A stretch of DNA of 64,000 bases from Halococcus salsus (lineage in GTDB: Archaea; Halobacteriota; Halobacteria; Halobacteriales; Halococcaceae): positions 1-64,000 of the forward strand of contig NZ_JAAAJC010000007.1 of assembly GCF_009900715.1 (NCBI RefSeq), in the 5' to 3' direction. This document shows, one piece after another, positions 1-64,000 of this stretch. The notes under the pieces are model-generated. The model was given only the letters and a program-made list of their open reading frames with translations. It made no database searches and was not told where the DNA came from. Within the stretch, counting starts at the first letter, position 1. Each line of letters starts with the position of its first letter. A program made the translations under genes and the position numbers.

Positions 1-253
1 AGAACTGCGAAGCAGTTCTGATTAGCACACAAAATCGCTCCGCGATTTTGGGACGAGTGAGCGAGCATCGCGAGCGAACGAGCGCAGCAAAAGGTGGGTA
101 CCGAACCACGGTCGTTCCGTTCGCTGTGCTCACTTCACTCCCTGATACGAATCCCGTCTCCGTCGTTCACCACGTCTCGCTGTCGCTCGCCTTCTCGCGG
201 GTCGGTGACACCCGCTCGAACGGTCCGTGGCGGCGAAGCCGCCACGCTGCTCA
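1..253. repeat. Repeat-rich spacer with three hairpins
   Basis: No credible gene is visible. Bases 1-19 form a hairpin with 8-bp arms AGAACTGC/GCAGTTCT around GAA; 31-49 form AAAATCGC/GCGATTTT around TCC; 227-245 form GTGGCGGC/GCCGCCAC around GAA. Between them are short GAGCGAGC-like runs and, near 79-97, the reverse complement of a motif (CCCACCTTTTGCTGCGCTC) found again at 35020. The long open frames crossing this region have no recognisable protein content and look like high-GC shadows. Confidence 0.6.
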
Positions 254-357
254 CGGGCACGACGGGATTCGAACCCGCGACCGTCGGATGACTCCCCATG
301 GCGCTATCGCGACACGGATAGAAGTCCGACGCTCTATCCGGACTGAGCTACGTGCCC
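254..357 (-). tRNA. tRNA-Arg (anticodon UCU) with a 29-nt intron
   Basis: Read leftwards, acceptor arm GGGCACG (357-351) pairs with CGTGCCC (261-255), with discriminator G at 254. The D arm GCTC...GAGC, anticodon stem TCGGA/TCCGA and T loop GGTTCGAATCC are all present. The anticodon TCT lies at 322-320. An insertion at 318-290 follows position 37, the canonical place for archaeal introns cut by the tRNA splicing endonuclease at a bulge-helix-bulge. Without the intron the cloverleaf is complete. Identity follows from the anticodon; intron borders are inferred from the loop. Confidence 0.93.
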
Positions 358-438
358 CGGATTCTGATTCGGCGGAACGGATAAAAGCGGTTGGGTCGAG
401 TGCGGAGGGCTTAACCCGGATTCCGGCCAATCGCGCCC

Positions 439-987
439 ATGCAGGTCATCGGCGTCGTCGGCCTTCCGGGCAGCGGCAAGAGCGAGGCCGCGACCGTCGC
501 ACGCGAACGGGGGGTTCCGGTGGTCACGATGGGCGACGTCATCCGGCAGGCGTGTCGCGAACGCGGGCTCGACCCCGCGGACCACCACGGCGCGGTCGCG
601 AAGGCACTCCGCGAGGAGGGTGGGCCGGGGGCCATCGCCGAGCGCTCGCTCCCGACCATCGAGGCCGCGCTCGACGACGCGGAGACCGTCCTCGTCGAGG
701 GGATCCGCTCCGATACCGAGGTGGAACGCTTCGAGTCGGCCTTCGGGGAGTCGTTCACGCTGGTCGCCATCGACGCCCCGTTCGACACGCGGGCCGACCG
801 AATCAGCGCCCGTGGACGCGATACACCCGTCGAGAAGGGCGGCGAGAGCCTCGCGGCCCGCGACGAGCGCGAGCGCGGGTTCGGGATGGACGCCGCCATC
901 GAGCGCGCCGACGTCGTGATCGAGAACACGGATACCCTCGCGGCGTTCCACGGGGAGATCCGCGGACTCCTGACGGAGGAACCATGA
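439..987 (+). CDS. UPF0200-type P-loop nucleotide kinase-like protein
   Basis: The 182-residue protein has Walker A GLPGSGKS at residues 8-15 and the fold of dephospho-CoA kinase/adenylate kinase relatives (archaeal UPF0200 family, AAA_18-like). It probably binds ATP and phosphorylates a small substrate, but the substrate is not settled by sequence. It overlaps the following UPF0201 gene by ATGA, the usual partnership in haloarchaea, so the two are likely co-translated. Confidence 0.85.
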   Translation: MQVIGVVGLPGSGKSEAATVARERGVPVVTMGDVIRQACRERGLDPADHHGAVAKALREEGGPGAIAERSLPTIEAALDDAETVLVEGIRSDTEVERFESAFGESFTLVAIDAPFDTRADRISARGRDTPVEKGGESLAARDERERGFGMDAAIERADVVIENTDTLAAFHGEIRGLLTEEP

Positions 988-1397
988 TCTACCGGGTCGA
1001 TATCGACGTGACTGCGCCGGTCCACGACACCGAGGTCACCGACCGGGTCGTCGACGCAGTCGAACGCCTCGTGCCGGAGGCCGACATCGAGCGCGCGCCC
1101 GGCGAGGTCCGGGCCGAGGCCCACAGTCTGGACCGGTTCTCCGAACTCCTCCACGAACAGGAGATCCTCGACAGCGCCCGCAACGAGTTCGCCGCCGGTA
1201 CCCAGGGCGAGGTCATCGAGTTCGTGTTGAAGAAACAGCCCGCCTTCGTGGGCGTGGTCAACTTCGCGGTGGGCGATCCCGACGAACTCGGCGGGATCCG
1301 CTTCGAGGTGCACGTCCACGAGCCCTCGGTCGCCGCGTACATCGACCACGTCGCGCCGCCGACCGAGGACGGCACGCCGCTCGAACGGGACGACTGA
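984..1397 (+). CDS. UPF0201 family RNA-binding-like protein
   Basis: A 137-residue acidic protein starting at an ATG that overlaps the stop of the UPF0200 gene. It matches the archaeal UPF0201 (DUF54, coaE-operon) family in size, its early Y-V-D-I segment and the GEV-AEA segment near residue 39. The family fold resembles ribosomal L5-like RNA-binding domains, so RNA binding is suspected but unproven. A very long open frame running into it from upstream crosses the tRNA and is not a gene. Confidence 0.85.
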   Translation: MIYRVDIDVTAPVHDTEVTDRVVDAVERLVPEADIERAPGEVRAEAHSLDRFSELLHEQEILDSARNEFAAGTQGEVIEFVLKKQPAFVGVVNFAVGDPDELGGIRFEVHVHEPSVAAYIDHVAPPTEDGTPLERDD

Positions 1398-1433
1398 CCA
1401 CAGCGGCTTTGCGTCCCGACGGGAACGGGTCGT

Positions 1434-2075
1434 ATGTCCACGGCCGTCTTCTTCGACCTCGACGGAACGCTCCTCGAATTCACGGAACCCTACCGCGAGG
1501 TAATCGAAGCGACGCTGCACGCGTGCCTCGGCCGTTCGACGCCACCACTGGTCGAGACGTACAACGAGACCTTCTACGAGGCGTTCGTGGCGACCGAACC
1601 GGAGCCGTATCGGCACGGAATGCGGGCGGTTCGCGCGGAAGCGGAGAGCGACGTCGCCCCCGAGGCGCTCGTCGCCGAGTTGTGCGAACGGGAGGTGGCG
1701 ATGACGGCCGTGAACGATGGCGCTCGAACGCTGACCGAGTCGCTCGCGGAGCGCCATCACCTCGGGGTCATCACGAACGGCGTGCCGGAGTGGCAACGAG
1801 CGAAGCTCGCCCATCACGACCTGCTCGAACGCTTCGAGGCAGTGGTCACGTCGTACGAGGCCGGCGCGCACAAACCCGACCCAGCGCCGTTCGAGCTGGC
1901 GAGAGAGCGCGTCGACGCCGACACCTACGTGATGATCGGCGACGACTACGAGGCGGATGTGGAGGGTGCCAAGCGAGCGGGTTTCGTCCCGATTCATCTC
2001 AACCCCGAGGCAACGACCGGAACGCAGGTCCGCGACCTCGGGTCGCTCACGAACCTGCTTGATTCGCTAGCCTAA
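1434..2075 (+). CDS. HAD-superfamily phosphatase
   Basis: 213 residues with HAD motif I FFDLDGT (Asp8 nucleophile, Asp10 acid/base), motif II ITNG near residue 117, a Lys in the HKPDP segment and motif IV GDDYEAD. The long insert after motif I is a helical C1 cap, as in phosphoglycolate phosphatase or haloacid dehalogenase relatives. Substrate unknown. Its stop overlaps the convergent oxidoreductase gene by four bases. Confidence 0.88.
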   Translation: MSTAVFFDLDGTLLEFTEPYREVIEATLHACLGRSTPPLVETYNETFYEAFVATEPEPYRHGMRAVRAEAESDVAPEALVAELCEREVAMTAVNDGARTLTESLAERHHLGVITNGVPEWQRAKLAHHDLLERFEAVVTSYEAGAHKPDPAPFELARERVDADTYVMIGDDYEADVEGAKRAGFVPIHLNPEATTGTQVRDLGSLTNLLDSLA

Positions 2076-3136
2076 CCGTCGAAGCCGCTCACGAATATCA
2101 CGAGCCACTCGCCGAGGTCGCGCTGACGGGTAATTTCGACCGCCTCGACCCACTTCACCCACTGGAAGCCGCGGCGGCCGGGGGCCACCAGCCGAAGCGG
2201 GTAGCCGTGGCCGTGGTCGAGGCGCTCGTCGTCGACGTGGGTCGCGAGCAGCGCCTCGCGGGCCTCCTCGATCGGGAGGCTCCAGCGATAGCCGGTGACG
2301 GACCGGAAGGAAACCCATTCGACCCCCTCATCGGGTTCGACGGCATCGAGGAGGTCCCCCACTCGAACCCCGCGCCAGTCGTGGGTCGAGTACCAGCCGC
2401 TGGTACAGTCCAGCGTCGCCCGATCGCCGTTCTCGGGGTCGAGGTCGGGATAGGTGAGTTCGAGTTCTCGCTGGGCTTCACCCCCGATGCGGAGGGTCCA
2501 GGTGTCGGGATCGATGGGCTCCGGGTCGTCGGCGACCCAGCTCGTGACCGGAAAGGCGTTGCCGGCGTCGGAGCCCTCCTCCGTCGAACCGGTGAAGCGG
2601 TGGTCCTCGCCACCGGTTTCGAGCACGCGGTTCGCCGTCCGCTGGAGCCGCCACATCAGTGCGCCGAAGCCCACCACGGCGAGGGAGGACATCGCGGTCC
2701 GTCGACCCTCGAAGTCGCGGGTGCTCGGAAGCCGGAAGCGGCTTCGGAGGTGGACGAGCAGGACGGGCACCACGAGCGCGCCGAGGACCATGTGGACGAA
2801 CAGGAGCGGCCACGGGCCGAGGCGGGGGGTCACGCCGAACGACCAGACCGCGCCGGTGGCGAGCGCCGCCACGGCGAGGAGGGCCAAGAGGATCGAAACC
2901 GGGGTGTGACGGTCCCAGGCCCGTCGCATCGTGACCCGTGGCCGAACCCGCCGGAGTTTCCAGAAGAGGAGCAGGACGAGCGCCAGCCCGCCCGCGCCGT
3001 GGAGGGCGAACACGACGGCATCGGCCGGACGACCCGATATCAGGGTCAGGAGACCGGTCGCGGCGACGAACCCCACGGTGACGAGGATCGACCAGTCGAC
3101 CAGCCGTGGCGGGAGTTCGAACCGCGAGCGCGCCAT
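2072..3136 (-). CDS. Membrane-anchored molybdopterin-dependent oxidoreductase
   Basis: 354 residues. The first about 135 contain four hydrophobic segments (near 14-34, 41-60, 80-100 and 108-130) with several His, like a cytochrome b561/YedZ-type anchor. The C-terminal half (about 190-354) is a sulfite-oxidase/YedY-like molybdopterin domain with the putative Mo-ligating Cys244 in LDCTSGWYS and a PLRLVAPG segment. This looks like a natural fusion of membrane and catalytic parts of an MsrP/YedY-type system. Which side of the membrane the catalytic domain faces is not shown; no Tat signal is present. Confidence 0.82.
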   Translation of the reverse strand: MARSRFELPPRLVDWSILVTVGFVAATGLLTLISGRPADAVVFALHGAGGLALVLLLFWKLRRVRPRVTMRRAWDRHTPVSILLALLAVAALATGAVWSFGVTPRLGPWPLLFVHMVLGALVVPVLLVHLRSRFRLPSTRDFEGRRTAMSSLAVVGFGALMWRLQRTANRVLETGGEDHRFTGSTEEGSDAGNAFPVTSWVADDPEPIDPDTWTLRIGGEAQRELELTYPDLDPENGDRATLDCTSGWYSTHDWRGVRVGDLLDAVEPDEGVEWVSFRSVTGYRWSLPIEEAREALLATHVDDERLDHGHGYPLRLVAPGRRGFQWVKWVEAVEITRQRDLGEWLVIFVSGFDG

Positions 3137-3178
3137 CGTTTCCGGTAGGGCTTCCGACGGGTTAACCCCCGCGACGAC

Positions 3179-3748
3179 TCACGCGGCTCCGTACCCCCAG
3201 AGACCGGTTCCGTTGCGCTGGGCACGCGTCTCGGCCCGTTCGAACGCATCGGTGCGCGTCAGCGGCGCGTCGTAGAACCGGGCGTAACCCCGGACGAGGA
3301 GCTGTCGGTTGAACGGTTGCCCGTCGACGCGGACGTAGACCAACAATCGGCCGTAGCTCCCGCGGGTGTCGGCGGCCGGGTCGAGCGCGACCGTGACCTG
3401 CCGACCGTCGAGTTCGTCGGCGGCGAACGCGCTCGCGTTCTCGCCCCAGCCGTGAAGCCAGTCCGCGCCGGCCTCGGTGTCGGGGACCCCCTCGAACTCG
3501 TCGGGCGTGTTCTCGCCGTAGACCTCGGGTGTATCGACCCCGAGGAGCCGAACGGTGTCGGCCGTGCCGTTCGCGAAACGCACGTCCATCGTGTCGCCGT
3601 CGATCACGTCGGTGACCGTGACAGTCCACGAGCTCCCGTCGGCCGAGCCCGACGTCGACCCGGCGGATCCGGGACTCGTCGGGCCCGTGAGTCCGCTACA
3701 GCCGGCGAGTACGACGAGGAGACAGACCAGCGGCACGGTCGCTTTCAC
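3179..3748 (-). CDS. Secreted lipoprotein nuclease (SNase/TNase fold)
   Basis: 189 residues with an N-terminal lipobox (LVVLAGC, Cys17), a Ser/Gly/Thr-rich linker, then a thermonuclease domain from about residue 42. Family hallmarks are VIDGDT, RLLGVDTPE and DTRGSYGRLLVYV, containing the Arg and Glu residues used for Ca2+-dependent phosphodiester cleavage. It is probably anchored outside the cell and degrades extracellular DNA or RNA. Confidence 0.88.
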   Translation of the reverse strand: MKATVPLVCLLVVLAGCSGLTGPTSPGSAGSTSGSADGSSWTVTVTDVIDGDTMDVRFANGTADTVRLLGVDTPEVYGENTPDEFEGVPDTEAGADWLHGWGENASAFAADELDGRQVTVALDPAADTRGSYGRLLVYVRVDGQPFNRQLLVRGYARFYDAPLTRTDAFERAETRAQRNGTGLWGYGAA

Positions 3749-3816
3749 GGCTCACCCACTCCCGAGGACGTGCTGAAACCGATGGAACCGGCAGGGAACG
3801 CCGCGGGATCGGTCGC

Positions 3817-4374
3817 TCAGACCACGACCTGGACGACCGCGAACAGCACCAAGACACCCAGAACGTCGGAGACGTTCGTCACGACCGGGATCACGACGTC
3901 GTCGGGGTCGAGGCTGAATCGGTAGGCGAGGTAGGTCGCGACCACGGTGACGAACACCGCGAGTACCGCGAGCACGGCCCCGCTCGTGGTCGCGACCACG
4001 AGAACCGTGACCAACGAGAGCGCGGTGCCCGAGAGGAGTTCGGAGAGGAGCCACGCGCCGGCACCCACGGCCGGAAACATGGTGAGCGAGAGCCCGACGG
4101 TGGCGAGCGCGTTGCCCGCGAGGGTCTCGTCCGTCGGCGAGAAGGAGAGCCGCCCGAGGTGGAAGGCCGTCGAGAGTCGCGCGGCGAGCACGCTCCCGAG
4201 GTTGCCCGCGGTGCCGATGGTGACCGGTACGAGCACGAGCAGCGAGGGATACCGGAGGAGGGTGGCCTGAAACGAGTCGAGGACCAGCCCGCTGCCGAGT
4301 TCGACCAGCGCGAGCACCACGAGCACCGGCACCGTGGCGCGAGTTATCGCCCGAACGGTCCACTCGGTCGGCAC
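3817..4374 (-). CDS. MgtE/SLC41-like membrane protein, half-size (second gene)
   Basis: 185 residues, GTG start directly after the TGA of the preceding paralog. About five hydrophobic helices with the LVLVPVTIGTAGNLGSVLAAR segment typical of the MgtE integral-membrane domain. It lacks the N-terminal regulatory and CBS domains of full MgtE. Together with its upstream partner it probably forms a heterodimeric divalent-cation (Mg2+) channel. Confidence 0.82.
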   Translation of the reverse strand: MPTEWTVRAITRATVPVLVVLALVELGSGLVLDSFQATLLRYPSLLVLVPVTIGTAGNLGSVLAARLSTAFHLGRLSFSPTDETLAGNALATVGLSLTMFPAVGAGAWLLSELLSGTALSLVTVLVVATTSGAVLAVLAVFVTVVATYLAYRFSLDPDDVVIPVVTNVSDVLGVLVLFAVVQVVV

Positions 4375-4959
4375 TCAGCCCCCACCCCCGCCGAGCGCGA
4401 GCACGATCCGGGCCGCGAGCAGGAGGAAGACGAGGCCGAAGACGTCGCCCGTCGTCGTCACCACCGGGCCGACGATGGTGTCGGGGTTGTAGCCACGCCG
4501 ATAGCCCGCGAACACCACGACGACCACCGCCGTCGTCAGCACCGCGCCCGAGAGGAGCCCCGCGATGACGGCGACGCCGACCAGAGTGGTGACGGGGGCC
4601 GAGGGCCGACCGAGGACCCCGAGGATGACGTAGGCCGCGACGGCAGCGAAACTGCTCACCATCAGCCCGTTCGTTATCGCGGCCACGATGGCCGCGACGA
4701 GGCGGTCGTCGCCGGCCCCGACCCGGGGTTCGATCAACCCCTGGTGGAGCGCGGTGGCGAGCCGCGCGCCGAACGAGCCGTAGACGTTCCCCCGGGTGGC
4801 GAGCAGCGCCGGCACGAGCACCAAGAGCCCGTCGATCATCCGGAGTTCGGTCCGCATCCCGCCGAGGACGACGCCCGCGACGAGGCCACCGACCAGGCTC
4901 GCCGACAGCGCCGGCAGCGCCTCACGGTAGGCCTCGCGCGCGACCTCGACGATACTCAT
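4375..4959 (-). CDS. MgtE/SLC41-like membrane protein, half-size (first gene)
   Basis: 194 residues from ATG at 4959. It has the paired helical hallmark LVLVPALLATRGNVYGSFGARL, matching the second half encoded immediately downstream. Upstream in-frame codons to 5067 are open but enter the srp54 end; a T-rich TATA-like element on the minus strand at 4985-4990 lies 27 bases before this ATG, supporting the shorter start and a leaderless transcript of both genes. Confidence 0.82.
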   Translation of the reverse strand: MSIVEVAREAYREALPALSASLVGGLVAGVVLGGMRTELRMIDGLLVLVPALLATRGNVYGSFGARLATALHQGLIEPRVGAGDDRLVAAIVAAITNGLMVSSFAAVAAYVILGVLGRPSAPVTTLVGVAVIAGLLSGAVLTTAVVVVVFAGYRRGYNPDTIVGPVVTTTGDVFGLVFLLLAARIVLALGGGGG

Positions 4960-5011
4960 CACCCGAGAGAACCGCCGCCAGCGGTAAAAACTCGTTCCGT
5001 TGGCTACCGCC

Positions 5012-6418
5012 TCAGCCGAACGGGCCGCCACCGCCGCCCATGCCACCCATCCCGCCCATGCCGCCACCGCCGCCGTCGCCCTGCTCCATCCGCTTCATCA
5101 TCCGCTGCATGTCGGCGTCGCCCATCCCCTGGAACTGCTTCAGGGTGCGTTCCATCATCCGGTGTTGTTCGAGGAGTTCCCGAACGCGTTCTTCGGGCTG
5201 GCCGCTCCCGCGGGCGATCCGGCGGGTCTGGCTCGCGCCCACCGAACGGGGATTTTCGAGCTCCGAATCCGTCATCGAGTCCATCACGACGTCGAAGCTC
5301 CGCATTCGGTCCTGGGTGACGTCCATCGCGTCGTCGGGGAGCTGGTCCTTCAGCCCGCCCCCGAGTCCAGGGATCATATCGAGGACCTGGTCGAGTGGCC
5401 CCATCTTGTTCATCGCGTCCATCTGGTGGCGCATGTCCTTCAGGGTGAACTGGCCCTGGAGGATGTCCTCGGGGTCCCAGTCCTCCTCGTCGTCGGTGGT
5501 CTCCATCGCGCGCTCGACCCGCTCGGCGAGCTGCTTGAGGTCGCCCATCCCGAGCAGTCGGGAGATGAAGCCGTTGGGCTCGAACCGCTCGACGTCCTGT
5601 ACCGTCTCGCCGGTTCCCAGAAACGCGATCGAGGAGTCGGTCTCGTTGACGGCGGTCAAGGCCCCACCACCTTTCGCGGTCCCGTCGAGCTTGGTGATGA
5701 CCACGCCATCGATACCGATGGCGTCCTCGAAGCGCCGGGCCTGGTCCTTCGCCCCCTGCCCGATCGCGGCGTCCATCACCAGCAAACTCCGGTCGGGTTC
5801 GACGACGTCGTCGATCGCGCGGATCTCGTCGATCAGGTCGTCTTCGAGCGCGTGCCGTCCCGCGGTATCGACGATCTTGACCTCGGCTTCGTCGGCGGCT
5901 TCGAGTCCCTCGCGGGCGATCTCGACCGGGTCGTCGCTATCGGGGTCGCCGTAGAAGGTGACCTCCGCGCGTTCGGCCATCTGCTTCGACTGGTCGTAGG
6001 CCCCCGGCCGGAAGGTGTCGGTCTGGATGACGGCGGGCCGGAGGCCCTTCTTCGAGAACCACCACGCCATCTTCGCGGCGGTGGTGGTCTTCCCCGAGCC
6101 CTGGAGCCCCGCGAGCAGGATGGTCTGGGATTCGAGCGGGAGATCCGTGCTCTCCCCGACGAGATCGACCATCTCCTCGTAGACGATCCGGAGGACGAAG
6201 TCCCGAGCCGTCGTCCCCCCTGGCGGTTCCTCGTTGAGCGCACGGTCCTCGATCCGGTCGGAGAGGTCCATCACGAGGCTGATCTCGACGTCGGCTTGGA
6301 TCAGCGAGCGCTGGATCTCCCGGACGACCTCCTCGACGTCGTCGGCGTCGAGGCGGGTCTTGCCCTGGAGTCGGTTGAGGGTTCCCCGGAGGGAACTCCC
6401 GAGGTCGTCGAGTACCAT
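5012..6418 (-). CDS. srp54: Signal recognition particle 54 kDa protein
   Basis: 468 residues, the usual archaeal SRP54 length. The N domain is followed by the GTPase domain with G1 GLQGSGKTT (near residue 109), a DTAGRH segment, [13 protein letters not shown], and a C-terminal methionine-rich M domain that binds signal peptides and 7S RNA. The tail is a Gly/Met repeat ending GGGPFG. It directs nascent membrane and secreted proteins to FtsY, encoded about 2.2 kb downstream. Confidence 0.97.
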
Positions 6419-6778
6419 TTGCCACCACTACGCCGTGTGGTTCCTAAAGCCCTTCTGGACACCCACTTTTTTCGAGGAGTGGTGGCCGACCAGCGGGAGG
6501 CCACCCGACGAAGGAAAACCTGTCTTGCTGAGCGTAGCGAAGCAAGGCTCGGAGGACGCGAAGCGTCCTCCGGTGGACTAAAAAGGCCGCTCACTCGGCC
6601 TCCGGCCTCGTTCGCGGTACAATCACTAACACTCCCGCCACCGCCCCACACCGTCCACACGCCTCCCCAACCGACTGCGCTCCTCGCTCGTTTCACTCGC
6701 TGCGGTGCTCATCCCTCGCACAATGTCCGCGATCGGCCCTCACTGTCGTTCGGACCGATCGCGAGCGCGCGCCGACCG
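6419..6778. repeat. Intergenic repeat element, copy A, with GCGAAGC hairpin
   Basis: No gene. Bases 6551-6573 form a hairpin (GGAGGACGC/GCGTCCTCC around GAA). From 6591 to 6772 is one copy of a dispersed element: it contains CCACACGCCTCCCCAACCGA at 6655-6674 and ends in a stem GCGATCGG (6729-6736)/CCGATCGC (6755-6762) followed by GCGCGCGCC. A near-identical copy lies at 35113-35310. The region separates the srp54 start from the end of the isochorismatase-like gene. Confidence 0.75.
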
Positions 6779-7336
6779 CTACAGCAACGCGTCGGCCTCT
6801 ACAATCGTCGCGAACTCGCCGTTGAGGTGGGCGAGCGCGAGGCGGTGGCTCTGCTCGGCATCGTAGGTCGCACCGTCGTAGCCGACCCGCTCGTGGGTCG
6901 CGGTCGCGTCGGCCACCACGACCACCCGAAAGCCGAGGTTCGCGGCCATCCGGACGGTGGTCGAGACACAGTGGTCGGTCGTGAGGCCCACGACCACGAG
7001 GGTGTCGTAGCCCGCCTCCCGGAGTCGGGCTTCGAGGTCGGTCCCGACGAACGCGCTGTTGACCGACTTCTCGACCGCTGGCTCGCCAGCCTCGGGTTCG
7101 GCCACGGACTTGAACGCGTTCCCAGGTCTCTCGGGCCGGAGGGGCGAGTCGGGTTCGGTCGAGCAGTGCCGGACGTGGATCACCGGGCGCTCGGACCGTC
7201 GCCACGTGGCGAGGAGGCCGCCGATACGCTTCTCGCAGTCGGGGTTGTTCCGCTCGCCCCAGCCCGGTTCCTCGAACCCCTGCTGGACGTCGACCACGAG
7301 GAGGACGGCGTCGTCGGGAAGCGTCTCGTGGCTCAT
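6779..7336 (-). CDS. Isochorismatase-family cysteine hydrolase
   Basis: 185 residues. The triad of the family is visible: Asp in VVDVQQGF (near residue 17), Lys in VEKSVNSAF and nucleophilic Cys in TTDHCVSTTVRMAA. This fits nicotinamidase or isochorismatase-like amidohydrolases; the substrate cannot be told. The ATG at 7336 overlaps the TGA of the upstream YqcI/YcgG gene, so the two form a coupled pair. Confidence 0.87.
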   Translation of the reverse strand: MSHETLPDDAVLLVVDVQQGFEEPGWGERNNPDCEKRIGGLLATWRRSERPVIHVRHCSTEPDSPLRPERPGNAFKSVAEPEAGEPAVEKSVNSAFVGTDLEARLREAGYDTLVVVGLTTDHCVSTTVRMAANLGFRVVVVADATATHERVGYDGATYDAEQSHRLALAHLNGEFATIVEADALL

Positions 7337-8090
7337 GGTTTCGTGATTTCGAGTGGACAGACCTCGTGACTCTCCCCGGCGGCCTCGGGCAGGAGGTACT
7401 GTTTCCACTCGCGGTCGTCGGGATTCCCCCAGTCGCCGAGGTCGGCGTGGGGACAGACCGCGTCGTACTCGTCGGCACGCTCGCGGATGACCTCGCGCGC
7501 CCGCCGGCCCGCCGCGGTGTCGCCGGTGATCCCCTCGAAGATCGCCCGCGGCTGGAAGGTGATCTCTAGCCCGTGCGGGTTGTGGCGGCTCCGGCGCTCC
7601 TCGTAGAACGGCGCGCGCGCCGTCGGGAACATCGCCACTCCGCCGAAGCAGAACTCCCAGTGGGGGTCGTCGGGGTCGGCCGGGATCTCGTAGGGCCACG
7701 GCTCCGGGTCGGTGTCGTGGAGGTACTGCAGCACCCCCCAGAGTCGCTCGCCGTACTCGGCTTCGGTCAGCGGGGTTTCGGGCGGCGCGAAGAAGACCAC
7801 GAGCGAGACGCGTTCACCCAAGGAATCGAAGGTCTTCGCGTACTCGTACAGCGTCTCCCGGAGTTCCGTGAGTGCGTCCTCGTCCGTCGTCGATTCGCAG
7901 AACGCGTAGCGCGCCATCCCGGTCGCCTCGCTCTCGACCCGAAGTAACAGGGAAAGGGCGCGTCGGTGTCGAGCATCGTCGCCCGAAAGGTTTCGTACTG
8001 CTCGACCGCCCACGCGGGCAGTTCGTCGGTGTCGATCCAGTCCCGGAGGGTCGACTGGTCGAGATATCCGCTCGGGAGCGAACCGCTCAT
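7333..8090 (-). pseudogene. YqcI/YcgG-family gene with an apparent one-base frameshift
   Basis: The N-terminal part (about 50 residues from ATG 8090, ending DAPFPCYFG) and the remaining about 200 residues (from VESEATGMARYAF onwards) are in different frames. They join at the CCC run 7938-7940 if one more G is present on the coding strand. The joined product matches the YqcI/YcgG family, including PCYFG and CFGGVAMFPTARAPFY. It is either a sequencing error, a true inactivation, or programmed slippage; the intact downstream frame argues that any lesion is recent. Confidence 0.75.
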
Positions 8091-8157
8091 ACAGTCGGTT
8101 TCGTGGCTCGTACGCGTATGTCTTCCGATTCCGGCGACGAGAATCGACCGTTCGGTC

Positions 8158-8646
8158 TCAGATCAGCCCAACGAGACGAAGGACGACGGCGGTCGAACCG
8201 GCACCGAGGAGGAGAAGGAGGGCGTTCGCACCCCCGTTCGCGGCGGTCACGAGACCGAGCGAGTAGCGCCGCGACGAGACCGGCCAGAACGGGGCGATCC
8301 CCATCGGCGTCAGCCAGTCCGCGAACAGGTGGGCGAGGACGACCAACGCGCCGAGGAAACCACCGAAGCCCGCGAGGAGGCGTGGCCCGAACCCGACGAG
8401 TCGCGTCCCGAGAACCCAGCCGCCCGCGCCGCAAGCGAGCCCGAAGAGAATGGCGAACGCCAGCGTGTGGGTCGCACCCCGGTGGGTGAGCAACCGGGTC
8501 CGCATATCGAGGTCGGGCACCATCGCGAACCAGACCACGACGACGAACCCCGCGACGGCCAGCGCGACCCGACCCGCAGAAAGCAGGAAGTAGCTGACCG
8601 GCGCGTAGCACAGCAACCCGACGCCGACGTGGCCCGGGCGGTACAC
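8158..8646 (-). CDS. Membrane-bound metal-dependent hydrolase-like protein (YdjM/DUF457 type)
   Basis: 162 residues from GTG 8646, directly after the ftsY stop. Four or five hydrophobic helices carry clustered histidines: HVGVG at the start, HRGATHTLAF near residue 60 and HLFADWLTPMG near 115, the pattern of the LexA-regulated YdjM family. The biochemical activity of the family is not firmly known. It is probably co-transcribed with ftsY. Confidence 0.8.
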   Translation of the reverse strand: MYRPGHVGVGLLCYAPVSYFLLSAGRVALAVAGFVVVVWFAMVPDLDMRTRLLTHRGATHTLAFAILFGLACGAGGWVLGTRLVGFGPRLLAGFGGFLGALVVLAHLFADWLTPMGIAPFWPVSSRRYSLGLVTAANGGANALLLLLGAGSTAVVLRLVGLI

Positions 8647-8647
8647 C

Positions 8648-10108
8648 TCAGTCGTCGTCGCCGAGGAGTCGGTCGACGAGCACGTCGGGTTCGAACCGCT
8701 CGATGTCGTCGTAGCCCTGGCCGGTGCCCAGGAACAACACCGGCTTGCCGGTGACGTGGGCGATCGAGATCGCGGCTCCACCCTGCGAATCGGCGTCGGC
8801 CTTCGCGAGGATCGCGCCGTCGATCGTCGCGGCGTCGTCGAACTCCCGGGCGCGGTTGGTGGCGTCCTGGCCTGCGACGGCCTCGTCGACGAAGATCGTC
8901 ATGTCCGGATCCACGACGCGGTCGATCTTCTCGAGCTGGGCCATCAGGTCGTTCGAGGTGTGGAGTCGACCCGCGGTGTCCCCGAGCACGACGTCGATGT
9001 CGTGGGCCTCGGCGTACTCGACGGCGTCGTAGAGCACCGCCGCCGGGTCCGAGCCCTGGTCGTGGGCGATGACCTTCTTCCCCAAGTTCTCGGCGTGTTC
9101 GGCCAACTGCTGGTTCGCGCCCGCCCGGTAGGTGTCGCCGTTCGCGAGCACGGTCGAGAGGCCGCGTTCCTCGAAGTAGCGCGCGAGCTTCGCGATCGAG
9201 GTGGTCTTTCCGACCCCGTTGACCCCCGTGAACACTATCGTCACGGGTTTGTCGGCCTCGGCGATCCGCTGGTCGAAGTCGAACTGGCCGACGCTGATCA
9301 CTTCTCGAAGGGACTCGGCGAGCGCCTCCTCGACCACCGTCCCCGTGCCCTTGACCTGGGCGCGCGTCGCGCCGGTGAGCTCCTCGCGGAGCCGGTCGAG
9401 GATCGCCTCCGTCACCGTCATCTCGACGTCGCTCTCGAGCAGCGCCATCTCCAGCTCGAACAGCGGACCCTCGAGTTCGGCGGCCTCGATCAGCGACTGG
9501 CCGGTGGCGAACAGCTTCGCGCGCGTCCCGAACCCGAGGTTCTCGTTCTCCGATTCCTCCTCGTCCGGAACCGTCGTCGGCCGGTTCAGCCGGGTCCGCC
9601 GACGCTCGGGCTGGTCGTCGTCCGTCTCGGTGTCCGTCGTCTCGGCCGCCTCTGTCGCCGGCGTCTCCTCGACCGGTTCGGCTGCAGCGGCGTCCGACTC
9701 GTTCGTCTCCACGGTGGACGCGGTCGGCTCGTCCGCCGACGCTTCGATGGGTTCGGCGGGGTCGTCGGCCGACTCCGAACCCGTCGAGTCGCCGGAGTCG
9801 ACGGATCCAGCAGGGTCGTCGAGGCCGGCGGAACCCGAAGGATCGGTGTCCGTATCCGCCCCGAGCGGCGACGGCTCGTCCTCGGCTGCCTCCGGTTCGG
9901 CCCCGTCGAGCGTGGGTTCGTCCTCGACCGACGGTTCGGGAGCCGCCTCCGATTCGGTGGTCGTCGTTTCGGACTCCACGACCGTTTCGTCGGGTTCGGC
10001 CGCGGCTGCCGTTTCGTCGGTCTCGTCGGCCTCCGCCGCCGCGTCGTCGATCTCCTCCTCGGCGTCGTCCCGGAAGCTGCTGAGCCGGTCCTTGAGTCCG
10101 TCGAACAT
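8648..10108 (-). CDS. ftsY: SRP receptor GTPase FtsY
   Basis: 486 residues. The first about 190 are very acidic and rich in Glu, Asp, Ser and Thr, a typical halophilic membrane-associating A domain. The NG domain follows, with FTGVNGVGKTTSIAKLA (G1), DTYRAGANQQL, DTAGRLH and GAILAKADADSQGGAA. It docks SRP54-ribosome complexes at the membrane. It starts four bases after the pfdA stop in the block rpl39e-rpl31e-eif6-pfdA-ftsY. Confidence 0.97.
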   Translation of the reverse strand: MFDGLKDRLSSFRDDAEEEIDDAAAEADETDETAAAAEPDETVVESETTTTESEAAPEPSVEDEPTLDGAEPEAAEDEPSPLGADTDTDPSGSAGLDDPAGSVDSGDSTGSESADDPAEPIEASADEPTASTVETNESDAAAAEPVEETPATEAAETTDTETDDDQPERRRTRLNRPTTVPDEEESENENLGFGTRAKLFATGQSLIEAAELEGPLFELEMALLESDVEMTVTEAILDRLREELTGATRAQVKGTGTVVEEALAESLREVISVGQFDFDQRIAEADKPVTIVFTGVNGVGKTTSIAKLARYFEERGLSTVLANGDTYRAGANQQLAEHAENLGKKVIAHDQGSDPAAVLYDAVEYAEAHDIDVVLGDTAGRLHTSNDLMAQLEKIDRVVDPDMTIFVDEAVAGQDATNRAREFDDAATIDGAILAKADADSQGGAAISIAHVTGKPVLFLGTGQGYDDIERFEPDVLVDRLLGDDD

Positions 10109-10111
10109 CGC

Positions 10112-10585
10112 CTATTCGTCGTCCGATTCCCCGCCCAGGCCACCCATCTGTCCCTGGAGCTGTTGCATCTGCTGTTGTTGGAGCTGCTGGGCCTGCTGTT
10201 CGAGCTCCTCGCGTTCGGACTCGACCTCCTCGATCTCCGCTTCGACCTCGGAGATCCGGTCGTCGAGCGCCTCGCGTTTGCGTTCGAGGGTCTCGACCGC
10301 ACCCGCCTCGTCCTGCTCGGCCGCGTAGCCGCCGCCGAGGCTCACGACCGTCTCGTCGAGGTCCTGGATCTCGGCACGGACGTAGGCGTCGCCGCCGAGC
10401 GGGACCTGGACCGTCGAGCCGCTTTCGAGCGCGTCGAGCGCCTCGGTGGCCTCGTCGATCTCCGATTGTTCGTCACGGAAGCCCTCGATCTCGGCCTCCA
10501 TCGCCTCCTTTTGCTGTTCGAGCACGTCGAGCTCCTGGGAGAGCTGTTCGAGCTGACCGCCACCGCCGCCACCACCGAGGCTCAT
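10112..10585 (-). CDS. pfdA: Prefoldin subunit alpha
   Basis: 157 residues with two heptad-rich coiled-coil arms flanking the beta-hairpin core PLGGDAYVRAEIQD, the prefoldin alpha (GimC alpha) signature. It assembles with beta subunits into the jellyfish chaperone that hands unfolded proteins to the thermosome. The Gln-rich C-terminal arm (repeated QQLQQQQMQQLQ-like stretch) is longer than in many archaea. The start ATG overlaps the stop of a 21-codon reading frame. Confidence 0.93.
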   Translation of the reverse strand: MSLGGGGGGGQLEQLSQELDVLEQQKEAMEAEIEGFRDEQSEIDEATEALDALESGSTVQVPLGGDAYVRAEIQDLDETVVSLGGGYAAEQDEAGAVETLERKREALDDRISEVEAEIEEVESEREELEQQAQQLQQQQMQQLQGQMGGLGGESDDE

Positions 10586-10647
10586 CGGCCGCCCTCCGTG
10601 GCGCGTGCTTCGACTCCGATCCCGAACGTAGCAACGAACGTATCCAT
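10582..10647 (-). other. 21-codon ORF at the usual L18a position
   Basis: The frame from ATG 10647 to TGA 10582 encodes MDTFVATFGIGVEARATEGG plus Arg and overlaps the pfdA start by ATGA. In many haloarchaea the ribosomal protein L18a/LX gene (about 58 codons) sits between eif6 and pfdA. Only about 140 bases are available here, and I cannot find L18a motifs in any frame. It may be a decayed remnant, a tiny coupled leader peptide, or nothing. Confidence 0.3.
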
Positions 10648-10726
10648 ACCCGGGGCTGGGTGAGCACGTCGGAAGAACCTTGTCCTCTCGTCGGACGACG
10701 GTCGAGCCGTCGGGACTCGCGCGGTC

Positions 10727-11395
10727 TCAGCCGTCGATGTAGCCGAGCGCGTCCTCGATACGACCGAGCTCGGGCCCCGTGCTGTCCCGCCCGACGACGT
10801 AGCCGTTCTCGTTGGCGAGCAGCCCCGATCCGACGAGCGGCGCGCCGTAGTTGACGGTGCCGATATCCGCGGGCACGCCGAGGAGGTCTTCGAGGTAGTC
10901 GAGTTCCTCGTCCGTAGAATTAGGGTGACAGAGGACACCTCGGTCGGTGGCGACCGCCGCAGTGCCCACCGTGCGAACGTCCGCGAGCGCGCCGCGCTCG
11001 GCCGGGACCCCGAGGTGTTCCTCGACGGTCGCGACGGCCTCGTCCGGGAGGTCGGGGTGGAGGTAGGCCCCCGAATCGTTGACCAGCACGACGTTGCCGG
11101 CGGCGTTGATCCGACCGGGGAGCGTCGCGACGGGGAGGTCGGTCGCGTCGGCGATCCGCTCGCGTTCGGCGTCGGTGATGCGTTCGCTCGCGAGCAGTCC
11201 GTTCGAGTTGCCGGTGACGAGCGCGCCGACGGTCCCGGAGCCGGCGACGGTGGTCTTCACTGGCGAGACGCCGAGCTCGTCGGCGAGTTCCGCAGCGAAG
11301 TCGTCCTCGGCGTCGGGTCTGACGAGGAGGCAGTCGTCGGTGGCGCTCGCGAAGACCCCGACGTACGCCGAACCGGAAAAGGCCGCGCGGAGCAC
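10727..11395 (-). CDS. eif6: Translation initiation factor 6 (ribosome anti-association factor)
   Basis: 222 residues with the repeated pentein architecture of aIF6: [14 protein letters not shown] at the start, [13 protein letters not shown], internal [13 protein letters not shown] and [15 protein letters not shown]. It binds the large ribosomal subunit and blocks premature joining. The start lies one base after the rpl31e stop, and the set forms one ribosomal operon. Confidence 0.96.
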
Positions 11396-11396
11396 G

Positions 11397-11675
11397 TTAT
11401 TCCGCGTGTTCTGCTTCGACGACCCGCTCGCCTTCCTCCTCGAATCGAGCCGCGCGCACCCGGAGCTTACTCGGGGGCTTCTTCCGGCCGCGCGACCAGA
11501 CCGCCTCGTTGATCGAGGGGTCGAGGCGCACGGCGTCGGGGTCGGCCTTGAAGTGCTGGGCGAGGTGGTCGCGGATCAGCGTCATGGCGCGGTCGGCACC
11601 CTCGTGTTTGGGCCCGGCCTTGACCTTGCGGAGCGGCACCGTCACGACGCGCTCCTCGAAGTCGTCGGCGCTCAT
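11397..11675 (-). CDS. rpl31e: 50S ribosomal protein L31e
   Basis: 92 residues starting [18 protein letters not shown], followed by [14 protein letters not shown] and [19 protein letters not shown], all characteristic of archaeal/eukaryotic L31e at the peptide exit tunnel. The ATG at 11675 overlaps the rpl39e TGA; the 26 in-frame codons further upstream belong to the rpl39e gene in another frame. Confidence 0.96.
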
Positions 11676-11824
11676 TCGTCGGTGTCCGAGCGCCGCCAGT
11701 TGCGTCGCTTCGGGTTGCGCATCGTGTCGCGGTCGGTCTTCATGATGACCCACGCCGGCACGCGACTGTTCTGCCGCTCGAGTTTGCCGAGGCGCTTCTT
11801 CTTCGCCTTGGACTTCTTGCTCAT
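11672..11824 (-). CDS. rpl39e: 50S ribosomal protein L39e
   Basis: A 50-codon gene from ATG 11824. The product starts [20 protein letters not shown] and continues with VPAWVIMKT and [14 protein letters not shown], the full expected length of L39e, a small basic protein lining the exit tunnel. It is the first gene of the rpl39e-rpl31e-eif6-pfdA-ftsY block and overlaps rpl31e by ATGA. Confidence 0.96.
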
Positions 11825-11849
11825 GGTGGCAGTCCTATCCCGCCTCGGC

Positions 11850-11861
11850 TTATATCTTTGT
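11850..11861 (-). promoter_or_regulatory. Promoter of the rpl39e operon
   Basis: On the minus strand the sequence reads ACAAAGATATAAG, a strong TATA box with purine-rich BRE, centred about 28 bases before the rpl39e ATG at 11824. This spacing implies transcription beginning at or just before the start codon. Confidence 0.75.
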
Positions 11862-11894
11862 CCTTTTGGTTGCTTCTCACCGACGCGGCTCGCC

Positions 11895-12698
11895 TCAGAC
11901 GACCGCCAGCGGGAGCATGACGAGCACGCCGACGGCCAGCCCGAACGCCAGCTCCCGACGACCGCCGCCCGGCAGCCCTGCCCCTATCTCGCGGGCTTCG
12001 GGGATGAAGTCCGCGAGCACGAGGTAGACCATCGCGCCGGCGGCGAAACCGAACCCGACCGCGAGGAGGTCGCGCGCGATCCGGACGAAGTAGAAGGCGA
12101 CCACCGCGCCGACGGGCTGGGGGAGGCTCGAAAACACCGCCCACCACACCATCCGGGGGTTCGAGACGCCCATCGACCGGAGCGGTATCGAGACCGCGAC
12201 GCCCTCCGGCACGTTGTGGATCGAGATGGCGACCGTCATGAAGACCGCGAGCACCGGCACCGTGAGCCCGAAGAGCGAGACCCCACCCCCGAGGTCGAGG
12301 TCGGCGAACGAGACGCCGACCGCGACCCCCTCCGGGAAGCTGTGGACCGTGAGCACCCCGAGGATGAGCAGGAGCTTCCGGTAGTCGGCCTCCTCGTAGT
12401 GACGCGGGTGGACCTCGATGTCCGAGAGCACGCGCTGGCTCACGACCACGAGCGCCACCCCCGCGAGGAGCCCGAGCGCGAGTTCGGCGGGCGTGCCCTG
12501 CGCGAGGCCCTCGAAGACCAGCCCGAACGTCGACGCCGAGACCATGATCCCCGAGGCGAGCCCCCAGAGCACGACGTTGGTCCGGTCGCTCACGTCGTCG
12601 ACGAAGAAGAAGGGCACCGCGCCGAGGCCCGTCGCGAGCGCGGTGAGGAGCCCCGCGACGAAGACCAGGGTGAGCCCCGCCAGGAGGTCCGGTTCCAT
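11895..12698 (-). CDS. ZIP-family divalent metal transporter
   Basis: 267 residues, about eight hydrophobic helices. The metal-site helices are visible: [14 protein letters not shown] and [16 protein letters not shown], the paired H-x-x-P-E-G motifs of ZupT-like ZIP proteins that import Zn2+, Fe2+ or related ions. ATG 12698 is preferred; eight more in-frame codons upstream are possible but polar. No metal-regulator site is recognised upstream. Confidence 0.9.
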
Positions 12699-12746
12699 AC
12701 CGACGGAAGGAGACCGAGACACATATCAACTACCTTTCAGTTTTAG

Positions 12747-13085
12747 GCGCACCTCAACCGTGCTTCCCTTTCGATTGGGGCCGAATCCGAGGCGTTCGAG
12801 CGACTAAAGACCGAAACCGGCCTTGGATTCGAACGGCACGGCTTCCGCGGTACGTGGCTCGAAGGTACTGTCGACGCATCGGAGGCGGTCCTCGATGCGG
12901 TGCTTCGGCTGTTCGGTGGCGGACTCATCAGTTCGGTCTTCTATGACGATGATGGACGAGAACTCTTTGCAAGATACGACAACTCGCAGATGACGTTCTC
13001 CCTCGAATCGGAACTGGTGGATGACCTCTTCAGCCAACTCTCATCGGACGAAGTCAATCAGATCGAGCGGTTCGGCTGGGGCTGA
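12747..13085 (+). pseudogene. Start-less C-terminal fragment of an unknown protein
   Basis: The frame is open from 12747 (after TAG at 12744) to TGA 13085 and encodes protein-like sequence such as EAFERLKTETGLGFERHGF and LISSVFYDDDGRELFARYD. There is no ATG or GTG until GTG 12900, well inside the conserved-looking part. GC is clearly lower than in neighbouring genes. It abuts the convergent radical SAM gene. It looks like the 3' part of a transferred gene whose start was lost or shifted; a functional 61-codon protein from 12900 is possible. Function unrecognised. Confidence 0.5.
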
Positions 13086-14078
13086 TCAGGCCAGCGGCGT
13101 CCGCTCGACGACGGTCCCGTCCGCGGTCGGGTACTGCTCGACGATCTCGCCCTTGCCGACCTCGCCGTCCTCGACCATCTCCTCAAGCAGCCACCACGCG
13201 AGTTCGACGTGGTCGGATTTCTCGATGTAGAACTCCTCGGGCACGCCGAGTTGGGCGAGCTTCTCGGCCGTCTCCCAGGCCTTCCCGTAGACGAGGGTGC
13301 CGTCGTCGGTGACCTCGTCGAACTCCCGCCGGATGGTCTCGGCCATCCGTTTGAGGCGGTTGCGGTGCTGGGCGGCGTCCTTAAACACCGACGTACAGAA
13401 GTAGACCTTCTCGTGGTCGCCCATCGCTTCGAGGATGTCGTGGCTCCCCTCGACGGCGCTCATGTGGCCCTCGCGGAGTTCGAAGCCCTGTTCCTGCATT
13501 CGTCGGTAGTTGCCGTCGCTCATCTCGAACTCGTTGATGTTGCAGAAGTCCGCCGCGCCCTCGTCGAGGAAGTCGAGGAACTCCTGCTCGGCACGGATGC
13601 CCGGTATCTCGAACGCGGGGGTGAGGCCCTCCTCGCGGGCGATGTAGAGGATCTCCTCCCACTCGGTGCCGTGAAGATCGCCCCACTGCTCGAACGGCGG
13701 GTGGAAGCGGATCTCGTCGAGGCCCGCTTCCGAGAGTCGGCGCATGTTCTCCCGTCCACCCGTGATCCCCGTGTAGAGGTGGGTGTGATGGTCCTCGCCG
13801 AACTCCTCTTTGAGGAGGCGGAGGTAGCGACAGGTCTTCTCCATCGCTTCCTGGGGTTCGCCACCAGTAATAGACGTCCCGAGCGCGTCCATCTTGTGGG
13901 CCTCTTCGAGGATGTCCGAGTCCGATTCGACCTCGCGCTCGTTGGCGTAGGTCTGAGTGACGTTCTTCCGGTTCTCGCCGAGTGGGCAGTAAAAACAGTC
14001 GCGCTGGTCGCAGTAGCCGTAGACGAAGAGCACCATCTTGCCCCCCTTGGCGCACTGTTCACAGCCCTTCGAGATCAT
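13086..14078 (-). CDS. Radical SAM protein
   Basis: 330 residues. The cluster motif is YCDQRDCFYCP, that is C-x5-C-x2-C near residues 23-32, followed by SITGGEP (the GGE SAM-binding motif), IRFHPPFEQW and FEIPGI. It binds a 4Fe-4S cluster and cleaves SAM to a 5'-deoxyadenosyl radical. An N-terminal C-x2-C (GCEQCAKGGK) may bind a second metal. The substrate is unknown; it resembles an archaeal family often annotated only as radical SAM. A strong Shine-Dalgarno at 14086-14092 supports this start. Confidence 0.85.
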   Translation of the reverse strand: MISKGCEQCAKGGKMVLFVYGYCDQRDCFYCPLGENRKNVTQTYANEREVESDSDILEEAHKMDALGTSITGGEPQEAMEKTCRYLRLLKEEFGEDHHTHLYTGITGGRENMRRLSEAGLDEIRFHPPFEQWGDLHGTEWEEILYIAREEGLTPAFEIPGIRAEQEFLDFLDEGAADFCNINEFEMSDGNYRRMQEQGFELREGHMSAVEGSHDILEAMGDHEKVYFCTSVFKDAAQHRNRLKRMAETIRREFDEVTDDGTLVYGKAWETAEKLAQLGVPEEFYIEKSDHVELAWWLLEEMVEDGEVGKGEIVEQYPTADGTVVERTPLA

Positions 14079-14085
14079 TGTCTGT

Positions 14086-14092
14086 CCCTCCT
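14086..14092 (-). promoter_or_regulatory. Strong Shine-Dalgarno of the radical SAM gene
   Basis: The minus strand reads AGGAGGG, seven bases before ATG 14078. Such sites are uncommon in this window, where most genes look leaderless, so this transcript probably has a short leader. Confidence 0.65.
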
Positions 14093-14183
14093 ATTCGTCC
14101 GAGCCTCAAAAACCGTCTGAAACACGTCTCGACCGCCAACGACCCCCAAAGGCACATAAGAGCTACTCGCCTACCGTCGCCCA

Positions 14184-15257
14184 ATGCTGCTCGTGCTGTG
14201 TATCGACCTCGACGACGACCTCGGGCGGAAGGCCGGCGTCGAGACGCCCGTCGTGGGTCGCGAGCGGGTCGAGCACGCCGCGGTCGCGCTCGCCACCGCC
14301 GACCCGGAGGACTCCGATTCGAACGTCCTCTTCGAGGGGCTCCACATCCACGACGAGATCGGCGACGAGCAGGTCGAGGTCGCGGCGGTCACGGGTGTCG
14401 AGAGCGGCGGGGTCGCGGCGAACCGAAAGGTCGGCAACGAGATCGACCAGATCCTCGCGGGGCTCGCCACGGCCGAGGAGATCCGGGCGGTGGTGGTCAC
14501 CGACGGAGCCCAGGACGAGTCGGTGATCCCCGTGATCCGATCACGGCTGCCGATCGACGGCGTCCGGCGCGTGGTGGTCCGCCAGGCTCAGAACCTCGAA
14601 TCGATGTACTACACGATGAAGCAGGTGCTCGACGACCCCGAGACGCGCGGGACGATCCTCGTCCCGCTCGGGATCCTCCTGTTGATCTACCCGCTCGCCG
14701 AGACCGCCGCCCAGCTCGGCGTCCCCGGCGCGGCCGTCTTCGGGGTGCTCTCCGCGCTGTTGGGTCTCTACGTCCTCTTTCGCGGGCTGGGCCTCGAACG
14801 CGTCATCGACGAGGGCGTCGCGCGGGCACGGCGCGGGCTCTACGCCGGTCGCGTGATGGTGATCACGACCGTGGTGGCGGTCGCGCTGGTCGCGGTCAGC
14901 GTGGTTCGCGGGTTGGGAACGCTCGACGCCCACACCACCGTCAACGCGGTCGAGGTCCTCGCGGCGTTCACCGTGGGGTCGGTGCCGTGGGTCGCCGCGG
15001 CGGGCGTCACCAGCAGCCTCGGCCGGATCACGGACACCTACCTCGCCGAGCGGTTCCGGTGGCGCTACCTCAACGCGCCGGTCTACGTCGTCGCCATCGC
15101 GGCCGTCCTCCACGCCGTGAGCGGCTTCCTGCTCGGCGAGGTCGGACTGTCGTACACGGCGATCGCGCTCACCGCCGGCACGCTCCTCGGGCTGGTGAGC
15201 ACGCTCGCGTTCGCGGTGGTGGAGTCGCGGTTTCCGAGCACGCCGGAGCCCGTGTAG
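14184..15257 (+). CDS. DUF373 family membrane protein
   Basis: 357 residues. The N-terminal about 145 residues form a soluble domain beginning LLVLCIDLDDDLGRKAG, with VVVTDGAQDESVIP; the rest has six or seven transmembrane helices. This is the archaeal DUF373 layout (predicted membrane protein with a nucleotide-binding-like N domain). Function unknown. A TATA-like ACATAAG at 14153-14159 lies about 28 bases upstream, suggesting a leaderless transcript. Confidence 0.85.
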   Translation: MLLVLCIDLDDDLGRKAGVETPVVGRERVEHAAVALATADPEDSDSNVLFEGLHIHDEIGDEQVEVAAVTGVESGGVAANRKVGNEIDQILAGLATAEEIRAVVVTDGAQDESVIPVIRSRLPIDGVRRVVVRQAQNLESMYYTMKQVLDDPETRGTILVPLGILLLIYPLAETAAQLGVPGAAVFGVLSALLGLYVLFRGLGLERVIDEGVARARRGLYAGRVMVITTVVAVALVAVSVVRGLGTLDAHTTVNAVEVLAAFTVGSVPWVAAAGVTSSLGRITDTYLAERFRWRYLNAPVYVVAIAAVLHAVSGFLLGEVGLSYTAIALTAGTLLGLVSTLAFAVVESRFPSTPEPV

Positions 15258-15275
15258 CACCGCCGCTCGAACGAA

Positions 15276-15293
15276 CGGGGTCTGAAAACCCCG
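15276..15293 (+). terminator. Possible hairpin after the DUF373 gene
   Basis: CGGGGT (15276-15281) and ACCCCG (15288-15293) can pair around a six-base loop shortly after the DUF373 stop. No strong T run follows, so a terminator role is only tentative. Confidence 0.3.
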
Positions 15294-15417
15294 AGGACGG
15301 GTGATGCCACGCAACGGGTTGCCCCTTGCGAACCGGTCCTCGGGCGGGAGTATGCCTCGTCCCATCCGCGACTTTTCGGGTCTCCGTAATGAGCTTTGTG
15401 GTGGTTTCACTCGCCGT

Positions 15418-15439
15418 CGAAACCGACGCGTCGGTTTCG
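15418..15439. promoter_or_regulatory. Perfect 22-bp palindrome upstream of rnz
   Basis: Arms CGAAACCGACG and CGTCGGTTTCG meet without a spacer, about 70 bases before the rnz start, in a spacer of about 250 bases that holds no gene. It could be a dimeric regulator site or one of the dispersed palindromes of this genome. Confidence 0.45.
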
Positions 15440-15508
15440 GGCACGAACTCGATCGGTTTTCACCGGGAAGACGACAGTTTCAAGCGATGTGAGTTGGAAA
15501 TTCGCCCA

Positions 15509-16438
15509 ATGAGTCTGGAAGCGACGTTCCTCGGGACGAGCGGTGCGGTTCCGACGACCCGGCGCAACACCAGCGCCGTGTTCGTCCGGCGCGAGGGCGA
15601 GCGATTTCTCTTCGACTGCGGCGAGGGCACCCAGCGCCAGATGATGCGCTTTTCCACCGGCTTCGGCATTTCACACGTCTTCCTCACCCACCTCCACGGC
15701 GACCACGTGCTCGGGCTCCCCGGCCTCACGCAGACCTTCGACTTCAACGACCGCGAGGAGCCGCTCGCGGTCCACACCCCGCCGGGGACCAAGCGCGCTG
15801 TCGAGAACCTCGTCGGCGTCACCGGCGCGCGACCGGGCTACCCCGTTCGGGTTCACGAGGCTCATCCCGGCGCGACCGTCCTCCGGAACGACGACTACGA
15901 GGTTCGCGCCTTCGAGACCGACCACCGAACGCAGTCGGTGGGCTACGCGCTTGTCGAGGACGACCGCCGAGGTCGGTTCGACCGCGAGCGCGCGGTCGAA
16001 CTCGGGGTTCCCGAGGGCCCGAAGTTCTCGCGGCTCCACCGCGGCGAGACGGTCGAGGCCGAGGACGGAACGACCGTCGACCCGGAGCAGGTCGTGGGAC
16101 CGGAGCGGCCCGGACGAACACTGGTCTACACCGGCGACACCCGCCCGGCCGGCGCGACCGTCGAGGCCGCGACGGAGGCGGACCTCCTGATCCACGAGGC
16201 GACGTTCGCCGAGGACCGGACCGAGCGCGCCGGCTCGACGGGTCACTCGACCGCCCGACAGGCCGCCGAGCTCGCCAAACGCGCGGACGCGAAACGCCTC
16301 GCGCTCACCCACCTCTCCTCGCGCTACGCGGGCGAGGCCGACCGGCTCGAAGCCGAGGCGCGCGAGGTGTTCGGGTCGGCGTTCTTCCCCGACGACGGCG
16401 ACCGGGTCGAAGTGCCCTATCCCGAGGCGCACGACTAA
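15509..16438 (+). CDS. rnz: Ribonuclease Z
   Basis: 309 residues from ATG 15509. The metallo-beta-lactamase core has FLGTSGAVPTTRRN at the start, the zinc motif HLHGDHVLGLPGL near residue 61, ETDHRTQSVGYAL, YTGDTRP and a late HLSSRYAG. This is the tRNA 3'-endonuclease that trims 3' trailers. Codons upstream are open to 15326 but encode no conserved sequence; TTTCAAG at 15478-15484 is a plausible TATA element for the chosen start. Confidence 0.95.
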   Translation: MSLEATFLGTSGAVPTTRRNTSAVFVRREGERFLFDCGEGTQRQMMRFSTGFGISHVFLTHLHGDHVLGLPGLTQTFDFNDREEPLAVHTPPGTKRAVENLVGVTGARPGYPVRVHEAHPGATVLRNDDYEVRAFETDHRTQSVGYALVEDDRRGRFDRERAVELGVPEGPKFSRLHRGETVEAEDGTTVDPEQVVGPERPGRTLVYTGDTRPAGATVEAATEADLLIHEATFAEDRTERAGSTGHSTARQAAELAKRADAKRLALTHLSSRYAGEADRLEAEAREVFGSAFFPDDGDRVEVPYPEAHD

Positions 16439-16462
16439 GACCCCCCGCGATGTTCGGCCCGT

Positions 16463-17149
16463 ATGCCGAACGCGACCGTCTCCGACCTGCTGGCCCGCAA
16501 CCGTGCCCACGCGGACGGCCTTCCGGAAGGTCACTTCGAAGACGTGCTCGACGGCCAGAAACCTCCAGTCGTCTCGCTCTGTTGTGCCGACTCGCGGGTC
16601 TCACAGGAGGGAATGTGGAACGTCACGGAGCCCGGCTGGCTGTTCACCCCCTCGAACATCGGCAACGTCGCGTGGGACCTCGCCGACACCGATTCCGTGG
16701 ACGGTAACCTGCTCTACCCGGTCGCCAACACGGGCACCCGAACCGCCGTGGTGGTGGGACACACCGGCTGTGGCGCGGTCACCGCGGCCTACGAGGCCGC
16801 TACCGGTGGGGGGCTTCCCGCGGAGTGGGGTATCCGGCGGCGCGTCGAACCGTTAGTTCCCGTCGTCGAGGACGCACTCTCGGGACCGGTCGCCGATGGC
16901 GATGACGTGATCGACCGACTCGTAGAGTACAACGTCCGCGAACAGGTCGCGTTCCTCCACGAATCCGACGAGATCCCGACCGACACGACGGTTCTCGGTT
17001 TCGTCTACGACTTTCACTGCTCCTACGGTAACCAGCGCGGGCGGACCTCCCTCGTCGCCGCCGACGACGAGACCGACCCCGAAGCCCTTCGGGAGCGGGT
17101 CGGAGACGACGAGCGGGCGGTGCGGTCGCTGCTGTCGACCTCGTCGTGA
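16463..17149 (+). CDS. Beta-class carbonic anhydrase
   Basis: 228 residues. Zinc ligands are visible as CCADSRVSQEGMWN (Cys and the Asp-Arg dyad near residues 40-45) and HTGCGAVTAAYE (His and Cys near 95-98). It interconverts CO2 and bicarbonate. The N-terminal about 30 residues are soluble, so a cytoplasmic enzyme is likely. Confidence 0.9.
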   Translation: MPNATVSDLLARNRAHADGLPEGHFEDVLDGQKPPVVSLCCADSRVSQEGMWNVTEPGWLFTPSNIGNVAWDLADTDSVDGNLLYPVANTGTRTAVVVGHTGCGAVTAAYEAATGGGLPAEWGIRRRVEPLVPVVEDALSGPVADGDDVIDRLVEYNVREQVAFLHESDEIPTDTTVLGFVYDFHCSYGNQRGRTSLVAADDETDPEALRERVGDDERAVRSLLSTSS

Positions 17150-17184
17150 CGTCGCGTACCGGGTGGTGTGAGCGCCTGCCGTGG

Positions 17185-17190
17185 TTTTAA
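17185..17190 (+). promoter_or_regulatory. TATA box for the DUF460-type gene
   Basis: TTTTAA lies 26-31 bases before GTG 17216. This spacing supports that GTG as a leaderless start over the in-frame GTG at 17168, which would lie upstream of the promoter. Confidence 0.65.
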
Positions 17191-17215
17191 GCCCGAGACC
17201 CGCCTACCGCTTCCC

Positions 17216-19192
17216 GTGAGCAGTCGCATCAGCGCGCTCGATGCGGTGGTGTTCGGCGTCGACATCCAGAGCGGCGACGTCCGTGGCGACGCGCCCTCCT
17301 ACGCCGTGGTCGCCTTCGACGGCGAGAACTTCGACCGCGACGTGGTCTCCTACCGGAAGCTCCGGCGGCTCATCGACCGCGAGGAGCCGGCCATCGTCGC
17401 CACCGACAACGTCTACGAACTCGCCGCGGACAAGGACGCCCTCGTCCGGTTCCTGGGGAGCCTTCCCGACGAGACACGGCTGGTCCAGGTCACCGGCGAC
17501 CAGCAGCCCGAACCCCTCTCGCGGGTGGCGAACCGCCACGGGGTTCCGTACGGGAAGAAGCCGATGAAGGAGGCCGAGGCCGCCGCCCGCCTCGCCGCCG
17601 CGAACGTCGGCTACGAGGTCTCCGCCTTCACCGACACCACCGAGGTGAAGGTCTCGCGCGGGCGTTCGACCGGTAGCGGTGGGTGGTCCGCGGACCGGTT
17701 CACCCGCCGGATCCACGGCTCGGTGAAGCGCCGCGCCCGCGAGGTCGCCTCCGCGCTCGACGACGCGGGACTCGACTACGAGATGGACGAGACCGAGAAG
17801 TACGGTGGGTACTCGAACGCGGTCTTCACCGTGGAAGCCCGGCCCTCGGACATCCCAGTGTCGCGGAACCGCGCGGGCGACACCCGAACCGAGATCCAGC
17901 GGGTGCGCCGTGACGGCATCGTCTTCGAGCCGCTCGCGAAGCGCCGCGACCACGTCGTGGTGGGGATCGATCCTGGTACTACTACCGCGGTCGCCATCGT
18001 GGGACTCGACGGCGGCGTGCTCGACGTCCTCAGCACCCGAACCGCCGATACCGCCCAGGTCATCGAGTGGATCATCGAGCGCGGCCGGCCGGTGGTGGTG
18101 GCCGCCGACGTCGAGCGGATGCCCTCCACGGTCGAGAAGATCCGGCGGAGCTTCTCGGCGGCGGGCTGGGTCCCCGAGACCGACCTGCCCGTGGACGAGA
18201 AACAGCACCGAACGAGGGAGGAGGGCTACGACAACGACCACGAGCGCGACGCGCTCGCCGCCGCGCTGTTCGCCTTCGACGACTACGAGAGCCGGTTCGA
18301 GCGCATCGCCCGGAAGGTCCCGGCCCGGGTCGACGTCGGCACCGTCGTCGGGCGCGTGGTCGCGGGCGAGGAGTCCGTCGAGGCCGTCCTCACGGACCTC
18401 ACGGAGGAGGACGAATCCGACGAGGACGAACCCGAGCACGAACCCCGCGAGCTCACCCCCGAGGAGCGCCGTATCAAGCGGCTCGAATCGCGTGTCGAGC
18501 GCCTCGACGACCACGTCTCGGAACTGAACGACACCATCGAGGAGAAGGACGAGACCATCGCGGAGTACGAACGCGAGCTCACCGAAGCCCGGCGCGAGGA
18601 GCGCCGCGAGGCACGCGGACGCCGCGAGGTCGACCGGCTCGAACGCGAGAACGAACGGCTCGAAACCGAACTCGACGACCAGCGCGAGGCGACCGAGGCG
18701 ATCGAGGCCAAGCTCGACCGGCTCAAGGAGCTCTGGCGGCTCGACCACTCGAACTTCGCGGACGTCGCCGAGGAACGACAGGGGCTCGTGCCCGTGAAAC
18801 CCGTCGCGAAGTTCACGAAGAGCGCGCTCAGGGAGGCCGACGAGCGCTGGGAGCTCACGACCGGCGACGTCTGTTACCTCCGGGACGCGAGCGGTGCGGG
18901 CCGTTCGACCGCCGAGACGCTCGCCGAGCGCGAGCCGCGTATCGTCCTGAAGCAGGGCGGCCTCTCGGAGGTCGCCCGCGAGGTGCTGTTCGAACACGAC
19001 ATACCCACTGCGCCCGCCGACGAGGTCACCATCGAGGAGCTCGACGACCTCGCGGTCGCCCGCGAGAGCGAGGTCGAGGCCGCCATCGAGGGTTGGCGCG
19101 AGCGCGCCGACGAACGGCAGAAGGAGCGAAACGAGTCGATGGTCGACCAAGTCATCAGCGAGCACCGCGCCGAACGTGGCGAGGGGGCCTGA
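17216..19192 (+). CDS. DUF460 family protein with RNase H-like domain and coiled coil
   Basis: 658 residues from GTG 17216. The first about 130 residues begin with an FGVDIQSGD segment; near residue 250 comes VVGIDPGTTTAVAIVGLDGG, the first acidic motif of a RuvC/RNase H-like fold, with DNDHERDALAAALFA completing it near 345. A charged coiled coil of about 110 residues follows (about 415-520), then a C-terminal domain. This matches the archaeal DUF460 family, suspected of nucleic-acid processing; activity not established. Confidence 0.83.
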   Translation: MSSRISALDAVVFGVDIQSGDVRGDAPSYAVVAFDGENFDRDVVSYRKLRRLIDREEPAIVATDNVYELAADKDALVRFLGSLPDETRLVQVTGDQQPEPLSRVANRHGVPYGKKPMKEAEAAARLAAANVGYEVSAFTDTTEVKVSRGRSTGSGGWSADRFTRRIHGSVKRRAREVASALDDAGLDYEMDETEKYGGYSNAVFTVEARPSDIPVSRNRAGDTRTEIQRVRRDGIVFEPLAKRRDHVVVGIDPGTTTAVAIVGLDGGVLDVLSTRTADTAQVIEWIIERGRPVVVAADVERMPSTVEKIRRSFSAAGWVPETDLPVDEKQHRTREEGYDNDHERDALAAALFAFDDYESRFERIARKVPARVDVGTVVGRVVAGEESVEAVLTDLTEEDESDEDEPEHEPRELTPEERRIKRLESRVERLDDHVSELNDTIEEKDETIAEYERELTEARREERREARGRREVDRLERENERLETELDDQREATEAIEAKLDRLKELWRLDHSNFADVAEERQGLVPVKPVAKFTKSALREADERWELTTGDVCYLRDASGAGRSTAETLAEREPRIVLKQGGLSEVAREVLFEHDIPTAPADEVTIEELDDLAVARESEVEAAIEGWRERADERQKERNESMVDQVISEHRAERGEGA

Positions 19193-19287
19193 CCCCACGA
19201 ACTGGCGACGAACGCGTGGAGACCGCGACGAGGGATTCTCGACCCAACACCGATAAATTTTTGTTGATTTCAGAAACTTGAAAAAGC

Positions 19288-19518
19288 ATGTTCGCGCTTC
19301 AGATACCGGGCATCCCGGGCGGTCCAGAGGTCCTCGTCATCCTGCTCGTCCTCGTCGTGGTGTTCGGCCTCGTCGGCCGATGGGTCTACCGCGACGCGAA
19401 AAAGCAGGGGAGTGAGTGGGCGTGGCAGTGGGGCGTCGGTGTTGGCGTGCTCTTCCTGTTCGGTTTCGCCCCCGGACTGCTCGGCTTGGTCATCTATCTC
19501 CTCGTGGTGCGGCGATAG
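19288..19518 (+). CDS. 76-residue membrane protein, tandem copy 1
   Basis: Starts MFALQIPGIPGGPEVL and has two hydrophobic helices flanking WVYRDAKKQGSEWAWQWG, ending YLLVVRR. Function unknown; the layout resembles small two-helix bacterial membrane modules such as PLDc_N. A close paralog of identical length follows 49 bases downstream. The AT-rich stretch ATAAATTTTTG just upstream (19252-19262) is a likely promoter. Confidence 0.8.
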   Translation: MFALQIPGIPGGPEVLVILLVLVVVFGLVGRWVYRDAKKQGSEWAWQWGVGVGVLFLFGFAPGLLGLVIYLLVVRR

Positions 19519-19566
19519 CCCGGGTCGAGGGGAACGCTTTCGTCGGTGCTCGCCCACGAGTGAGTC

Positions 19567-19797
19567 GTGTCCCTCCCCCTCCAGATCCCCGGCATGCCGG
19601 GCGGGGCCGACCCGCTGGGGCTCGCGATCCTCCTCGTGGGCTGTGCGCTCGCCGCGTGGGTCGTCTACCGTGACGCGAGCCGCCGTGGCATCGGCTACGC
19701 CTGGCAGGCCGGCGTCGCGGTCGGCGCGCTGCTGTTCGCCGGGCTGATACCCGGACTGCTGGCGCTCGCGGTCTACGTTCTCGTCGTCCGGCGCTAG
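19567..19797 (+). CDS. 76-residue membrane protein, tandem copy 2
   Basis: GTG start. The product begins MSLPLQIPGMPGGADPLG and keeps the WVVYRDASRRGIGYAWQAG linker and YVLVVRR end of copy 1, with about half of its residues identical. Two transmembrane helices. The shared LQIPGxPGG start and VYRDA loop are the conserved points. The stop overlaps the convergent 62-residue membrane gene by three bases. Confidence 0.8.
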   Translation: MSLPLQIPGMPGGADPLGLAILLVGCALAAWVVYRDASRRGIGYAWQAGVAVGALLFAGLIPGLLALAVYVLVVRR

Positions 19798-19982
19798 AAC
19801 AGCCCGTCCATCCCGAACGCCGAGAGCACGCCGGAGAGGAGTCCACGAGCCACCAGCACGAGCCCCACGAGGACGAGCGCGAGGCCGCCGGCGACGACCG
19901 GGGCGACGGAGGTGATGACACCGATCCCGACGAGACAGCAGAGAACACCGGCGATACCGGCGAGGCCGAGTTTGTCGAACAT
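19794..19982 (-). CDS. 62-residue two-helix membrane protein
   Basis: Nearly the whole protein is hydrophobic: GIAGVLCCLVGIGVITSVAP, then VVAGGLALVLVGLVLVARG. It starts MFDKLG and ends FGMDGLF. Similar tiny conserved membrane proteins occur in other haloarchaea, with no known function. TTTAAT on the opposite side (20006-20011) reads ATTAAA on the minus strand, 27 bases upstream of the ATG. Confidence 0.7.
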   Translation of the reverse strand: MFDKLGLAGIAGVLCCLVGIGVITSVAPVVAGGLALVLVGLVLVARGLLSGVLSAFGMDGLF

Positions 19983-20089
19983 AGGGGTTCGTCCCCCGCG
20001 AGGGGTTTAATCCCGATCATCCCGAGCGATTCGCGGTGCTCGTGGTGCTTCGCCGCGATCTTTCCAACCCTCGCGGTTCGTGCTGTGGA

Positions 20090-20172
20090 TTTAAACCGCT
20101 CGCCGCCGAACTCCTCCTATGACACGCAGCCACACCGACCGTCCTCCACGGGAGGCGTATAGCTCATCGTAG
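20090..20172 (+). other. Promoter-like TATA with a 17-codon leaderless ORF
   Basis: TTTAAA at 20090-20095 is 24-29 bases before ATG 20119, which opens a 17-codon frame (MTRSHTDRPPREAYSSS) ending at 20172. Nothing else is recognisable in the 312-base gap before rio1. It could be a leader peptide, the start of a decayed gene, or chance. The often-neighbouring eIF1A gene is not present here. Confidence 0.25.
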
Positions 20173-20294
20173 ACCACAACGGTTTCACACGGCGGCATCG
20201 CGCTCACTCGGTTTCGCCTCGTTCGCGGTACGATCTCTCGGTTCTGCCTGGCACCACAATCGCACCAAAACGCCGTCGGGAGGTCGAATAGCCG

Positions 20295-21146
20295 ATGAGT
20301 GACGAGTACAGCCTGATCGATAGCGAGGGAGCCGAGGAACCCGGCGACGAGTGGGAGAACCTCGACGTTTCGGATACCGACGTCGACCGCGCCGGCCGCC
20401 GCGCCGACCGTGAGTTCTCGAAGTTCAGGGAACGGATCAAGGACGCCGACCAGTTCAAGGTCGAGGGCGGCGTCTTCGACGAGGCCACCCTGCTCGCGCT
20501 CTATCGGCTCGTCCACCATGGCCACGTCGACGCCTTCGGGGGGCCGATCTCCACCGGCAAGGAGGCCCACGTCTTCCTCGCGGCCGGACCCGATGCGGAC
20601 GTGGCGGTCAAGATCTACCGAATCAACGCGAGCGACTTCACCCAGATGCGCCGCTACCTCGAGGGCGACCCCCGATTCGACGACATCGGCGGCAAGAAGA
20701 AGAAGGTCGTCCTCGCGTGGGTCACGAAGGAGTTCGCGAACCTCAAGCGCGCCCAGGCGGCGGGGGTTCGAGTGCCGAACCCGATCGCCGTCGAGCGAAA
20801 CGTCCTCGTGATGGAGTTCTTGGGGGCCGACGGGGTACGCGCCAGACGGCTCGGCGAGGTCGAGGTCGAGAACCCGGAGACCGCCTACGAGGTCGTCCGG
20901 GAGTACATGTACCGTCTCTACGACGCCGGACTGGTCCACGGCGACCTCTCCGAGTACAACGTCGTGGTCCACGATTCCCAGTTGTGGGTCATCGACCTCG
21001 GCCAGGCGGTGACGGTCCATCACCCCAACAGTCGGGAGTTCCTCGAACGCGACTGCGAGAACGTGGCGAACTTCTTCGCGCGCCAGGGCCTCGAAGTCAC
21101 GGGCGAGGAGTTGCTCGCCCACGTGACGGCCGCGCGCGAAGACTGA
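20295..21146 (+). CDS. rio1: RIO1-family serine protein kinase
   Basis: 283 residues. RIO hallmarks are STGKEAHVFLA (flexible ATP loop), VAVKIYR (catalytic Lys), KEFANLKRAQAAGVRVPNP, VHGDLSEYNVV (catalytic loop) and VIDLGQAV (metal-binding Asp). It acts as an ATPase/kinase in small-subunit ribosome maturation. The first about 50 residues are acidic and variable. The KH-domain ribosome-assembly gene lies about 1 kb downstream, a common association. Confidence 0.94.
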   Translation: MSDEYSLIDSEGAEEPGDEWENLDVSDTDVDRAGRRADREFSKFRERIKDADQFKVEGGVFDEATLLALYRLVHHGHVDAFGGPISTGKEAHVFLAAGPDADVAVKIYRINASDFTQMRRYLEGDPRFDDIGGKKKKVVLAWVTKEFANLKRAQAAGVRVPNPIAVERNVLVMEFLGADGVRARRLGEVEVENPETAYEVVREYMYRLYDAGLVHGDLSEYNVVVHDSQLWVIDLGQAVTVHHPNSREFLERDCENVANFFARQGLEVTGEELLAHVTAARED

Positions 21147-21171
21147 TTACCTCGGCGGTCGTTTCTTCGGC

Positions 21172-21666
21172 ATGAACCCGTCCGTCCGGAGTGCGACGAC
21201 CGACGACATCCCCGGGATCCAGCGCGTGGCGGACGCCGCGTGGCGGGCGAGCTACGGCGATTTCCTCGCCGAACGAGTCATCGAGACCATCCTCGACGAC
21301 TGGTATTCGACCGACCAGCTCGAGACCACCATCGAGAACGCCCGGACGGTCTACCTCGTCGCCGAGACCGACGAGGAGGTGGTGGGCTACGCGAGCGCCG
21401 CCCCGACCGCGAACGAGGAGGGCCAACTCTACGCGATCTACGTCGACCCCGACCACTGGGATGGCGGGGCGGGCACCGCGCTCCTCGACGAGGTGCTCGA
21501 CCGTCTCTCGGACCGCGGCGTCTCACGGCTCCGCGTGGAGGTGCTCGGCGACAACACGGTCGGGGTGTCGTTCTACGAATCCCGCGGCTTCGAGCGAACC
21601 AGCGAACGCAACCGGGCGGTCGGCGACCGCACGTATCCGGAGTTCGTCTACTACCGCGACGTCTGA
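21172..21666 (+). CDS. GNAT-family N-acetyltransferase
   Basis: 164 residues starting with MNPSVRSATTDDIPGIQRVA, then AISVDPDHWDGGAGTALLDE-like acetyl-CoA-binding segment (YVDPDHWDGGAGTALL) and the C-terminal LRVEVLGDNTVGVSFYESRGF, classic GNAT motifs A and B. Substrate cannot be deduced. It lies between rio1 and the KH gene but shows no sign of sharing their role. Confidence 0.88.
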   Translation: MNPSVRSATTDDIPGIQRVADAAWRASYGDFLAERVIETILDDWYSTDQLETTIENARTVYLVAETDEEVVGYASAAPTANEEGQLYAIYVDPDHWDGGAGTALLDEVLDRLSDRGVSRLRVEVLGDNTVGVSFYESRGFERTSERNRAVGDRTYPEFVYYRDV

Positions 21667-22080
21667 GCGGGATGAGTCGATGGTTCACGGACGGCCAGCG
21701 AGCGCGACCGGGCGCTATCGCGGGTGGGATTCAGGTAGAATTTCGCTTCTGTTCGATGCGTGTATTCGGACTCCAACACTATCCCACCACGCACCACGAT
21801 CCTCCCCAACCGATTCGCTCCGCTCGCTAACGCTCGCTCCGCTCATCCCACGCCGATTCGCGCCCGGTGCTCACTGCGGCTCACGGCTCACTTCGTTCAC
21901 CGTTCGCATCGAGGTCCTCGCTTCGCTCGGACCTCGCCGTTCGCACACGGACGACGAGCGCGCGCCGTCCGTGACGGCACCGCACCCGCTCGCCCGCTAC
22001 GGATATTCGTCGAGCACGTCTCGGATCGCCCATCTCGCCCGCTGCGAAGAATTGAAACCCGTCTATTCCGTAGCGGGCGC
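21667..22080. repeat. Intergenic repeat element, copy D, and KH-gene leader
   Basis: A 414-base region without a credible gene. About 21781-21973 is a diverged copy of the dispersed element: CCTCCCCAACCGA at 21801-21813, runs of CGCTCGCT-like sequence, a hairpin CGAGGTCC (21910-21917)/GGACCTCG (21929-21936) whose loop holds GCTTCGC, and a terminal stem CACGGAC (21946-21952)/GTCCGTG (21967-21973) around GCGCGCGCC. Downstream, TTGAAACC near 22051-22058 may be the TATA region of the KH gene. Confidence 0.65.
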
Positions 22081-22629
22081 ATGCAACACGTGACGATTCC
22101 GCAGGACCGTATCGGCGTGCTGATCGGCGAGGGCGGCGCGACGATGCGCGAGATCGAGGAGGAGGCCGAGATCCGGCTGGATATCGACTCCGAGACGGGC
22201 TCGGTCGGCGTCGAGACCGTCGGCGACCCGGTGCAGGGGCTCAAAGGCCCGGACATCGTGAAGGCCATCGGCCGAGGCTTCGCGCCCGAGGAGGCGCTGA
22301 CGCTGCTCGACGACGACGTGATGACCCTCCAGATCGTCGACGTCGAGTCCGCGACCCGCAACAAGAACGACCTCACGCGACAGAAGGGCCGCCTGATCGG
22401 CGAGAACGGCCGGACCCGTCAGTTGATGGAGGAGCTCTCGGGCGCTTCGGTCGTGATCTACGGCACGACGGTGGGGATCATCGGCCTCCCGCAGGCCGTC
22501 GAGGTGGTCCGGAACGCGGTCGAGATGATTCTGGATGGCGCACCCCACGGCGCGGTCTACTCCTACCTCGAACGCAAACACAACGAGCTCAAGAACCCCG
22601 GGATGGAGTACCACCAGTTCACCGGCTGA
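22081..22629 (+). CDS. KH-domain ribosome-assembly protein (Dim2/Pno1-like)
   Basis: 182 residues with two KH repeats: the first has RIGVLIGEGGATMREIEEEA with the GxxG loop near residue 16; the second has KGRLIGENGRTRQLMEELSG and GTTVGIIGLP. This is the archaeal Dim2/Krr1-like family, which binds 16S rRNA near its 3' end and pairs with RIO kinases in subunit maturation. ATG 22081 is chosen because the conserved sequence begins there. Confidence 0.92.
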   Translation: MQHVTIPQDRIGVLIGEGGATMREIEEEAEIRLDIDSETGSVGVETVGDPVQGLKGPDIVKAIGRGFAPEEALTLLDDDVMTLQIVDVESATRNKNDLTRQKGRLIGENGRTRQLMEELSGASVVIYGTTVGIIGLPQAVEVVRNAVEMILDGAPHGAVYSYLERKHNELKNPGMEYHQFTG

Positions 22630-22699
22630 TCCGACTCCGAGATGCCCCCTCGCGCGGGACCGGCGCGGCGCTTAAACCACTGCCTGTCATTCGGTTCGC

Positions 22700-23710
22700 A
22701 TGAGCGCGATCGATGCCGAGAACGTCGTCGTCACCTACGCCGACGGCACCGAGGCGGTCCGCGGGGTGGACCTCGAAGTGCCCGAGGGCGAGTTCTTCGG
22801 CTTTCTGGGACCCAACGGTGCGGGGAAGACCACGACGATCAAGACCTTCACGACCCTGCTGCGCCCGACTGGCGGGACCGTAACGGTCAACGGCTTCGAC
22901 GTGGCGAGCGAGGCCCAGTCGGTTCGCGAGTCGATCGGCTACATGGCCCAGCACACCAGCGTCGACGAGGAACTCACCGCGCGCGAGAACATCCGCTTCG
23001 CCTGCGAGGCCTACGGCGTGCCGCGCGCCGAGCGCGCCGACCGGATCGACGAACTCCTCGACCTCGTGGACCTGGCCGACGTCGCCGACAAGGAGGCGAG
23101 CGAGTTCTCGGGCGGGATGAAGAAACGCCTCGACGTGGCGACCGCGCTGGTTCACGAACCGCCGCTGGTCTTCCTCGACGAACCGACGACGGGACTGGAC
23201 CCGAAGGCACGGATCCGCCTCTGGGAGTACTTCCGGGAGATCAACCGCCAGGGAACCACCGTCTTCCTCACGACCCAGTACCTCGAAGAGGCCGACGAAC
23301 TCTGTGACCGGCTCTCGGTGATCCAAGACGGCAAGATCGTCGCCACCGACGCGCCCGACGCGCTCAAATCCCAGGTCGGCGGCGACGTGCTGGAGGTCAC
23401 CATCGAGGACGCGACCGAGGACCAGAAAGAACGCGCCCGCGAGGTGGCCCACGAGTCCGGTCTGTTCGCCGACGGAACCATCGAGACCACCGAGGACGGC
23501 CTCTCGATCGCCGCCGAGAACGCCCGTCGGGCGGGCACCGACCTCCTGGTGGCGCTCCGTGATGCCGGCTTCACCGTGACCGGCTTCGACATCCGATCGC
23601 CGACGCTCGACGACGTCTTCCTCGCCATCACCGGCGAACCCGCGGAGGATGCAGACGACGCGGACGAGGGATCCGAGGCCGAACCCGTCGCGTCGGGGGC
23701 CGCTCGATGA
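22700..23710 (+). CDS. ABC transporter ATP-binding protein (DrrA type)
   Basis: 336 residues. Walker A GPNGAGKTTT near residue 38, Q-loop MAQHTSVDE, signature EFSGGMKKRLD, Walker B LVFLDEPTTGLD and H-loop-equivalent FLTTQYLEEADEL. The C-terminal extension (about 230-336) is the DrrA-type domain. It energises export with the permease whose ATG overlaps its stop. Cargo unknown: drug, lipid or polysaccharide are all possible. Confidence 0.93.
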   Translation: MSAIDAENVVVTYADGTEAVRGVDLEVPEGEFFGFLGPNGAGKTTTIKTFTTLLRPTGGTVTVNGFDVASEAQSVRESIGYMAQHTSVDEELTARENIRFACEAYGVPRAERADRIDELLDLVDLADVADKEASEFSGGMKKRLDVATALVHEPPLVFLDEPTTGLDPKARIRLWEYFREINRQGTTVFLTTQYLEEADELCDRLSVIQDGKIVATDAPDALKSQVGGDVLEVTIEDATEDQKERAREVAHESGLFADGTIETTEDGLSIAAENARRAGTDLLVALRDAGFTVTGFDIRSPTLDDVFLAITGEPAEDADDADEGSEAEPVASGAAR

Positions 23711-24642
23711 CCGCGGCGGACGGGTCGGTCGAGGCCGACACCGAAGCCGGGACAGGAGCCGCCGGAAGCGCCCGCCGGACCACCCACTCCAACGGCTTCC
23801 TCACGGACGTCTGGATCAACCTCAAACGCTGGATCGTCAAGACCACCCGCAACCCGTTCGTGATCTTCGGCTCGCTGGTCCAGCCGATCCTCTTCCTCGT
23901 GCTCTTCACCGCCGTCTTCGGCCAGGTCACCGGCGGCGCGCTGACGCAGGCGCTCGGCGAGGACGTGAGCTACGTCACCTACCTCGTGCCGGCGATCGTG
24001 ATCCAGTCGGCGCTGGTGGCGGCCGCCGGCTCCGGGATCGGGCTGGTCGACGACATGGAGAACGGGATGTTCGAGAAGGTTCTAGTCTCGCCGATCAACC
24101 GCGGCGCGATGTTCCTCGGGAAGGCGCTCTCCGAGGTCGTCCGGATCGTGATCCAGACGGTCATCATCCTCGGGCTCGGCTACCTCCTCGTCTGGCTCGA
24201 CACCGGTGGGTCGCTCGGGAGCTACATCCGAACCGGGTTCCTCGGCGCGGTCGGGGTCGTCGTGGTGGCGGTGGTCTTCGCGATCTGGTTCACGGCCTTC
24301 TCGAACATCGTGGCGCTCGTGACGCGGGACCAGGAGTCGACGATCATCGGCGCGAACCTCCTCCAGTTCCCCCTCCTCTTCGTGTCGAGCGCGTTCCTCC
24401 CGGTGAGCGTCCTCCCCGGGTGGGTCCGAACCCTCGCGACGGTCAACCCGATCACCTACGGCGTCGACGCCGCGCGCGTCCTGATGCTCGGCGAGAACGT
24501 CCCCTCGGTGCTCGATATCACGGCGTTCGGCGGGGTCTGGAACGTCCTGCTCCCGTCGCTCGCCATCCTGCTCGCGCTCGACCTCGTGCTCGGCGCGATA
24601 GCGGTCAGGTCCCTGAACCGGGCGTCGAGTTCGGCGACGTAG
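23707..24642 (+). CDS. ABC-2 type transporter permease
   Basis: 311 residues with six hydrophobic helices and the ABC-2 pattern: IKTTRNPFVIFGSLVQPILFL near the start and FVSSAFLPVSVLPGWVRTLA before the last helices, the DrrB/NodJ signature. It overlaps the ATPase gene by ATGA, giving a complete two-gene exporter. The first about 35 residues are polar and acidic. Confidence 0.92.
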   Translation: MTAADGSVEADTEAGTGAAGSARRTTHSNGFLTDVWINLKRWIVKTTRNPFVIFGSLVQPILFLVLFTAVFGQVTGGALTQALGEDVSYVTYLVPAIVIQSALVAAAGSGIGLVDDMENGMFEKVLVSPINRGAMFLGKALSEVVRIVIQTVIILGLGYLLVWLDTGGSLGSYIRTGFLGAVGVVVVAVVFAIWFTAFSNIVALVTRDQESTIIGANLLQFPLLFVSSAFLPVSVLPGWVRTLATVNPITYGVDAARVLMLGENVPSVLDITAFGGVWNVLLPSLAILLALDLVLGAIAVRSLNRASSSAT

Positions 24643-24650
24643 GGTTTCGA

Positions 24651-25469
24651 TTAGAGCTCGTAACGCTCGCCGTCGACCGCGAGCGGCTCCTCGAACGCTT
24701 CCTCTACTGGGTAGAAGTGGGCGGTGTGGACCAGTCGCGTCTCGCTCGCGTCGAGTTCGTCGGCCAGCGCGAGCGCGCCCTCGCGGGTCATGTGTTTGGT
24801 GGCGAACGTGCGGGGCACTCCCTCCTCGTCGTAGTGGTCGCCGCCGGCGGGGTGGCCCTCGCACATCGACGCGGGAACGATCGCTTCGGCCAGCAGGAGG
24901 TCGGGGTCGGCGAGGCGTGCGCGCGACTCGTCGGGGATCCCGAAGTTGGTGTCGCCGGTGATGGAGAGCTTCGCGTTCGCGGACTCGATCACGACGCCGT
25001 AACAGACGAGCGGCGGGTGTTCGACGGGCACCAGCGTCACCGAGAGGCCACAGACCTCGAACGACTCGAAGGGGGCGTGGCCGTGGACCGTGACCTGGTC
25101 GAGGTAGTCGTACCGGTCGGCCACGCCCTCGGCGACGCTCTCGCCGGTCTTCGGGTCGGTCTCGTTCGCGGCGTGTACGGGCAGGTCCGAGAGCACCCGG
25201 AAGGCGTTGCCGAGGCCGTCGACGTGGTCGAAGTGGATGTGGGTGATCAGGGCGGCGTCGGGCAGGGCGACGTCGTTCGTGAGGAACTGGTGTCTGAAGT
25301 CCGGGCTGCAGTCGATCAGGAGCGATTCATCCGTTCGCTCGTTGCGGACGTGGACCGAGAACCGGCTCCGCTCGACGCCGCGCTCGCGGGCCGCCGTGCA
25401 GGTCTCACAGTCACAGCCCACCGTCGGGGTCCCGGTGGTGTCGCCGGTCCCGAGCAGCGTGACCTCCAT
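24651..25469 (-). CDS. PhnP-like metallo-beta-lactamase hydrolase
   Basis: 272 residues from ATG 25469. It begins MEVTLLGTGDTTGTPTVGCD with a CDCETC cysteine cluster as in PhnP/RNase Z-like phosphodiesterases. The metal motif is THIHFDHVDGLGN, followed by PVEHPPLVCYG, ITGDTNFG and a late HTAHFYP. It probably cleaves cyclic or small phosphodiesters. It starts one base after the AAA ATPase stop; the open frame upstream runs through the Asp/His tail of that gene and is not coding. Confidence 0.87.
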   Translation of the reverse strand: MEVTLLGTGDTTGTPTVGCDCETCTAARERGVERSRFSVHVRNERTDESLLIDCSPDFRHQFLTNDVALPDAALITHIHFDHVDGLGNAFRVLSDLPVHAANETDPKTGESVAEGVADRYDYLDQVTVHGHAPFESFEVCGLSVTLVPVEHPPLVCYGVVIESANAKLSITGDTNFGIPDESRARLADPDLLLAEAIVPASMCEGHPAGGDHYDEEGVPRTFATKHMTREGALALADELDASETRLVHTAHFYPVEEAFEEPLAVDGERYEL

Positions 25470-25470
25470 C

Positions 25471-26829
25471 TCAGTGGTCGTGGTCGTGACTGTGATCGTG
25501 GTCGTGTCCGTCGTGGTCGTGACCGCCGCCGTCGGCGCTGATGTCGCCACCGGCCACGAGCGCGTCGTGGTCGCCCTCGATCATGTCGAGGTCTTTCAAA
25601 CTATCGCGCTCCTCGAAGTCCTGGACCGCGGCTTCGAGGTCGGCCTGGGTCAGCACGGTTCGCTCCTCGGTCAGCGCGTCGAGCACCGCCTCGCGAAGCA
25701 CGAGTCTGAGGTCGCTGCCGGTGAGACCCTCGGTGTCGGCGGCGAGCGCCTCGGGGTCGAAGTCCTCGATCTCCATCTCCTGGGTGATTATCCGGAGGAT
25801 GTCCGAGCGCATCAGCGAGTCGGGCTTCGGGAAGTTCACGATCTCGTCGAAGCGCCGCCACGCCGCCGCGTCGAGCTGGTCCGGGTGGTTGGTCGCGCCG
25901 ATGAGGAGCACCTCGTCGTTGATCAGGCTGATCTCGTCGATCGACTTCAGGAGGGTGTTGACCGCGCGCTTGAGCGCGACGTGTTCGTCGGAGTTCCTGG
26001 TCTTGGCGACGAAGTCGAACTCGTCGATGAAGAGGATACACGGCGAGAGACGTTTGGCGACCTCGAAGGTCTTCTCGACGTTTTTCGCGGTCTCGCCGAG
26101 ATACTGACTCGTCACCATCGAGAGTTTGACCTCCACGAACGGGAGATCGAGTTCGTGGGCGAGCGCACGCGAGGTCGTGGTTTTGCCCGTTCCCGGCGGC
26201 CCCACGTAGAGGAGCTTCCCGATCTCGCGCAGGCCGATCTGGGCGAGGTAGTCGCGGTGTTCGATCGCCTTCATTATCTTCTGGATCTCGTTCTTCTGGT
26301 CCGCGGTCAACACGAGGTCGTCGAGGGTCATCTCGACCTCCTCGGGCGCGCGGATCTCCACGAGGTCGAGCATCTCCTCGTCCTCCTCCTCGTCGAAGTA
26401 CTCCTCCAGCAGGCTGTCGATCCAGACGCGGTCGGCGTGCATCGGCCGGTTCGCCTCGCGGGCGGTCTCGTAGTCGACCCCCTCGACGTCGATCGCCGCC
26501 GCGAGCGTCGGGTTCGCCAGCAGCCGGTCGGCGTCGGCGCGGTCGGCGAACCACTCGGTCGCCATCTCGTGTTCGGAGAGGGTGATCGAGCCCGCGAAGT
26601 CGTCGTGGTCGGTGAACATCAGCCCCGAGACCGCCCCCCACGGGTCGCCGACGCCGGTGGCCTCGCGGGCGTTGGTCTCGTTCGCGGTGAGCGGGCGCTC
26701 GATCCCGCCGCCGTCCCAGAGCGCGCGCCGGTAGGCCGGCGGGAGGTCGTCGGGGTCGCGGTCGCGGTCGTTGTTGTAGATGTGCGTCGTGAGGAGAAAT
26801 TCGACGACGTCCAGTTCCGAACTGCTCAT
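25471..26829 (-). CDS. AAA-family ATPase with His/Asp-rich C-terminal tail
   Basis: 452 residues. An N-terminal domain (1-170) precedes one AAA module: Walker A GPPGTGKTTTSRALA (near 209), Walker B CILFIDEFDFVAK, sensor LIGATNHPD and arginine-finger region AAAWRRFDEIVNFP. The last 16 residues are almost only His and Asp (HDHDGHDHDHSHDHDH), likely to bind metal. It is directly followed by the PhnP-like hydrolase with a one-base gap. Role unknown; a remodelling or metal-delivery ATPase acting with the hydrolase is conceivable. Confidence 0.85.
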   Translation of the reverse strand: MSSSELDVVEFLLTTHIYNNDRDRDPDDLPPAYRRALWDGGGIERPLTANETNAREATGVGDPWGAVSGLMFTDHDDFAGSITLSEHEMATEWFADRADADRLLANPTLAAAIDVEGVDYETAREANRPMHADRVWIDSLLEEYFDEEEDEEMLDLVEIRAPEEVEMTLDDLVLTADQKNEIQKIMKAIEHRDYLAQIGLREIGKLLYVGPPGTGKTTTSRALAHELDLPFVEVKLSMVTSQYLGETAKNVEKTFEVAKRLSPCILFIDEFDFVAKTRNSDEHVALKRAVNTLLKSIDEISLINDEVLLIGATNHPDQLDAAAWRRFDEIVNFPKPDSLMRSDILRIITQEMEIEDFDPEALAADTEGLTGSDLRLVLREAVLDALTEERTVLTQADLEAAVQDFEERDSLKDLDMIEGDHDALVAGGDISADGGGHDHDGHDHDHSHDHDH

Positions 26830-26952
26830 TCCGGGCCGTTAGCAGTTCCGAACGAATAAGACCGTCGAAGCGCGGCTCGGACCACGTAAACCACAATGAA
26901 AGAACGGCGAGTTTAGGTGGGATTTAACCGGATTCGGCCCCGAAACGGGGGT

Positions 26953-28092
26953 ATGGCCGACACCACTCCGGTGGTCGTGGCGGCGTATCGAACGGCCCAG
27001 GGCAAGGAGGACGGCGTGTTCTCGGAGGTCCGGAGCGAGGACCTCTCGATCCCGTTGATCAACGAGATCCTCGCCGAGACGGGGCTCGCGGGCGACGACG
27101 TCGACGACCTGATGTGGGGTTGTGCCCAGCAGCGCGGCGAGCAGGGCAACAACGTCGCGCGGGTCATCTCGTTGCTCTCGGATCTGGGCGAGTCGGTCCC
27201 CGCGACGACGATCAACCGCTGGTGTGCCTCCTCGGCCCAGTCGATCATCTCGGCCTCGGACGCGATCCGGGCGGGCCAGCGCGACGCCGTCCTCGCGGGC
27301 GGGGTCGAGAGCATGAGCCGGGTGAAGATGGGCCAGAACTCCCAGAACATGCACCCGCGGCTCAACGAGAACCACAACGTGGCCGCGCTCCAGATGGGGA
27401 TGACCGCCGAGGAGGTCGCCGAACGCTACGACGTCACCCGCGAAGCACAGGACGAGTACGCGGCCCGTTCCCAGCAGCGCGCGGTCGAAGCAACCGAGGA
27501 GGGCCGCTTCGACGACGAGATCGTCCCCGTCGACAACGGCGAGGAGACGATCGACACCGACGAGGGGCTCCGACCGGGAACCACCGCCGAGAAGCTCGCC
27601 GACCTCCCCACCGTCTTCAAATCCAAGGGCACGGTGACGCCGGGCAACGCCTCGCAGGTCTCCGACGGCGCGGCGGCGACGCTGATCACCAGCCGCGCGT
27701 TCGCCGACGACCACGGGCTCGACGTGCTGGCCGAGGTCGGGGGCAATAACGTCGCAGGCGTCGAGCCCGAGGTGATGGGTATCGGTCCCGTGCCCGCCAC
27801 GCGAGGGCTGCTCGACCGCGTCGGCCGGGAGATCGACGACTACGGGCTGGTCGAGCTCAACGAGGCGTTCGCCTCCCAGACCCTCTACAGTCAGCGCGAA
27901 CTCGGCATCGACGACGAGATCTTCAACGTCAACGGCGGCGCGATCGCGATCGGCCACCCGCTCGGGGCGAGCGGCGCGCGTCTCCCGGTGACGTTGATCC
28001 ACGAGATGGCAAAGCGAGACGTCGACCGCGGGATCGCGACCGAGTGCGTCGGCTTCGGGCAGGGCGCGGCGATCGAGTTCTCGCGACCGTAG
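26953..28092 (+). CDS. Acetyl-CoA acyltransferase (thiolase)
   Basis: 379 residues from ATG 26953. The nucleophile is Cys91 in [11 protein letters not shown]; later come NEAFASQ and [16 protein letters not shown] with the catalytic His, and a final active-site Cys in [10 protein letters not shown], where the usual third position Gly is Phe. It condenses or cleaves acyl-CoA in beta-oxidation, isoprenoid or PHA precursor pathways. An acyl-CoA dehydrogenase is encoded 2 kb away. Twelve further codons upstream are open but the conserved start is here. Confidence 0.93.
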
Positions 28093-28137
28093 GTCGAGCA
28101 GGCTCGTCGCTCGACCGTTCGACCCGTCCACGAACTG

Positions 28138-28142
28138 TTTTT
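28138..28142 (+). terminator. T-tract after the thiolase gene
   Basis: TTTTT in the context GAACTGTTTTTCG lies about 46 bases after the thiolase stop, in the convergent spacer before panB. Archaeal transcription often ends at such U-rich runs. Confidence 0.45.
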
Positions 28143-28170
28143 CGCGACCGTACGGCACACTCCACCGGTC

Positions 28171-28977
28171 TCAGTAGAGGTCGTCGAGGTCGCGTTCGAC
28201 GTGGCTGTGCTCCTCGGCCGGGAACGCGCCGCTCTCGACCGCCTCGACGTACGCCGACAGTGCACTGTCCATCTCGCGCTTAACGTCGCCGAACGCCTCG
28301 GCGAACGGTGGCAGCCGGTCGCTCGTCCCGAGCACGTCGTTCACCACGAGCACCTGTCCGTCGCAGTCGGGGCCTGCGCCGATGCCGATAGTTGGGATCG
28401 CGATCTCCGCGGTGACCTGTGCCGCGAGGTTCGCGGGGACGTGTTCGAGCACCAGCGCGAACGCGCCCGCGTCGGCGTGGGCGGTCGCGAGGTCGGCGAT
28501 CTCCCGGGCGGCCTCCTCGGACGTTCCCTGACGGGCGTAGCCGAGCTGGTTGACCTTCTGAGGGGTGAGCCCGAGGTGAGCCATCACCGGGACCCCGAGC
28601 TCGGCGAGCCGCTCGGTGAGGGCAACGGTGTGCGGGCCGCTCTCGAGTTTGACGGCGTGGGCGTTCGCCTCCTTCATCATCCGGCCCGCGTTCTCGATGC
28701 TCTCGGCCTCGCTCACCCCGAAGCTCAGGAAGGGCATATCAGCGATCACGAGCGTCTCGTCGGTCGCGCGAGCGACCGCGGCGGTTCGGGAGGCGACCTC
28801 GTCGACCGTCACGGGGATGGTCGAGTCGTAGCCGAGCGCCGCGTTGCCCATGCTGTCGCCGACCAGCACCGCGTCGACCCCTGCCGCCTCGCAGGCCGCC
28901 GCGGTCGGCGCGTCGTAGGCGGTCACCATCGTGAGCGGCGCGTCGCCCGCCCGGAACTCCCTGACTGTCGTCGGCAT
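28171..28977 (-). CDS. panB: 3-methyl-2-oxobutanoate hydroxymethyltransferase
   Basis: 268 residues. Family motifs are [37 protein letters not shown], the VKLESG segment with active-site Lys, AHLGLTPQ and [18 protein letters not shown]. It makes ketopantoate from 2-ketoisovalerate for pantothenate and CoA synthesis. The ketopantoate reductase gene panE is in this window at 43514. ATG 28977 is chosen at the conserved MPTTVREF start. Confidence 0.95.
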
Positions 28978-29065
28978 GGCGGATCCTCCACCGGCCGCCG
29001 GGGTAAACGTATCCAAACCGGCCCGATCGGACGGGTTTATGCGCTCGCGGCCCGACGAGCCCCCA

Positions 29066-29302
29066 GTGCCCGAACTCGTCGAGACCAGCGACCCCGAGGG
29101 GGTCGACTACGGCTGGGTGATGCAGACCACGTTCGTCCTCACCATCGTGGTCGGCGCACCCATCGTGGCGGCCCTCTCGGTCGGCACCCCGCTCGCGTCC
29201 TGGGAGTCGCGGGTCTCCTTCGCCGTCCGGGTCGGCGCGGTGGTCTGGGTGCTCGTCGCGCTCGCGGTCTACGGCTACGCCCGCCGGATGACGAGGGAGT
29301 GA
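29066..29302 (+). CDS. 78-residue two-helix membrane protein (DUF5822-like)
   Basis: The product begins VPELVETSDPEGVDYGWVMQ, then has two hydrophobic helices (TTFVLTIVVGAPIVAALSV and VGAVVWVLVALAVYGYA) and a basic end. It matches a small conserved haloarchaeal membrane family with no known function. GTG 29066 is preferred because GGTTTATG at 29034-29041 looks like its TATA box; an ATG inside that box (29039) would add nine codons. Confidence 0.72.
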   Translation: MPELVETSDPEGVDYGWVMQTTFVLTIVVGAPIVAALSVGTPLASWESRVSFAVRVGAVVWVLVALAVYGYARRMTRE

Positions 29303-29303
29303 C

Positions 29304-29879
29304 TCAGAGGTTCGTCGGCCCGTCGCCGACGTAGGAAAAGCGCGTCCCGGCGCGGTCGGCGGTCGTCTCGTCGCTCGCCGAGTCCCCGACGAACAGCGTC
29401 CGCGCCGGGTCGGCGTCGAGCCCTTCGACCGCCGCCAACAGCGGTTCGGGTGCGGGTTTTCGCTCGGCCACCGAGTCCCGGCCGACGACGGTGTCGACGT
29501 GCTGGGCGAGGTCGTGAGCGTCGAGCGCGATCCGGCAGGCCGCCTCGCAGTTGAGGGAACAGACGCCCGTCGGCAGCCCATGGTCGATGCTGTCGGCGAG
29601 CGGGAGCCGGGTCGAGGCGTGTGCGCCGTCGCGCTCGGCGGCCGCGATCATCGATTCCACGCCGGAGACCCCCGCCGCCTCGGCCACGTCGAGCAGGTCC
29701 CACGCGTCGCGGTCGCCGGGGTCGAGACCTTCCTCTCGCAGGACAGCCTGGATCTCGGTGTCGAGTTCGGCCCAATCGACCGCGAGGCGAACCAGGGTGC
29801 CATCCAGGTCGTAGACGACCGCCTCGACGTCCGCGGGGATCGCGACGGTGCCGGGGTCGAAGAGTCGATCATCCGTCAT
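29304..29879 (-). CDS. HAD-superfamily phosphatase
   Basis: 191 residues. Motif I VVYDLDGTLVRL near residue 21, motif II SLNCEAA region, Lys in AERKPAPEPLL and motif IV FVGDSASDETTADRAG. A small C1-type cap fits phosphoglycolate phosphatase-like enzymes. It overlaps the acyl-CoA dehydrogenase gene by ATGA, so they are co-translated, but no metabolic link is obvious. Confidence 0.87.
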   Translation of the reverse strand: MTDDRLFDPGTVAIPADVEAVVYDLDGTLVRLAVDWAELDTEIQAVLREEGLDPGDRDAWDLLDVAEAAGVSGVESMIAAAERDGAHASTRLPLADSIDHGLPTGVCSLNCEAACRIALDAHDLAQHVDTVVGRDSVAERKPAPEPLLAAVEGLDADPARTLFVGDSASDETTADRAGTRFSYVGDGPTNL

Positions 29880-31024
29880 CGGTCGAGGACCTCGCGGGCG
29901 ATGACGTCCTTCTGGATCTCCGAGGTCCCCTCGTAGATCGGCAGGATCTTGGCGTCGCGGTAGAGCCGCTCGACCCCACCTTCCGTGGTGTAGCCGTAGC
30001 CGCCGTGGATCTGAACGGCTTCGTTCGTCACCGACACCGCCGTCTCGCTCGCGGCGTACTTCGCCATGCTCGCCGCTTCTCGATAGTCCTCGCCCGCGTC
30101 GGCCCGCCGGGCCGCGTCCCGCACGAGGAGCCGTGCGGCCTGGGTGTCGGTTCGCATCTCCGCGAGTTTGTGGCGGATGGTCTGAATGTCGCCGATGGGA
30201 CCGCCGAACTGCTCGCGCTCGCCGGCGTACGCGACCGACTCGTCGAGGGCGTGCTGTGCGAGCCCGACGGACTGGGCGGCGATGGCGATCCGCCCGCCAG
30301 TCAGGATCGAGAGCGCCGCCGAGAGCCCGCGTCCGACCTCCGTGAGTCGGTTCTCCGCGGGGATCCTCGCGTCGTCGAAGGTCAGGGTGGTGGTGTCGCT
30401 CGCCCGGAGGCCGAGTTTCTCCTCCTTCTTGCCGACGCCGAGACCGTCGGTGTCCTTCGGCACCACGAACTGCGTGATCGTACTCTCGTCATCGCGGTCG
30501 GTCTTCGCGAAGAGAATCACCACGCCCGAGCGTTCGCCGCTGGTGATCCACTGCTTCTCGCCGTCGATGACGTACTCCTCGACCTCGCCGTCCGATCCCT
30601 CGATAGGCTTCGCCTGCGTCGTCATCGCCGCGGGGTTCGAGCCCGCGTGGGGTTCCGAGAGCGCGAACGCACCCACCGGTCTTCCACCGCTCATCTCGGG
30701 GAGCCAGCGCTCGCGCTGGGCCTCGTCGCCGAACTCCGCGAGACAGGAGGTGGCGAGACAGTGGACCGAGAGCGCGGTCGCCACCGCGAGGGTGCCGCCC
30801 GCGAGCTCCTCGTTCACCAGCGCGTAGGTCACCGAATCCGCGTCGAAGCCGCCGTACTCCTCGGGGGTCGTCAGCCCGGTGAGGTCGAGGTCGGCGAGGT
30901 CGTCCCAGACGTCCTCGGGGAACGATTCCTCCCGGTCGGCGCGCGCTGCGACCGGGCGGATCTCCTCGCGGGCGAACTCCCGGACGGTGTCCCGGATCGC
31001 GCGCTGTTCGGCGGTGAGGTTCAT
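29876..31024 (-). CDS. Acyl-CoA dehydrogenase
   Basis: 382 residues from ATG 31024. It has the three-domain ACD pattern: helical N domain (MNLTAEQRAIRDTVREF), FAD/substrate segment AFALSEPHAGSNPAAM and KQWITSGERSGVVILFAK, and C-terminal QIHGGYGYTTEGGVERLYRD with the catalytic Glu before GG. It introduces a double bond in acyl-CoA and passes electrons to ETF. The upstream nine in-frame codons overlap the aMBF1 end region and are not conserved. Confidence 0.93.
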   Translation of the reverse strand: MNLTAEQRAIRDTVREFAREEIRPVAARADREESFPEDVWDDLADLDLTGLTTPEEYGGFDADSVTYALVNEELAGGTLAVATALSVHCLATSCLAEFGDEAQRERWLPEMSGGRPVGAFALSEPHAGSNPAAMTTQAKPIEGSDGEVEEYVIDGEKQWITSGERSGVVILFAKTDRDDESTITQFVVPKDTDGLGVGKKEEKLGLRASDTTTLTFDDARIPAENRLTEVGRGLSAALSILTGGRIAIAAQSVGLAQHALDESVAYAGEREQFGGPIGDIQTIRHKLAEMRTDTQAARLLVRDAARRADAGEDYREAASMAKYAASETAVSVTNEAVQIHGGYGYTTEGGVERLYRDAKILPIYEGTSEIQKDVIAREVLDR

Positions 31025-31066
31025 GCCCCGCCCTCGGCGGCGGGCCGGCAAAAAGCACCCGCTCGG

Positions 31067-31585
31067 CTACTCGTCGACGAGGCGCACGTCGAGCCGGGAT
31101 TCGAGCGCCGCCACGACGGAGCCGCCGACGCCCGCCCGCGCCGCACCGCCCTCCTCGACGGCCCGGACGTCGTTCGCGTCGAGGTCGAGTTCGTCGGCGA
31201 GCTCCTCGACACCGAGCCCCGCGTCCTCGCGCGCCTCGCGTGCCCGGTCGCCGTAGCCCGACACGAGGTAGGGGAGTTGGTCGGAGTCGTAGTTCGTGCC
31301 CTCCTCCTCCCAGTGCGTGGAGTCACCCATCCCCGCGTCGGCGAACCGCGCGACGTTCTGGGCCGCGCGCCGTCGGCTGGTCTGCTCGCGCTGGGCCTCG
31401 GTCTCGTGGTCGTCGTGAGCCGATTCCCGCCGCTCCGTGGTCGTCTCGCCGTGCGGGACGCAGTCCCGACAGAGTTCGAGTTCGGCCCCCGCGACGGTGG
31501 CGGTCGTGAGGTCGCCGGTCTCCTTCCCACAGAGTTCACAGGAATCCCCGCCGCCGCTCGAATCGCCGGTGGAGTACTTTGGCAT
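31067..31585 (-). CDS. Archaeal multiprotein bridging factor-like HTH protein (aMBF1)
   Basis: 172 residues. An N-terminal zinc ribbon (CELCGK...CRDC, about 17-45) is followed by a polar linker and a C-terminal helix-turn-helix of the XRE/MBF1 type (DRAREAREDAGLGVEELADE, about 110-165). This is the layout of archaeal MBF1, a DNA- and ribosome-associated regulator. The start MPKYSTGDSS is the conserved family start. Confidence 0.88.
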   Translation of the reverse strand: MPKYSTGDSSGGGDSCELCGKETGDLTTATVAGAELELCRDCVPHGETTTERRESAHDDHETEAQREQTSRRRAAQNVARFADAGMGDSTHWEEEGTNYDSDQLPYLVSGYGDRAREAREDAGLGVEELADELDLDANDVRAVEEGGAARAGVGGSVVAALESRLDVRLVDE

Positions 31586-31661
31586 GGCTCGGTTTGGGGG
31601 CCCACGATAATAATCCGTCCGCAAACCGGGCGATTAAACCGCCGCTCCGCGTGTGGGGCGT

Positions 31662-32285
31662 GTGAGCGCCGACAGCGACGAGGGCGAGACGAATGGGCTC
31701 GACGTGACGGCCTGCGAGCGCTGTCCCGACCTCTGTGATTCTCGAAATCGGATCGTGAACGGCACCGGGCCCGAAGACGCCGAAGTCGTGTTCGTCGGGG
31801 AGGGCCCCGGCGAACAGGAGGACCGCGAGGGCGAGCCGTTCGTGGGCCGGAGCGGGAGCGTGCTCGACGACGCACTCCGGGACGCGGGCCTCGCGCGCCG
31901 CGACGTCCGGATCACCAACTGCGTGCGGTGTCGCCCGCCCGAGAACCGCGACCCGCACACCGAGGAACTCGACAACTGTCGGGGCTACCTCGAAACCGAG
32001 ATCAGCGGGATCGACCCCGAGGTCGTCGTTACCCTTGGAAAAGTTCCCTCCCAGCACCTCCTCGGGCGCGACGTCGCGGTGACGAAGGAAGCCGGGGACA
32101 TCGAGGAGGTCCGGTTCGCCGGGGCGGCCCACCGGGTGCTCGTCTGTGTCCACCCCGCGGCCACCCTCTACGATTCGAGCCAGCAGGAGACCTTTCGGCG
32201 GACCATCGCGACGGCGGCGGAGTTCGGCGGGGCGGGTGCGGGCGGAGAGGGCGGGAGCGGGCAGTCGCGACTCGACGGGTTTTAG
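31662..32285 (+). CDS. Type 4 (family 4) uracil-DNA glycosylase
   Basis: 207 residues from GTG 31662. Four Fe-S cysteines are visible: CERCPDLC near the start, then NCVRCRPPENRDP and CRGYL. Catalytic regions are VGEGPGEQEDREGEPFVG and VCVHPAA. It excises uracil from DNA and contains a 4Fe-4S cluster. ATTAAA at 31633-31638 is the right distance from this GTG for a leaderless start; another GTG nine bases earlier is less well placed. Confidence 0.92.
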   Translation: MSADSDEGETNGLDVTACERCPDLCDSRNRIVNGTGPEDAEVVFVGEGPGEQEDREGEPFVGRSGSVLDDALRDAGLARRDVRITNCVRCRPPENRDPHTEELDNCRGYLETEISGIDPEVVVTLGKVPSQHLLGRDVAVTKEAGDIEEVRFAGAAHRVLVCVHPAATLYDSSQQETFRRTIATAAEFGGAGAGGEGGSGQSRLDGF

Positions 32286-32321
32286 CGCAAACGCTTTGCG
32301 CCGACCGTCCGAAGCACAACC

Positions 32322-32975
32322 GTGAGCCTCGAAGCACAGCGAACCACGACGGCCGACGTGGTCGTGGTCGACTACGGCCTCGGCAACCTCCGGAGCGTGA
32401 CGCGCGGCCTCGAACGCGCCGGGGCCGCCGTCGAGATCACCGACGACCCCGACGCGTTCGCCGAGTGTGACGGCATCGTCCTCCCCGGCGTGGGCGCGTT
32501 CCGGGAGGGCGTCGAGAACGCCGACCCCTACCGCCAACCGTTGCTCGACGCCGCCGAGAGCGGGACCCCGGTGTTCGGGATCTGTCTCGGGATGCAGATG
32601 CTCCTCACCACGAGCGAGGAGGCCGACCACGCGGGCGAGGGCGACGTCGAGGGCCTCGACCTGGTCCCCGGTCGGAACCGTCGGTTCGACGGCGACCTGA
32701 AGGTGCCACACATGGGCTGGAACGAACTCGACGTCCAGCGCGACCACCCGCTGGTCGAGGGTGTCGACGGGGAGCACGCCTACTTCGTCCACTCCTACTA
32801 CGCCGACCCCGAAGACCAGGGGGCGGTGGTCGCCACCACCGACTACGGCCACGACTTCCCGAGCATCGTCGCCGACGAGTCGGGGACGGTCTTCGGCACC
32901 CAGTTCCACCCCGAGAAGTCGGGCGAGACGGGGCTCCGGATCCTCCGGAACTTCGTCGACATCTGCGCCGACTGA
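32322..32975 (+). CDS. hisH: Imidazole glycerol phosphate synthase subunit HisH
   Basis: 217 residues, GTG start. Class I glutamine amidotransferase triad: Cys in FGICLGMQMLL (near 87), His and Glu in TQFHPEKSGETG (near 195). Starting motif VVVDYGLGNLRSV and VPHMGWNEL are HisH-specific. It supplies ammonia to HisF, which is not in this window, so the histidine genes are scattered. Confidence 0.95.
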   Translation: MSLEAQRTTTADVVVVDYGLGNLRSVTRGLERAGAAVEITDDPDAFAECDGIVLPGVGAFREGVENADPYRQPLLDAAESGTPVFGICLGMQMLLTTSEEADHAGEGDVEGLDLVPGRNRRFDGDLKVPHMGWNELDVQRDHPLVEGVDGEHAYFVHSYYADPEDQGAVVATTDYGHDFPSIVADESGTVFGTQFHPEKSGETGLRILRNFVDICAD

Positions 32976-33051
32976 ACGCCGTTCGGGGCGAGGGGCGACG
33001 CGGCCGATAGCAGGCGAAAGAGCCTTTGTGCGGAGGCGCGCGTCACGGACA

Positions 33052-33999
33052 ATGGCCGAGAGCAAGTCCGTCGTCGTCGCCGCCCTCATCGCCAACGGTG
33101 CCATCGCCATTTTGAAATTCATCGGCTATCTCCTCACCGGGAGCGCCGCGATGCTCTCGGAGACCTACCAGTCGGTCTCCGACACCGGCAACCAGGTCTT
33201 CCTCCTCATCGGGATCCGGTACTCGAAGAAGCGCGCCGACCAGCGACACCCCTTCGGCTACGGCAAGTCACAGTTCTTCTATAGCTTTCTCGTCTCCGTG
33301 CTCCTGTTCGGCGTCGCGGGGATCGAGAGCGCGCGGAAGGGCTACGAGACGATCTTCGGCGAGAGCACCTTCCACATCAGCAACGCCACGCTCCCGGTGA
33401 TCGACGTCACGCTCTCGGGCGCACAGATCAGCTACCTCGTGCTGTCGCTCGCGATCCTCTTCGAGCTCTACGCACTGAAGAAGGCCTACGCCGAGATGAA
33501 ACGCCAGATCGACGAGCACAACTGGAGCGGGCTCCGGGAGGCCTTTCAGAAGACCAGCGACGTGACGACGCTGACCGCGCTGACCGAGGACTCGCTCGCG
33601 CTCGCCGCGGCGGCGATCGGGATGGTCGGGATCTACCTCACCGAGCAGACGGGCAACGTGATGTACGACGGAGCCGCCGCCCTCGTGATCGGGATCCTCC
33701 TGATGGGCTTCGCGGCCGCGCTCGCCTGGCAGAACAAGCGTCTCCTCCTCGGCGAGAGCCTCCCGACGTCCGAAGAGCGCCGTCTCCGTGAGCTCGTCGC
33801 CGACTGGAACGGCGTCGACCGGATCGTCGACTTCAAAACGGTCTACTTCGGCCCCGAGGAGGTCATCCTCGCCGCCGACGTGGCCTTCGACCGCGACCTC
33901 GACACCACCACGATCGACGACCGCATCAGCGCCATCAACGACGCGCTCATGGAGACCAACCCACAGATCCGGAACGCGTACATCGAGCCCGAGGCGTAG
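33052..33999 (+). CDS. Cation diffusion facilitator (CDF) transporter, tandem copy 1
   Basis: 315 residues, six predicted helices with AAMLSETYQSVSDTGNQVFL (metal-site Asp in helix 2), RHPFGYGKSQFFYSFL and a C-terminal cytoplasmic domain beginning near ERRLRELVADW. It exports divalent cations such as Zn2+, Mn2+ or Fe2+. A paralog follows 69 bases later, and the two share upstream sequence AAAGAGCCTTT about 30 bases before each ATG. Confidence 0.92.
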   Translation: MAESKSVVVAALIANGAIAILKFIGYLLTGSAAMLSETYQSVSDTGNQVFLLIGIRYSKKRADQRHPFGYGKSQFFYSFLVSVLLFGVAGIESARKGYETIFGESTFHISNATLPVIDVTLSGAQISYLVLSLAILFELYALKKAYAEMKRQIDEHNWSGLREAFQKTSDVTTLTALTEDSLALAAAAIGMVGIYLTEQTGNVMYDGAAALVIGILLMGFAAALAWQNKRLLLGESLPTSEERRLRELVADWNGVDRIVDFKTVYFGPEEVILAADVAFDRDLDTTTIDDRISAINDALMETNPQIRNAYIEPEA

Positions 34000-34068
34000 C
34001 GCGCTCCGGACCGGTCCGGTCATCCCCGCTACGAAAGAGCCTTTTGGCGAACGCGCGCGTCACGAGTC

Positions 34069-35016
34069 ATGGCAGAAAGCAGGTCCGTTGTCATCGCTGC
34101 CCTCATCGCCAACGCCGCCATCGCGATCCTCAAATTCGTCGGCTTTCTCATCACCGGAAGCGCCGCGATGCTCTCGGAGACCTACCACTCGATCTCCGAC
34201 ACCGGCAACCAGATATTCCTCCTCATCGGGATCCGCTACGCCGGCAAGGACGCCGACCGCCAGCACCCGTTCGGCTACGGGAAGGCCCAGTTCTTCTACA
34301 GCTTCCTCGTCTCGGTGCTCCTGTTCGGCATCGCGGGCTGGGAGAGCGCCCGCCACGGCTACGACGCCATCGTGCATCCCCACGCACCCGGCGAGGGCAC
34401 CACCGTCCTCCCGCTGGTCGGGGTCGAGATCCCCGGCGTCTGGGTCAACTACGCCGTCCTCATCGGCGCGATCCTCTTCGAGGCCTACGCGCTCCGGAAG
34501 GCCTACCTCGAGATGGAGCGCCAGCGCGAGGAGCACGGCTGGGAGAGCTTCCGCGAGGCGTTCCGGAAGACCAGCGACGTCACCACCCTCACCGCCTTCA
34601 CCGAGGACACCATCGCCGTCGCCGGCGCGGGCATCGCGCTGTTCGGGGTCTACCTCTCGCGGGTGACCGGCAACCCGATCTTCGATGCCGTCTCCGCACT
34701 GTTGATCGGGCTGCTCCTGATGGGCTTCGCGCTCGCGCTCGCTTGGGAGAACAAACGCCTCCTCATGGGCGAGAGCCTGCCCGCGAACGAGGAACGCGAA
34801 CTCCGGCGCGTGGTCGCCGGCTGGACCGGCGTCGACCGGATCGAGGACTTCAGAACGGTCTACTTCGGCCCCGAGGAGGTCATCGTGACCGGCGACGTCG
34901 AGTTCGACCCCCGCCTCGACACCACCACGATCGACGAGCGAATCACCGATATCGAGGACGCGCTCCGCGAAGCCAACCCCCAGGTGCGGAAGATCTACAT
35001 CGAGCCCGAGGCCTAG
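34069..35016 (+). CDS. CDF transporter, tandem copy 2
   Basis: 315 residues, about 70 percent identical by eye to copy 1, identical length. It keeps SAAMLSETYHSISDTGNQIFL, RQHPFGYGKAQFFYSFLV and the C-terminal TTTIDERITDIEDALREANP. The main difference is the loop between helices 3 and 4, which here has HPHAPGEGTTVLPL instead of SNATLPVID, a place where substrate or regulation could differ. Confidence 0.92.
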   Translation: MAESRSVVIAALIANAAIAILKFVGFLITGSAAMLSETYHSISDTGNQIFLLIGIRYAGKDADRQHPFGYGKAQFFYSFLVSVLLFGIAGWESARHGYDAIVHPHAPGEGTTVLPLVGVEIPGVWVNYAVLIGAILFEAYALRKAYLEMERQREEHGWESFREAFRKTSDVTTLTAFTEDTIAVAGAGIALFGVYLSRVTGNPIFDAVSALLIGLLLMGFALALAWENKRLLMGESLPANEERELRRVVAGWTGVDRIEDFRTVYFGPEEVIVTGDVEFDPRLDTTTIDERITDIEDALREANPQVRKIYIEPEA

Positions 35017-35417
35017 ACTCCCACCTTTTGCTGCGCTCGGCCGCGAAGCGGCCTCGCTGGCAAAATGTGGATCAAAAGCGCATCGGACTCCCTACGGTCG
35101 TCCTCGCGCCCGCTCACTCGCTCCGCTCGTTCGCGGAACAGCCACTAACTCTCCCGCCCCACTCCGCCACCGCCCCGCGACCGCCACACGCCTCCCCAAC
35201 CGACTGCGCTCCTCGTTCGCTCCCGTTGGTCGCTCTCTACGGTGCTCATCCCTCGCACAATGTCTGCGACCGGCCCTCTCTGTCGTTCGGACCGGTCGCA
35301 AGCGCGCGCCATAGTGGTTGGTCCTGACGTACAAGTGCCGACCCATGCCTCTCAGCGGACCACTTTCGCCACGCCACACGAACCCTTATGCCCGAACGCG
35401 TACGAATTCCCGCTATT
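35017..35417. repeat. Intergenic repeat element, copy B, plus helicase promoter
   Basis: Begins with CCCACCTTTTGCTGCGCTC (35020-35038) and hairpin GGCCGC/GCGGCC around GAA (35039-35053). Element copy B spans about 35113-35310: CCACACGCCTCCCCAACCGA at 35184-35203 and terminal stem GCGACCGG (35266-35273)/CCGGTCGC (35292-35299), then GCGCGCGCC. Relative to copy A one base pair changed on both sides (T-A to C-G). CCTTATGCC at 35383-35391 is the likely TATA box of the helicase gene. Confidence 0.75.
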
Positions 35418-37577
35418 GTGGCGGCCGACTCGCAGCGCGCGTGGCGATTCTTCCCCTACGAGTCGCCCTACGAGAATCAGCGCGCGGCCATCGAACGCAT
35501 CCACGACGCCCTCGACGAGGAGCGCGACGTGCTCTTCGAGGGAGCCTGTGGGACGGGCAAGACCCTCTCCGCGCTGGTCCCCGCGCTCGAGTTCGCCCGC
35601 GAGGAGGACAAGACGGTGGTCATCACGACCAGCGTTCACCAGCAGATGCGCCAGTTCGTCGCCGACGCGCGGGCGATCAACGAACACGAACCCCTCAAAG
35701 CAACCGTCTTCAAGGGCAAGGCCTCGATGTGCCACATCGGGGTCGACTACGAGGAGTGTCAGGTCCTCCGGGACACCACCAAGAACCTCGTCGAGGCCGA
35801 GAGCGAGAAACGTGAACTCGAAGCGGCCCAGGGCGACCTGCTCGACGCGAGCCAGGCGGGCGAAGCGGACGCCGCCGAGGCCCGGAGCGCGGTGATGGAC
35901 GAACTCGACGCCGTCGAGGACGAACTCGACGATCTTCGAGACGGATCGATCTGCGAACACTACTACAACAACCTCCCCGCCGACACCGAGGAGTTCTACG
36001 GGTGGCTCGCCGCGGACGTCCGCACCCCCGAGGAGGTCTACGACTACGCCGAACGCGAGGGACTCTGTGGCTACGAACTCCTGAAAGACGGCATGGAGGC
36101 GATGGATCTCGTGGTCTGCAACTACCACCACATCCTCGACCCCAACATCCGCGAACAGTTCTTCCGCTGGCTCGGCCGCGATCCTGAAGACGTTATTACT
36201 GTTTTCGACGAGGCCCACAACGTCGAGGGCGCGGCACGCGAACACGCCACCCGGACCCTGACCGAGACCACGCTCGACTCCGCGCTCGCCGAGTGCGAGG
36301 ACGCCGACGACCCGCGGACCGAGAAGGCCACGAACGTCGTGAGCGCGTTCCGCGGCGCGCTGCTCTCGACCTACGACGACAAACTGGGCTTCGGCGCGCG
36401 CGAGCGGGTCGGCGAGGACTGGGAGGACCTCGAAGTCGCGAACCCGGAGGGCCGGGACGACCTCACCCTAGCCTTCCTCGACGCCTACACCGGCCAGGGC
36501 ATCGAGGGTGACGTGGAGGCGGCGCTCGCGCTCGGCGCGAACCTCGATCGGGAGTACGATAGGAAGTACCGCGACGGCGAGACCCAGGTCAGAAAGGAGT
36601 GCCAGACCCTCCAGGTCGCGCGGTTCGTCGAGTCCTGGCTCGCCGACGGCACGGTCGGCGGTCGCCATCCCGTGGTCTCGGTGCGCCGGGGCCCGGAGGG
36701 GGTCTACGGCCGCGCCGAGTCGTTCGCCTCCATCCCGCGCGAGGTCACCGAACCGCTGTTCGAGAGCCTCCACTCGACGATCCTGATGAGCGCGACCCTC
36801 CGCCCGTTCGAGGTCACCGGCGATGTACTCGGTCTCGACGACCCCGAGACGATGGCCTACGGCCTCACCTTCCCCGAGGAGCGCCGCCGGACCTTCGCGG
36901 TGGACACCCCGGCGCTGTTCGCGCGCGACCGCGACGAGCACGAGGTCCAGGAGGCGGTGACGGACGCGCTCCGCGACGCGGTCCGGTTCACCCCCGGGAA
37001 CACCCTCCTGTTCTTCCCGAGTTACTCCGAGGCCGAACGGTATCACGACCGACTCGCGCTCTCGCTGTCGGCCACGAGCTACCTCGACGAGGCCGGGAAA
37101 TCCGTCGAGAACATTCGAGACTCGTTCGTCGACGACGACGACGGCGTGCTCTTCACCTCGCTCTGGGGCACCCTCACCGAAGGCGTGAGCTTCGACGGCG
37201 ACGACGCCCACACGGTGGTCGTGGTCGGGGTTCCCTACCCGCACCTCGACGACCGTCTCCGGGCTGTCGAGGACGCCTACGACGCCGCCTTCGACGCGGG
37301 CTGGGAGTACGCCGTCGAGATTCCGACCATCCGAAAGACCCGTCAGGCGCTCGGGCGGGTGCTCCGCTCGCCGGAGGAGATCGGGGTCCGGGCACTCCTC
37401 GATGCCCGCTACACCGGGCGCGCAAGCCGTGAGATGGGTAAGTACGCCGTTCGCGAGAGCTTCCCGGACGAGGAACGCGCGGAGATCATCGATATCGACC
37501 CCGAGAAGCTCAAGTTCGCGATGCTCAACTTCTACACCGACTTCGACGCCTACGACGGCGCACCGCCGACGCCATAA
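35418..37577 (+). CDS. XPD/Rad3-family DNA helicase
   Basis: 719 residues from GTG 35418. FFPYESPYENQRAAIERI start, Walker A GACGTGKT, DEAH box VFDEAHNVEG and motif VI QALGRVLRSPEEIG. Between motifs I and II four cysteines (CHIGVDYEEC, SICEHYY, GLCGYEL) form the XPD-type 4Fe-4S site. It unwinds DNA 5' to 3' in repair. ATG 35388 is an alternative start ten codons earlier but lies inside the TATA-like element. Confidence 0.92.
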   Translation: MAADSQRAWRFFPYESPYENQRAAIERIHDALDEERDVLFEGACGTGKTLSALVPALEFAREEDKTVVITTSVHQQMRQFVADARAINEHEPLKATVFKGKASMCHIGVDYEECQVLRDTTKNLVEAESEKRELEAAQGDLLDASQAGEADAAEARSAVMDELDAVEDELDDLRDGSICEHYYNNLPADTEEFYGWLAADVRTPEEVYDYAEREGLCGYELLKDGMEAMDLVVCNYHHILDPNIREQFFRWLGRDPEDVITVFDEAHNVEGAAREHATRTLTETTLDSALAECEDADDPRTEKATNVVSAFRGALLSTYDDKLGFGARERVGEDWEDLEVANPEGRDDLTLAFLDAYTGQGIEGDVEAALALGANLDREYDRKYRDGETQVRKECQTLQVARFVESWLADGTVGGRHPVVSVRRGPEGVYGRAESFASIPREVTEPLFESLHSTILMSATLRPFEVTGDVLGLDDPETMAYGLTFPEERRRTFAVDTPALFARDRDEHEVQEAVTDALRDAVRFTPGNTLLFFPSYSEAERYHDRLALSLSATSYLDEAGKSVENIRDSFVDDDDGVLFTSLWGTLTEGVSFDGDDAHTVVVVGVPYPHLDDRLRAVEDAYDAAFDAGWEYAVEIPTIRKTRQALGRVLRSPEEIGVRALLDARYTGRASREMGKYAVRESFPDEERAEIIDIDPEKLKFAMLNFYTDFDAYDGAPPTP

Positions 37578-37595
37578 CCAGCCCGTGACCGTGGC

Positions 37596-38456
37596 TCAGA
37601 GCAGCGGCGTCGCGCCGGCGACGACCGCCGCGATGCCGGCCACGACGAGGGCGACACCGACGGCGAGGCTTCGCCGGTAGCCCGAGCCGAACTGGTCGAC
37701 GAGGGCGTCCTCGGCGTGGTCGGAGACGATGAACGGCTCCTCGTCGCCAGCGGTGAGGACGACGTCCTCGGGGTGGAGCGGGTGGGTCGCGCCCGCGTCC
37801 GCCTCGGCGTGACCAAGCAGGTAGACCTCCTCGCCGGGAGCGAGCGCGCGTTCGGCGTAGCGGCGGTCGCCGTGGGCGTTGCCGATGTCGACGAGGTTGG
37901 TGATCGACCCCGACTGCCCCGAGACGCCGCGCTCGCCCGCGACGAACGACCGGATGTGTTCGGGCGGTTCGGATTCGGCCCCCACCTCCTCGACCACGGG
38001 GAACTCCTCGAACTCGCAGGTCACGTTGTCGACCGCGACGCCGTCGTTGGCGACGGTGCTGTCGAGCGAGAGCAGGGACTCGCTTTCGCCCGAAACCCGG
38101 TCGGTGAGCGAGACCTCGACCGCGCCGGTGCCGTCGTCGACGCGGAAGGGCTCCGAGTAGACGCCCGAGGCGAGGGTCCGCCAGTTGCTGGTGTCGCCCC
38201 GCTCGTTCCACTCCTCGACCTCCCACGCCGCGAGCACCGCGTCCGCCCGCCCGATCGGGGAGGTGAACGCTCCTCCGTCGGTAACGACCTCGCCCTCGAC
38301 TTCGACACGTCCCTCCTCGCCGATCCCCCGAACCTCGGTGGTCCCCGTTTCGGCGACGAGCCGCCGCTGTTTGCGATTCAGCCAGCCCGTGTACGCGAAC
38401 ACGAGCCCGACGATACCGACGACGAGACCGGCACCCACGAGGAGCAGGTCGACCAT
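37596..38456 (-). CDS. GIDE-domain membrane protein
   Basis: 286 residues: one N-terminal helix (LLLVGAGLVVGIVGLVFAY), an extracellular or cytoplasmic middle with EWNERGDTSNWRTLASGVYSEPF-like strands and RYAERALAPGEEVYLLGHA, and a C-terminal helix. This resembles the GIDE (MUL1/E3-like) domain without a RING finger, a family of unknown function in haloarchaea. ATG 38456 begins the hydrophobic segment. Confidence 0.78.
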   Translation of the reverse strand: MVDLLLVGAGLVVGIVGLVFAYTGWLNRKQRRLVAETGTTEVRGIGEEGRVEVEGEVVTDGGAFTSPIGRADAVLAAWEVEEWNERGDTSNWRTLASGVYSEPFRVDDGTGAVEVSLTDRVSGESESLLSLDSTVANDGVAVDNVTCEFEEFPVVEEVGAESEPPEHIRSFVAGERGVSGQSGSITNLVDIGNAHGDRRYAERALAPGEEVYLLGHAEADAGATHPLHPEDVVLTAGDEEPFIVSDHAEDALVDQFGSGYRRSLAVGVALVVAGIAAVVAGATPLL

Positions 38457-38536
38457 GTGCTCACGTCTCTGCAGCATCGTATTAATTCATCGGAGGACGG
38501 TTTCGAAGGGTATCGCGACCCGCGTGGAGGTGAAGG

Positions 38537-38646
38537 TTTTTGCCGCCGCCGGTCGACTCGTGGCTATGCACGGTTCGCTCGCGGGACGGCTCGGCACACG
38601 TTCCGATTCCAGTGAGAAGCGTCGGGACGAGGGTCGACGGCGCTGA
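38537..38646 (+). other. Promoter and 26-codon upstream ORF coupled to polC
   Basis: A TTTTT run at 38537-38541 lies about 27 bases before ATG 38566, which opens a 26-codon basic frame (MHGSLAGRLGTRSDSSEK, then Arg-rich) ending TGA 38644-38646. The final A is also the A of the polC ATG. Leaderless translation of the short ORF followed by reinitiation at polC would fit; chance is not excluded. Confidence 0.4.
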
Positions 38647-41600
38647 TGCGGCCGGAGGACGAGCGCTACTTCGAACGGCTCGAATCCGGGCTCGACGAGG
38701 CGCTCGCGGTCGCCGGGACCGCGCGCGAGACGGGCGGCGACCCGACTCCCGAGGTCGAGATCCCGGTCGCGAAGGACATGGCCGACCGAGTCGAGAACAT
38801 CCTCGGCATCGAGGGCGTCGCCAGCCGGGTCCGCGAACTCGAAGGCCAGATGAGTCGGGAGGAGGCCGCGCTCGAACTCGCCGAGGACTTCGCCGAGGGC
38901 CGGGTCGGGGACTACGAGACGCAGGCAGGCACCATCGAGGGCGCGGTCCGGACCGCGGTCGCGCTCCTCACCGAGGGTGTGGTCGCCGCACCCATCGAGG
39001 GGATCGACCGCGTGGAGTTGGCGGACAATCCGGACGGAACCCAGTTCGTGCGGGTGTTCTACGCAGGACCTATCCGGTCGGCGGGCGGGACGGCACAGGC
39101 GCTCTCGGTGCTCGTGGCCGACTACACCCGGGCGCTGCTCGGGCTCGGTGCCTACGAGGCCCGCGAGGAGGAGGTCGAGCGTTACGCCGAGGAGATCGAC
39201 CTCTACGACTCGGAGACGGGGCTCCAGTACTCCCCGAAGGACAAGGAGACGAAGTTCATCGCCGAGAACTGCCCCGTGATGCTCGACGGCGAGGCGACGG
39301 GGCAAGAGGAGGTCTCGGGCTTTCGGGACCTCGAACGCGTCGGCACCAACAACCCCCGCGGCGGGATGTGTCTCGTGCTCGCGGAGGGGATCGCCCAGAA
39401 GGCCCCGAAGATCGAACGCTACACCGCCGAGCTCGACGAGGTCGACTGGCCGTGGCTCGACGACCTCATCGCGGGCACCATCGGGAAGAGCGACGCCGAC
39501 ACCGACGAGGAAGCCGACGAACCGAGCGAATCGGAGGAAGACGACGGGATAGACGAGGAGGGAACGGTCGAGAAGGCGGACGGCGAGCCCGATGGCCCCC
39601 TGCGACCCGAACCCGCGACCAAGTACCTCCGGGACCTGATCGCCGGCCGACCGGTGTTCGGCCACCCGAGTCGGCCCGGCGGATTCCGGCTCCGGTACGG
39701 CCGCTCGCGGAACAACGGGTTCGCGACCGCCGGGGTCCACCCCGCGACGATGCACCTCGTGGACGACTTCCTCGCGACGGGCACCCAGCTGAAGACCGAG
39801 CGACCGGGGAAGGCCGCCGGGGTCGTTCCGGTGGACTCGATCGAGGGCCCGACCGTCAGGCTGGCGAACGGCGAGGTCCGCCGGATCGACGACCCCGAGG
39901 AGGCCCTCGAATGCCGGAACGGCGTCGAGGCGATCCTCGACCTCGGGGAGTACCTCGTGAACTACGGCGAGTTCGTCGAGAACAACCACCCGCTCGCGCC
40001 GGCGTCGTACACCTTCGAGTGGTGGATACAGGAGTTCGAGGCGACCGAGGCGGACGTCAGAGCGCTCCGGGATTCGCCCCGGACCGACCTCGAAGCGCCC
40101 TCGCCGAGCGAGGCCATCGAGTGGGCCACCGAGTACGACGCGCCGCTCCATCCACAGTACACCTACTGCTGGCACGATATCTCGGTCGAGGCGTTCGAGG
40201 ACCTCGCCGAGGCGGTCGTCGCGGGCGAGTACGTCGAGGGGAGGCTGGCGCTCGAACCGCTCCCCGAGGTCCGGAAGACGCTCGAAGACCTGCTGGTCCC
40301 CCACTCCCAGGCCGGCGACGCGCTTCGGATCCCGAACTCCGCGGCGCTGGTGCGGTCGTTGGGTATCGACGAGGGGCTCGAACGCACCTGGGAGTCGCTC
40401 TCGACGGCGGCCCGCGAGTGGCCGAACGCCATGAAGGCCGCCCGCGAGGTCGCCCCGTTTTCGCTCCGCGAGCGTGCACCGACCCGGATCGGCGGGCGGA
40501 TGGGGCGGCCGGAGAAGTCCGAGAAACGCGAGCTCTCGCCTGCGGTCCACACCCTCTTTCCCATCGGCGAGGCCGGCGGCAGCCAGCGCGACGTGAGCGA
40601 GGCGGCCGACCACGTCCACGAGGGTTCTCGTGGAGCCGTCCCCGTCCAGGTCGGGCGCCGCGAGTGCGTCGGCTGTGGCACCCGAACCTACGAGACCCGG
40701 TGTCCCGACTGTGGGAGCCTCACCGAGCCGCGATACGAGTGTCCCGACTGCGAGATCGAGGTCGAACCCGACGAGTCCGGTCGGGCGGAGTGCCCGCGGT
40801 GTGAGGGCGAGGCGACGCCGACGGAGTGGCGGGTCGTCGATATCCGGGAGGAGTACGAGAGTGCCCTCCGCGAGGTCGGCGAGCGCGAGAACGCCTTCGA
40901 CATCCTGAAGGGGGTCAAGGGGCTGACCTCGGAGCTCAAAACACCCGAGCCGATGGAGAAGGGTGTCCTCCGGGCGAAACACGGCGTCTCGGCGTTCAAG
41001 GACGGGACCATCCGATACGACATGACGGATCTGCCCGTCACGAGCGTGAAGCCCGACGAACTCGACGTCTCGGTCGAGCAGTTCCGCGAGCTCGGCTACC
41101 ACGAGGACATGCAGGGCGACCCGCTCCGCCACGACGACCAGTTGGTGGAGTTGCGAGTTCAGGACGTGGTGCTCTCGGACGGCGCGGCCGAACACCTCCT
41201 CAAGACCGCCGACTTCGTCGACGACCTCCTGACCCAGTACTACGGTCTCGACCCGTTCTACGAGTTCGACGACCGCGACGATCTGGTCGGTGAGTTGGTC
41301 TTCGGGATGGCCCCACACACCTCAGCGGCGGTGGTGGGGCGCGTGATCGGCTTCACGAGCGCCGCTGTGGGTTATGCTCACCCTTATTTTCATGCATCAA
41401 AGCGCCGTAACTGTGATGGAGACGAAGATTGTGTCATGTTGTTGATGGATGGGTTGTTGAACTTCTCGAAGGCCTACCTCCCCGACAAGCGTGGCGGGCG
41501 GATGGACGCCCCGCTGGTGATGTCCTCGCGGATCGACCCCGCCGAGATCGACGACGAGGCGCACAACATGGACATCGTGGACTCCTACCCGAAGGCGTTC

Positions 41601-42158
41601 TACGAGGCGACCCTGGAGATGGCCGATCCTGGTGCCGTCGACATCGAGATCGCCGAGGCGAACGTCGGGACCGACGAGGAGTACACGGGCTTTCGCCACA
41701 CCACCGAGACCTCGAACCTCGCGCTCGGGCCGGCGCTCTCGGCCTACAAAACGCTGGGCTCGATGACCGACAAGATGGACGCCCAGCTCGAACTCGCCCG
41801 GAAGCTCCGAGCGGTCGATGAAACCGACGTCGCCGAGCGCATCATCGAGTACCACTTCCTGCCCGACCTCATCGGCAACCTCCGTGCCTTCTCGCGCCAG
41901 AAGACGCGGTGTCTCGACTGCGGGACGAAGTACCGCCGGATGCCGCTCTCGGGTGAGTGTCGGGAGTGCGGCGGCCGGGTCAACCTCACCGTCCACGAGG
42001 GCTCGGTGAAGAAGTACATCGGGACCGCGACCCGGGTCGCCGAGGAGTACGGCTGCCGGGACTACACCAAACAGCGCCTCGAAGTTCTAGAGATGACGCT
42101 GGAGAGTGTGTTCGAGAACGACAAGAACAAACAGAGCGGTATTGCGGACTTCATGTGA
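38646..42158 (+). CDS. polC: DNA polymerase D large subunit DP2 (intein-free)
   Basis: 1170 residues, full length without an intein. The start MRPEDERYFERLESGLDEAL is canonical. An acidic insert lies near 280-320, zinc clusters near 674-720 (CVGCGTRTYETRCPDC) and near 1088-1108 (CLDCGTKYRRM...CRECGG). The catalytic motif NCDGDED gives Asp924 and Asp926. The C terminus QSGIADFM is a PCNA-binding box. With DP1 it forms the archaeal replicative polymerase D. Codons 909-938 are strikingly AT-rich compared with the rest. Confidence 0.97.
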   Translation: MRPEDERYFERLESGLDEALAVAGTARETGGDPTPEVEIPVAKDMADRVENILGIEGVASRVRELEGQMSREEAALELAEDFAEGRVGDYETQAGTIEGAVRTAVALLTEGVVAAPIEGIDRVELADNPDGTQFVRVFYAGPIRSAGGTAQALSVLVADYTRALLGLGAYEAREEEVERYAEEIDLYDSETGLQYSPKDKETKFIAENCPVMLDGEATGQEEVSGFRDLERVGTNNPRGGMCLVLAEGIAQKAPKIERYTAELDEVDWPWLDDLIAGTIGKSDADTDEEADEPSESEEDDGIDEEGTVEKADGEPDGPLRPEPATKYLRDLIAGRPVFGHPSRPGGFRLRYGRSRNNGFATAGVHPATMHLVDDFLATGTQLKTERPGKAAGVVPVDSIEGPTVRLANGEVRRIDDPEEALECRNGVEAILDLGEYLVNYGEFVENNHPLAPASYTFEWWIQEFEATEADVRALRDSPRTDLEAPSPSEAIEWATEYDAPLHPQYTYCWHDISVEAFEDLAEAVVAGEYVEGRLALEPLPEVRKTLEDLLVPHSQAGDALRIPNSAALVRSLGIDEGLERTWESLSTAAREWPNAMKAAREVAPFSLRERAPTRIGGRMGRPEKSEKRELSPAVHTLFPIGEAGGSQRDVSEAADHVHEGSRGAVPVQVGRRECVGCGTRTYETRCPDCGSLTEPRYECPDCEIEVEPDESGRAECPRCEGEATPTEWRVVDIREEYESALREVGERENAFDILKGVKGLTSELKTPEPMEKGVLRAKHGVSAFKDGTIRYDMTDLPVTSVKPDELDVSVEQFRELGYHEDMQGDPLRHDDQLVELRVQDVVLSDGAAEHLLKTADFVDDLLTQYYGLDPFYEFDDRDDLVGELVFGMAPHTSAAVVGRVIGFTSAAVGYAHPYFHASKRRNCDGDEDCVMLLMDGLLNFSKAYLPDKRGGRMDAPLVMSSRIDPAEIDDEAHNMDIVDSYPKAFYEATLEMADPGAVDIEIAEANVGTDEEYTGFRHTTETSNLALGPALSAYKTLGSMTDKMDAQLELARKLRAVDETDVAERIIEYHFLPDLIGNLRAFSRQKTRCLDCGTKYRRMPLSGECRECGGRVNLTVHEGSVKKYIGTATRVAEEYGCRDYTKQRLEVLEMTLESVFENDKNKQSGIADFM

Positions 42159-42245
42159 GCAAGTCGCTGCAGTAGTATTCCCAGCGGACGCACCGATTCC
42201 GTCACGGAGTCGTACCCAAAATCCGGGTGAGGGTGGCCGACGTGT

Positions 42246-42347
42246 TCAGTCGTCGGCTAACCGATCGAGGATCGGTCGTTGTTCCTCGATCACCTCCTCG
42301 GCCAATTTCACGAAGTCGCTCCGGTCGTCGGCTTCCTGTTTGCTCAT
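42246..42347 (-). CDS. 33-residue acidic protein, possible minimal antitoxin
   Basis: A small gene 19 bases downstream of doc, same strand, ATG 42347 to TGA 42246. Product begins MSKQEADDRS and continues with the amphipathic helix DFVKLAEEVIEEQRPILDRL. The spacing of hydrophobic residues resembles the C-terminal Doc-neutralising helix of Phd, but no DNA-binding domain is present. Position directly behind doc and size suggest an antitoxin; function is inferred only. Confidence 0.55.
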   Translation of the reverse strand: MSKQEADDRSDFVKLAEEVIEEQRPILDRLADD

Positions 42348-42366
42348 GGGTGGTAGTGGTGATGGT

Positions 42367-42777
42367 TCATCTTAGCCGTTCCGGGAGTTCAGATACATCC
42401 ATCTCTCCGGTTTCGAGCCAGTTTGCCACCGTCTCGGTGTCGAAGTAGCCGATACTCCGGATGATGCCCTCGACCAGCTCTCCGTCTTGCTCGAACGATG
42501 GAGAGCAATCGTTTTCCCGAAGATATGTGATCGTTACGGCCCACGAAGTCCGTTTGTTGGCGTCCTCGAAGACGTGAGCGCTCTGTATGCCGAACAGGAG
42601 TGCCGCCGCACGGTGATACACGTCGTCGTACTCGCGGACGGGGTCGAGTGCCTTCTCTCGAAGCGTTCGCGTCGGCGTCCGGCTCCGGAGACCCTCGTAT
42701 TTCAGGTCGTAGATGCGTTCGATACGGCTGTGAACGTCGATAATATCGCGTGCGGTGGGTAAATCGCTGTTTTCCAT
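42367..42777 (-). CDS. doc: Doc-like Fic-fold toxin
   Basis: 136 residues. It carries HVFEDANKRTSWAVTITYL near residue 69, the H-x-F-x-(D/N)-x-N-K-R motif of Doc, which phosphorylates EF-Tu and blocks translation. Start MENSDLPTARDIIDVHSRI is Doc-like in length and helix pattern. No phd gene precedes it: the space to the next gene upstream is 89 bases. GC is lower than in neighbours, suggesting transfer. A 33-codon partner follows. Confidence 0.85.
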   Translation of the reverse strand: MENSDLPTARDIIDVHSRIERIYDLKYEGLRSRTPTRTLREKALDPVREYDDVYHRAAALLFGIQSAHVFEDANKRTSWAVTITYLRENDCSPSFEQDGELVEGIIRSIGYFDTETVANWLETGEMDVSELPERLR

Positions 42778-42866
42778 ACGATTCGATCACTTCGATCCGG
42801 GCGCGAACCTCGCGCCCCCAAACCGGGAATCCATCGGTTCTTCGGGGCGCGCGAACGCGACGGGGC

Positions 42867-43034
42867 TCACCGAGCCCGCCCCTGGGACCGACAGACCGGA
42901 CAGCCGAGTTCGCGCGTCGGCACGAACATCGTCCCGCAGGTGAGACACTGGGCTGTCAGCCGCTGTCGTCGTCGGAGTTCCCGGACTTCGCGTTGCAGCT
43001 CCTCGACTTCCGCTCTGAGTTCTTCGACGTCCAT
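42867..43034 (-). CDS. 55-residue coiled-coil plus zinc-ribbon protein
   Basis: ATG 43034 to TGA 42867. Residues 1-24 are a charged coiled coil (MDVEELRAEVEELQREVREL), then CLTCGTMFVPTRELGCPVC supplies two C-x2-C knuckles (Cys30/33 and Cys45/48). Function unknown; small zinc proteins of this kind are common in haloarchaea. It lies 89 bases upstream of doc on the same strand but need not be part of that module. Confidence 0.7.
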   Translation of the reverse strand: MDVEELRAEVEELQREVRELRRRQRLTAQCLTCGTMFVPTRELGCPVCRSQGRAR

Positions 43035-43193
43035 TCTCACGACCCGTATCGGCGACGGTCACGGCCACTCATTTCGAACGGTGGATAACTCGGTTGGGGG
43101 ATAATGTGCTTTGTGGCTAAACGGCTTGCAGCGACGGTCACGAAGTGCAGTCCCGGAGCGAACGTTATGCTCTCGGCGGTCCTATAGGGTGTG

Positions 43194-43198
43194 GGAGG
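43194..43198 (+). promoter_or_regulatory. Shine-Dalgarno of the rubredoxin-like gene
   Basis: GGAGG five bases before ATG 43204 decides the start and implies a leadered transcript; CCTATAGG at 43181-43188 is too close to be its TATA box. Confidence 0.6.
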
Positions 43199-43203
43199 AT
43201 ATC

Positions 43204-43506
43204 ATGGAAGACGCACAGTATCGGCTGTCCAGCGGGCGAGAGCTCGGGTTCGACCAGACGGTCTACGACGACCGGGGAGAGCAACTGGGGACCATCAGGG
43301 GGTTCGACGAGAGCGGGTTCTACGTGCGAGCCGCGGGGGAGCTGGCGACCGAGGTCGAAACCAGCGGGTCGCACGGGGCGGGCGAGATGGACCTGATGTG
43401 GCGGTGCTGGGCCTGCGGCGAGCTCGGCCAGATCGATTCTCTCCCCGAGGCGTGTCCGTCGTGTGGCGCGCCGAAGGAGGACCTCTATTACTGGACCGAG
43501 GATTAG
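43204..43506 (+). CDS. Rubredoxin-like zinc-ribbon protein
   Basis: 100 residues. The N-terminal about 60 residues are a beta-rich domain (TVYDDRGEQLGTIRGFDESG); the C-terminal part has WRCWACGELGQIDSLPEACP followed by SCG, a four-cysteine knuckle pair like rubredoxin. Possible electron-transfer or structural zinc role; the family is known only as conserved in haloarchaea. It ends seven bases before panE and is likely co-transcribed with it. Confidence 0.8.
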   Translation: MEDAQYRLSSGRELGFDQTVYDDRGEQLGTIRGFDESGFYVRAAGELATEVETSGSHGAGEMDLMWRCWACGELGQIDSLPEACPSCGAPKEDLYYWTED

Positions 43507-43513
43507 TCCTCGA

Positions 43514-44383
43514 ATGGACGTGGTCGTCTTCGGCGCGGGAAGCCTCGGCAGCCTCGTCGGCGGGTTGTGCGCGCGCGAACACGACGTGACCCTCGTCGGG
43601 CGGGACCCGCACGTCGCGGCGGTCCGCGAGTCGGGGTTGACCGTCACCGGCGCGGTCGAGTTGGCCGTCGAACCCGACGCCCGGACGACGGTCCCCGACC
43701 ACGCCGACCTCGCGCTGGTGACCGTCAAATCGTTCGACACCCAGGCTGCCGCGCGTGCGCTCACCGACTGCGACCCCGAGGTCGTCTGCTCGCTCCAGAA
43801 CGGCCTCGGCAACGAGGAGCGCCTCGCCCGCACCCACGACACCGTTCTCGCGGGGACGTGTACCTACGGCGCACGGCTCGACGGACCCGGTCGGGTCGCG
43901 TGTACCGGCGTCGGCGAGGTCGTCGTCGGCGACCCCGACGGCGGCCCCTCGACCGCCGCCGAACGCGTCGGAAGCGCGCTCCGTGCGGCGGACATCGACG
44001 CACAGGTCTCGACTCGAATGGCCCGCCGTCGATGGGAGAAGCTCGCGGTCAACGCCGGGGTCAACCCCGTCACCGCGCTCGCCGGGGTGTCGAACGGCGC
44101 GCTCGCCGATGATCCGTTACACGAAATCGCGACCGCTGCCGCGCGCGAGACCGCTCGCGTCGCCCGCGAGAACGACGTCGATCTCAGTGACGGAAAAGCG
44201 GTCGCGGCGCTCGAATCGGTCGTGGAGACGACCGCCGAGAACCACTCCTCGATGCTCCAGGACGTTCGAGCGAACAACCGAACCGAGGTCGACGCGATCA
44301 ACGGCGCGGTCGTGGCGCGTGCGGACGAGCCAGCGCCGGTGAACCGGACGCTCGCCGGGCTGGTTCGCGGCCGAACCGATTAG
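43514..44383 (+). CDS. panE: 2-dehydropantoate 2-reductase (ketopantoate reductase)
   Basis: 289 residues from ATG 43514. Rossmann motif MDVVVFGAGSLGSLVGG binds NAD(P)H; VKSFDT, CSLQNGLGNEE, catalytic Lys in RRRWEKLAVNAGVNPVTAL and the SSMLQDVRANNRTEVDAING segment are family features. It reduces ketopantoate, the product of PanB (encoded at 28171), to pantoate. Its stop overlaps the convergent sugar dehydrogenase gene by two bases. Confidence 0.94.
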   Translation: MDVVVFGAGSLGSLVGGLCAREHDVTLVGRDPHVAAVRESGLTVTGAVELAVEPDARTTVPDHADLALVTVKSFDTQAAARALTDCDPEVVCSLQNGLGNEERLARTHDTVLAGTCTYGARLDGPGRVACTGVGEVVVGDPDGGPSTAAERVGSALRAADIDAQVSTRMARRRWEKLAVNAGVNPVTALAGVSNGALADDPLHEIATAAARETARVARENDVDLSDGKAVAALESVVETTAENHSSMLQDVRANNRTEVDAINGAVVARADEPAPVNRTLAGLVRGRTD

Positions 44384-46524
44384 TCCCCGTCGTTCCGCCC
44401 GCGAAGGAAGCGTGCGGCACCCAGTACAAGCCCAGAGACCGCCGCGAGCGCGCCGAAGCCGGGGCCCGAACCCTGCGTGGTGCTCGCCCCACCGGACGAG
44501 CCGTTCGATCCGCCCGATCCGTTAGGGCCATTCGAACCACCCGATCCGTTCGAACCGTTCGCCGCGGAGCCGGTGGCCGACCCGGCAGCCGTCGAGTCGT
44601 TCGCTGCCGTGTCGGCGGTCGCGTTGGCACCGGTCGTCGCGTTCGCGGTTCCGTTCGCCGTGGCGTTCCCGCTGGTCGCGTTCCCCACGGTCGCGTTCCC
44701 TACAGTTGCGTTGCCGGCCGTCCCGTTCCCCGCAGTGGCGTTGGTCGTCGCGGCGTTCGACGGGTCACGGGTGATTCGGTAGACGGTCCCCGTCCCCTCG
44801 CCGGGGTCGTGGTCGGTCGTGGTGAGCACGTAGAGCTCGCCGTCGTTGTCCCGGCCGATCGCGAGCACGAAGTTCCCGATCCGGCCCTCGTCGCCGTTCG
44901 CGATCGTGACCTCCTCGGTCGACCACTTCTTCCCCTTCCTCGTCGCGGCGAACAGCGACCCGCTCGGCTCCTCGATGTCGATGTTCTTCCGGAAGTCGCC
45001 GAAGACGTACGTGTCCGTGAGCGCCGGTACGCGGTCGTTGGTGTAGACGTAGCCGCCGATGACCGACGCCCCGACCCCCCGACCCTTGTAGGCGTGGGGG
45101 TACTCGATGATCGGGTCGACGAGCGGCTCGCCGCCACGGACGTTGTCGGGGGTCTTCGTCGGGCAGCTGCCGTCGGTGCTCATCTCCGAGGCTTCCTGCG
45201 CCCGCGGGTCGAAACAGTGGCTCCCTTCGCGGATGTTCCAGCCGTAGTTGGTGCCCTTCTCGATCAGGTTGATCTCCTCGTAGGAGTTCTGACCGACGTC
45301 GCCGGCGTAGAGCTCGCCGTTCGAGAAACCGATCCGCCAGGGGTTGCGCAGGCCCCAGGCGTAGTGCTCGCCGAGCCCGTCCCGGCCGACGAGCGGGTTG
45401 TCCTCGGGGATCCCGTAGGCCTTCTCGCCGTCCTGGGTGTCGACGTCGATCCGGAGGATGCTCCCGAGGAGGTTCTCGGTGACGTCCTGGCCGTTACCGC
45501 CTTCGAGGGGTTCGTACCAGTCCTCGACGTGGCCGAGGTTGTTGTCGCTCCCGCCGCCGCCGTCGCCCATCCCGAGGTAGAGATAGCCGTCGTCGGGCCC
45601 GAACGCCATCGACCCGGAGTTGTGGATCTCCTGGGGATGGGGGATCTCCATGACCGCGCGCTCGGAGTCGGGGTCGGCGCTGGTGCCGTCGGCGTTCGCT
45701 GTGAACTCGGCGAGCACCTCGGTGTGGTTGTAGTCGTCGGGCGTGCCCTCCCGGCTCGGGGCGCTGTAGCGCAGGTAGAATTTTCTGTTCTGCCCGTAGT
45801 CCGGGTGGAAGGCCATCCCGACGAGCCCCATCTCGCCGGTGATCTCCGCGAGCTCGTCGCTCACGTCGATGAACGGCTCGGGCTGGAGGCCGCGCCGTTC
45901 GGTGTAGCGGTAGACCCCGCCCGACCGGTCGACGATGTAGTAGGTGTCACTGGAGTTCGGCGGCACGACGAAATCCAGTGGCGAGTCGGGCCCCTCGGTG
46001 ACGACGGTCTCGAGCCGCACCGACGGACCCTTCGGGAAGTAGAGGTCCTCGTCGCTCACCGATCCGTCCGAACTGGCGGCGGCGTCCTCGCCGAGGTCGA
46101 ACTCGCCGCGCATCGAGGTCGGGTGGACCTCACAGACGTAGCTTCCGGTCTTCGGGGTCGCGGTGAACGTCACCGACTGGGTCGCGCCCTGTTCCGTGAT
46201 GACCTCGGTGCGCTTCATCGTCCCACCCGACCGGTTCGAGATCACGATGTTGTGGGGCTTGCCGTCGACGTTCTCCCACGTGATTCGGTACTTCGTACCG
46301 GCATCGAGCTCGATCGTGGGGTTGGTGTCGCCGCTGATCGAATCGGGTGACCGACCGACCCAGCCGGCGGTGTCGCCACCGAGCTCGATCGTCTCCGGCT
46401 GCTGGGTCTGGGCGCGCACGCCCGCAGTACCGCCGAGCCCCACGACCCCGCCCGCGACCGCGGTCGTCCGGAGAAATCGTCTGCGCGATACGCCCTCCTC
46501 GGGTCGGCTGGTACTCGTGTGCAT
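44380..46524 (-). CDS. Tat-exported cupredoxin/glucose-sorbosone dehydrogenase-like protein with PGF-CTERM tail
   Basis: 714 residues. Tat signal SRRRFLRTTAVAGGVVGLGG, then a plastocyanin-like domain with copper ligands His91, Cys131, His134 and Met138, then a six-bladed propeller of the PQQ-dependent sugar/sorbosone dehydrogenase type (about 165-590). A stalk of many N-x-T/S sequons (repeats of GNAT/VGNAT) leads to GFGALAAVSGLVLGAARFLR, a PGF-CTERM-like anchor. Likely a surface-anchored, glycosylated redox enzyme. It starts directly after the sulfatase-like gene. Confidence 0.85.
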   Translation of the reverse strand: MHTSTSRPEEGVSRRRFLRTTAVAGGVVGLGGTAGVRAQTQQPETIELGGDTAGWVGRSPDSISGDTNPTIELDAGTKYRITWENVDGKPHNIVISNRSGGTMKRTEVITEQGATQSVTFTATPKTGSYVCEVHPTSMRGEFDLGEDAAASSDGSVSDEDLYFPKGPSVRLETVVTEGPDSPLDFVVPPNSSDTYYIVDRSGGVYRYTERRGLQPEPFIDVSDELAEITGEMGLVGMAFHPDYGQNRKFYLRYSAPSREGTPDDYNHTEVLAEFTANADGTSADPDSERAVMEIPHPQEIHNSGSMAFGPDDGYLYLGMGDGGGGSDNNLGHVEDWYEPLEGGNGQDVTENLLGSILRIDVDTQDGEKAYGIPEDNPLVGRDGLGEHYAWGLRNPWRIGFSNGELYAGDVGQNSYEEINLIEKGTNYGWNIREGSHCFDPRAQEASEMSTDGSCPTKTPDNVRGGEPLVDPIIEYPHAYKGRGVGASVIGGYVYTNDRVPALTDTYVFGDFRKNIDIEEPSGSLFAATRKGKKWSTEEVTIANGDEGRIGNFVLAIGRDNDGELYVLTTTDHDPGEGTGTVYRITRDPSNAATTNATAGNGTAGNATVGNATVGNATSGNATANGTANATTGANATADTAANDSTAAGSATGSAANGSNGSGGSNGPNGSGGSNGSSGGASTTQGSGPGFGALAAVSGLVLGAARFLRGRNDGD
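44630..44755. repeat. 15-bp imperfect tandem repeats in the sugar dehydrogenase gene
   Basis: Units similar to GCGTTCCCCACGGTC repeat about every 15 bases and encode the xGNAT pentapeptides of the glycosylated stalk. Such runs are prone to change in copy number. Confidence 0.6.
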
Positions 46525-48000
46525 CTATTCGATATAACCCAGGTCTTCGAGCCGTTGCTTTGCGTCGCCACCCATCTCCGAGAGCACCTCGTCGTCGCTG
46601 CCGCCCGCAGCGGTGCTCCATGGGTCGCGTTGCGCCTCGAATTCCGAAAGGGCATCGGCCACGGCCGCGATGGCCGGGTCGTCCTCGCCCGCGAGGTCGT
46701 CGTGCTCGCCGGGGTCGGTGTCGAGCCGGTAGGCCTCGTCGTCGATTCGCTCGTTGTGGATGTACTTCGCGTCGGGTCGCCGGGCCGCCCGCATCCGCGA
46801 GTAGAACCGCGAGTTCTTCGGGAGGTCGATACCGGCCTCGGTGGCCTTGCTCTCGAGCTGGTTCAGCTCGACGACGGGTCGGTAGTACTCCACGAACGCG
46901 TTCTCGCCGCCGTCGAAGTCCCGATACGAGTCCGAGAGCAGGGACCGGTTCGGGTCGAATTTCACGCCTTTCCCCTCGGCCCCGGCATGATCGAGCACCG
47001 TGTGGTAGAGGTCGACGAGTTCGACCTGATTTTCATATCTTCCGGGTTCGAGGTCCGGGTGTTTGACCATCAGCGGGACGTTCACGATCGGGTCGTAGAC
47101 CCCGAACTCGTGGCCGTAGAGGCCGTGTTCCCCATGTAATTCGCCGTGGTCGGCACAGACGATCACGAGGGTGTCCTCCCACTCGTCGTTGGCACGCATC
47201 CACTTGAAGAGTCGATGGAGCTGGGCGTCGACGTGGTGGATCTCGGCGTCGTAGAGCCCGCGGATCGACTCCCACTCGGCCTCGCTGATGTCGCGCGCAC
47301 CGGCGTTGTACTCCTTCGAGTTCTGGCAGACCTGGGTGGAGTCGACCCCCGGCGCGAACTGCTCTCTGTGCTCTTCGGGCGGGTGATACGGCAGGTGGGC
47401 GTCCATCAGGTTGACGAACGAGAAGAAGGGCTCGTCGCTTTCGTCGATGAACTCGATGGTCTGGTCGATCACCGCGGGTGTCTTCGAGTCCGCGCCACCG
47501 CCGCCCGCGAGGCGTTCGTGGAAGACGTTGCCGATCTCGACGATCCGGTCGGCGAGCTTGCGGAGGCGCTCGTTGTCGTTCATCGTCTTCCAAGCGCGCG
47601 CGAGCGGGCCAGAGAGGAAGTCCCCAGGCATCACCTCGAAGAAGTTGTCCTGGTCGTCGAACCCGTCGGTGAGGCGGGTGTAGGGCGTGATCCAGGCGTT
47701 CGAGGAGTAACACGAGCTCGCGTGCTCGTCGAGGGACTGGGCGAGCGTGGCGTGGCCTTCGAGATACGGGTTCTCCTGGGTTGCACCGTGGTCGCCGGGG
47801 TACAATCCAGTGAACATCGAGGCGTGGGAGGGAAGTGTCCAGGGCGCGGCGGCGACCGCCTCCTCGTACACGGCGGCCTCGTCCGCGAAGCCGTCGAGTC
47901 CGGGGGTGGTGTCGCGGTCGTAGCCGTAACACGACAGGTGGTCCTTCCGCACCGTGTCCATGACGACGAACAGGACGTTCCTGTCTGGCGCGGTGTCCAT
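46525..48000 (-). CDS. Sulfatase-superfamily enzyme with Thr in the active site
   Basis: 491 residues from ATG 48000. Alkaline-phosphatase fold motifs are present: VVMDTVRKDHLSCYGYDRDTT, APWTLPSHASMFTG, FSFVNLMDAHLPYHPP and VCADHGELHGEHGLYGHEFG. At the place of the formylglycine C/S-x-P-x-R the sequence is T-L-P-S-H, so Thr replaces Cys and His replaces Arg. It may therefore act as a phospho- or glycan-phosphate transferase/hydrolase with Thr nucleophile, not a sulfatase. It is followed without gap by the surface dehydrogenase gene. Confidence 0.85.
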   Translation of the reverse strand: MDTAPDRNVLFVVMDTVRKDHLSCYGYDRDTTPGLDGFADEAAVYEEAVAAAPWTLPSHASMFTGLYPGDHGATQENPYLEGHATLAQSLDEHASSCYSSNAWITPYTRLTDGFDDQDNFFEVMPGDFLSGPLARAWKTMNDNERLRKLADRIVEIGNVFHERLAGGGGADSKTPAVIDQTIEFIDESDEPFFSFVNLMDAHLPYHPPEEHREQFAPGVDSTQVCQNSKEYNAGARDISEAEWESIRGLYDAEIHHVDAQLHRLFKWMRANDEWEDTLVIVCADHGELHGEHGLYGHEFGVYDPIVNVPLMVKHPDLEPGRYENQVELVDLYHTVLDHAGAEGKGVKFDPNRSLLSDSYRDFDGGENAFVEYYRPVVELNQLESKATEAGIDLPKNSRFYSRMRAARRPDAKYIHNERIDDEAYRLDTDPGEHDDLAGEDDPAIAAVADALSEFEAQRDPWSTAAGGSDDEVLSEMGGDAKQRLEDLGYIE

Positions 48001-48022
48001 ACCCCACCATGTAGGCCATCGC

Positions 48023-48120
48023 AAATAAGTAACGCCGTTTGGGTCGCGGAGCCGTACGGTCTCGCCCGGTTTCGACCGCCGGCGTCCGTCGGAGTAGCGG
48101 ATGCAGGCGGGGTACTTAAC
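48023..48120. promoter_or_regulatory. Divergent promoter region
   Basis: On the minus strand ACTTATTT (48030-48023) lies 23-30 bases before the sulfatase-like ATG at 48000. On the plus strand ACTTAAC (48114-48120) lies 25-31 bases before the antiporter ATG at 48145. Both genes look leaderless. Confidence 0.6.
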
Positions 48121-48144
48121 AGGCGGTGTGGTGTAGGCCGGGTA

Positions 48145-49857
48145 ATGCTGGCACAGACGGTCGCGGCGACCGAGGTCGACCTCCTCGTCGTGTTCATGCT
48201 CGCCGCGGGCGTCGGGGTGTTCGTCGCGAAGGTCGGACGATTCCCCTACACCATCGCGCTGTTGATCGGGGGCTTCGCCGTCTCGGGGATCCAGGCGGTG
48301 TTCGGGGTCCAACTCTTCGACATCAAACTCTCACACGACCTCATCCTCCTCGTCCTGCTCCCACCCCTCCTGTTCGAGGGGGCGGCCACCACCGACCTCG
48401 AATCCTTCCGGGCGAACATCGGACCGATCCTCGCGCTCGCGGTTCCCGGGGTGATCCTCTCGGTGATAGTGTTGGGCCTCGTGGGCCAGTACGCCTTCGG
48501 CTTCCCGCTCTTGGTCTCGTTGCTGTTCGCCGCGATGATCCTCCCGACGGACCCGGTGAGCGTGCTGGCGCTGTTCGACGAACTCGGCGCGCCCGAACGC
48601 CTCTCGACGCTGGTCGAGGGCGAGAGTCTGCTCAACGACGGCGTCGGCGTCGTGATCTTCTCGGCGCTGCTCGCGCTCACCGAGGAGTCGTTGCGAACGA
48701 ACACACCCGCCTCGGAGCTCCTCAGCCTCTCGCGGCTCGCCAGCACGGCCTTCGAGATCGCGCTGTCGAGCGTCGGTGGCGTGGTGGTCGGGCTGGTCGC
48801 GGGCTACGCGGTCTACCGGGTGATGGTCAACCTCGACGAACACATGACCGAGATCGTCCTCACCCTCATCCTCACCTACGGGAGCTTCCTGCTGGCCGAA
48901 CACTACCTCCACGTCTCGGGCGTGATCGCGACGGTCGTCGCGGGGCTGTTCATCGGCAACCGCGGCGTCGAGTACGCGATGAGCCCCCAGACCAAGCTCT
49001 CGATCTTCAACACCCTCGAAACCGCTGCGTTCATCGTCAACACCTTCATCTTCGTCGCGATCGGCGCGACCACGCCGGTCCGGCAGCTCGCCGAGTTCGC
49101 GGTGCCGATCGTGGTCGCGATCCCGCTTGTGCTCCTCGCACGCGTCGTCGCGGTCTACCCGCTGACCGCGATCACCAATCGGTTCACGCCCAACGGCGTC
49201 CCGCGGAACTACCAGCACGTCATGGTGTGGGGCGGGCTCCACGGCTCGATCCCGGTCGCGCTGGTGCTCGGGCTGCCGTCGGGCTTCCCGCCGGGCAACG
49301 AGCTCCGCGCGATGGTGTTCGGGGTCGTCGCGTTCAGCCTCGTCGTCCAGGGGCTCACGATGTCGCGGCTCCTCGACAGGCTGGGGATCGCCACCCGGTC
49401 GGACGACCAGCGCCTCTACGAACTCCTCAACGGCCGGGCGCGTGCCACCGACGCCGCGCTCGACGCCGCCGAGCGCCTCCGCAAGCGCGGCGACATCCCG
49501 AGCGACGTCTACGACGACTTCACCGAGGAGTACGAGGAGGAACGCGAGGACCTCCGGGACGCGATCTCACAGCTGATGCAGGAGAACCCTGACCTCCGGC
49601 GCGAGGAGCTCCTGATCGGCGAACGCCGCCTCCTCCAGCGCGAGAAGAACGCGATCCGCGAGGCCGTCCAGAACGGGGTGATCGGCGGCGACGTCGGCGA
49701 CCGCCTCCTCGAAGAGGTCGACCTCAAGCTCAACCGGGTCAACGACGGCGAGAGCACCGTCGACGAACAGGAGGAGGCCTACGAGGAGTTCTGGCGAACC
49801 CAGGCCGCCGAGTTCGGGCTCGACATCGACCCCCCCGGCGAGGGGACCACCGACTGA
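48145..49857 (+). CDS. CPA1-type Na+/H+ antiporter
   Basis: 570 residues. Twelve or so helices with the CPA1 motifs LLPPLLFEGAATTDL, ILPTDPVSVLALFDELGAP and the ion-binding ...VEGESLLNDGVGVVIFSALL (Asn-Asp pair), and WGGLHGSIPVALVLGLP. The C-terminal about 140 residues are a charged cytoplasmic domain with helices RKRGDIPSDVYDDFTEEYEE. It exchanges Na+ for H+, a housekeeping need in high salt. Confidence 0.93.
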   Translation: MLAQTVAATEVDLLVVFMLAAGVGVFVAKVGRFPYTIALLIGGFAVSGIQAVFGVQLFDIKLSHDLILLVLLPPLLFEGAATTDLESFRANIGPILALAVPGVILSVIVLGLVGQYAFGFPLLVSLLFAAMILPTDPVSVLALFDELGAPERLSTLVEGESLLNDGVGVVIFSALLALTEESLRTNTPASELLSLSRLASTAFEIALSSVGGVVVGLVAGYAVYRVMVNLDEHMTEIVLTLILTYGSFLLAEHYLHVSGVIATVVAGLFIGNRGVEYAMSPQTKLSIFNTLETAAFIVNTFIFVAIGATTPVRQLAEFAVPIVVAIPLVLLARVVAVYPLTAITNRFTPNGVPRNYQHVMVWGGLHGSIPVALVLGLPSGFPPGNELRAMVFGVVAFSLVVQGLTMSRLLDRLGIATRSDDQRLYELLNGRARATDAALDAAERLRKRGDIPSDVYDDFTEEYEEEREDLRDAISQLMQENPDLRREELLIGERRLLQREKNAIREAVQNGVIGGDVGDRLLEEVDLKLNRVNDGESTVDEQEEAYEEFWRTQAAEFGLDIDPPGEGTTD

Positions 49858-49905
49858 CCGGCGCTGGCGCTCGGGGACGAGAAAAACGGAAAGAGAGTTG
49901 GGGGA

Positions 49906-50277
49906 TTAGAAGGGGGCCTGGGGGCCTTCGTCGTCCTCGGTGGTCTCGCCGGGGAACGAGGGGCTCATTCCGCCGCCGCCGAAGCCGCCCTCGCCCATGT
50001 CGGCGTCCATGCCGCCCATGCCCGTCTCGGCGTGGACCTTGTTGATCTCGGGGATCTCCTTGACCATCCGGCTCTTGATGGCCTGGATCGTCATCGGCGA
50101 GATACCGCAGCCCGAGCACGCACCGCCGAGCGCGACGGTGACCTCGCCGCTCTCGCGGTCGAGACCCTGGATCGCGGCGCTCCCGCCGTGCATCTGGATC
50201 TGGGGGAAGTTCCGGCGGAGGAAGTTCGAGATCGCCTCGCGAAGTTCGTCCTCGCTCCGTTCGGTTTCGACGCTCAT
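49906..50277 (-). CDS. NFU-type Fe-S cluster scaffold
   Basis: 123 residues with the C-x2-C (GGACSGCGISPMTIQAIKSR, Cys residues near 54 and 57) of the NifU C-terminal domain, then a Met/Gly-rich acidic tail. Two monomers hold a 4Fe-4S cluster for transfer to apo-proteins. It stands alone here with no suf genes around. Confidence 0.9.
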   Translation of the reverse strand: MSVETERSEDELREAISNFLRRNFPQIQMHGGSAAIQGLDRESGEVTVALGGACSGCGISPMTIQAIKSRMVKEIPEINKVHAETGMGGMDADMGEGGFGGGGMSPSFPGETTEDDEGPQAPF

Positions 50278-50307
50278 GATGTACCTGATCCGAGGGTGTC
50301 CGGCGTC

Positions 50308-50643
50308 TTAGGCCTTTGGACTGTCACGATCGACCCCGAAGACCCGCGCCAGCTCCGCCTCGATCCGCTCGACGTACTCCTCGAGAACCGCGTCGATCTT
50401 CTCGTCCTCGACCACGACGGCCGTGACACGCTCGGTCGGATTCTCGGGGAGGTCGACCCGAAACCCGCCTTCCTCGTCGTAGAACGGTTCGGACTCGTTC
50501 AGCACCTGCTGGTCGATGGCGTGGATCAACTGGGAGTCGTACGCGTCGTTCATCGTCCCGAAGGCGTTCTTGTAGGCGGTCTGGAGTTCGGGGAAGTAGT
50601 GCGTGTACTTGTCCTCGAACTTCTCGGGACTGAACTCGGTCAT
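50308..50643 (-). CDS. Conserved haloarchaeal protein (DUF5783-like)
   Basis: 111 residues starting MTEFSPEKFEDKYTHYFPEL, with ETPF-like NESEPFYDEEGGFRVDLPEN and an acidic helical end. It is soluble and all-alpha plus a short strand pair. The family is conserved in haloarchaea but has no assigned function. It sits 30 bases upstream of the NFU gene on the same strand, so the two are likely co-transcribed. Confidence 0.72.
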   Translation of the reverse strand: MTEFSPEKFEDKYTHYFPELQTAYKNAFGTMNDAYDSQLIHAIDQQVLNESEPFYDEEGGFRVDLPENPTERVTAVVVEDEKIDAVLEEYVERIEAELARVFGVDRDSPKA

Positions 50644-50753
50644 GGCGAGCGAACGGGCGGCGGGAACTAAAGCCGGCCGGTCGTTCCCGGAACGGATCCG
50701 GCGCGACCCGCTCGTTCCACAATCGGTTTGCGGGCGGCGTGTGGAGCGAACGG

Positions 50754-51848
50754 ATGGACCCACGCGTTCGCGAGCACGCCGAGACCGTCGTCGAGCACTC
50801 CACGAACGTCGAAGCCGGCGACAACGTCCAGATCGTCGCCTCACCGGCGGCCGAGGACTTGGTGGTCGCGCTCTACGAGAAGCTCGGCGAGCGCGGCGCG
50901 AACCCCGCCGTCTCGCTCGGGAGCGACCGCGCCCTCCGCGCGTTCAAGCGCGCGAGCGACCCCGCGGACTTCGAACTCCCGAGCCACCGGATGGCACTGG
51001 TCGAGGAGACGGACGTGTTCATCTCGGTCAAGGCGTCGGCGAACACCAACGAAGGTGGCGACGTCGATCCCGAGACCAACGCCGCCTATCGCCGGGCCGT
51101 CAAACCGATCGGCGAGACGGTCATGAGCGAGAAGCGGTGGTGTGGCACCCAGTTCCCCGCGTCGGGCAACGCCCAGGACGCGGAGATGAGTACCGAGGAG
51201 TACGAGGCGTTCGTCTACCGCGCCATCAACAAGGACTGGGCGGCCCAGCGCGAGCACCAAGAGCGAATGGTCGAGGTCCTCGACCCCGCGAGCGAGGTTC
51301 GGATCGTCTCGGGCGAGACCACCGACCTCACGATGCGCGTCGACGGCATGGTGACGGAGAACGATTACGGCGAGAACAACCTCCCCGGCGGCGAGGTGTT
51401 CACCGCTCCCGTCCCCGACTCCGTCGAGGGTGAGGTCCTGTTCGACAAACCCGTGATGGCGCAGGGTCGGGAGGTCACGGACGTCTCGCTCACCTTCGAG
51501 AGTGGGAGAGTCGTCGAGCACAGCGCCGAGAAGAACGAGGCCGTGCTGACGGCGGCGCTCGACACCGACGACGGCGCGCGACGGCTCGGTGAGTTGGGTA
51601 TCGGGATGAACCGCGACATCGACCGCTTCACCTACAACATGCTCTTCGACGAGAAGATGGGCGACACCGTCCACCTCGCGCTCGGGATGGCCTACGAGGA
51701 GACCGTCGGCGAGGACCGGGAGCGAAACGACAGCGCGCTCCACATGGACATGATCGTCGACATGAGCGAGGACTCGCGGATCGAAGTCGATGGGGCAGTC
51801 GTCCAACGCGACGGGACCTTCCGATTCGAGGACGGTTTCGAGGAGTAG
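50754..51848 (+). CDS. M29-family aminopeptidase, copy 1
   Basis: 364 residues from ATG 50754. It has the M29 (aminopeptidase T/AmpS) C-terminal metal region: NLPGGEVFTAPVPDSVEG, EHSAEKNEAVL, LGELGIGMNRDIDRFTYNML and HMDMIVDMS, supplying Glu, His and Asp ligands for a dimetal site. It removes N-terminal residues from peptides in the cytoplasm. A paralog lies 353 bases downstream. Confidence 0.92.
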   Translation: MDPRVREHAETVVEHSTNVEAGDNVQIVASPAAEDLVVALYEKLGERGANPAVSLGSDRALRAFKRASDPADFELPSHRMALVEETDVFISVKASANTNEGGDVDPETNAAYRRAVKPIGETVMSEKRWCGTQFPASGNAQDAEMSTEEYEAFVYRAINKDWAAQREHQERMVEVLDPASEVRIVSGETTDLTMRVDGMVTENDYGENNLPGGEVFTAPVPDSVEGEVLFDKPVMAQGREVTDVSLTFESGRVVEHSAEKNEAVLTAALDTDDGARRLGELGIGMNRDIDRFTYNMLFDEKMGDTVHLALGMAYEETVGEDRERNDSALHMDMIVDMSEDSRIEVDGAVVQRDGTFRFEDGFEE

Positions 51849-52201
51849 TTCATTGGTTTGATTGTTTTCCCGCGACGGATCCACGAGAGGATTCGGTAGC
51901 GAGGACCGCAGCTCGCACGACGCAAACGAGAGGCCGCTCCGCTGCCGCACCACACGCTGCGGAACCACCCCACGACGGCCACACGCCTCCCCAGCCGATT
52001 CGCTCCGCTCGTTCACTTCGTTCACTCACGTCGCTCACCCCTCGCGCGATCGGGCCTGCGGCCCTCCCGCGCGCCAACCGCCCCGCGTCGAGCTGGAGAT
52101 TCCCGTTCGGCCGAACCGCTTCCGGACGGGGTGGGCTTCAACGGCAGAAACCGCGATCCGGCTTCCGAAACTGGTTTGCGGAATCGCGGCGATCCTCGGC
52201 T
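51849..52201. repeat. Intergenic repeat element, copy C, between the M29 paralogs
   Basis: No gene is visible. The element copy runs from about 51925 to 52075: CCACACGCCTCCCCAGCCGA at 51979-51998, CGCTCGTTCA-like runs, and a terminal nested stem in which GCGCG pairs with CGCGC outside GGGCC-TGC-GGCCC, ending in GCGCGCC. Its place between tandem paralogs could reflect insertion after the duplication. Confidence 0.65.
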
Positions 52202-53302
52202 ATGGACCCACGTATCCGGGAACACGCCCTCCTGATCGCCGACGCGCTCGACCTCTCGGCGGGCGATAACTTCGTGATCAAGGCCGAACCCGCGGCCGAC
52301 GAACTCGTGACCGCGCTCTACGAGATCGCGGGCGAGCGCGACGCCCACCCGCTCGCGATCCGAACCAACCGGAGCGGGCGGGCGATCCGGGCCTACCTCC
52401 GGGCCGCCGACGAGGCGGACGTCGAGTTCGAGACCCCCACCCACCAGCAGGCGCTGATCGAGGCCGCCGACTGTCACGCCATCATCCGAGGCCACGGAAA
52501 CGTCACCGAACTCGGCGACGTCGACCCCGACGTGAACTCGAACTACGAGAAGGCCCACGGCCCGATCCTGAACGAACGGCTCTCGGACCGCTGGACGCTG
52601 ACCCAGTATCCCACCCCGGCGAACGCCCAGCTCGCCGAGATGAGTACGGAAGCCTACGAGAACTTCGTCTACGACGCGGTCCTGAAGGACTGGGACGCCC
52701 AAGCCGACTTTCAGGAGAACCTCGTCGAGATCCTCGACCCCGGCGAGGAGGTCCGGATCGTCTCGGGCGAGGGCACCGACGTTCGGATGTCGATCGCGGG
52801 CAACCTCGCGATCAACGACACCGACACCCACAACCTCCCCGGCGGCGAGGTGTTCACCGCTCCCGTCCCCGACTCCGTCGAGGGCGAGGTCCACTTCGAC
52901 AAGCCGGTCTACCGCCGCGGACGCGAGATCACGGACGTTCAGCTCAGTTTCGAGAGTGGGAACGTCGTCGAACACAGCGCCGAGAAGAACGAGGACCTCC
53001 TGGAGACGATCCTCGAAACCGACGCGGGCGCGCGCCGACTCGGGGAACTCGGTATCGGGATGAACCGCGATATCGACCGCTTCACCTACAACATGCTCTT
53101 CGACGAGAAGATGGGCGACACAGTTCATATGGCCGTCGGGCGGGCCTACGACGACAACATCGGCGAGGGCAACGAGCAGAACCAGAGCGCCCAGCACGTC
53201 GATATGATAGTCGACATGAGCCAGGATTCACGGATCGAAGTCGACGGCGAAGTCATCCAGCGCGACGGTACCTTCCGGTTCGAGGACGGTTTCGAGAGCT
53301 GA
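52202..53302 (+). CDS. M29-family aminopeptidase, copy 2
   Basis: 366 residues, clearly paralogous to copy 1 over its whole length; the C-terminal half (GGEVFTAPVPDSVEGEV to the end) is nearly identical, while the N-terminal substrate-pocket half differs much more. All M29 metal ligands are kept. The two probably differ in peptide preference. It is convergent with the VapB-like gene, with stops adjacent. Confidence 0.92.
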   Translation: MDPRIREHALLIADALDLSAGDNFVIKAEPAADELVTALYEIAGERDAHPLAIRTNRSGRAIRAYLRAADEADVEFETPTHQQALIEAADCHAIIRGHGNVTELGDVDPDVNSNYEKAHGPILNERLSDRWTLTQYPTPANAQLAEMSTEAYENFVYDAVLKDWDAQADFQENLVEILDPGEEVRIVSGEGTDVRMSIAGNLAINDTDTHNLPGGEVFTAPVPDSVEGEVHFDKPVYRRGREITDVQLSFESGNVVEHSAEKNEDLLETILETDAGARRLGELGIGMNRDIDRFTYNMLFDEKMGDTVHMAVGRAYDDNIGEGNEQNQSAQHVDMIVDMSQDSRIEVDGEVIQRDGTFRFEDGFES

Positions 53303-53542
53303 TCAGAACACCTCGAATCGACGGCCGATTTCGTCGGACCGTTCCCGCGGCCGTTTTCGACCCCCTTCGGTCGCCGCTTCGAGTTCCGCGGCTTCCTCGT
53401 CGGAGAGGATACCGGCGAGTTCGAGCAACGACCGCTCGCCGGCCACCCACTTCACGACGTCCGAGAAGCTCTCGCCTTCGCGCTTTCGGCTGGCGAGGCG
53501 TTCGTAGGCCTCGTCGTCCAGCCGGACGGTCCTGGTCCCCAT
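53303..53542 (-). CDS. VapB-like antitoxin-type protein, solitary
   Basis: 79 residues from ATG 53542: MGTRTVRLDDEAYERLASRK followed by SFSDVVKWV, the ribbon-helix-helix pattern of haloarchaeal VapB-like antitoxins, then an acidic C-terminal segment (LSDEEAAELEAATEGGRKR). No vapC PIN-domain gene is adjacent; downstream is the convergent peptidase and upstream the divergent iron-lipoprotein gene. It could be an orphan antitoxin or a free regulator. Confidence 0.72.
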   Translation of the reverse strand: MGTRTVRLDDEAYERLASRKREGESFSDVVKWVAGERSLLELAGILSDEEAAELEAATEGGRKRPRERSDEIGRRFEVF

Positions 53543-53617
53543 ATGCACACGGACGTGTGCGGTCTTGTCGAGGGGTCCGCCGCCCCAACTCGCTGGATAC
53601 GAGACAGCTCGGTCGAA

Positions 53618-53631
53618 TTAGGTCGGCCTAA
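53618..53631. promoter_or_regulatory. Palindromic iron-box-like operator 1
   Basis: TTAGGTCGGCCTAA: arms TTAGG/CCTAA around four bases, 42-55 bases before the substrate-binding protein ATG. The pattern resembles operators of DtxR-family iron regulators (IdeR, Idr, SirR). It lies between the VapB-like and lipoprotein genes. Confidence 0.55.
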
Positions 53632-53652
53632 AGATCGAAGCTGTTATCACGG

Positions 53653-53668
53653 TTTAGCCGAGCCTAAA
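53653..53668. promoter_or_regulatory. Palindromic iron-box-like operator 2
   Basis: TTTAGCCGAGCCTAAA: arms TTTAG/CTAAA around six bases, ending four bases before ATG 53673. It would cover the transcription start of a leaderless mRNA whose TATA may be TTATCA at 53644-53649, so a bound regulator would block initiation. Confidence 0.55.
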
Positions 53669-53672
53669 ACGC

Positions 53673-54896
53673 ATGGCGAGCGAAGACGGCGGTCGTGAGG
53701 CACCGACGCGGCGAGACTACGTCAAGTACAGCGGAGCGGTCGTCGGCGGCGGGTTGTTGGCGGGTTGTTCCGGTGGGGGCTCGGGCACGACGCCGGCTCG
53801 GACGACGGACGGAGCCGGAACGGCGTCCGCTTCGAAAACCGAGACGGACACGTCGGACGGGTCGTACTCGGTGACGATGGCCCCTGCGGGCACCGTCGAG
53901 TTCGAAACGCCCCCGGAGAACGTCTTCACCGTTCTCGTGCATCACACGGACATGGTGGTCGCGCTCGGGCACGGCGACGCGCTCAACGCGATGTACAGCC
54001 CCGCCAACTTCGAGGGGAACTACGACAAAATCCTCGAACGGCTCGACGGTGTCTCGGTGGATTGGTCGGGTCTCTACGACTCGTGGAACCCCGAGAAGGA
54101 AGCGCTCTACGAGCTCGATAGCGACCTCCACCTGGCCGACCCGGCGTACGTCTCGACGATGGACGCGTGGGATACCGCGGACGTCGAGGAAGTCCGGACG
54201 GCGGTCGCACCGTGGTTCGGGAACGCGTTGAGCCGGGACCACGCCGACCCGCCGGCGGACTGGGCGGACCGATATCAGTACTACTCCCTCTGGGAGGTCT
54301 TCGAGAAGGTCGCACAGGTCTTCCAGGAGCAAGCACGCTACAACGCGCTCTCGGACGTCAAGGCCGATCTGGATGCGACGGTCGCCTCCACGCTTCCGAC
54401 GAGCGGTGACCGGCCGCGGACGGCGCGGGTCATGACGTCACCGGACCTGAGCCAGATCTGGGTCTTCCACATGAACGGGCCGGGCTTCATTCGCTCCCAC
54501 ACGCGTCCGTTCGGCGTCGATGACGTGTTCGACGACGTGCCGGAGGCGGAGACGATCGGTGTGGAGGCGCTCGCCGAAGCCGACCCGGAGGTCGTCCTCG
54601 TCGAGAACGCGTTCGCTCGGGCGGACGATTGGCGGGCACAAAAGCGGAACCTCCGGGACGACCCGGTCGCCAGCGAGGTTTCGGCGGTGAAAAACGACCG
54701 CGTCTATCCGCTCAGCGCCCGGTACGGCGGCCCGATAATGAACCTCTTCCAGACGGAGATGGTCGCGAAAGAGCTCTATCCCGAGCGGTTCGGGGCGTGG
54801 CCCGACTACGACGGCGGCCCGTATCCCGAGTTCCCACCGGACGAGCGACTGTTCGACCGCGAGCGGGTCGCGAATATCATCACGGGAGACGTCTGA
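53673..54896 (+). CDS. Tat-exported substrate-binding lipoprotein (iron/siderophore type)
   Basis: 407 residues. Twin-arginine lipoprotein signal TRRDYVKYSGAVVGGGLLAG with lipobox Cys32, Thr/Ser/Gly linker, then a periplasmic-binding fold (VTMAPAGTVEFETPPENVFT; LAEADPEVVLVENAF; VYPLSARYGGPIMN) of the BtuF/FhuD class. It probably captures ferric siderophore or haem. No permease or ATPase gene is adjacent, so partners are elsewhere. Two iron-box-like palindromes precede it. Confidence 0.83.
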   Translation: MASEDGGREAPTRRDYVKYSGAVVGGGLLAGCSGGGSGTTPARTTDGAGTASASKTETDTSDGSYSVTMAPAGTVEFETPPENVFTVLVHHTDMVVALGHGDALNAMYSPANFEGNYDKILERLDGVSVDWSGLYDSWNPEKEALYELDSDLHLADPAYVSTMDAWDTADVEEVRTAVAPWFGNALSRDHADPPADWADRYQYYSLWEVFEKVAQVFQEQARYNALSDVKADLDATVASTLPTSGDRPRTARVMTSPDLSQIWVFHMNGPGFIRSHTRPFGVDDVFDDVPEAETIGVEALAEADPEVVLVENAFARADDWRAQKRNLRDDPVASEVSAVKNDRVYPLSARYGGPIMNLFQTEMVAKELYPERFGAWPDYDGGPYPEFPPDERLFDRERVANIITGDV

Positions 54897-54975
54897 CGAC
54901 GCGCGACGACGGAGGTGGTCCTCGGGGTGGTCGGTGACCGGACCGCCTCGAAATAAAAGTCGGGTTCTGCGAGCC

Positions 54976-55863
54976 TCAGTTGCCGTCGCCGGTCTCGATC
55001 GGGGTGCGGATCATGCTGCCCCACTCGGTCCACGAGCCGTCGTAGTTGCGGACGTCCTCGAAGCCGAGGAGCTCGCGCAGCGCGAACCACTCGATCGAGG
55101 AGCGCTCGCCGACGCGGCAGTAGGCGATGGTCGACTCCTCGCCGTCGACGCCGGCCTCGGCGTAGATCTCGCGGAGCTCGTCGGGACTCTTGAACGTGTC
55201 GTCGTCGTTGAGGATGGTCGCGATCGGGACGTTCGACGCGCCGGGGATGTGGCCCGCGCGCTGGGCGGTCTCGTTGAGCCCCTCGGGCGCGATGACCTCG
55301 CCGGAGAACTCCTCGGGCGAGCGCACATCGACCATCGGCAGGCCCTGGTCGATGGCCGTGTCGACGTCGTCGCGGTAGGCGCGGATCGACTCGAAGGGAC
55401 CACGGGCGTTGTACTCCTGGGACGAGAAGTCGGGGACCTCCTCGGTGAGCGGGTAGTCGTTGGCGACCCAGTAGCCCTTCCCGCCGTCGAGCACCTTCGC
55501 GTCCTCGTGGCCGTAGTACTTCGCCTGCCAGTAGGCGAAGAGCGCGAACCAGTTGGGGACCCGACCGCCGCCGTAGAACACGATCGTGTCGTCCTCGGTG
55601 ATGCCCGCCTCGCCCATCGTCTGCTCGAAGGCGTCCTTCGAGAGGATGTCGCGGGTCTGCTGGTCGGTGAAGTCCTCCTCCCAGTCGAAGAAGATCGCGC
55701 CCGGCGCGTGACCCTCCTCGTAGGCGGTGTACTCCGAATCCGCCGTCACGGTCGGGTTGTTCACTTCGAGCAGTCGATAGCCCGAGTCCTCGTCCTGGAA
55801 CTCGTCGAGATGCTCCTCGACCCAGTCCGCCGACACCAGTACGTCGTTTGCGTAGTCACTCAT
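54976..55863 (-). CDS. Thiosulfate sulfurtransferase (two-domain rhodanese)
   Basis: 295 residues from ATG 55863. Two rhodanese domains; the second has the active Cys in IAYCRVGERSSIEWF. Domain markers are HAPGAIFFDWEEDFTD, VFYGGGRVPNWFALFA and VDVRSPEEFSGEV. It transfers sulfane sulfur between thiosulfate and acceptors. In-frame codons to 55932 precede the conserved start MSDYANDVLVS and overlap the promoter. Confidence 0.92.
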   Translation of the reverse strand: MSDYANDVLVSADWVEEHLDEFQDEDSGYRLLEVNNPTVTADSEYTAYEEGHAPGAIFFDWEEDFTDQQTRDILSKDAFEQTMGEAGITEDDTIVFYGGGRVPNWFALFAYWQAKYYGHEDAKVLDGGKGYWVANDYPLTEEVPDFSSQEYNARGPFESIRAYRDDVDTAIDQGLPMVDVRSPEEFSGEVIAPEGLNETAQRAGHIPGASNVPIATILNDDDTFKSPDELREIYAEAGVDGEESTIAYCRVGERSSIEWFALRELLGFEDVRNYDGSWTEWGSMIRTPIETGDGN

Positions 55864-55889
55864 GTCCACTCCCCGTTTCGCACCCGGGG

Positions 55890-55898
55890 CATATATTA
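55890..55898 (-). promoter_or_regulatory. TATA box of the rhodanese gene
   Basis: The minus strand reads GGTAATATATGCC, centred about 30 bases before ATG 55863; a consensus-like haloarchaeal TATA element giving a leaderless mRNA. Confidence 0.7.
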
Positions 55899-56078
55899 CC
55901 GATACATTCGGCAGGTTCCGCCAGTGCTCCACGTATACCGGAGATTTCTGCCGGATCCTGGGCGGTTCCAGTCGAAGTCACGGGCCGACCGACCGCCAGC
56001 GGCCGCGTGGGCCCGGAGGCGGGGGCGAACGGACCGACGAAACCGGACGATGTTACTCACACTTCGCGCGTGTCGGGG

Positions 56079-56756
56079 TCAGGGAACGACACCCACGGTC
56101 AGCAGCGTCCCGAGGGTCCGGTAGCGCTCGACCATCGCCTCGCGGCTCTCGAAGCCCTCGGTCGGGAATTCACTACGGGGCGGGATCTCGATCTCACGGT
56201 CCGGGATGGTGTCCTGACTCGCGACGTGAAACCCCGCCTCGCGGAAGGCCGCGCGGTACTCGTCCATGTCCCAGCGGGTCATCGGGATCTCGATCGCGTC
56301 CTGCCAGTCGTGACTCGCGGTGTTCTCCTCGTAGTAGTTCACCGCACAGGAGAAAGTGGCCCCCGAGCGGAGCACCCGCCGGAGATCCCGGAGTGTCTCG
56401 ACGGGGTTCGCGGCGTAGTAGAAGGCCTCCATCGAGAAGGCGTGGTCGAACGAGTCGTCGGCGAACGGCAGCGCGCCGAAGTCGCCGACGAGGAACTCGA
56501 GGCGGGAGTCGTCGGCGTACGACCGCGCGTTGTGGACCATCTCGGGGGAGCCATCGAGCCCATAGGCGTGGGCGTCCGCAGCGTCGGCGAGCGCCCGGGC
56601 GGCGTAGCCGCTCCCCGTTCCGAGGTCGAGCACGCGTTCCCCGGCCTCGACCGGCATCCGTCCGAGGACGTGCTTCGCGGTGTGCCAGTGGCGGTCCTCC
56701 ATTCCGCGGTCGCGGCCGTCGGCGGCCCACGCGTCGAACTCCTCGCGAGCGCTCAT
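56079..56756 (-). CDS. Class I SAM-dependent methyltransferase
   Basis: 225 residues. The SAM-binding motif I is VLDLGTGSGYAARALADAA near residue 42; motif II-like YGLDGSPEMVHNAR, then GDFGALPFADDSFDHAFSMEAFYYAANP. This is the UbiE/COQ5-like class; substrate unknown. The spacer to the rhodanese gene (about 215 bases) holds no recognisable gene. Confidence 0.88.
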   Translation of the reverse strand: MSAREEFDAWAADGRDRGMEDRHWHTAKHVLGRMPVEAGERVLDLGTGSGYAARALADAADAHAYGLDGSPEMVHNARSYADDSRLEFLVGDFGALPFADDSFDHAFSMEAFYYAANPVETLRDLRRVLRSGATFSCAVNYYEENTASHDWQDAIEIPMTRWDMDEYRAAFREAGFHVASQDTIPDREIEIPPRSEFPTEGFESREAMVERYRTLGTLLTVGVVP

Positions 56757-56848
56757 GGCCCGAAGATGGGGGTGGGCGTGAAAACCCGTTCGGCGTGGAC
56801 CGGCCCCGAGAGCGGAGATGTCTTGAGGGCCGGGGATAACCCACCGAC

Positions 56849-57283
56849 ATGGCGCGGAGACGGATACCCCGGTTCAAGGTCGCGGACTTCGCCCAGCAGA
56901 TCGTCGGCGGGTTCCTGCTCGCCGGCCCGTTCGTGATCACCGAGGAGGTCTGGGTGGCGGCGGCCGAGACCTCGACGGTCCAGTGGCTCGTCGCGGTCGG
57001 GATGGTGTTCGTCATCGGCTACGGCGCGCTCTATCAGGCCGACGTCGACCGCGACCCCGACGCCGAGGCGGAGGTCGGCGGGGTCCCGATCCGGTTCGTC
57101 TCGCTGATGTTCGTCTCGTTCGGTTCGGTCGCCATCCTGATGGCGGTCTTCGGCGCACCGTGGACGTTCCTCGCGGGTCTCGACGTTCCCCGGGACCGGT
57201 GGCCGATGGTCACCCTCCACGCGGCCGCCATCGCATCGGTGTTCAGCGTGGTCGGGGCGGCCACCGCCGACAGCGTGTTCTGA
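56849..57283 (+). CDS. DUF2391-like integral membrane protein
   Basis: 144 residues with four transmembrane helices (about 20-37, 46-62, 85-103 and 120-138). Starts MARRRIPRFKVADFAQQIVG, a family-typical entry to the first helix. Conserved in haloarchaea; function unknown. Confidence 0.78.
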   Translation: MARRRIPRFKVADFAQQIVGGFLLAGPFVITEEVWVAAAETSTVQWLVAVGMVFVIGYGALYQADVDRDPDAEAEVGGVPIRFVSLMFVSFGSVAILMAVFGAPWTFLAGLDVPRDRWPMVTLHAAAIASVFSVVGAATADSVF

Positions 57284-57322
57284 CGTCGGTGGGATTAAGG
57301 GGGTCGCCATCCCGGTTCGCGC

Positions 57323-57901
57323 ATGGATTATGCCCTCACAGTCGAGGACACCCCCGAGACGATTCCCGGCGGGACCGGCGTGCTCTTGGTCCACCCGAGC
57401 ACCGGCGAGACCGACCGTATCGACACCGACTTCCTGAACACCGACACCGACCACCTCCTGGTCATCTCGACCCGAACCACCGCCCGCGAGGTCGAACAGA
57501 AGCTCGAACACTACGACGTCGACCGCGAGAAGGCGACCATCCTCGACACCCTCAGCATCGAACGCGGCTACTCGCGACGCTCCGGCGAGGGCGTCCGGTA
57601 CGTCGCCGCCCCCGACGACCTCGACGGGATCGTCGAGACCGTCCGCGAGTTCCTGGATTCACACGACGGCAAACGCCGGATCAGCGTCGACTCGATCACG
57701 GAGATGGCCTACTACGCCGACGAGGCACGCACCCGCGAGGCCGTCGAAGCCCTGCTCGATCTGTTGAAGGAATACGACGCCGTCGGTGTCTTCCACCTCG
57801 CGCGCGAGGTCCACGACGACGAGGTGGTCGAGGGCTACCGCGACCTGTTCGACGGGGTCGTCTCGCTCGACCCCGACGGCAGCGTCAGCGGCGAGTTCTG
57901 A
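57323..57901 (+). CDS. KaiC/RecA-like degenerate protein (haloarchaeal family)
   Basis: 192 residues. It reads like a RecA/KaiC-type fold without a P-loop: PGGTGVLLVHPSTGETDRID at the start, LLVISTRTTAREVEQKL and ISVDSITEMAYYADEARTRE, where S-V-D-S-I matches a Walker B-like strand. Similar proteins are found across haloarchaea next to membrane genes. No activity can be assigned; loss of the Walker A suggests a non-catalytic role. Confidence 0.72.
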   Translation: MDYALTVEDTPETIPGGTGVLLVHPSTGETDRIDTDFLNTDTDHLLVISTRTTAREVEQKLEHYDVDREKATILDTLSIERGYSRRSGEGVRYVAAPDDLDGIVETVREFLDSHDGKRRISVDSITEMAYYADEARTREAVEALLDLLKEYDAVGVFHLAREVHDDEVVEGYRDLFDGVVSLDPDGSVSGEF

Positions 57902-57958
57902 GGATCCCGTTCGGCCGCCGGCACAAATGATTTGTTCGTTCTCGCTCGAATCGAAACG

Positions 57959-58504
57959 ATGGGACGGTTTCGAACGAGGGAGGGCTGGTGCGTCGTCGAA
58001 CACGGCGAGGTCCGCCTCGAATCGCTCGGGGTTCGGGGACGGCTCGTGCGGACGCTGCGGAACGCGAAGCGCTCGCACGAACAGCGGTACGAGCGGGGTG
58101 TCCTCCGGTTCGTGGGAGTCGTTCTGCTCGGGGCGTTCTCGGTCGGTCAGCTCGTCTATCGGGCGCTGTTCGTCGACTGGCGATGGCTCCCGCTCGGGGT
58201 CGGCGTCTTCGTGGTCGTCGTCGGAGTGGTCTACGCCGTCCACGTCCTCCGTCGGTTCGTCCGACGGCGGTTCCGCGGCTACACCGACGACCGGACGATC
58301 CCGCTTCGGGCGGTCGACTCGGTCGAGCCACGTCAGAAGCGGCTGTTCAGGGCACCACACGTCGTGGTTCGCTACCACGAGTACGGCGACGCGAAGAAAC
58401 GCCGTATCGGGGTCTGTACGCGAACGCCGCTCGCGGCGGACGAGTTCGAGACCGCGAAGGCCCTCCTGCTCGACGATCACGACCTCCCGATAGCGCCCGC
58501 GTGA
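57959..58504 (+). CDS. Two-helix membrane protein of unknown function
   Basis: 181 residues from ATG 57959. A basic N-terminal soluble part (MGRFRTREGWCVVEHGEVRL), two adjacent helices (FVGVVLLGAFSVGQLVYRAL and LGVGVFVVVVGVVYAVHVL), then a basic PH-like C-terminal domain. No family recognised with confidence. Confidence 0.7.
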   Translation: MGRFRTREGWCVVEHGEVRLESLGVRGRLVRTLRNAKRSHEQRYERGVLRFVGVVLLGAFSVGQLVYRALFVDWRWLPLGVGVFVVVVGVVYAVHVLRRFVRRRFRGYTDDRTIPLRAVDSVEPRQKRLFRAPHVVVRYHEYGDAKKRRIGVCTRTPLAADEFETAKALLLDDHDLPIAPA

Positions 58505-58710
58505 GTCGTTCCGTCCGTCGAGTCCTCCCTGTCGAGCCGCCAGTAAAGTACGAACCGGGTGCTGGCGAACGGGAGACGACCTGCGAACGGAAATCGGAAA
58601 CGTTCGTGGTATGTTCCCGTATAATAATGTTTATTGAAACCGGCCGTGAGTCGTGAGTAGACGACGGCTCGCGGGTGGACGCCCGAGGGTCGTCCGAAAC
58701 GAACCCAGCA
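58505..58710. other. AT-richer spacer upstream of the Orc1/Cdc6-like gene
   Basis: 206 bases without a gene. It contains CCGCCAGTAAAG at 58537-58548, repeated at 59945-59956 on the other side of the orc-like gene, and an AT-rich core ATAATAATGTTTATTG near 58619-58634. No clear origin recognition box is visible, so an origin is not claimed. Confidence 0.45.
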
Positions 58711-59889
58711 ATGGACATCAGAGACCGCATCGCCCGCCGCTATCGTGCCGAGAACGGTCCGCAGGTGATCCGCGACCCCGAAGCGGTGAACCCCGCTGCC
58801 CACGTCCGGGACCCGGTCGGACGGGGGCCGGTGCTCGAACGGCTGCTCGACCGGCTCGACCCCGCGTTCGAGGGAGCGGTCCCGCCGAACACCTACGTCT
58901 GGGGACCGAAAGGGGCCGGGAAGTCGGCGCTCGTCACGGCGCTGTTCGGCGAGCTCCGCAGGCTGGAGGGCGGGTCGCGCGCGAGCATCCACACCGCCAC
59001 CCGGGTCGACGACGCCGCGACCGTCACCTTCGGCTACGTCGACGCCCGCCACGCGACCACCGAGTTCGCGCTCCGTCACGCCATCCTCGACGAACTGGTC
59101 GACGAACCGGTGCCGAAGAACGGCGTCAGCGCGAGCCGGTTCCGGTCGCTGCTCGCCGACCACGTCGCCTCGTCCGGTCGGCGGGCCGTGGTGGCGGTCG
59201 ACCATCTCGGTGACCCCGAGACGCCGTCGCTCCGGGCCGTCGCCGAGTTCCTCGACGGTGTCTCGGGGTCGGTGGCGTGGGTCGGCGTGGGACGAACGCC
59301 GCCCGAGGAGCTCGACCCGTCCCCGAGCGAGACGGTCGCGATCGACCTCGCGCCGCCGTACCTCCTCGCGGACATCCTCTCGGACCGGGCGTCGGCGGGC
59401 CTCGCGCGCGGCGCGCTCGACCACGAGAGCACCCGTCGGGTCGCCGAGTGGGCCGACGGGGACGCCCACGACGCGCTCGCCGCGGTGTTCGGGGCCGCGG
59501 TGGTCGCCGACGACGCCGGCGAGAACCGGATCGGTCCCGACGCGCTCGATGCCGGTATCGAGGGGGTCCCCCGACCGTGTACCGCGGTCGGCCGGATCCG
59601 CTCGCTCCCGGCGAACCGCCAGCGCGTCCTCCGGGAACTCTTCGACCTCGACGCCGCCGACCGGGAGTCGGTTCGAGCGGCGGCGGCCGGGGTGGCGGCC
59701 GCCGACACGGTGGGGCTGTCGGCGACGACGGTCGAACGAATTCTCTACGAGCTCGCCGATTCGGGGATCGTCCGACGGGTCTCCACCGACCGAACCGACG
59801 GGCTCGGACGCCCGCCGAGCGGGCTCGAACCGTGTTTTCCGGCGCTGGTCTTCCGCCGACTCTACGACCTCGCGTCGTCGACACCCTGA
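58711..59889 (+). CDS. Orc1/Cdc6-like AAA+ protein with degenerate Walker B
   Basis: 392 residues from ATG 58711. IRDRIARRYRAENGPQVIRD start, FEGAVPPNTYVWGPKGAGKS (Walker A), then VVAVDHLGD, where Walker B ends D-H instead of D-E. A lid and C-terminal winged helix (SATTVERILYELADSGIVRR) complete the Orc1/Cdc6 layout. It could bind origin DNA but the missing Glu suggests poor ATP hydrolysis. In haloarchaea many such paralogs exist with differing roles. Confidence 0.82.
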   Translation: MDIRDRIARRYRAENGPQVIRDPEAVNPAAHVRDPVGRGPVLERLLDRLDPAFEGAVPPNTYVWGPKGAGKSALVTALFGELRRLEGGSRASIHTATRVDDAATVTFGYVDARHATTEFALRHAILDELVDEPVPKNGVSASRFRSLLADHVASSGRRAVVAVDHLGDPETPSLRAVAEFLDGVSGSVAWVGVGRTPPEELDPSPSETVAIDLAPPYLLADILSDRASAGLARGALDHESTRRVAEWADGDAHDALAAVFGAAVVADDAGENRIGPDALDAGIEGVPRPCTAVGRIRSLPANRQRVLRELFDLDAADRESVRAAAAGVAAADTVGLSATTVERILYELADSGIVRRVSTDRTDGLGRPPSGLEPCFPALVFRRLYDLASSTP

Positions 59890-59912
59890 GAGAACGTGGA
59901 AAGTTTTATCAT

Positions 59913-59969
59913 GAACGACAGTATTCGTTACGGGTAATACGGCACCGCCAGTAAAGAACGGTGTCGTTC
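59913..59969. promoter_or_regulatory. Nested inverted repeats upstream of glpK
   Basis: GAACGACA (59913-59920) and TGTCGTTC (59962-59969) form 8-bp arms; inside, GTATT (59921-59925) and AATAC (59936-59940) form a second pair. They lie 23-79 bases before the glpK ATG, in the position of an operator or upstream regulatory region. The bound regulator is unknown. Confidence 0.45.
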
Positions 59970-59991
59970 GCCCGAAGCCGGGCACCTACTC

Positions 59992-61524
59992 ATGACACCA
60001 GACACCTACGTCGGCGCGGTCGACCAGGGAACGACGGGCACCCGATTCATGGTCTTCGACCATGGGGGCCGAGTCGTCGCCAACGCCTACGAACGACACG
60101 AGCAGTTCTATCCCGAACCCGGTTGGGTCGAGCACGACCCGGTCGAGATCTGGGAGAAGACCCAGTCGGTGGTACGTGAAGCCCTCGACAGCGCGGGGAT
60201 CGAGGCCAGCCAGCTCGAAGCCATCGGGGTCACCAACCAGCGCGAGACCACGCTGTTCTGGGACGCCGAGTCCGGCCAGCCGATCCACCGCGCGATCGTC
60301 TGGCAGGACCGCCGGACCACCGACCGGGTCGAGGAGCTCGAAGCGAACGGGAAGGCCGAGACCATCCAGGCGAAGACCGGCCTCCAGCCCGACGCCTACT
60401 TCTCGGCCACCAAGGCCGAGTGGCTCCTCGACAACGCCGACCCGATCAAGCTCCAGCGTGCGCGGCCCGCCGACACCCGCGAGCGCGCCGAGGCCGGCGA
60501 CCTCCACTTCGGCACCATCGACTCGTGGCTGATCGAGAAACTCACTGGCAATCACGTCACGGACGTGACCAACGCCTCGCGAACCATGCTGTTCGACATC
60601 CACGAGATGGCGTGGGACGACGAACTCTTGGAGGAGTTCCGGGTTCCGCGCGCGACCCTGCCCGAGGTCCGTCCCTCCAGCGACGAGGATTACTACGGCA
60701 CCACGGATCCCGACGGCTTCCTGGGTGCCGAGGTCCCCGTCGCGGGCGCGCTCGGCGACCAGCAGGCCGCGCTGTTCGGCCAGACGTGCTTCGACGAGGG
60801 CGACGCGAAGAACACCTACGGAACCGGATCGTTCTTCCTGCTCAACACCGGCGAGGAGGCCGTCGAGAGCGACAACGGGCTGCTCACGACGGTGGGCTTC
60901 CAGCGCTCCGGCGAACCCGTCCAGTACGCGCTCGAAGGCTCGATCTTCGTCACCGGCGCGGCGGTCGAGTGGCTCGGCGACGTCGGGCTGATCGACGACG
61001 CGAGCGAGACCGAGGACCTCGCGCGAAGCGTGGATTCGACGGACGGGGTCTACCTCGTCCCGGCCTTCACCGGGCTGGGCGCGCCCCACTGGGACCAGCG
61101 CGCACGTGGGACCATCGTCGGGATGACCCGCGGCACGCGCCGCGAACACATCGTCCGCGCGACGCTCGAATCGATAGCCTACCAGACCCGCGACGTCGCC
61201 GAGGCGATGGAGCACGACTCCGGGATCGAAGTCGAGGAGCTCCGAGTCGACGGCGGGGCGGTCAAGAACAACTTCCTCTGTCAGCTCCAGGCCGACGTGC
61301 TCGGTGTGGACATCGTTCGTCCGGAGGTCGACGAGACCACCGCGCTCGGCTCCGCGTACGCCGCGGGGCTCGCGGTGGGCTACTGGGAGACCGCCGACGA
61401 ACTCCGGAAGAACTGGCAGGTCGACAGCGAGTTCGCCCCGAAACGGACCGACGAGGGCGACGCGATGTACGAGCGCTGGCACGACGCGGTCGACCGCTCG
61501 CTCGACTGGGCACGGGAAGACTGA
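59992..61524 (+). CDS. glpK: Glycerol kinase
   Basis: 510 residues. FGGY-kinase motifs: YVGAVDQGTTGTRFMVFD (ATP site), AIVWQDRRT, ATLPEVRPSS, ALGDQQAALFGQ and the catalytic LVPAFTGLGAPHWD with C-terminal RVDGGAVKNNFLCQLQAD. It phosphorylates glycerol, a major carbon source in salterns because of Dunaliella. The following membrane gene starts three bases after the stop, making a glpK-partner operon. The glpABC dehydrogenase is not adjacent here. Confidence 0.97.
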   Translation: MTPDTYVGAVDQGTTGTRFMVFDHGGRVVANAYERHEQFYPEPGWVEHDPVEIWEKTQSVVREALDSAGIEASQLEAIGVTNQRETTLFWDAESGQPIHRAIVWQDRRTTDRVEELEANGKAETIQAKTGLQPDAYFSATKAEWLLDNADPIKLQRARPADTRERAEAGDLHFGTIDSWLIEKLTGNHVTDVTNASRTMLFDIHEMAWDDELLEEFRVPRATLPEVRPSSDEDYYGTTDPDGFLGAEVPVAGALGDQQAALFGQTCFDEGDAKNTYGTGSFFLLNTGEEAVESDNGLLTTVGFQRSGEPVQYALEGSIFVTGAAVEWLGDVGLIDDASETEDLARSVDSTDGVYLVPAFTGLGAPHWDQRARGTIVGMTRGTRREHIVRATLESIAYQTRDVAEAMEHDSGIEVEELRVDGGAVKNNFLCQLQADVLGVDIVRPEVDETTALGSAYAAGLAVGYWETADELRKNWQVDSEFAPKRTDEGDAMYERWHDAVDRSLDWARED

Positions 61525-61527
61525 TCG

Positions 61528-62595
61528 ATGCAGGCACTCCTCCAGATCCCCGTGATCGGCCTCGGCGTCGAAGAGTTCCTCATGATGGCGATCGCCGCCC
61601 TCGCCGGCGGCGCGCTCGCGGCCGCACTCGGCGCGCTCCCCGCGTTCGTCTTCACGGGCTTCGCGGTCTTCCTCGGTGAAGGGCTCGAAGTTCTGGGTGG
61701 TGACGTCGGCGGTATCTCGGGCATCCAACGTGCCGCCACCGCCGGCATCACGGACTCGATCGGGTTCGGGATGGTGTTCGGCCCGCACGTCTCCTTCGCC
61801 GCCGGCGTGGCGGCCTCGGCCTACGTCGGGAAGAAGTACCCCGAGATGACGCCCGCGGGCTGGGACTACCACCCGGGGAAGGTCATCACCGAAGCCTACG
61901 GCACCAAACCCGACATCCTCGCGGTCGGCGCGGTCTTCGGGCTCCTCGGCATGCTGATCACACAGGTCGCGGGCGGGCTCGGCGTTCCCACCGACGGCAT
62001 CGCGCTGGCGGTCGTGATATCGGCACTGGTCGCGCGGGCGGCCTTCGGCTACCCGATCGTCGGGTCGGCGGCCGGGTCGTCGCTCCTCGACATGTCGCCG
62101 TTCGAGCGCGGCGAGACGAAACCGATGACCGACGGCGGTGTCGAACGCGAACAGCTCACGGTCCAGCCGTGGCTCGGCCACCAGTACAAGTGGTCCGGCG
62201 TCACCGCGATCGGCGTCGTGGGCGGCGTGCTCGGCGGGTTCATCTGGATCGAGACCGGGAGCGTCTTCCTCGGCTACGCGTTCTCCGCGATGACTTTGCT
62301 CTTCTTGAACCTCGGCGTCGAGCGGATCCCCGTCACCCACCACATCACCCTGCTCGGCTCGGTCGGTGCGGTGATCGGTGCGGCGTGGTTCGGGAGTCCG
62401 GTGCTCACGATCCTCGTCGCGGGCGTCTTCGGTGGCCTCACCGGGGTCATCGGCGAGGGCATGCAACGGATCCTCTACTCGCACTCGGGCACCCACGTCG
62501 ACCCGCCCGCGATGGCGATCATGGTCGCGATGTTCATCGTGGGCATCGGCTACCTCGTGGGACTCTTCCCGACCTCGTCGTACCTCGGGCTCTAA
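61528..62595 (+). CDS. GlpK-linked membrane protein (GlpX-like, putative glycerol uptake)
   Basis: 355 residues, about ten hydrophobic helices. Starts MQALLQIPVIGLGVEEFL. Conserved stretches such as AGITDSIGFGMVFGPHVSFA and TGVIGEGMQRILYSHSGTHV recur in haloarchaeal glp operons directly behind glpK. A role in glycerol entry or retention is inferred from this linkage; it is not an MIP channel. Confidence 0.82.
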   Translation: MQALLQIPVIGLGVEEFLMMAIAALAGGALAAALGALPAFVFTGFAVFLGEGLEVLGGDVGGISGIQRAATAGITDSIGFGMVFGPHVSFAAGVAASAYVGKKYPEMTPAGWDYHPGKVITEAYGTKPDILAVGAVFGLLGMLITQVAGGLGVPTDGIALAVVISALVARAAFGYPIVGSAAGSSLLDMSPFERGETKPMTDGGVEREQLTVQPWLGHQYKWSGVTAIGVVGGVLGGFIWIETGSVFLGYAFSAMTLLFLNLGVERIPVTHHITLLGSVGAVIGAAWFGSPVLTILVAGVFGGLTGVIGEGMQRILYSHSGTHVDPPAMAIMVAMFIVGIGYLVGLFPTSSYLGL

Positions 62596-62613
62596 CCGGC
62601 CCGAGACCCGTTC

Positions 62614-62703
62614 TCAGGCGAACCCCAGTGCGACCATGACGACCAGCGCGACCACGATGGCGGTGACGACCGTCCCGAGGACGATCTTGGTTGGTTGACT
62701 CAT
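62614..62703 (-). CDS. 29-residue single-helix membrane peptide
   Basis: ATG 62703 to TGA 62614. MSQPTKIVLGTVVTAIVVAL, then VVMVALGFA: a short polar start and one hydrophobic helix. Upstream TTAACA-like element (minus strand, about 29 bases before) fits a leaderless promoter. Similar tiny membrane peptides are common but usually unannotated in haloarchaea. Confidence 0.6.
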   Translation of the reverse strand: MSQPTKIVLGTVVTAIVVALVVMVALGFA

Positions 62704-62861
62704 GGGATCGGGTTCGCGTGGCGGTGTGTTAAGTGCTTATTTTGTGGACCGCCGGGGTATTCGAACGTCGACTCGTGTGGGTTGGGTTACTCGCTAAGCT
62801 CGTTCGTTCGACGACTCGCTGTGGCTCGTTCGTTCGAAGACCCGCTGGCTCGTCGGTCGGA
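62704..62861. repeat. Short spacer of CGTTCG/GCTCGT runs
   Basis: Between the membrane peptide and oapC. It holds short repeats such as CTCGTTCGTTCG but no copy of the long element and no gene. Confidence 0.5.
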
Positions 62862-63407
62862 CTACGCTTCGTCGTCGCCGAGCCACGTCTCGGGAACCTC
62901 GATGACGTACTGGCCGTCCTCCCGGAGCGCGATGATGTACTCCTCCCGGTTGTAGAGTTCCATCAGGTTGAGTTCGTACTGACCCGGTTCGAGGATCTTG
63001 ATGCTCTCGAACTGGTCGTCGAGCTCGCGCCGGAGCGCCGCCATGTCGGATTCGTCCGATGGGTCGGGCGTGTCCGTCGTCGACTCGGTCTCGGGGGGTG
63101 GGTCGCCGAGCTCGTTCGTCGGTGTCTCCGGTACCCTCTCGTTCGACACCCCTTCGTTTCCGGTCGAGTCGGGGTCGGCGGTGTCGGTGGGGTGGTCGTC
63201 CCCGGAGACGACCTCGCGTCGCGCGTCGGCCTGTGCCGGGTTCTCACCCGGTGCGGACGGTTCCGCGTCGGCGCTCGCGCCCTCGGCGCGTGCGTCGGCG
63301 GCGGGTTCGAACTTGAACTTGTTGCCCCCACACTCCGGACAGCCCGAGAGCATCTCCTTCGAGCCGTCGGGGAACGTGTGACCGCACTGAGTGCATTGAT
63401 GAGGCAT
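62862..63407 (-). CDS. oapC: Zinc-ribbon protein OapC (DUF2072-like)
   Basis: 181 residues. An N-terminal zinc ribbon MPHQCTQCGHTFPDGSKEML with a second pair SGCPECGGNKFKFEP, a long acidic Pro/Glu/Thr linker, and a conserved C-terminal domain (FESIKILEPGQYELNLMELY). It is the first cluster member of the origin-associated trio oapC-oapB-oapA in haloarchaea. Function unknown. Confidence 0.88.
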   Translation of the reverse strand: MPHQCTQCGHTFPDGSKEMLSGCPECGGNKFKFEPAADARAEGASADAEPSAPGENPAQADARREVVSGDDHPTDTADPDSTGNEGVSNERVPETPTNELGDPPPETESTTDTPDPSDESDMAALRRELDDQFESIKILEPGQYELNLMELYNREEYIIALREDGQYVIEVPETWLGDDEA

Positions 63408-63445
63408 AGGAGGCGTACGGGTGGGGGGCGGAACTAGGTTTGGAG

Positions 63446-63883
63446 TTACCGACGCGTGACGAGGGTGCTGATCAGCGTCTCGTCCTTATGGAGGGTTTCG
63501 AGCCGGTTGGCCGGGCCGATCACGGTGAGCTTGGTGTCGGAACTTCGACCCATCAGGCGGTCGAAGAGGCCGCCGCTCGATTGGCCGGCCCCGGGGTAGG
63601 TCTCGATCTCGATCCCGGTGAACCCGTCGGGGCTGATCTCGGTCATGGTGACCTCGATGAGTTTGGACTCCTCGTCGGGGTCGAGCCCCTCTTCCAGGAT
63701 CACGATGTTGCCGTCGTGGACCCCATCGAGGATCAGCCGGATCTTCTCCATGCTCGTGAGCTGGTCCATCCGCTCGCCGCTGATCATGTCGAGTTGGACG
63801 CTGTCGGACGGGGCGGGGCTCTCGTCCTCGCCGTTGCCATCGTCGCCGGCACCGATGCTCGGGTCGTCGTCTGCGTCGGCCAT
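63446..63883 (-). CDS. oapB: OapB (DUF2073-like) protein
   Basis: 145 residues: acidic N-terminal tail, then MISGERMDQLTSMEKIRLIL, VILEEGLDPDEESKLIEVTM and a C-terminal GPANRLETLHKDETLISTLV. Conserved partner of the Era-like GTPase and the zinc-ribbon OapC. Its ATG overlaps the stop of the GTPase gene by ATGA, so translation is coupled. Confidence 0.88.
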   Translation of the reverse strand: MADADDDPSIGAGDDGNGEDESPAPSDSVQLDMISGERMDQLTSMEKIRLILDGVHDGNIVILEEGLDPDEESKLIEVTMTEISPDGFTGIEIETYPGAGQSSGGLFDRLMGRSSDTKLTVIGPANRLETLHKDETLISTLVTRR

Positions 63884-64000
63884 CAGCCGAAGTACTCCGC
63901 TATCTTTTCGTACACTTCGTCCATGTTCTCCCCTTCGAGCGCCGAGAGCGGCACCGTTTCGTGCTGCGGGAAGGCGTTCTTGATGCGCTGGATGCTCGAT
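63883..64000 (-). CDS. oapA: Era-like small GTPase OapA, C-terminal end only
   Basis: Partial: the last 38 codons, continuing beyond the right edge of the window. Visible residues include QRIKNAFPQHETVPLSALEG and MDEVYEKIAEYFG, the SAxxG-type G5 motif (LSALEG) and C-terminal helix of a TRAFAC GTPase. Identity rests on this end and on the overlap with oapB. Confidence 0.8.
   Translation of the reverse strand, partial: SSIQRIKNAFPQHETVPLSALEGENMDEVYEKIAEYFG

What the first reader, a model, noticed from the sequence alone, without database searches (positions are those of the whole stretch)
41370..41460. Low-GC, recoded patch in polC at the catalytic motif where inteins insert
Bases 41371-41460 are 39/90 G+C (43 percent) while the gene around them is near two-thirds G+C. 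The codons switch to T/A endings (GGT TAT GCT CAC CCT TAT TTT CAT GCA TCA, four TTG Leu within ten codons), with normal usage returning at AAC TTC TCG. The patch encodes KRRNCDGDED: the catalytic Asp pair (924, 926) and the N/C junction (Asn922/Cys923). Inteins of polymerase D large subunits insert just before this Cys. Protein sequence is intact and no intein is present. The simplest explanation is a footprint of intein homing and later precise loss, or replacement by an intein-free allele from a lower-GC donor, with co-converted flanks; alternatively the target was recoded so it resists a homing endonuclease.
Basis: partly seen in the sequence, partly recalled or inferred. Interest (0 to 1): 0.78.

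Follow-up and report, generated by a model that had tools for sequence, protein, structure and literature searches.

The report
Rewritten scar at empty intein site
A 96-base stretch of an archaeal DNA polymerase gene, exactly where a selfish 'protein intron' inserts in sister species, keeps its protein sequence but has had its DNA spelling rewritten, and the same local rewriting recurs at empty versions of this site across the salt-loving archaea, apparently because the element's DNA-cutting enzyme keeps forcing that spot to be repaired.

Summary
Codons 907-938 of polC (41364-41459) are the most AT-rich 90 bp of the gene and of the window; GC3 falls from 0.89 to 0.25-0.4 with the protein intact. 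Three of ten congeners carry a 493-aa intein exactly at 922|923 (KRRN|CDGDED). The patch is not a private oddity. Across haloarchaea, vacant alleles of this site have the deepest GC3 minimum of the whole gene, centred on the insertion point; intein-bearing alleles have a much weaker one. Between close relatives that are both vacant, the patch differs twice as much as the rest at synonymous sites (0.34 v 0.18). The halves change independently, switching at the insertion point, and two cross-family pairs share a ~57-60 bp downstream flank that begins exactly there. The signal recurs at MCM-a and, weaker, polB YGD|TDS, but not at MCM-d, pol-IIb or Walker A of two control genes. Best explanation: recurrent homing-endonuclease cutting, with repair that rewrites one or both flanks of vacant sites. 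Why AT-rich versions persist (resistance to homing is my guess) is unproven. A single intein loss or a specific low-GC donor for this genome is not shown.

The parts
38646..42158 (+). polC, DNA polymerase D (Pol II) large subunit DP2, 1170 aa, intein-free
   Evidence: intact ORF; one copy in the genome; all 243 relatives searched have it
41364..41459 (+). low-GC3 patch, codons 907-938
   Evidence: GC3 minimum 0.25 v 0.89; lowest-GC 90 bp of gene and window
41364..41411 (+). upstream (N-extein) half of the patch, codons 907-922; shared with sister G002 (synonymous difference 0.20)
41412..41459 (+). downstream (C-extein) half, codons 923-938; differs from sister G002 at 0.64 of synonymous codons, closer to congeners G001/G005/G006
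41411..41412 (+). vacant pol-IIa intein insertion point, Asn922|Cys923
   Evidence: 493-aa intein at this point in G003, G004, G009; 64 of 134 fetched haloarchaeal polC genes carry an insert here
41498..41499 (+). vacant pol-IIb intein point (Gly951|Arg952); +1 residue is Arg, not the Ser found in most invaded alleles; no GC3 valley

Best explanation
The patch is a scar of repeated homing-endonuclease attack on the vacant pol-IIa intein site. Step 1 (shown): this site is occupied by an intein in congeners and in roughly half of the haloarchaeal polC genes fetched. Step 2 (inferred from established homing biology): inteins arriving by gene exchange cut vacant alleles at the site. Step 3 (shown as a pattern; mechanism inferred): repair replaces one or both flanks in discrete tracts of about 50-100 bp that end at the insertion point, so vacant alleles are rewritten in blocks, while the protein is held by purifying selection on a catalytic motif. 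Step 4 (inferred, weakest): in these GC-rich genomes the flanks that persist tend to be AT-rich, non-preferred versions, perhaps because they are cut less or recombine less well with incoming intein alleles. In this genome the upstream half is shared with its sister species; the downstream halves differ between the two, so one of them was rewritten after they split.
For: Vacant alleles (59 genomes, GC3>0.8) have the deepest GC3 minimum of the gene at codons 901-948; amino-acid-corrected, 8-codon windows reach z -6 to -8, and the vacant-minus-intein difference peaks at codon 921, z -10. Nearest vacant/intein+ pairs: 43 of 56 show the deeper dip in the vacant partner, Wilcoxon p 4e-6. Replicated in 20 further vacant named genomes. 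Close vacant pairs: synonymous difference 0.336 in the patch v 0.181 elsewhere, 11 of 21 in the top 5% of windows; intein+ pairs 0.243 v 0.196, 1 of 16. Phylogenetic signal collapses locally (r with rest of gene ~0.2 v 0.48). Left and right halves vary almost independently across 922|923 (r 0.14 v mostly 0.3-0.6 at other points; bootstrap p 0.01). Cross-family flank sharing starting exactly at 923: L069-L053 LOD 16.8, G005 (this genus)-G134 (another family, intein+) LOD 12.1, above all 36 control blocks, max 10.7. Same signal at MCM-a (0.413 v 0.229) and polB YGD|TDS (0.328 v 0.199); none at MCM-d or at Walker A of SRP54 and an XPD-like helicase.
Against: Shared tracts were found for only a few pairs, and no donor for this genome's patch. 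AT-ending codon choices are not more alike than at control sites, so there is no common haplotype. Intein-bearing alleles keep a weaker dip, mostly upstream, and at MCM-a the 8 invaded alleles dip as much as vacant ones. Mini-inteins and full inteins do not differ. The AT bias is not explained by conversion alone. No cleavage was tested. Some comparison sets are small (polB 43 genomes, controls 19 and 27).
Confidence: 0.62

Rival explanations
1. Selected recoding (synonymous armour): vacant alleles whose flanks differ most from the homing site, or from the donor's flanks, escape cleavage or strand invasion, so point mutations and imports that make the site AT-rich are favoured.
For: Valley only at sites whose +1 nucleophile is invariant (pol-IIa Cys, MCM-a Ser, polB Thr); absent where vacant alleles mostly carry a splice-blocking residue (MCM-d Pro/Ala, pol-IIb Arg/Gln/Lys). 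MCM-d sites with Pro are reported to be still cut (PMC10643990), so cutting alone does not make a valley. Homing depends on flanking homology length (PMC3024317).
Against: No position-specific avoidance of the codons used in intein+ alleles. The polC valley spans about -90 to +75 bp, wider than the 14-40 bp that homing endonucleases recognise, and these enzymes tolerate single synonymous changes (PMC3024317). Block-like, one-sided change needs conversion anyway.
Confidence: 0.3
2. Single event: an intein was gained and precisely lost in this lineage, or an intein-free allele from a low-GC lineage replaced the segment.
For: Congeners carry the intein; a congener's downstream flank matches an intein+ allele of another family; retention of a co-conversion tract after intron loss is known in plant cox1 (PMC3192709).
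Against: No donor above 83%; Haloquadratum only 76%; the two halves have different histories, so one event is not enough.
Confidence: 0.15
3. Slow-codon or mRNA effect at a catalytic motif, unrelated to inteins.
For: Intein+ alleles also show a weak upstream dip.
Against: Vacant/intein+ contrast; fast divergence instead of conservation; no dip at Walker A of SRP54 or the XPD-like helicase; no dip at other conserved windows of polC.
Confidence: 0.07
4. Assembly or contamination artefact, or chance.
For: The genome is a 30-contig draft.
Against: Mid-contig and in frame; sister G002 shares the upstream half; the pattern recurs in isolate genomes, some of them complete chromosomes.
Confidence: 0.02

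Closest known systems
Co-conversion tract of the angiosperm mitochondrial cox1 group I intron (PMC3192709)
   Same: Short exon tract abutting the insertion point, mostly third-position changes, downstream bias, up to 78 bp, kept after intron loss in at least one case.
   Different: Here the element is an intein in archaea, tracts lie on both sides and occur mostly in vacant alleles, turnover is recurrent across a whole class, and the tracts are AT-rich.
pol-IIa intein of haloarchaea (PMC4071816)
   Same: Same site, widespread, with full and mini forms and inferred losses.
   Different: This allele is vacant; in the passages read, the published survey counts and classifies inteins and does not describe flank recoding.
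MCM-a / MCM-d inteins of Haloferax (PMC10643990)
   Same: Homing, co-conversion of the flank and alleles resistant to invasion are described.
   Different: There resistance is by a +1 proline at MCM-d, and MCM-a is called conserved; a synonymous valley at MCM-a is not reported in the passages read.

Membership tests
Vacant pol-IIa intein site | Position identical to the insertion point in intein-bearing homologues | tested here: met
   Intein between Asn922 and Cys923 in G003, G004, G009 and about 60 others
Vacant pol-IIa intein site | +1 residue is Cys, Ser or Thr, so that an intein could splice | tested here: met
   Cys923
Vacant pol-IIa intein site | No intein remains | tested here: met
   Uninterrupted 1170-aa match
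Co-conversion tract of a homing element | Tract abuts the insertion point and is sharply different from the rest of the gene | tested here: met
   G000-G002 downstream half 0.64 v 0.16 elsewhere, upstream 0.20; match string
Co-conversion tract of a homing element | Tract matches the flank of an intein-bearing donor | tested here: inconclusive
   Met for congener G005 v intein+ G134 (LOD 12.1); for G000 itself no donor found
Homing-endonuclease-resistant allele | Site is not cut, or not converted, by the cognate enzyme | not testable with these tools
   needs a cleavage or homing assay
Import from a low-GC lineage | Near-identity to a low-GC relative | tested here: not met
   Haloquadratum 76%; best distant genomes 81-82%, about what an identical protein with AT-rich codons would give (the expectation is my estimate)

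The most novel reading that the evidence does not exclude
Haloarchaea carry a DNA-level arms race at intein sites: where the amino acid cannot change, vacant alleles are kept homing-proof by synonymous rewriting of the flanks, spread between lineages in short tracts; where a splice-blocking residue is tolerated, they use that instead and no rewriting is seen.
Probability: 0.33. Interest if true: 0.85.

Novelty: new variant of a known kind. Interest (0 to 1): 0.72.

Why it matters
Vacant intein sites are usually treated as blank. If they are a local hotspot of synonymous replacement, then (1) past homing attacks can be read from intein-free genomes, (2) dS, GC3 and phylogenies of replication genes such as polC and mcm are locally distorted, and (3) it becomes testable how a host escapes a selfish homing element when its target codons encode an essential active site.

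Tried and rejected
Low-GC donor: DNA search of 393 genomes of the phylum, 80 named genomes, plasmids and phages; none close. One shared AT-rich haplotype: AT-ending codon choice no more site-specific than in controls; a simple excess of near-identical 30-codon windows was not seen. Position-specific avoidance of intein-allele codons: negative. Mini v full intein: no difference. Cut-induced mutagenesis alone: disfavoured because MCM-d, reported to be cut although splice-blocked, shows no valley or clear excess divergence. GC3-saturated pairs gave trivial codon identity, so a frequency-weighted LOD was used.

Full report
Observation. polC (38646-42158, +) encodes an intact 1170-aa DP2. Codons 907-938 (41364-41459) are the lowest-GC 90 bp of gene and window, GC3 0.25 at worst against 0.89. 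The protein is unchanged.

The site. Ten genomes of the genus were compared. G003, G004 and G009 carry a 493-aa insert beginning CFHPETKLWV and ending LFVGQ, precisely between Asn922 and Cys923; G008 has an insert at the neighbouring pol-IIb point after Gly951. In the literature this is the pol-IIa allele, widespread in Halobacteria, with many mini-inteins and inferred losses (PMC4071816).

Class-wide pattern. All 243 genomes of the order that were searched have polC. I aligned 134 by codon: 67 vacant, 64 with pol-IIa, 7 with pol-IIb (4 of these with both). In GC-rich genomes the vacant alleles (59) have their deepest GC3 minimum of the entire gene at codons 901-948; invaded alleles (56) show a much weaker dip. 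Corrected for amino acid, the vacant residual runs from about -0.1 at -96 bp to about -0.28 near the site and back to zero by +84 bp; the difference between the two classes peaks at the site (z -10). Pairing each intein+ genome with its nearest unused vacant genome gives 43 of 56 in the same direction, p 4e-6, and 25 of 33 for closer pairs. In 73% of vacant genomes, against 25% of invaded ones, the patch is in the lowest 1% of windows. Twenty further vacant, named genomes repeat it. Not all vacant alleles have it: congener G007 does not.

How it changes. Between close relatives that are both vacant, the patch differs at 0.336 of synonymous codons against 0.181 elsewhere, often all or nothing (0.56 v 0.11 for L415-L082; 0.11 v 0.17 for L361-L054); intein+ pairs show little excess. 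Agreement with the rest of the gene falls from r 0.48 to about 0.2. The AT-rich runs are often one-sided and stop at the insertion point: 29 vacant alleles are low on both sides, 19 left only, 16 right only, 18 neither. Correlation between left and right is 0.14 at 922 and mostly 0.3-0.6 at other points (bootstrap p 0.01). In this genome the upstream half is that of sister G002 (0.20) while the downstream half differs at 0.64.

Tracts between lineages. A codon-frequency-weighted LOD looked for distant pairs sharing 20-codon blocks. The downstream block 923-942 gives the highest values: L069-L053 (different families, both vacant) 16.8, and G005 of this genus (vacant) with G134 of another family (intein+) 12.1. 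The best of 36 control blocks is 10.7. For G005-G134 the block just upstream scores -30 and the block just downstream -12.8, so the tract is about 60 bp and starts at the insertion point. That is the anatomy of a co-conversion tract; in plant cox1 such tracts are mostly downstream, 3 to 78 bp, and can outlive the intron (PMC3192709). The number of such clear cases is small.

Other sites. MCM-a (Walker A, K|S) shows the valley and excess divergence (0.413 v 0.229); polB YGD|TDS shows a weaker valley and 0.328 v 0.199. MCM-d and pol-IIb show no valley. Walker A of SRP54 and of the XPD-like helicase next to polC show neither signal. At MCM-d and pol-IIb most vacant alleles have a residue after the site that cannot splice (Pro/Ala; Arg/Gln/Lys), while at the three positive sites the residue is invariant. 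For MCM-d, Turgeman-Grott et al. report that proline blocks splicing but not cutting (PMC10643990). So cutting alone does not seem to be enough; the site must be one where homing can succeed, or where escape cannot be by amino acid. With five sites this is a lead, not a rule.

Interpretation. Shown: site identity, class-wide valley in vacant alleles, accelerated and block-like change, breakpoint at the insertion point, some interlineage tract sharing, controls negative. Inferred: that the cause is endonuclease cutting and repair, and that AT-rich flanks are retained because they hinder homing. Homing in haloarchaea works by homologous recombination and falls with shorter flanking homology, and single synonymous changes are said to be tolerated by the enzymes (PMC3024317), which makes many changes over a wider stretch a plausible requirement.

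Limits. Genomes are related and the vacant and invaded sets differ in make-up; pairing reduces but does not remove this. Loci were drawn partly by similarity to this genome. The tested collections lack population data. No enzyme test was possible. The literature search covered open-access papers only; I found no report of synonymous recoding at vacant intein sites, which is not proof that none exists.

Noticed in passing
   Followed up: partly
L150 (G000 contig C5, mcm) and L155 (contig C6, polB): The window's genome is also uninterrupted in mcm and polB, although congeners G001, G003, G004 and G006 have one or two mcm inteins.
   Followed up: partly
window 41379-41381 (polC codon 912): His912 is CAT in about 70% of both vacant and invaded GC-rich haloarchaeal alleles, although His is CAC in 95% of cases elsewhere in this gene; an upstream dip at codons 909-916 persists in invaded alleles and is unexplained.
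   Followed up: no
window 39486-39545 (polC codons ~281-300): The acidic linker of DP2 is the most divergent stretch between G000 and its sister G002 (31 differences in 16 codons).
   Followed up: no
window 19201-19340 and 59851-59970: Two other low-GC stretches (about 47-48% G+C in 90 bp).
   Followed up: no
L021 (G005) v L462 (G134): A vacant allele of this genus and an intein-bearing allele of another family share the 60 bp just downstream of the site almost exactly, and nothing on either side of it.
   Followed up: yes
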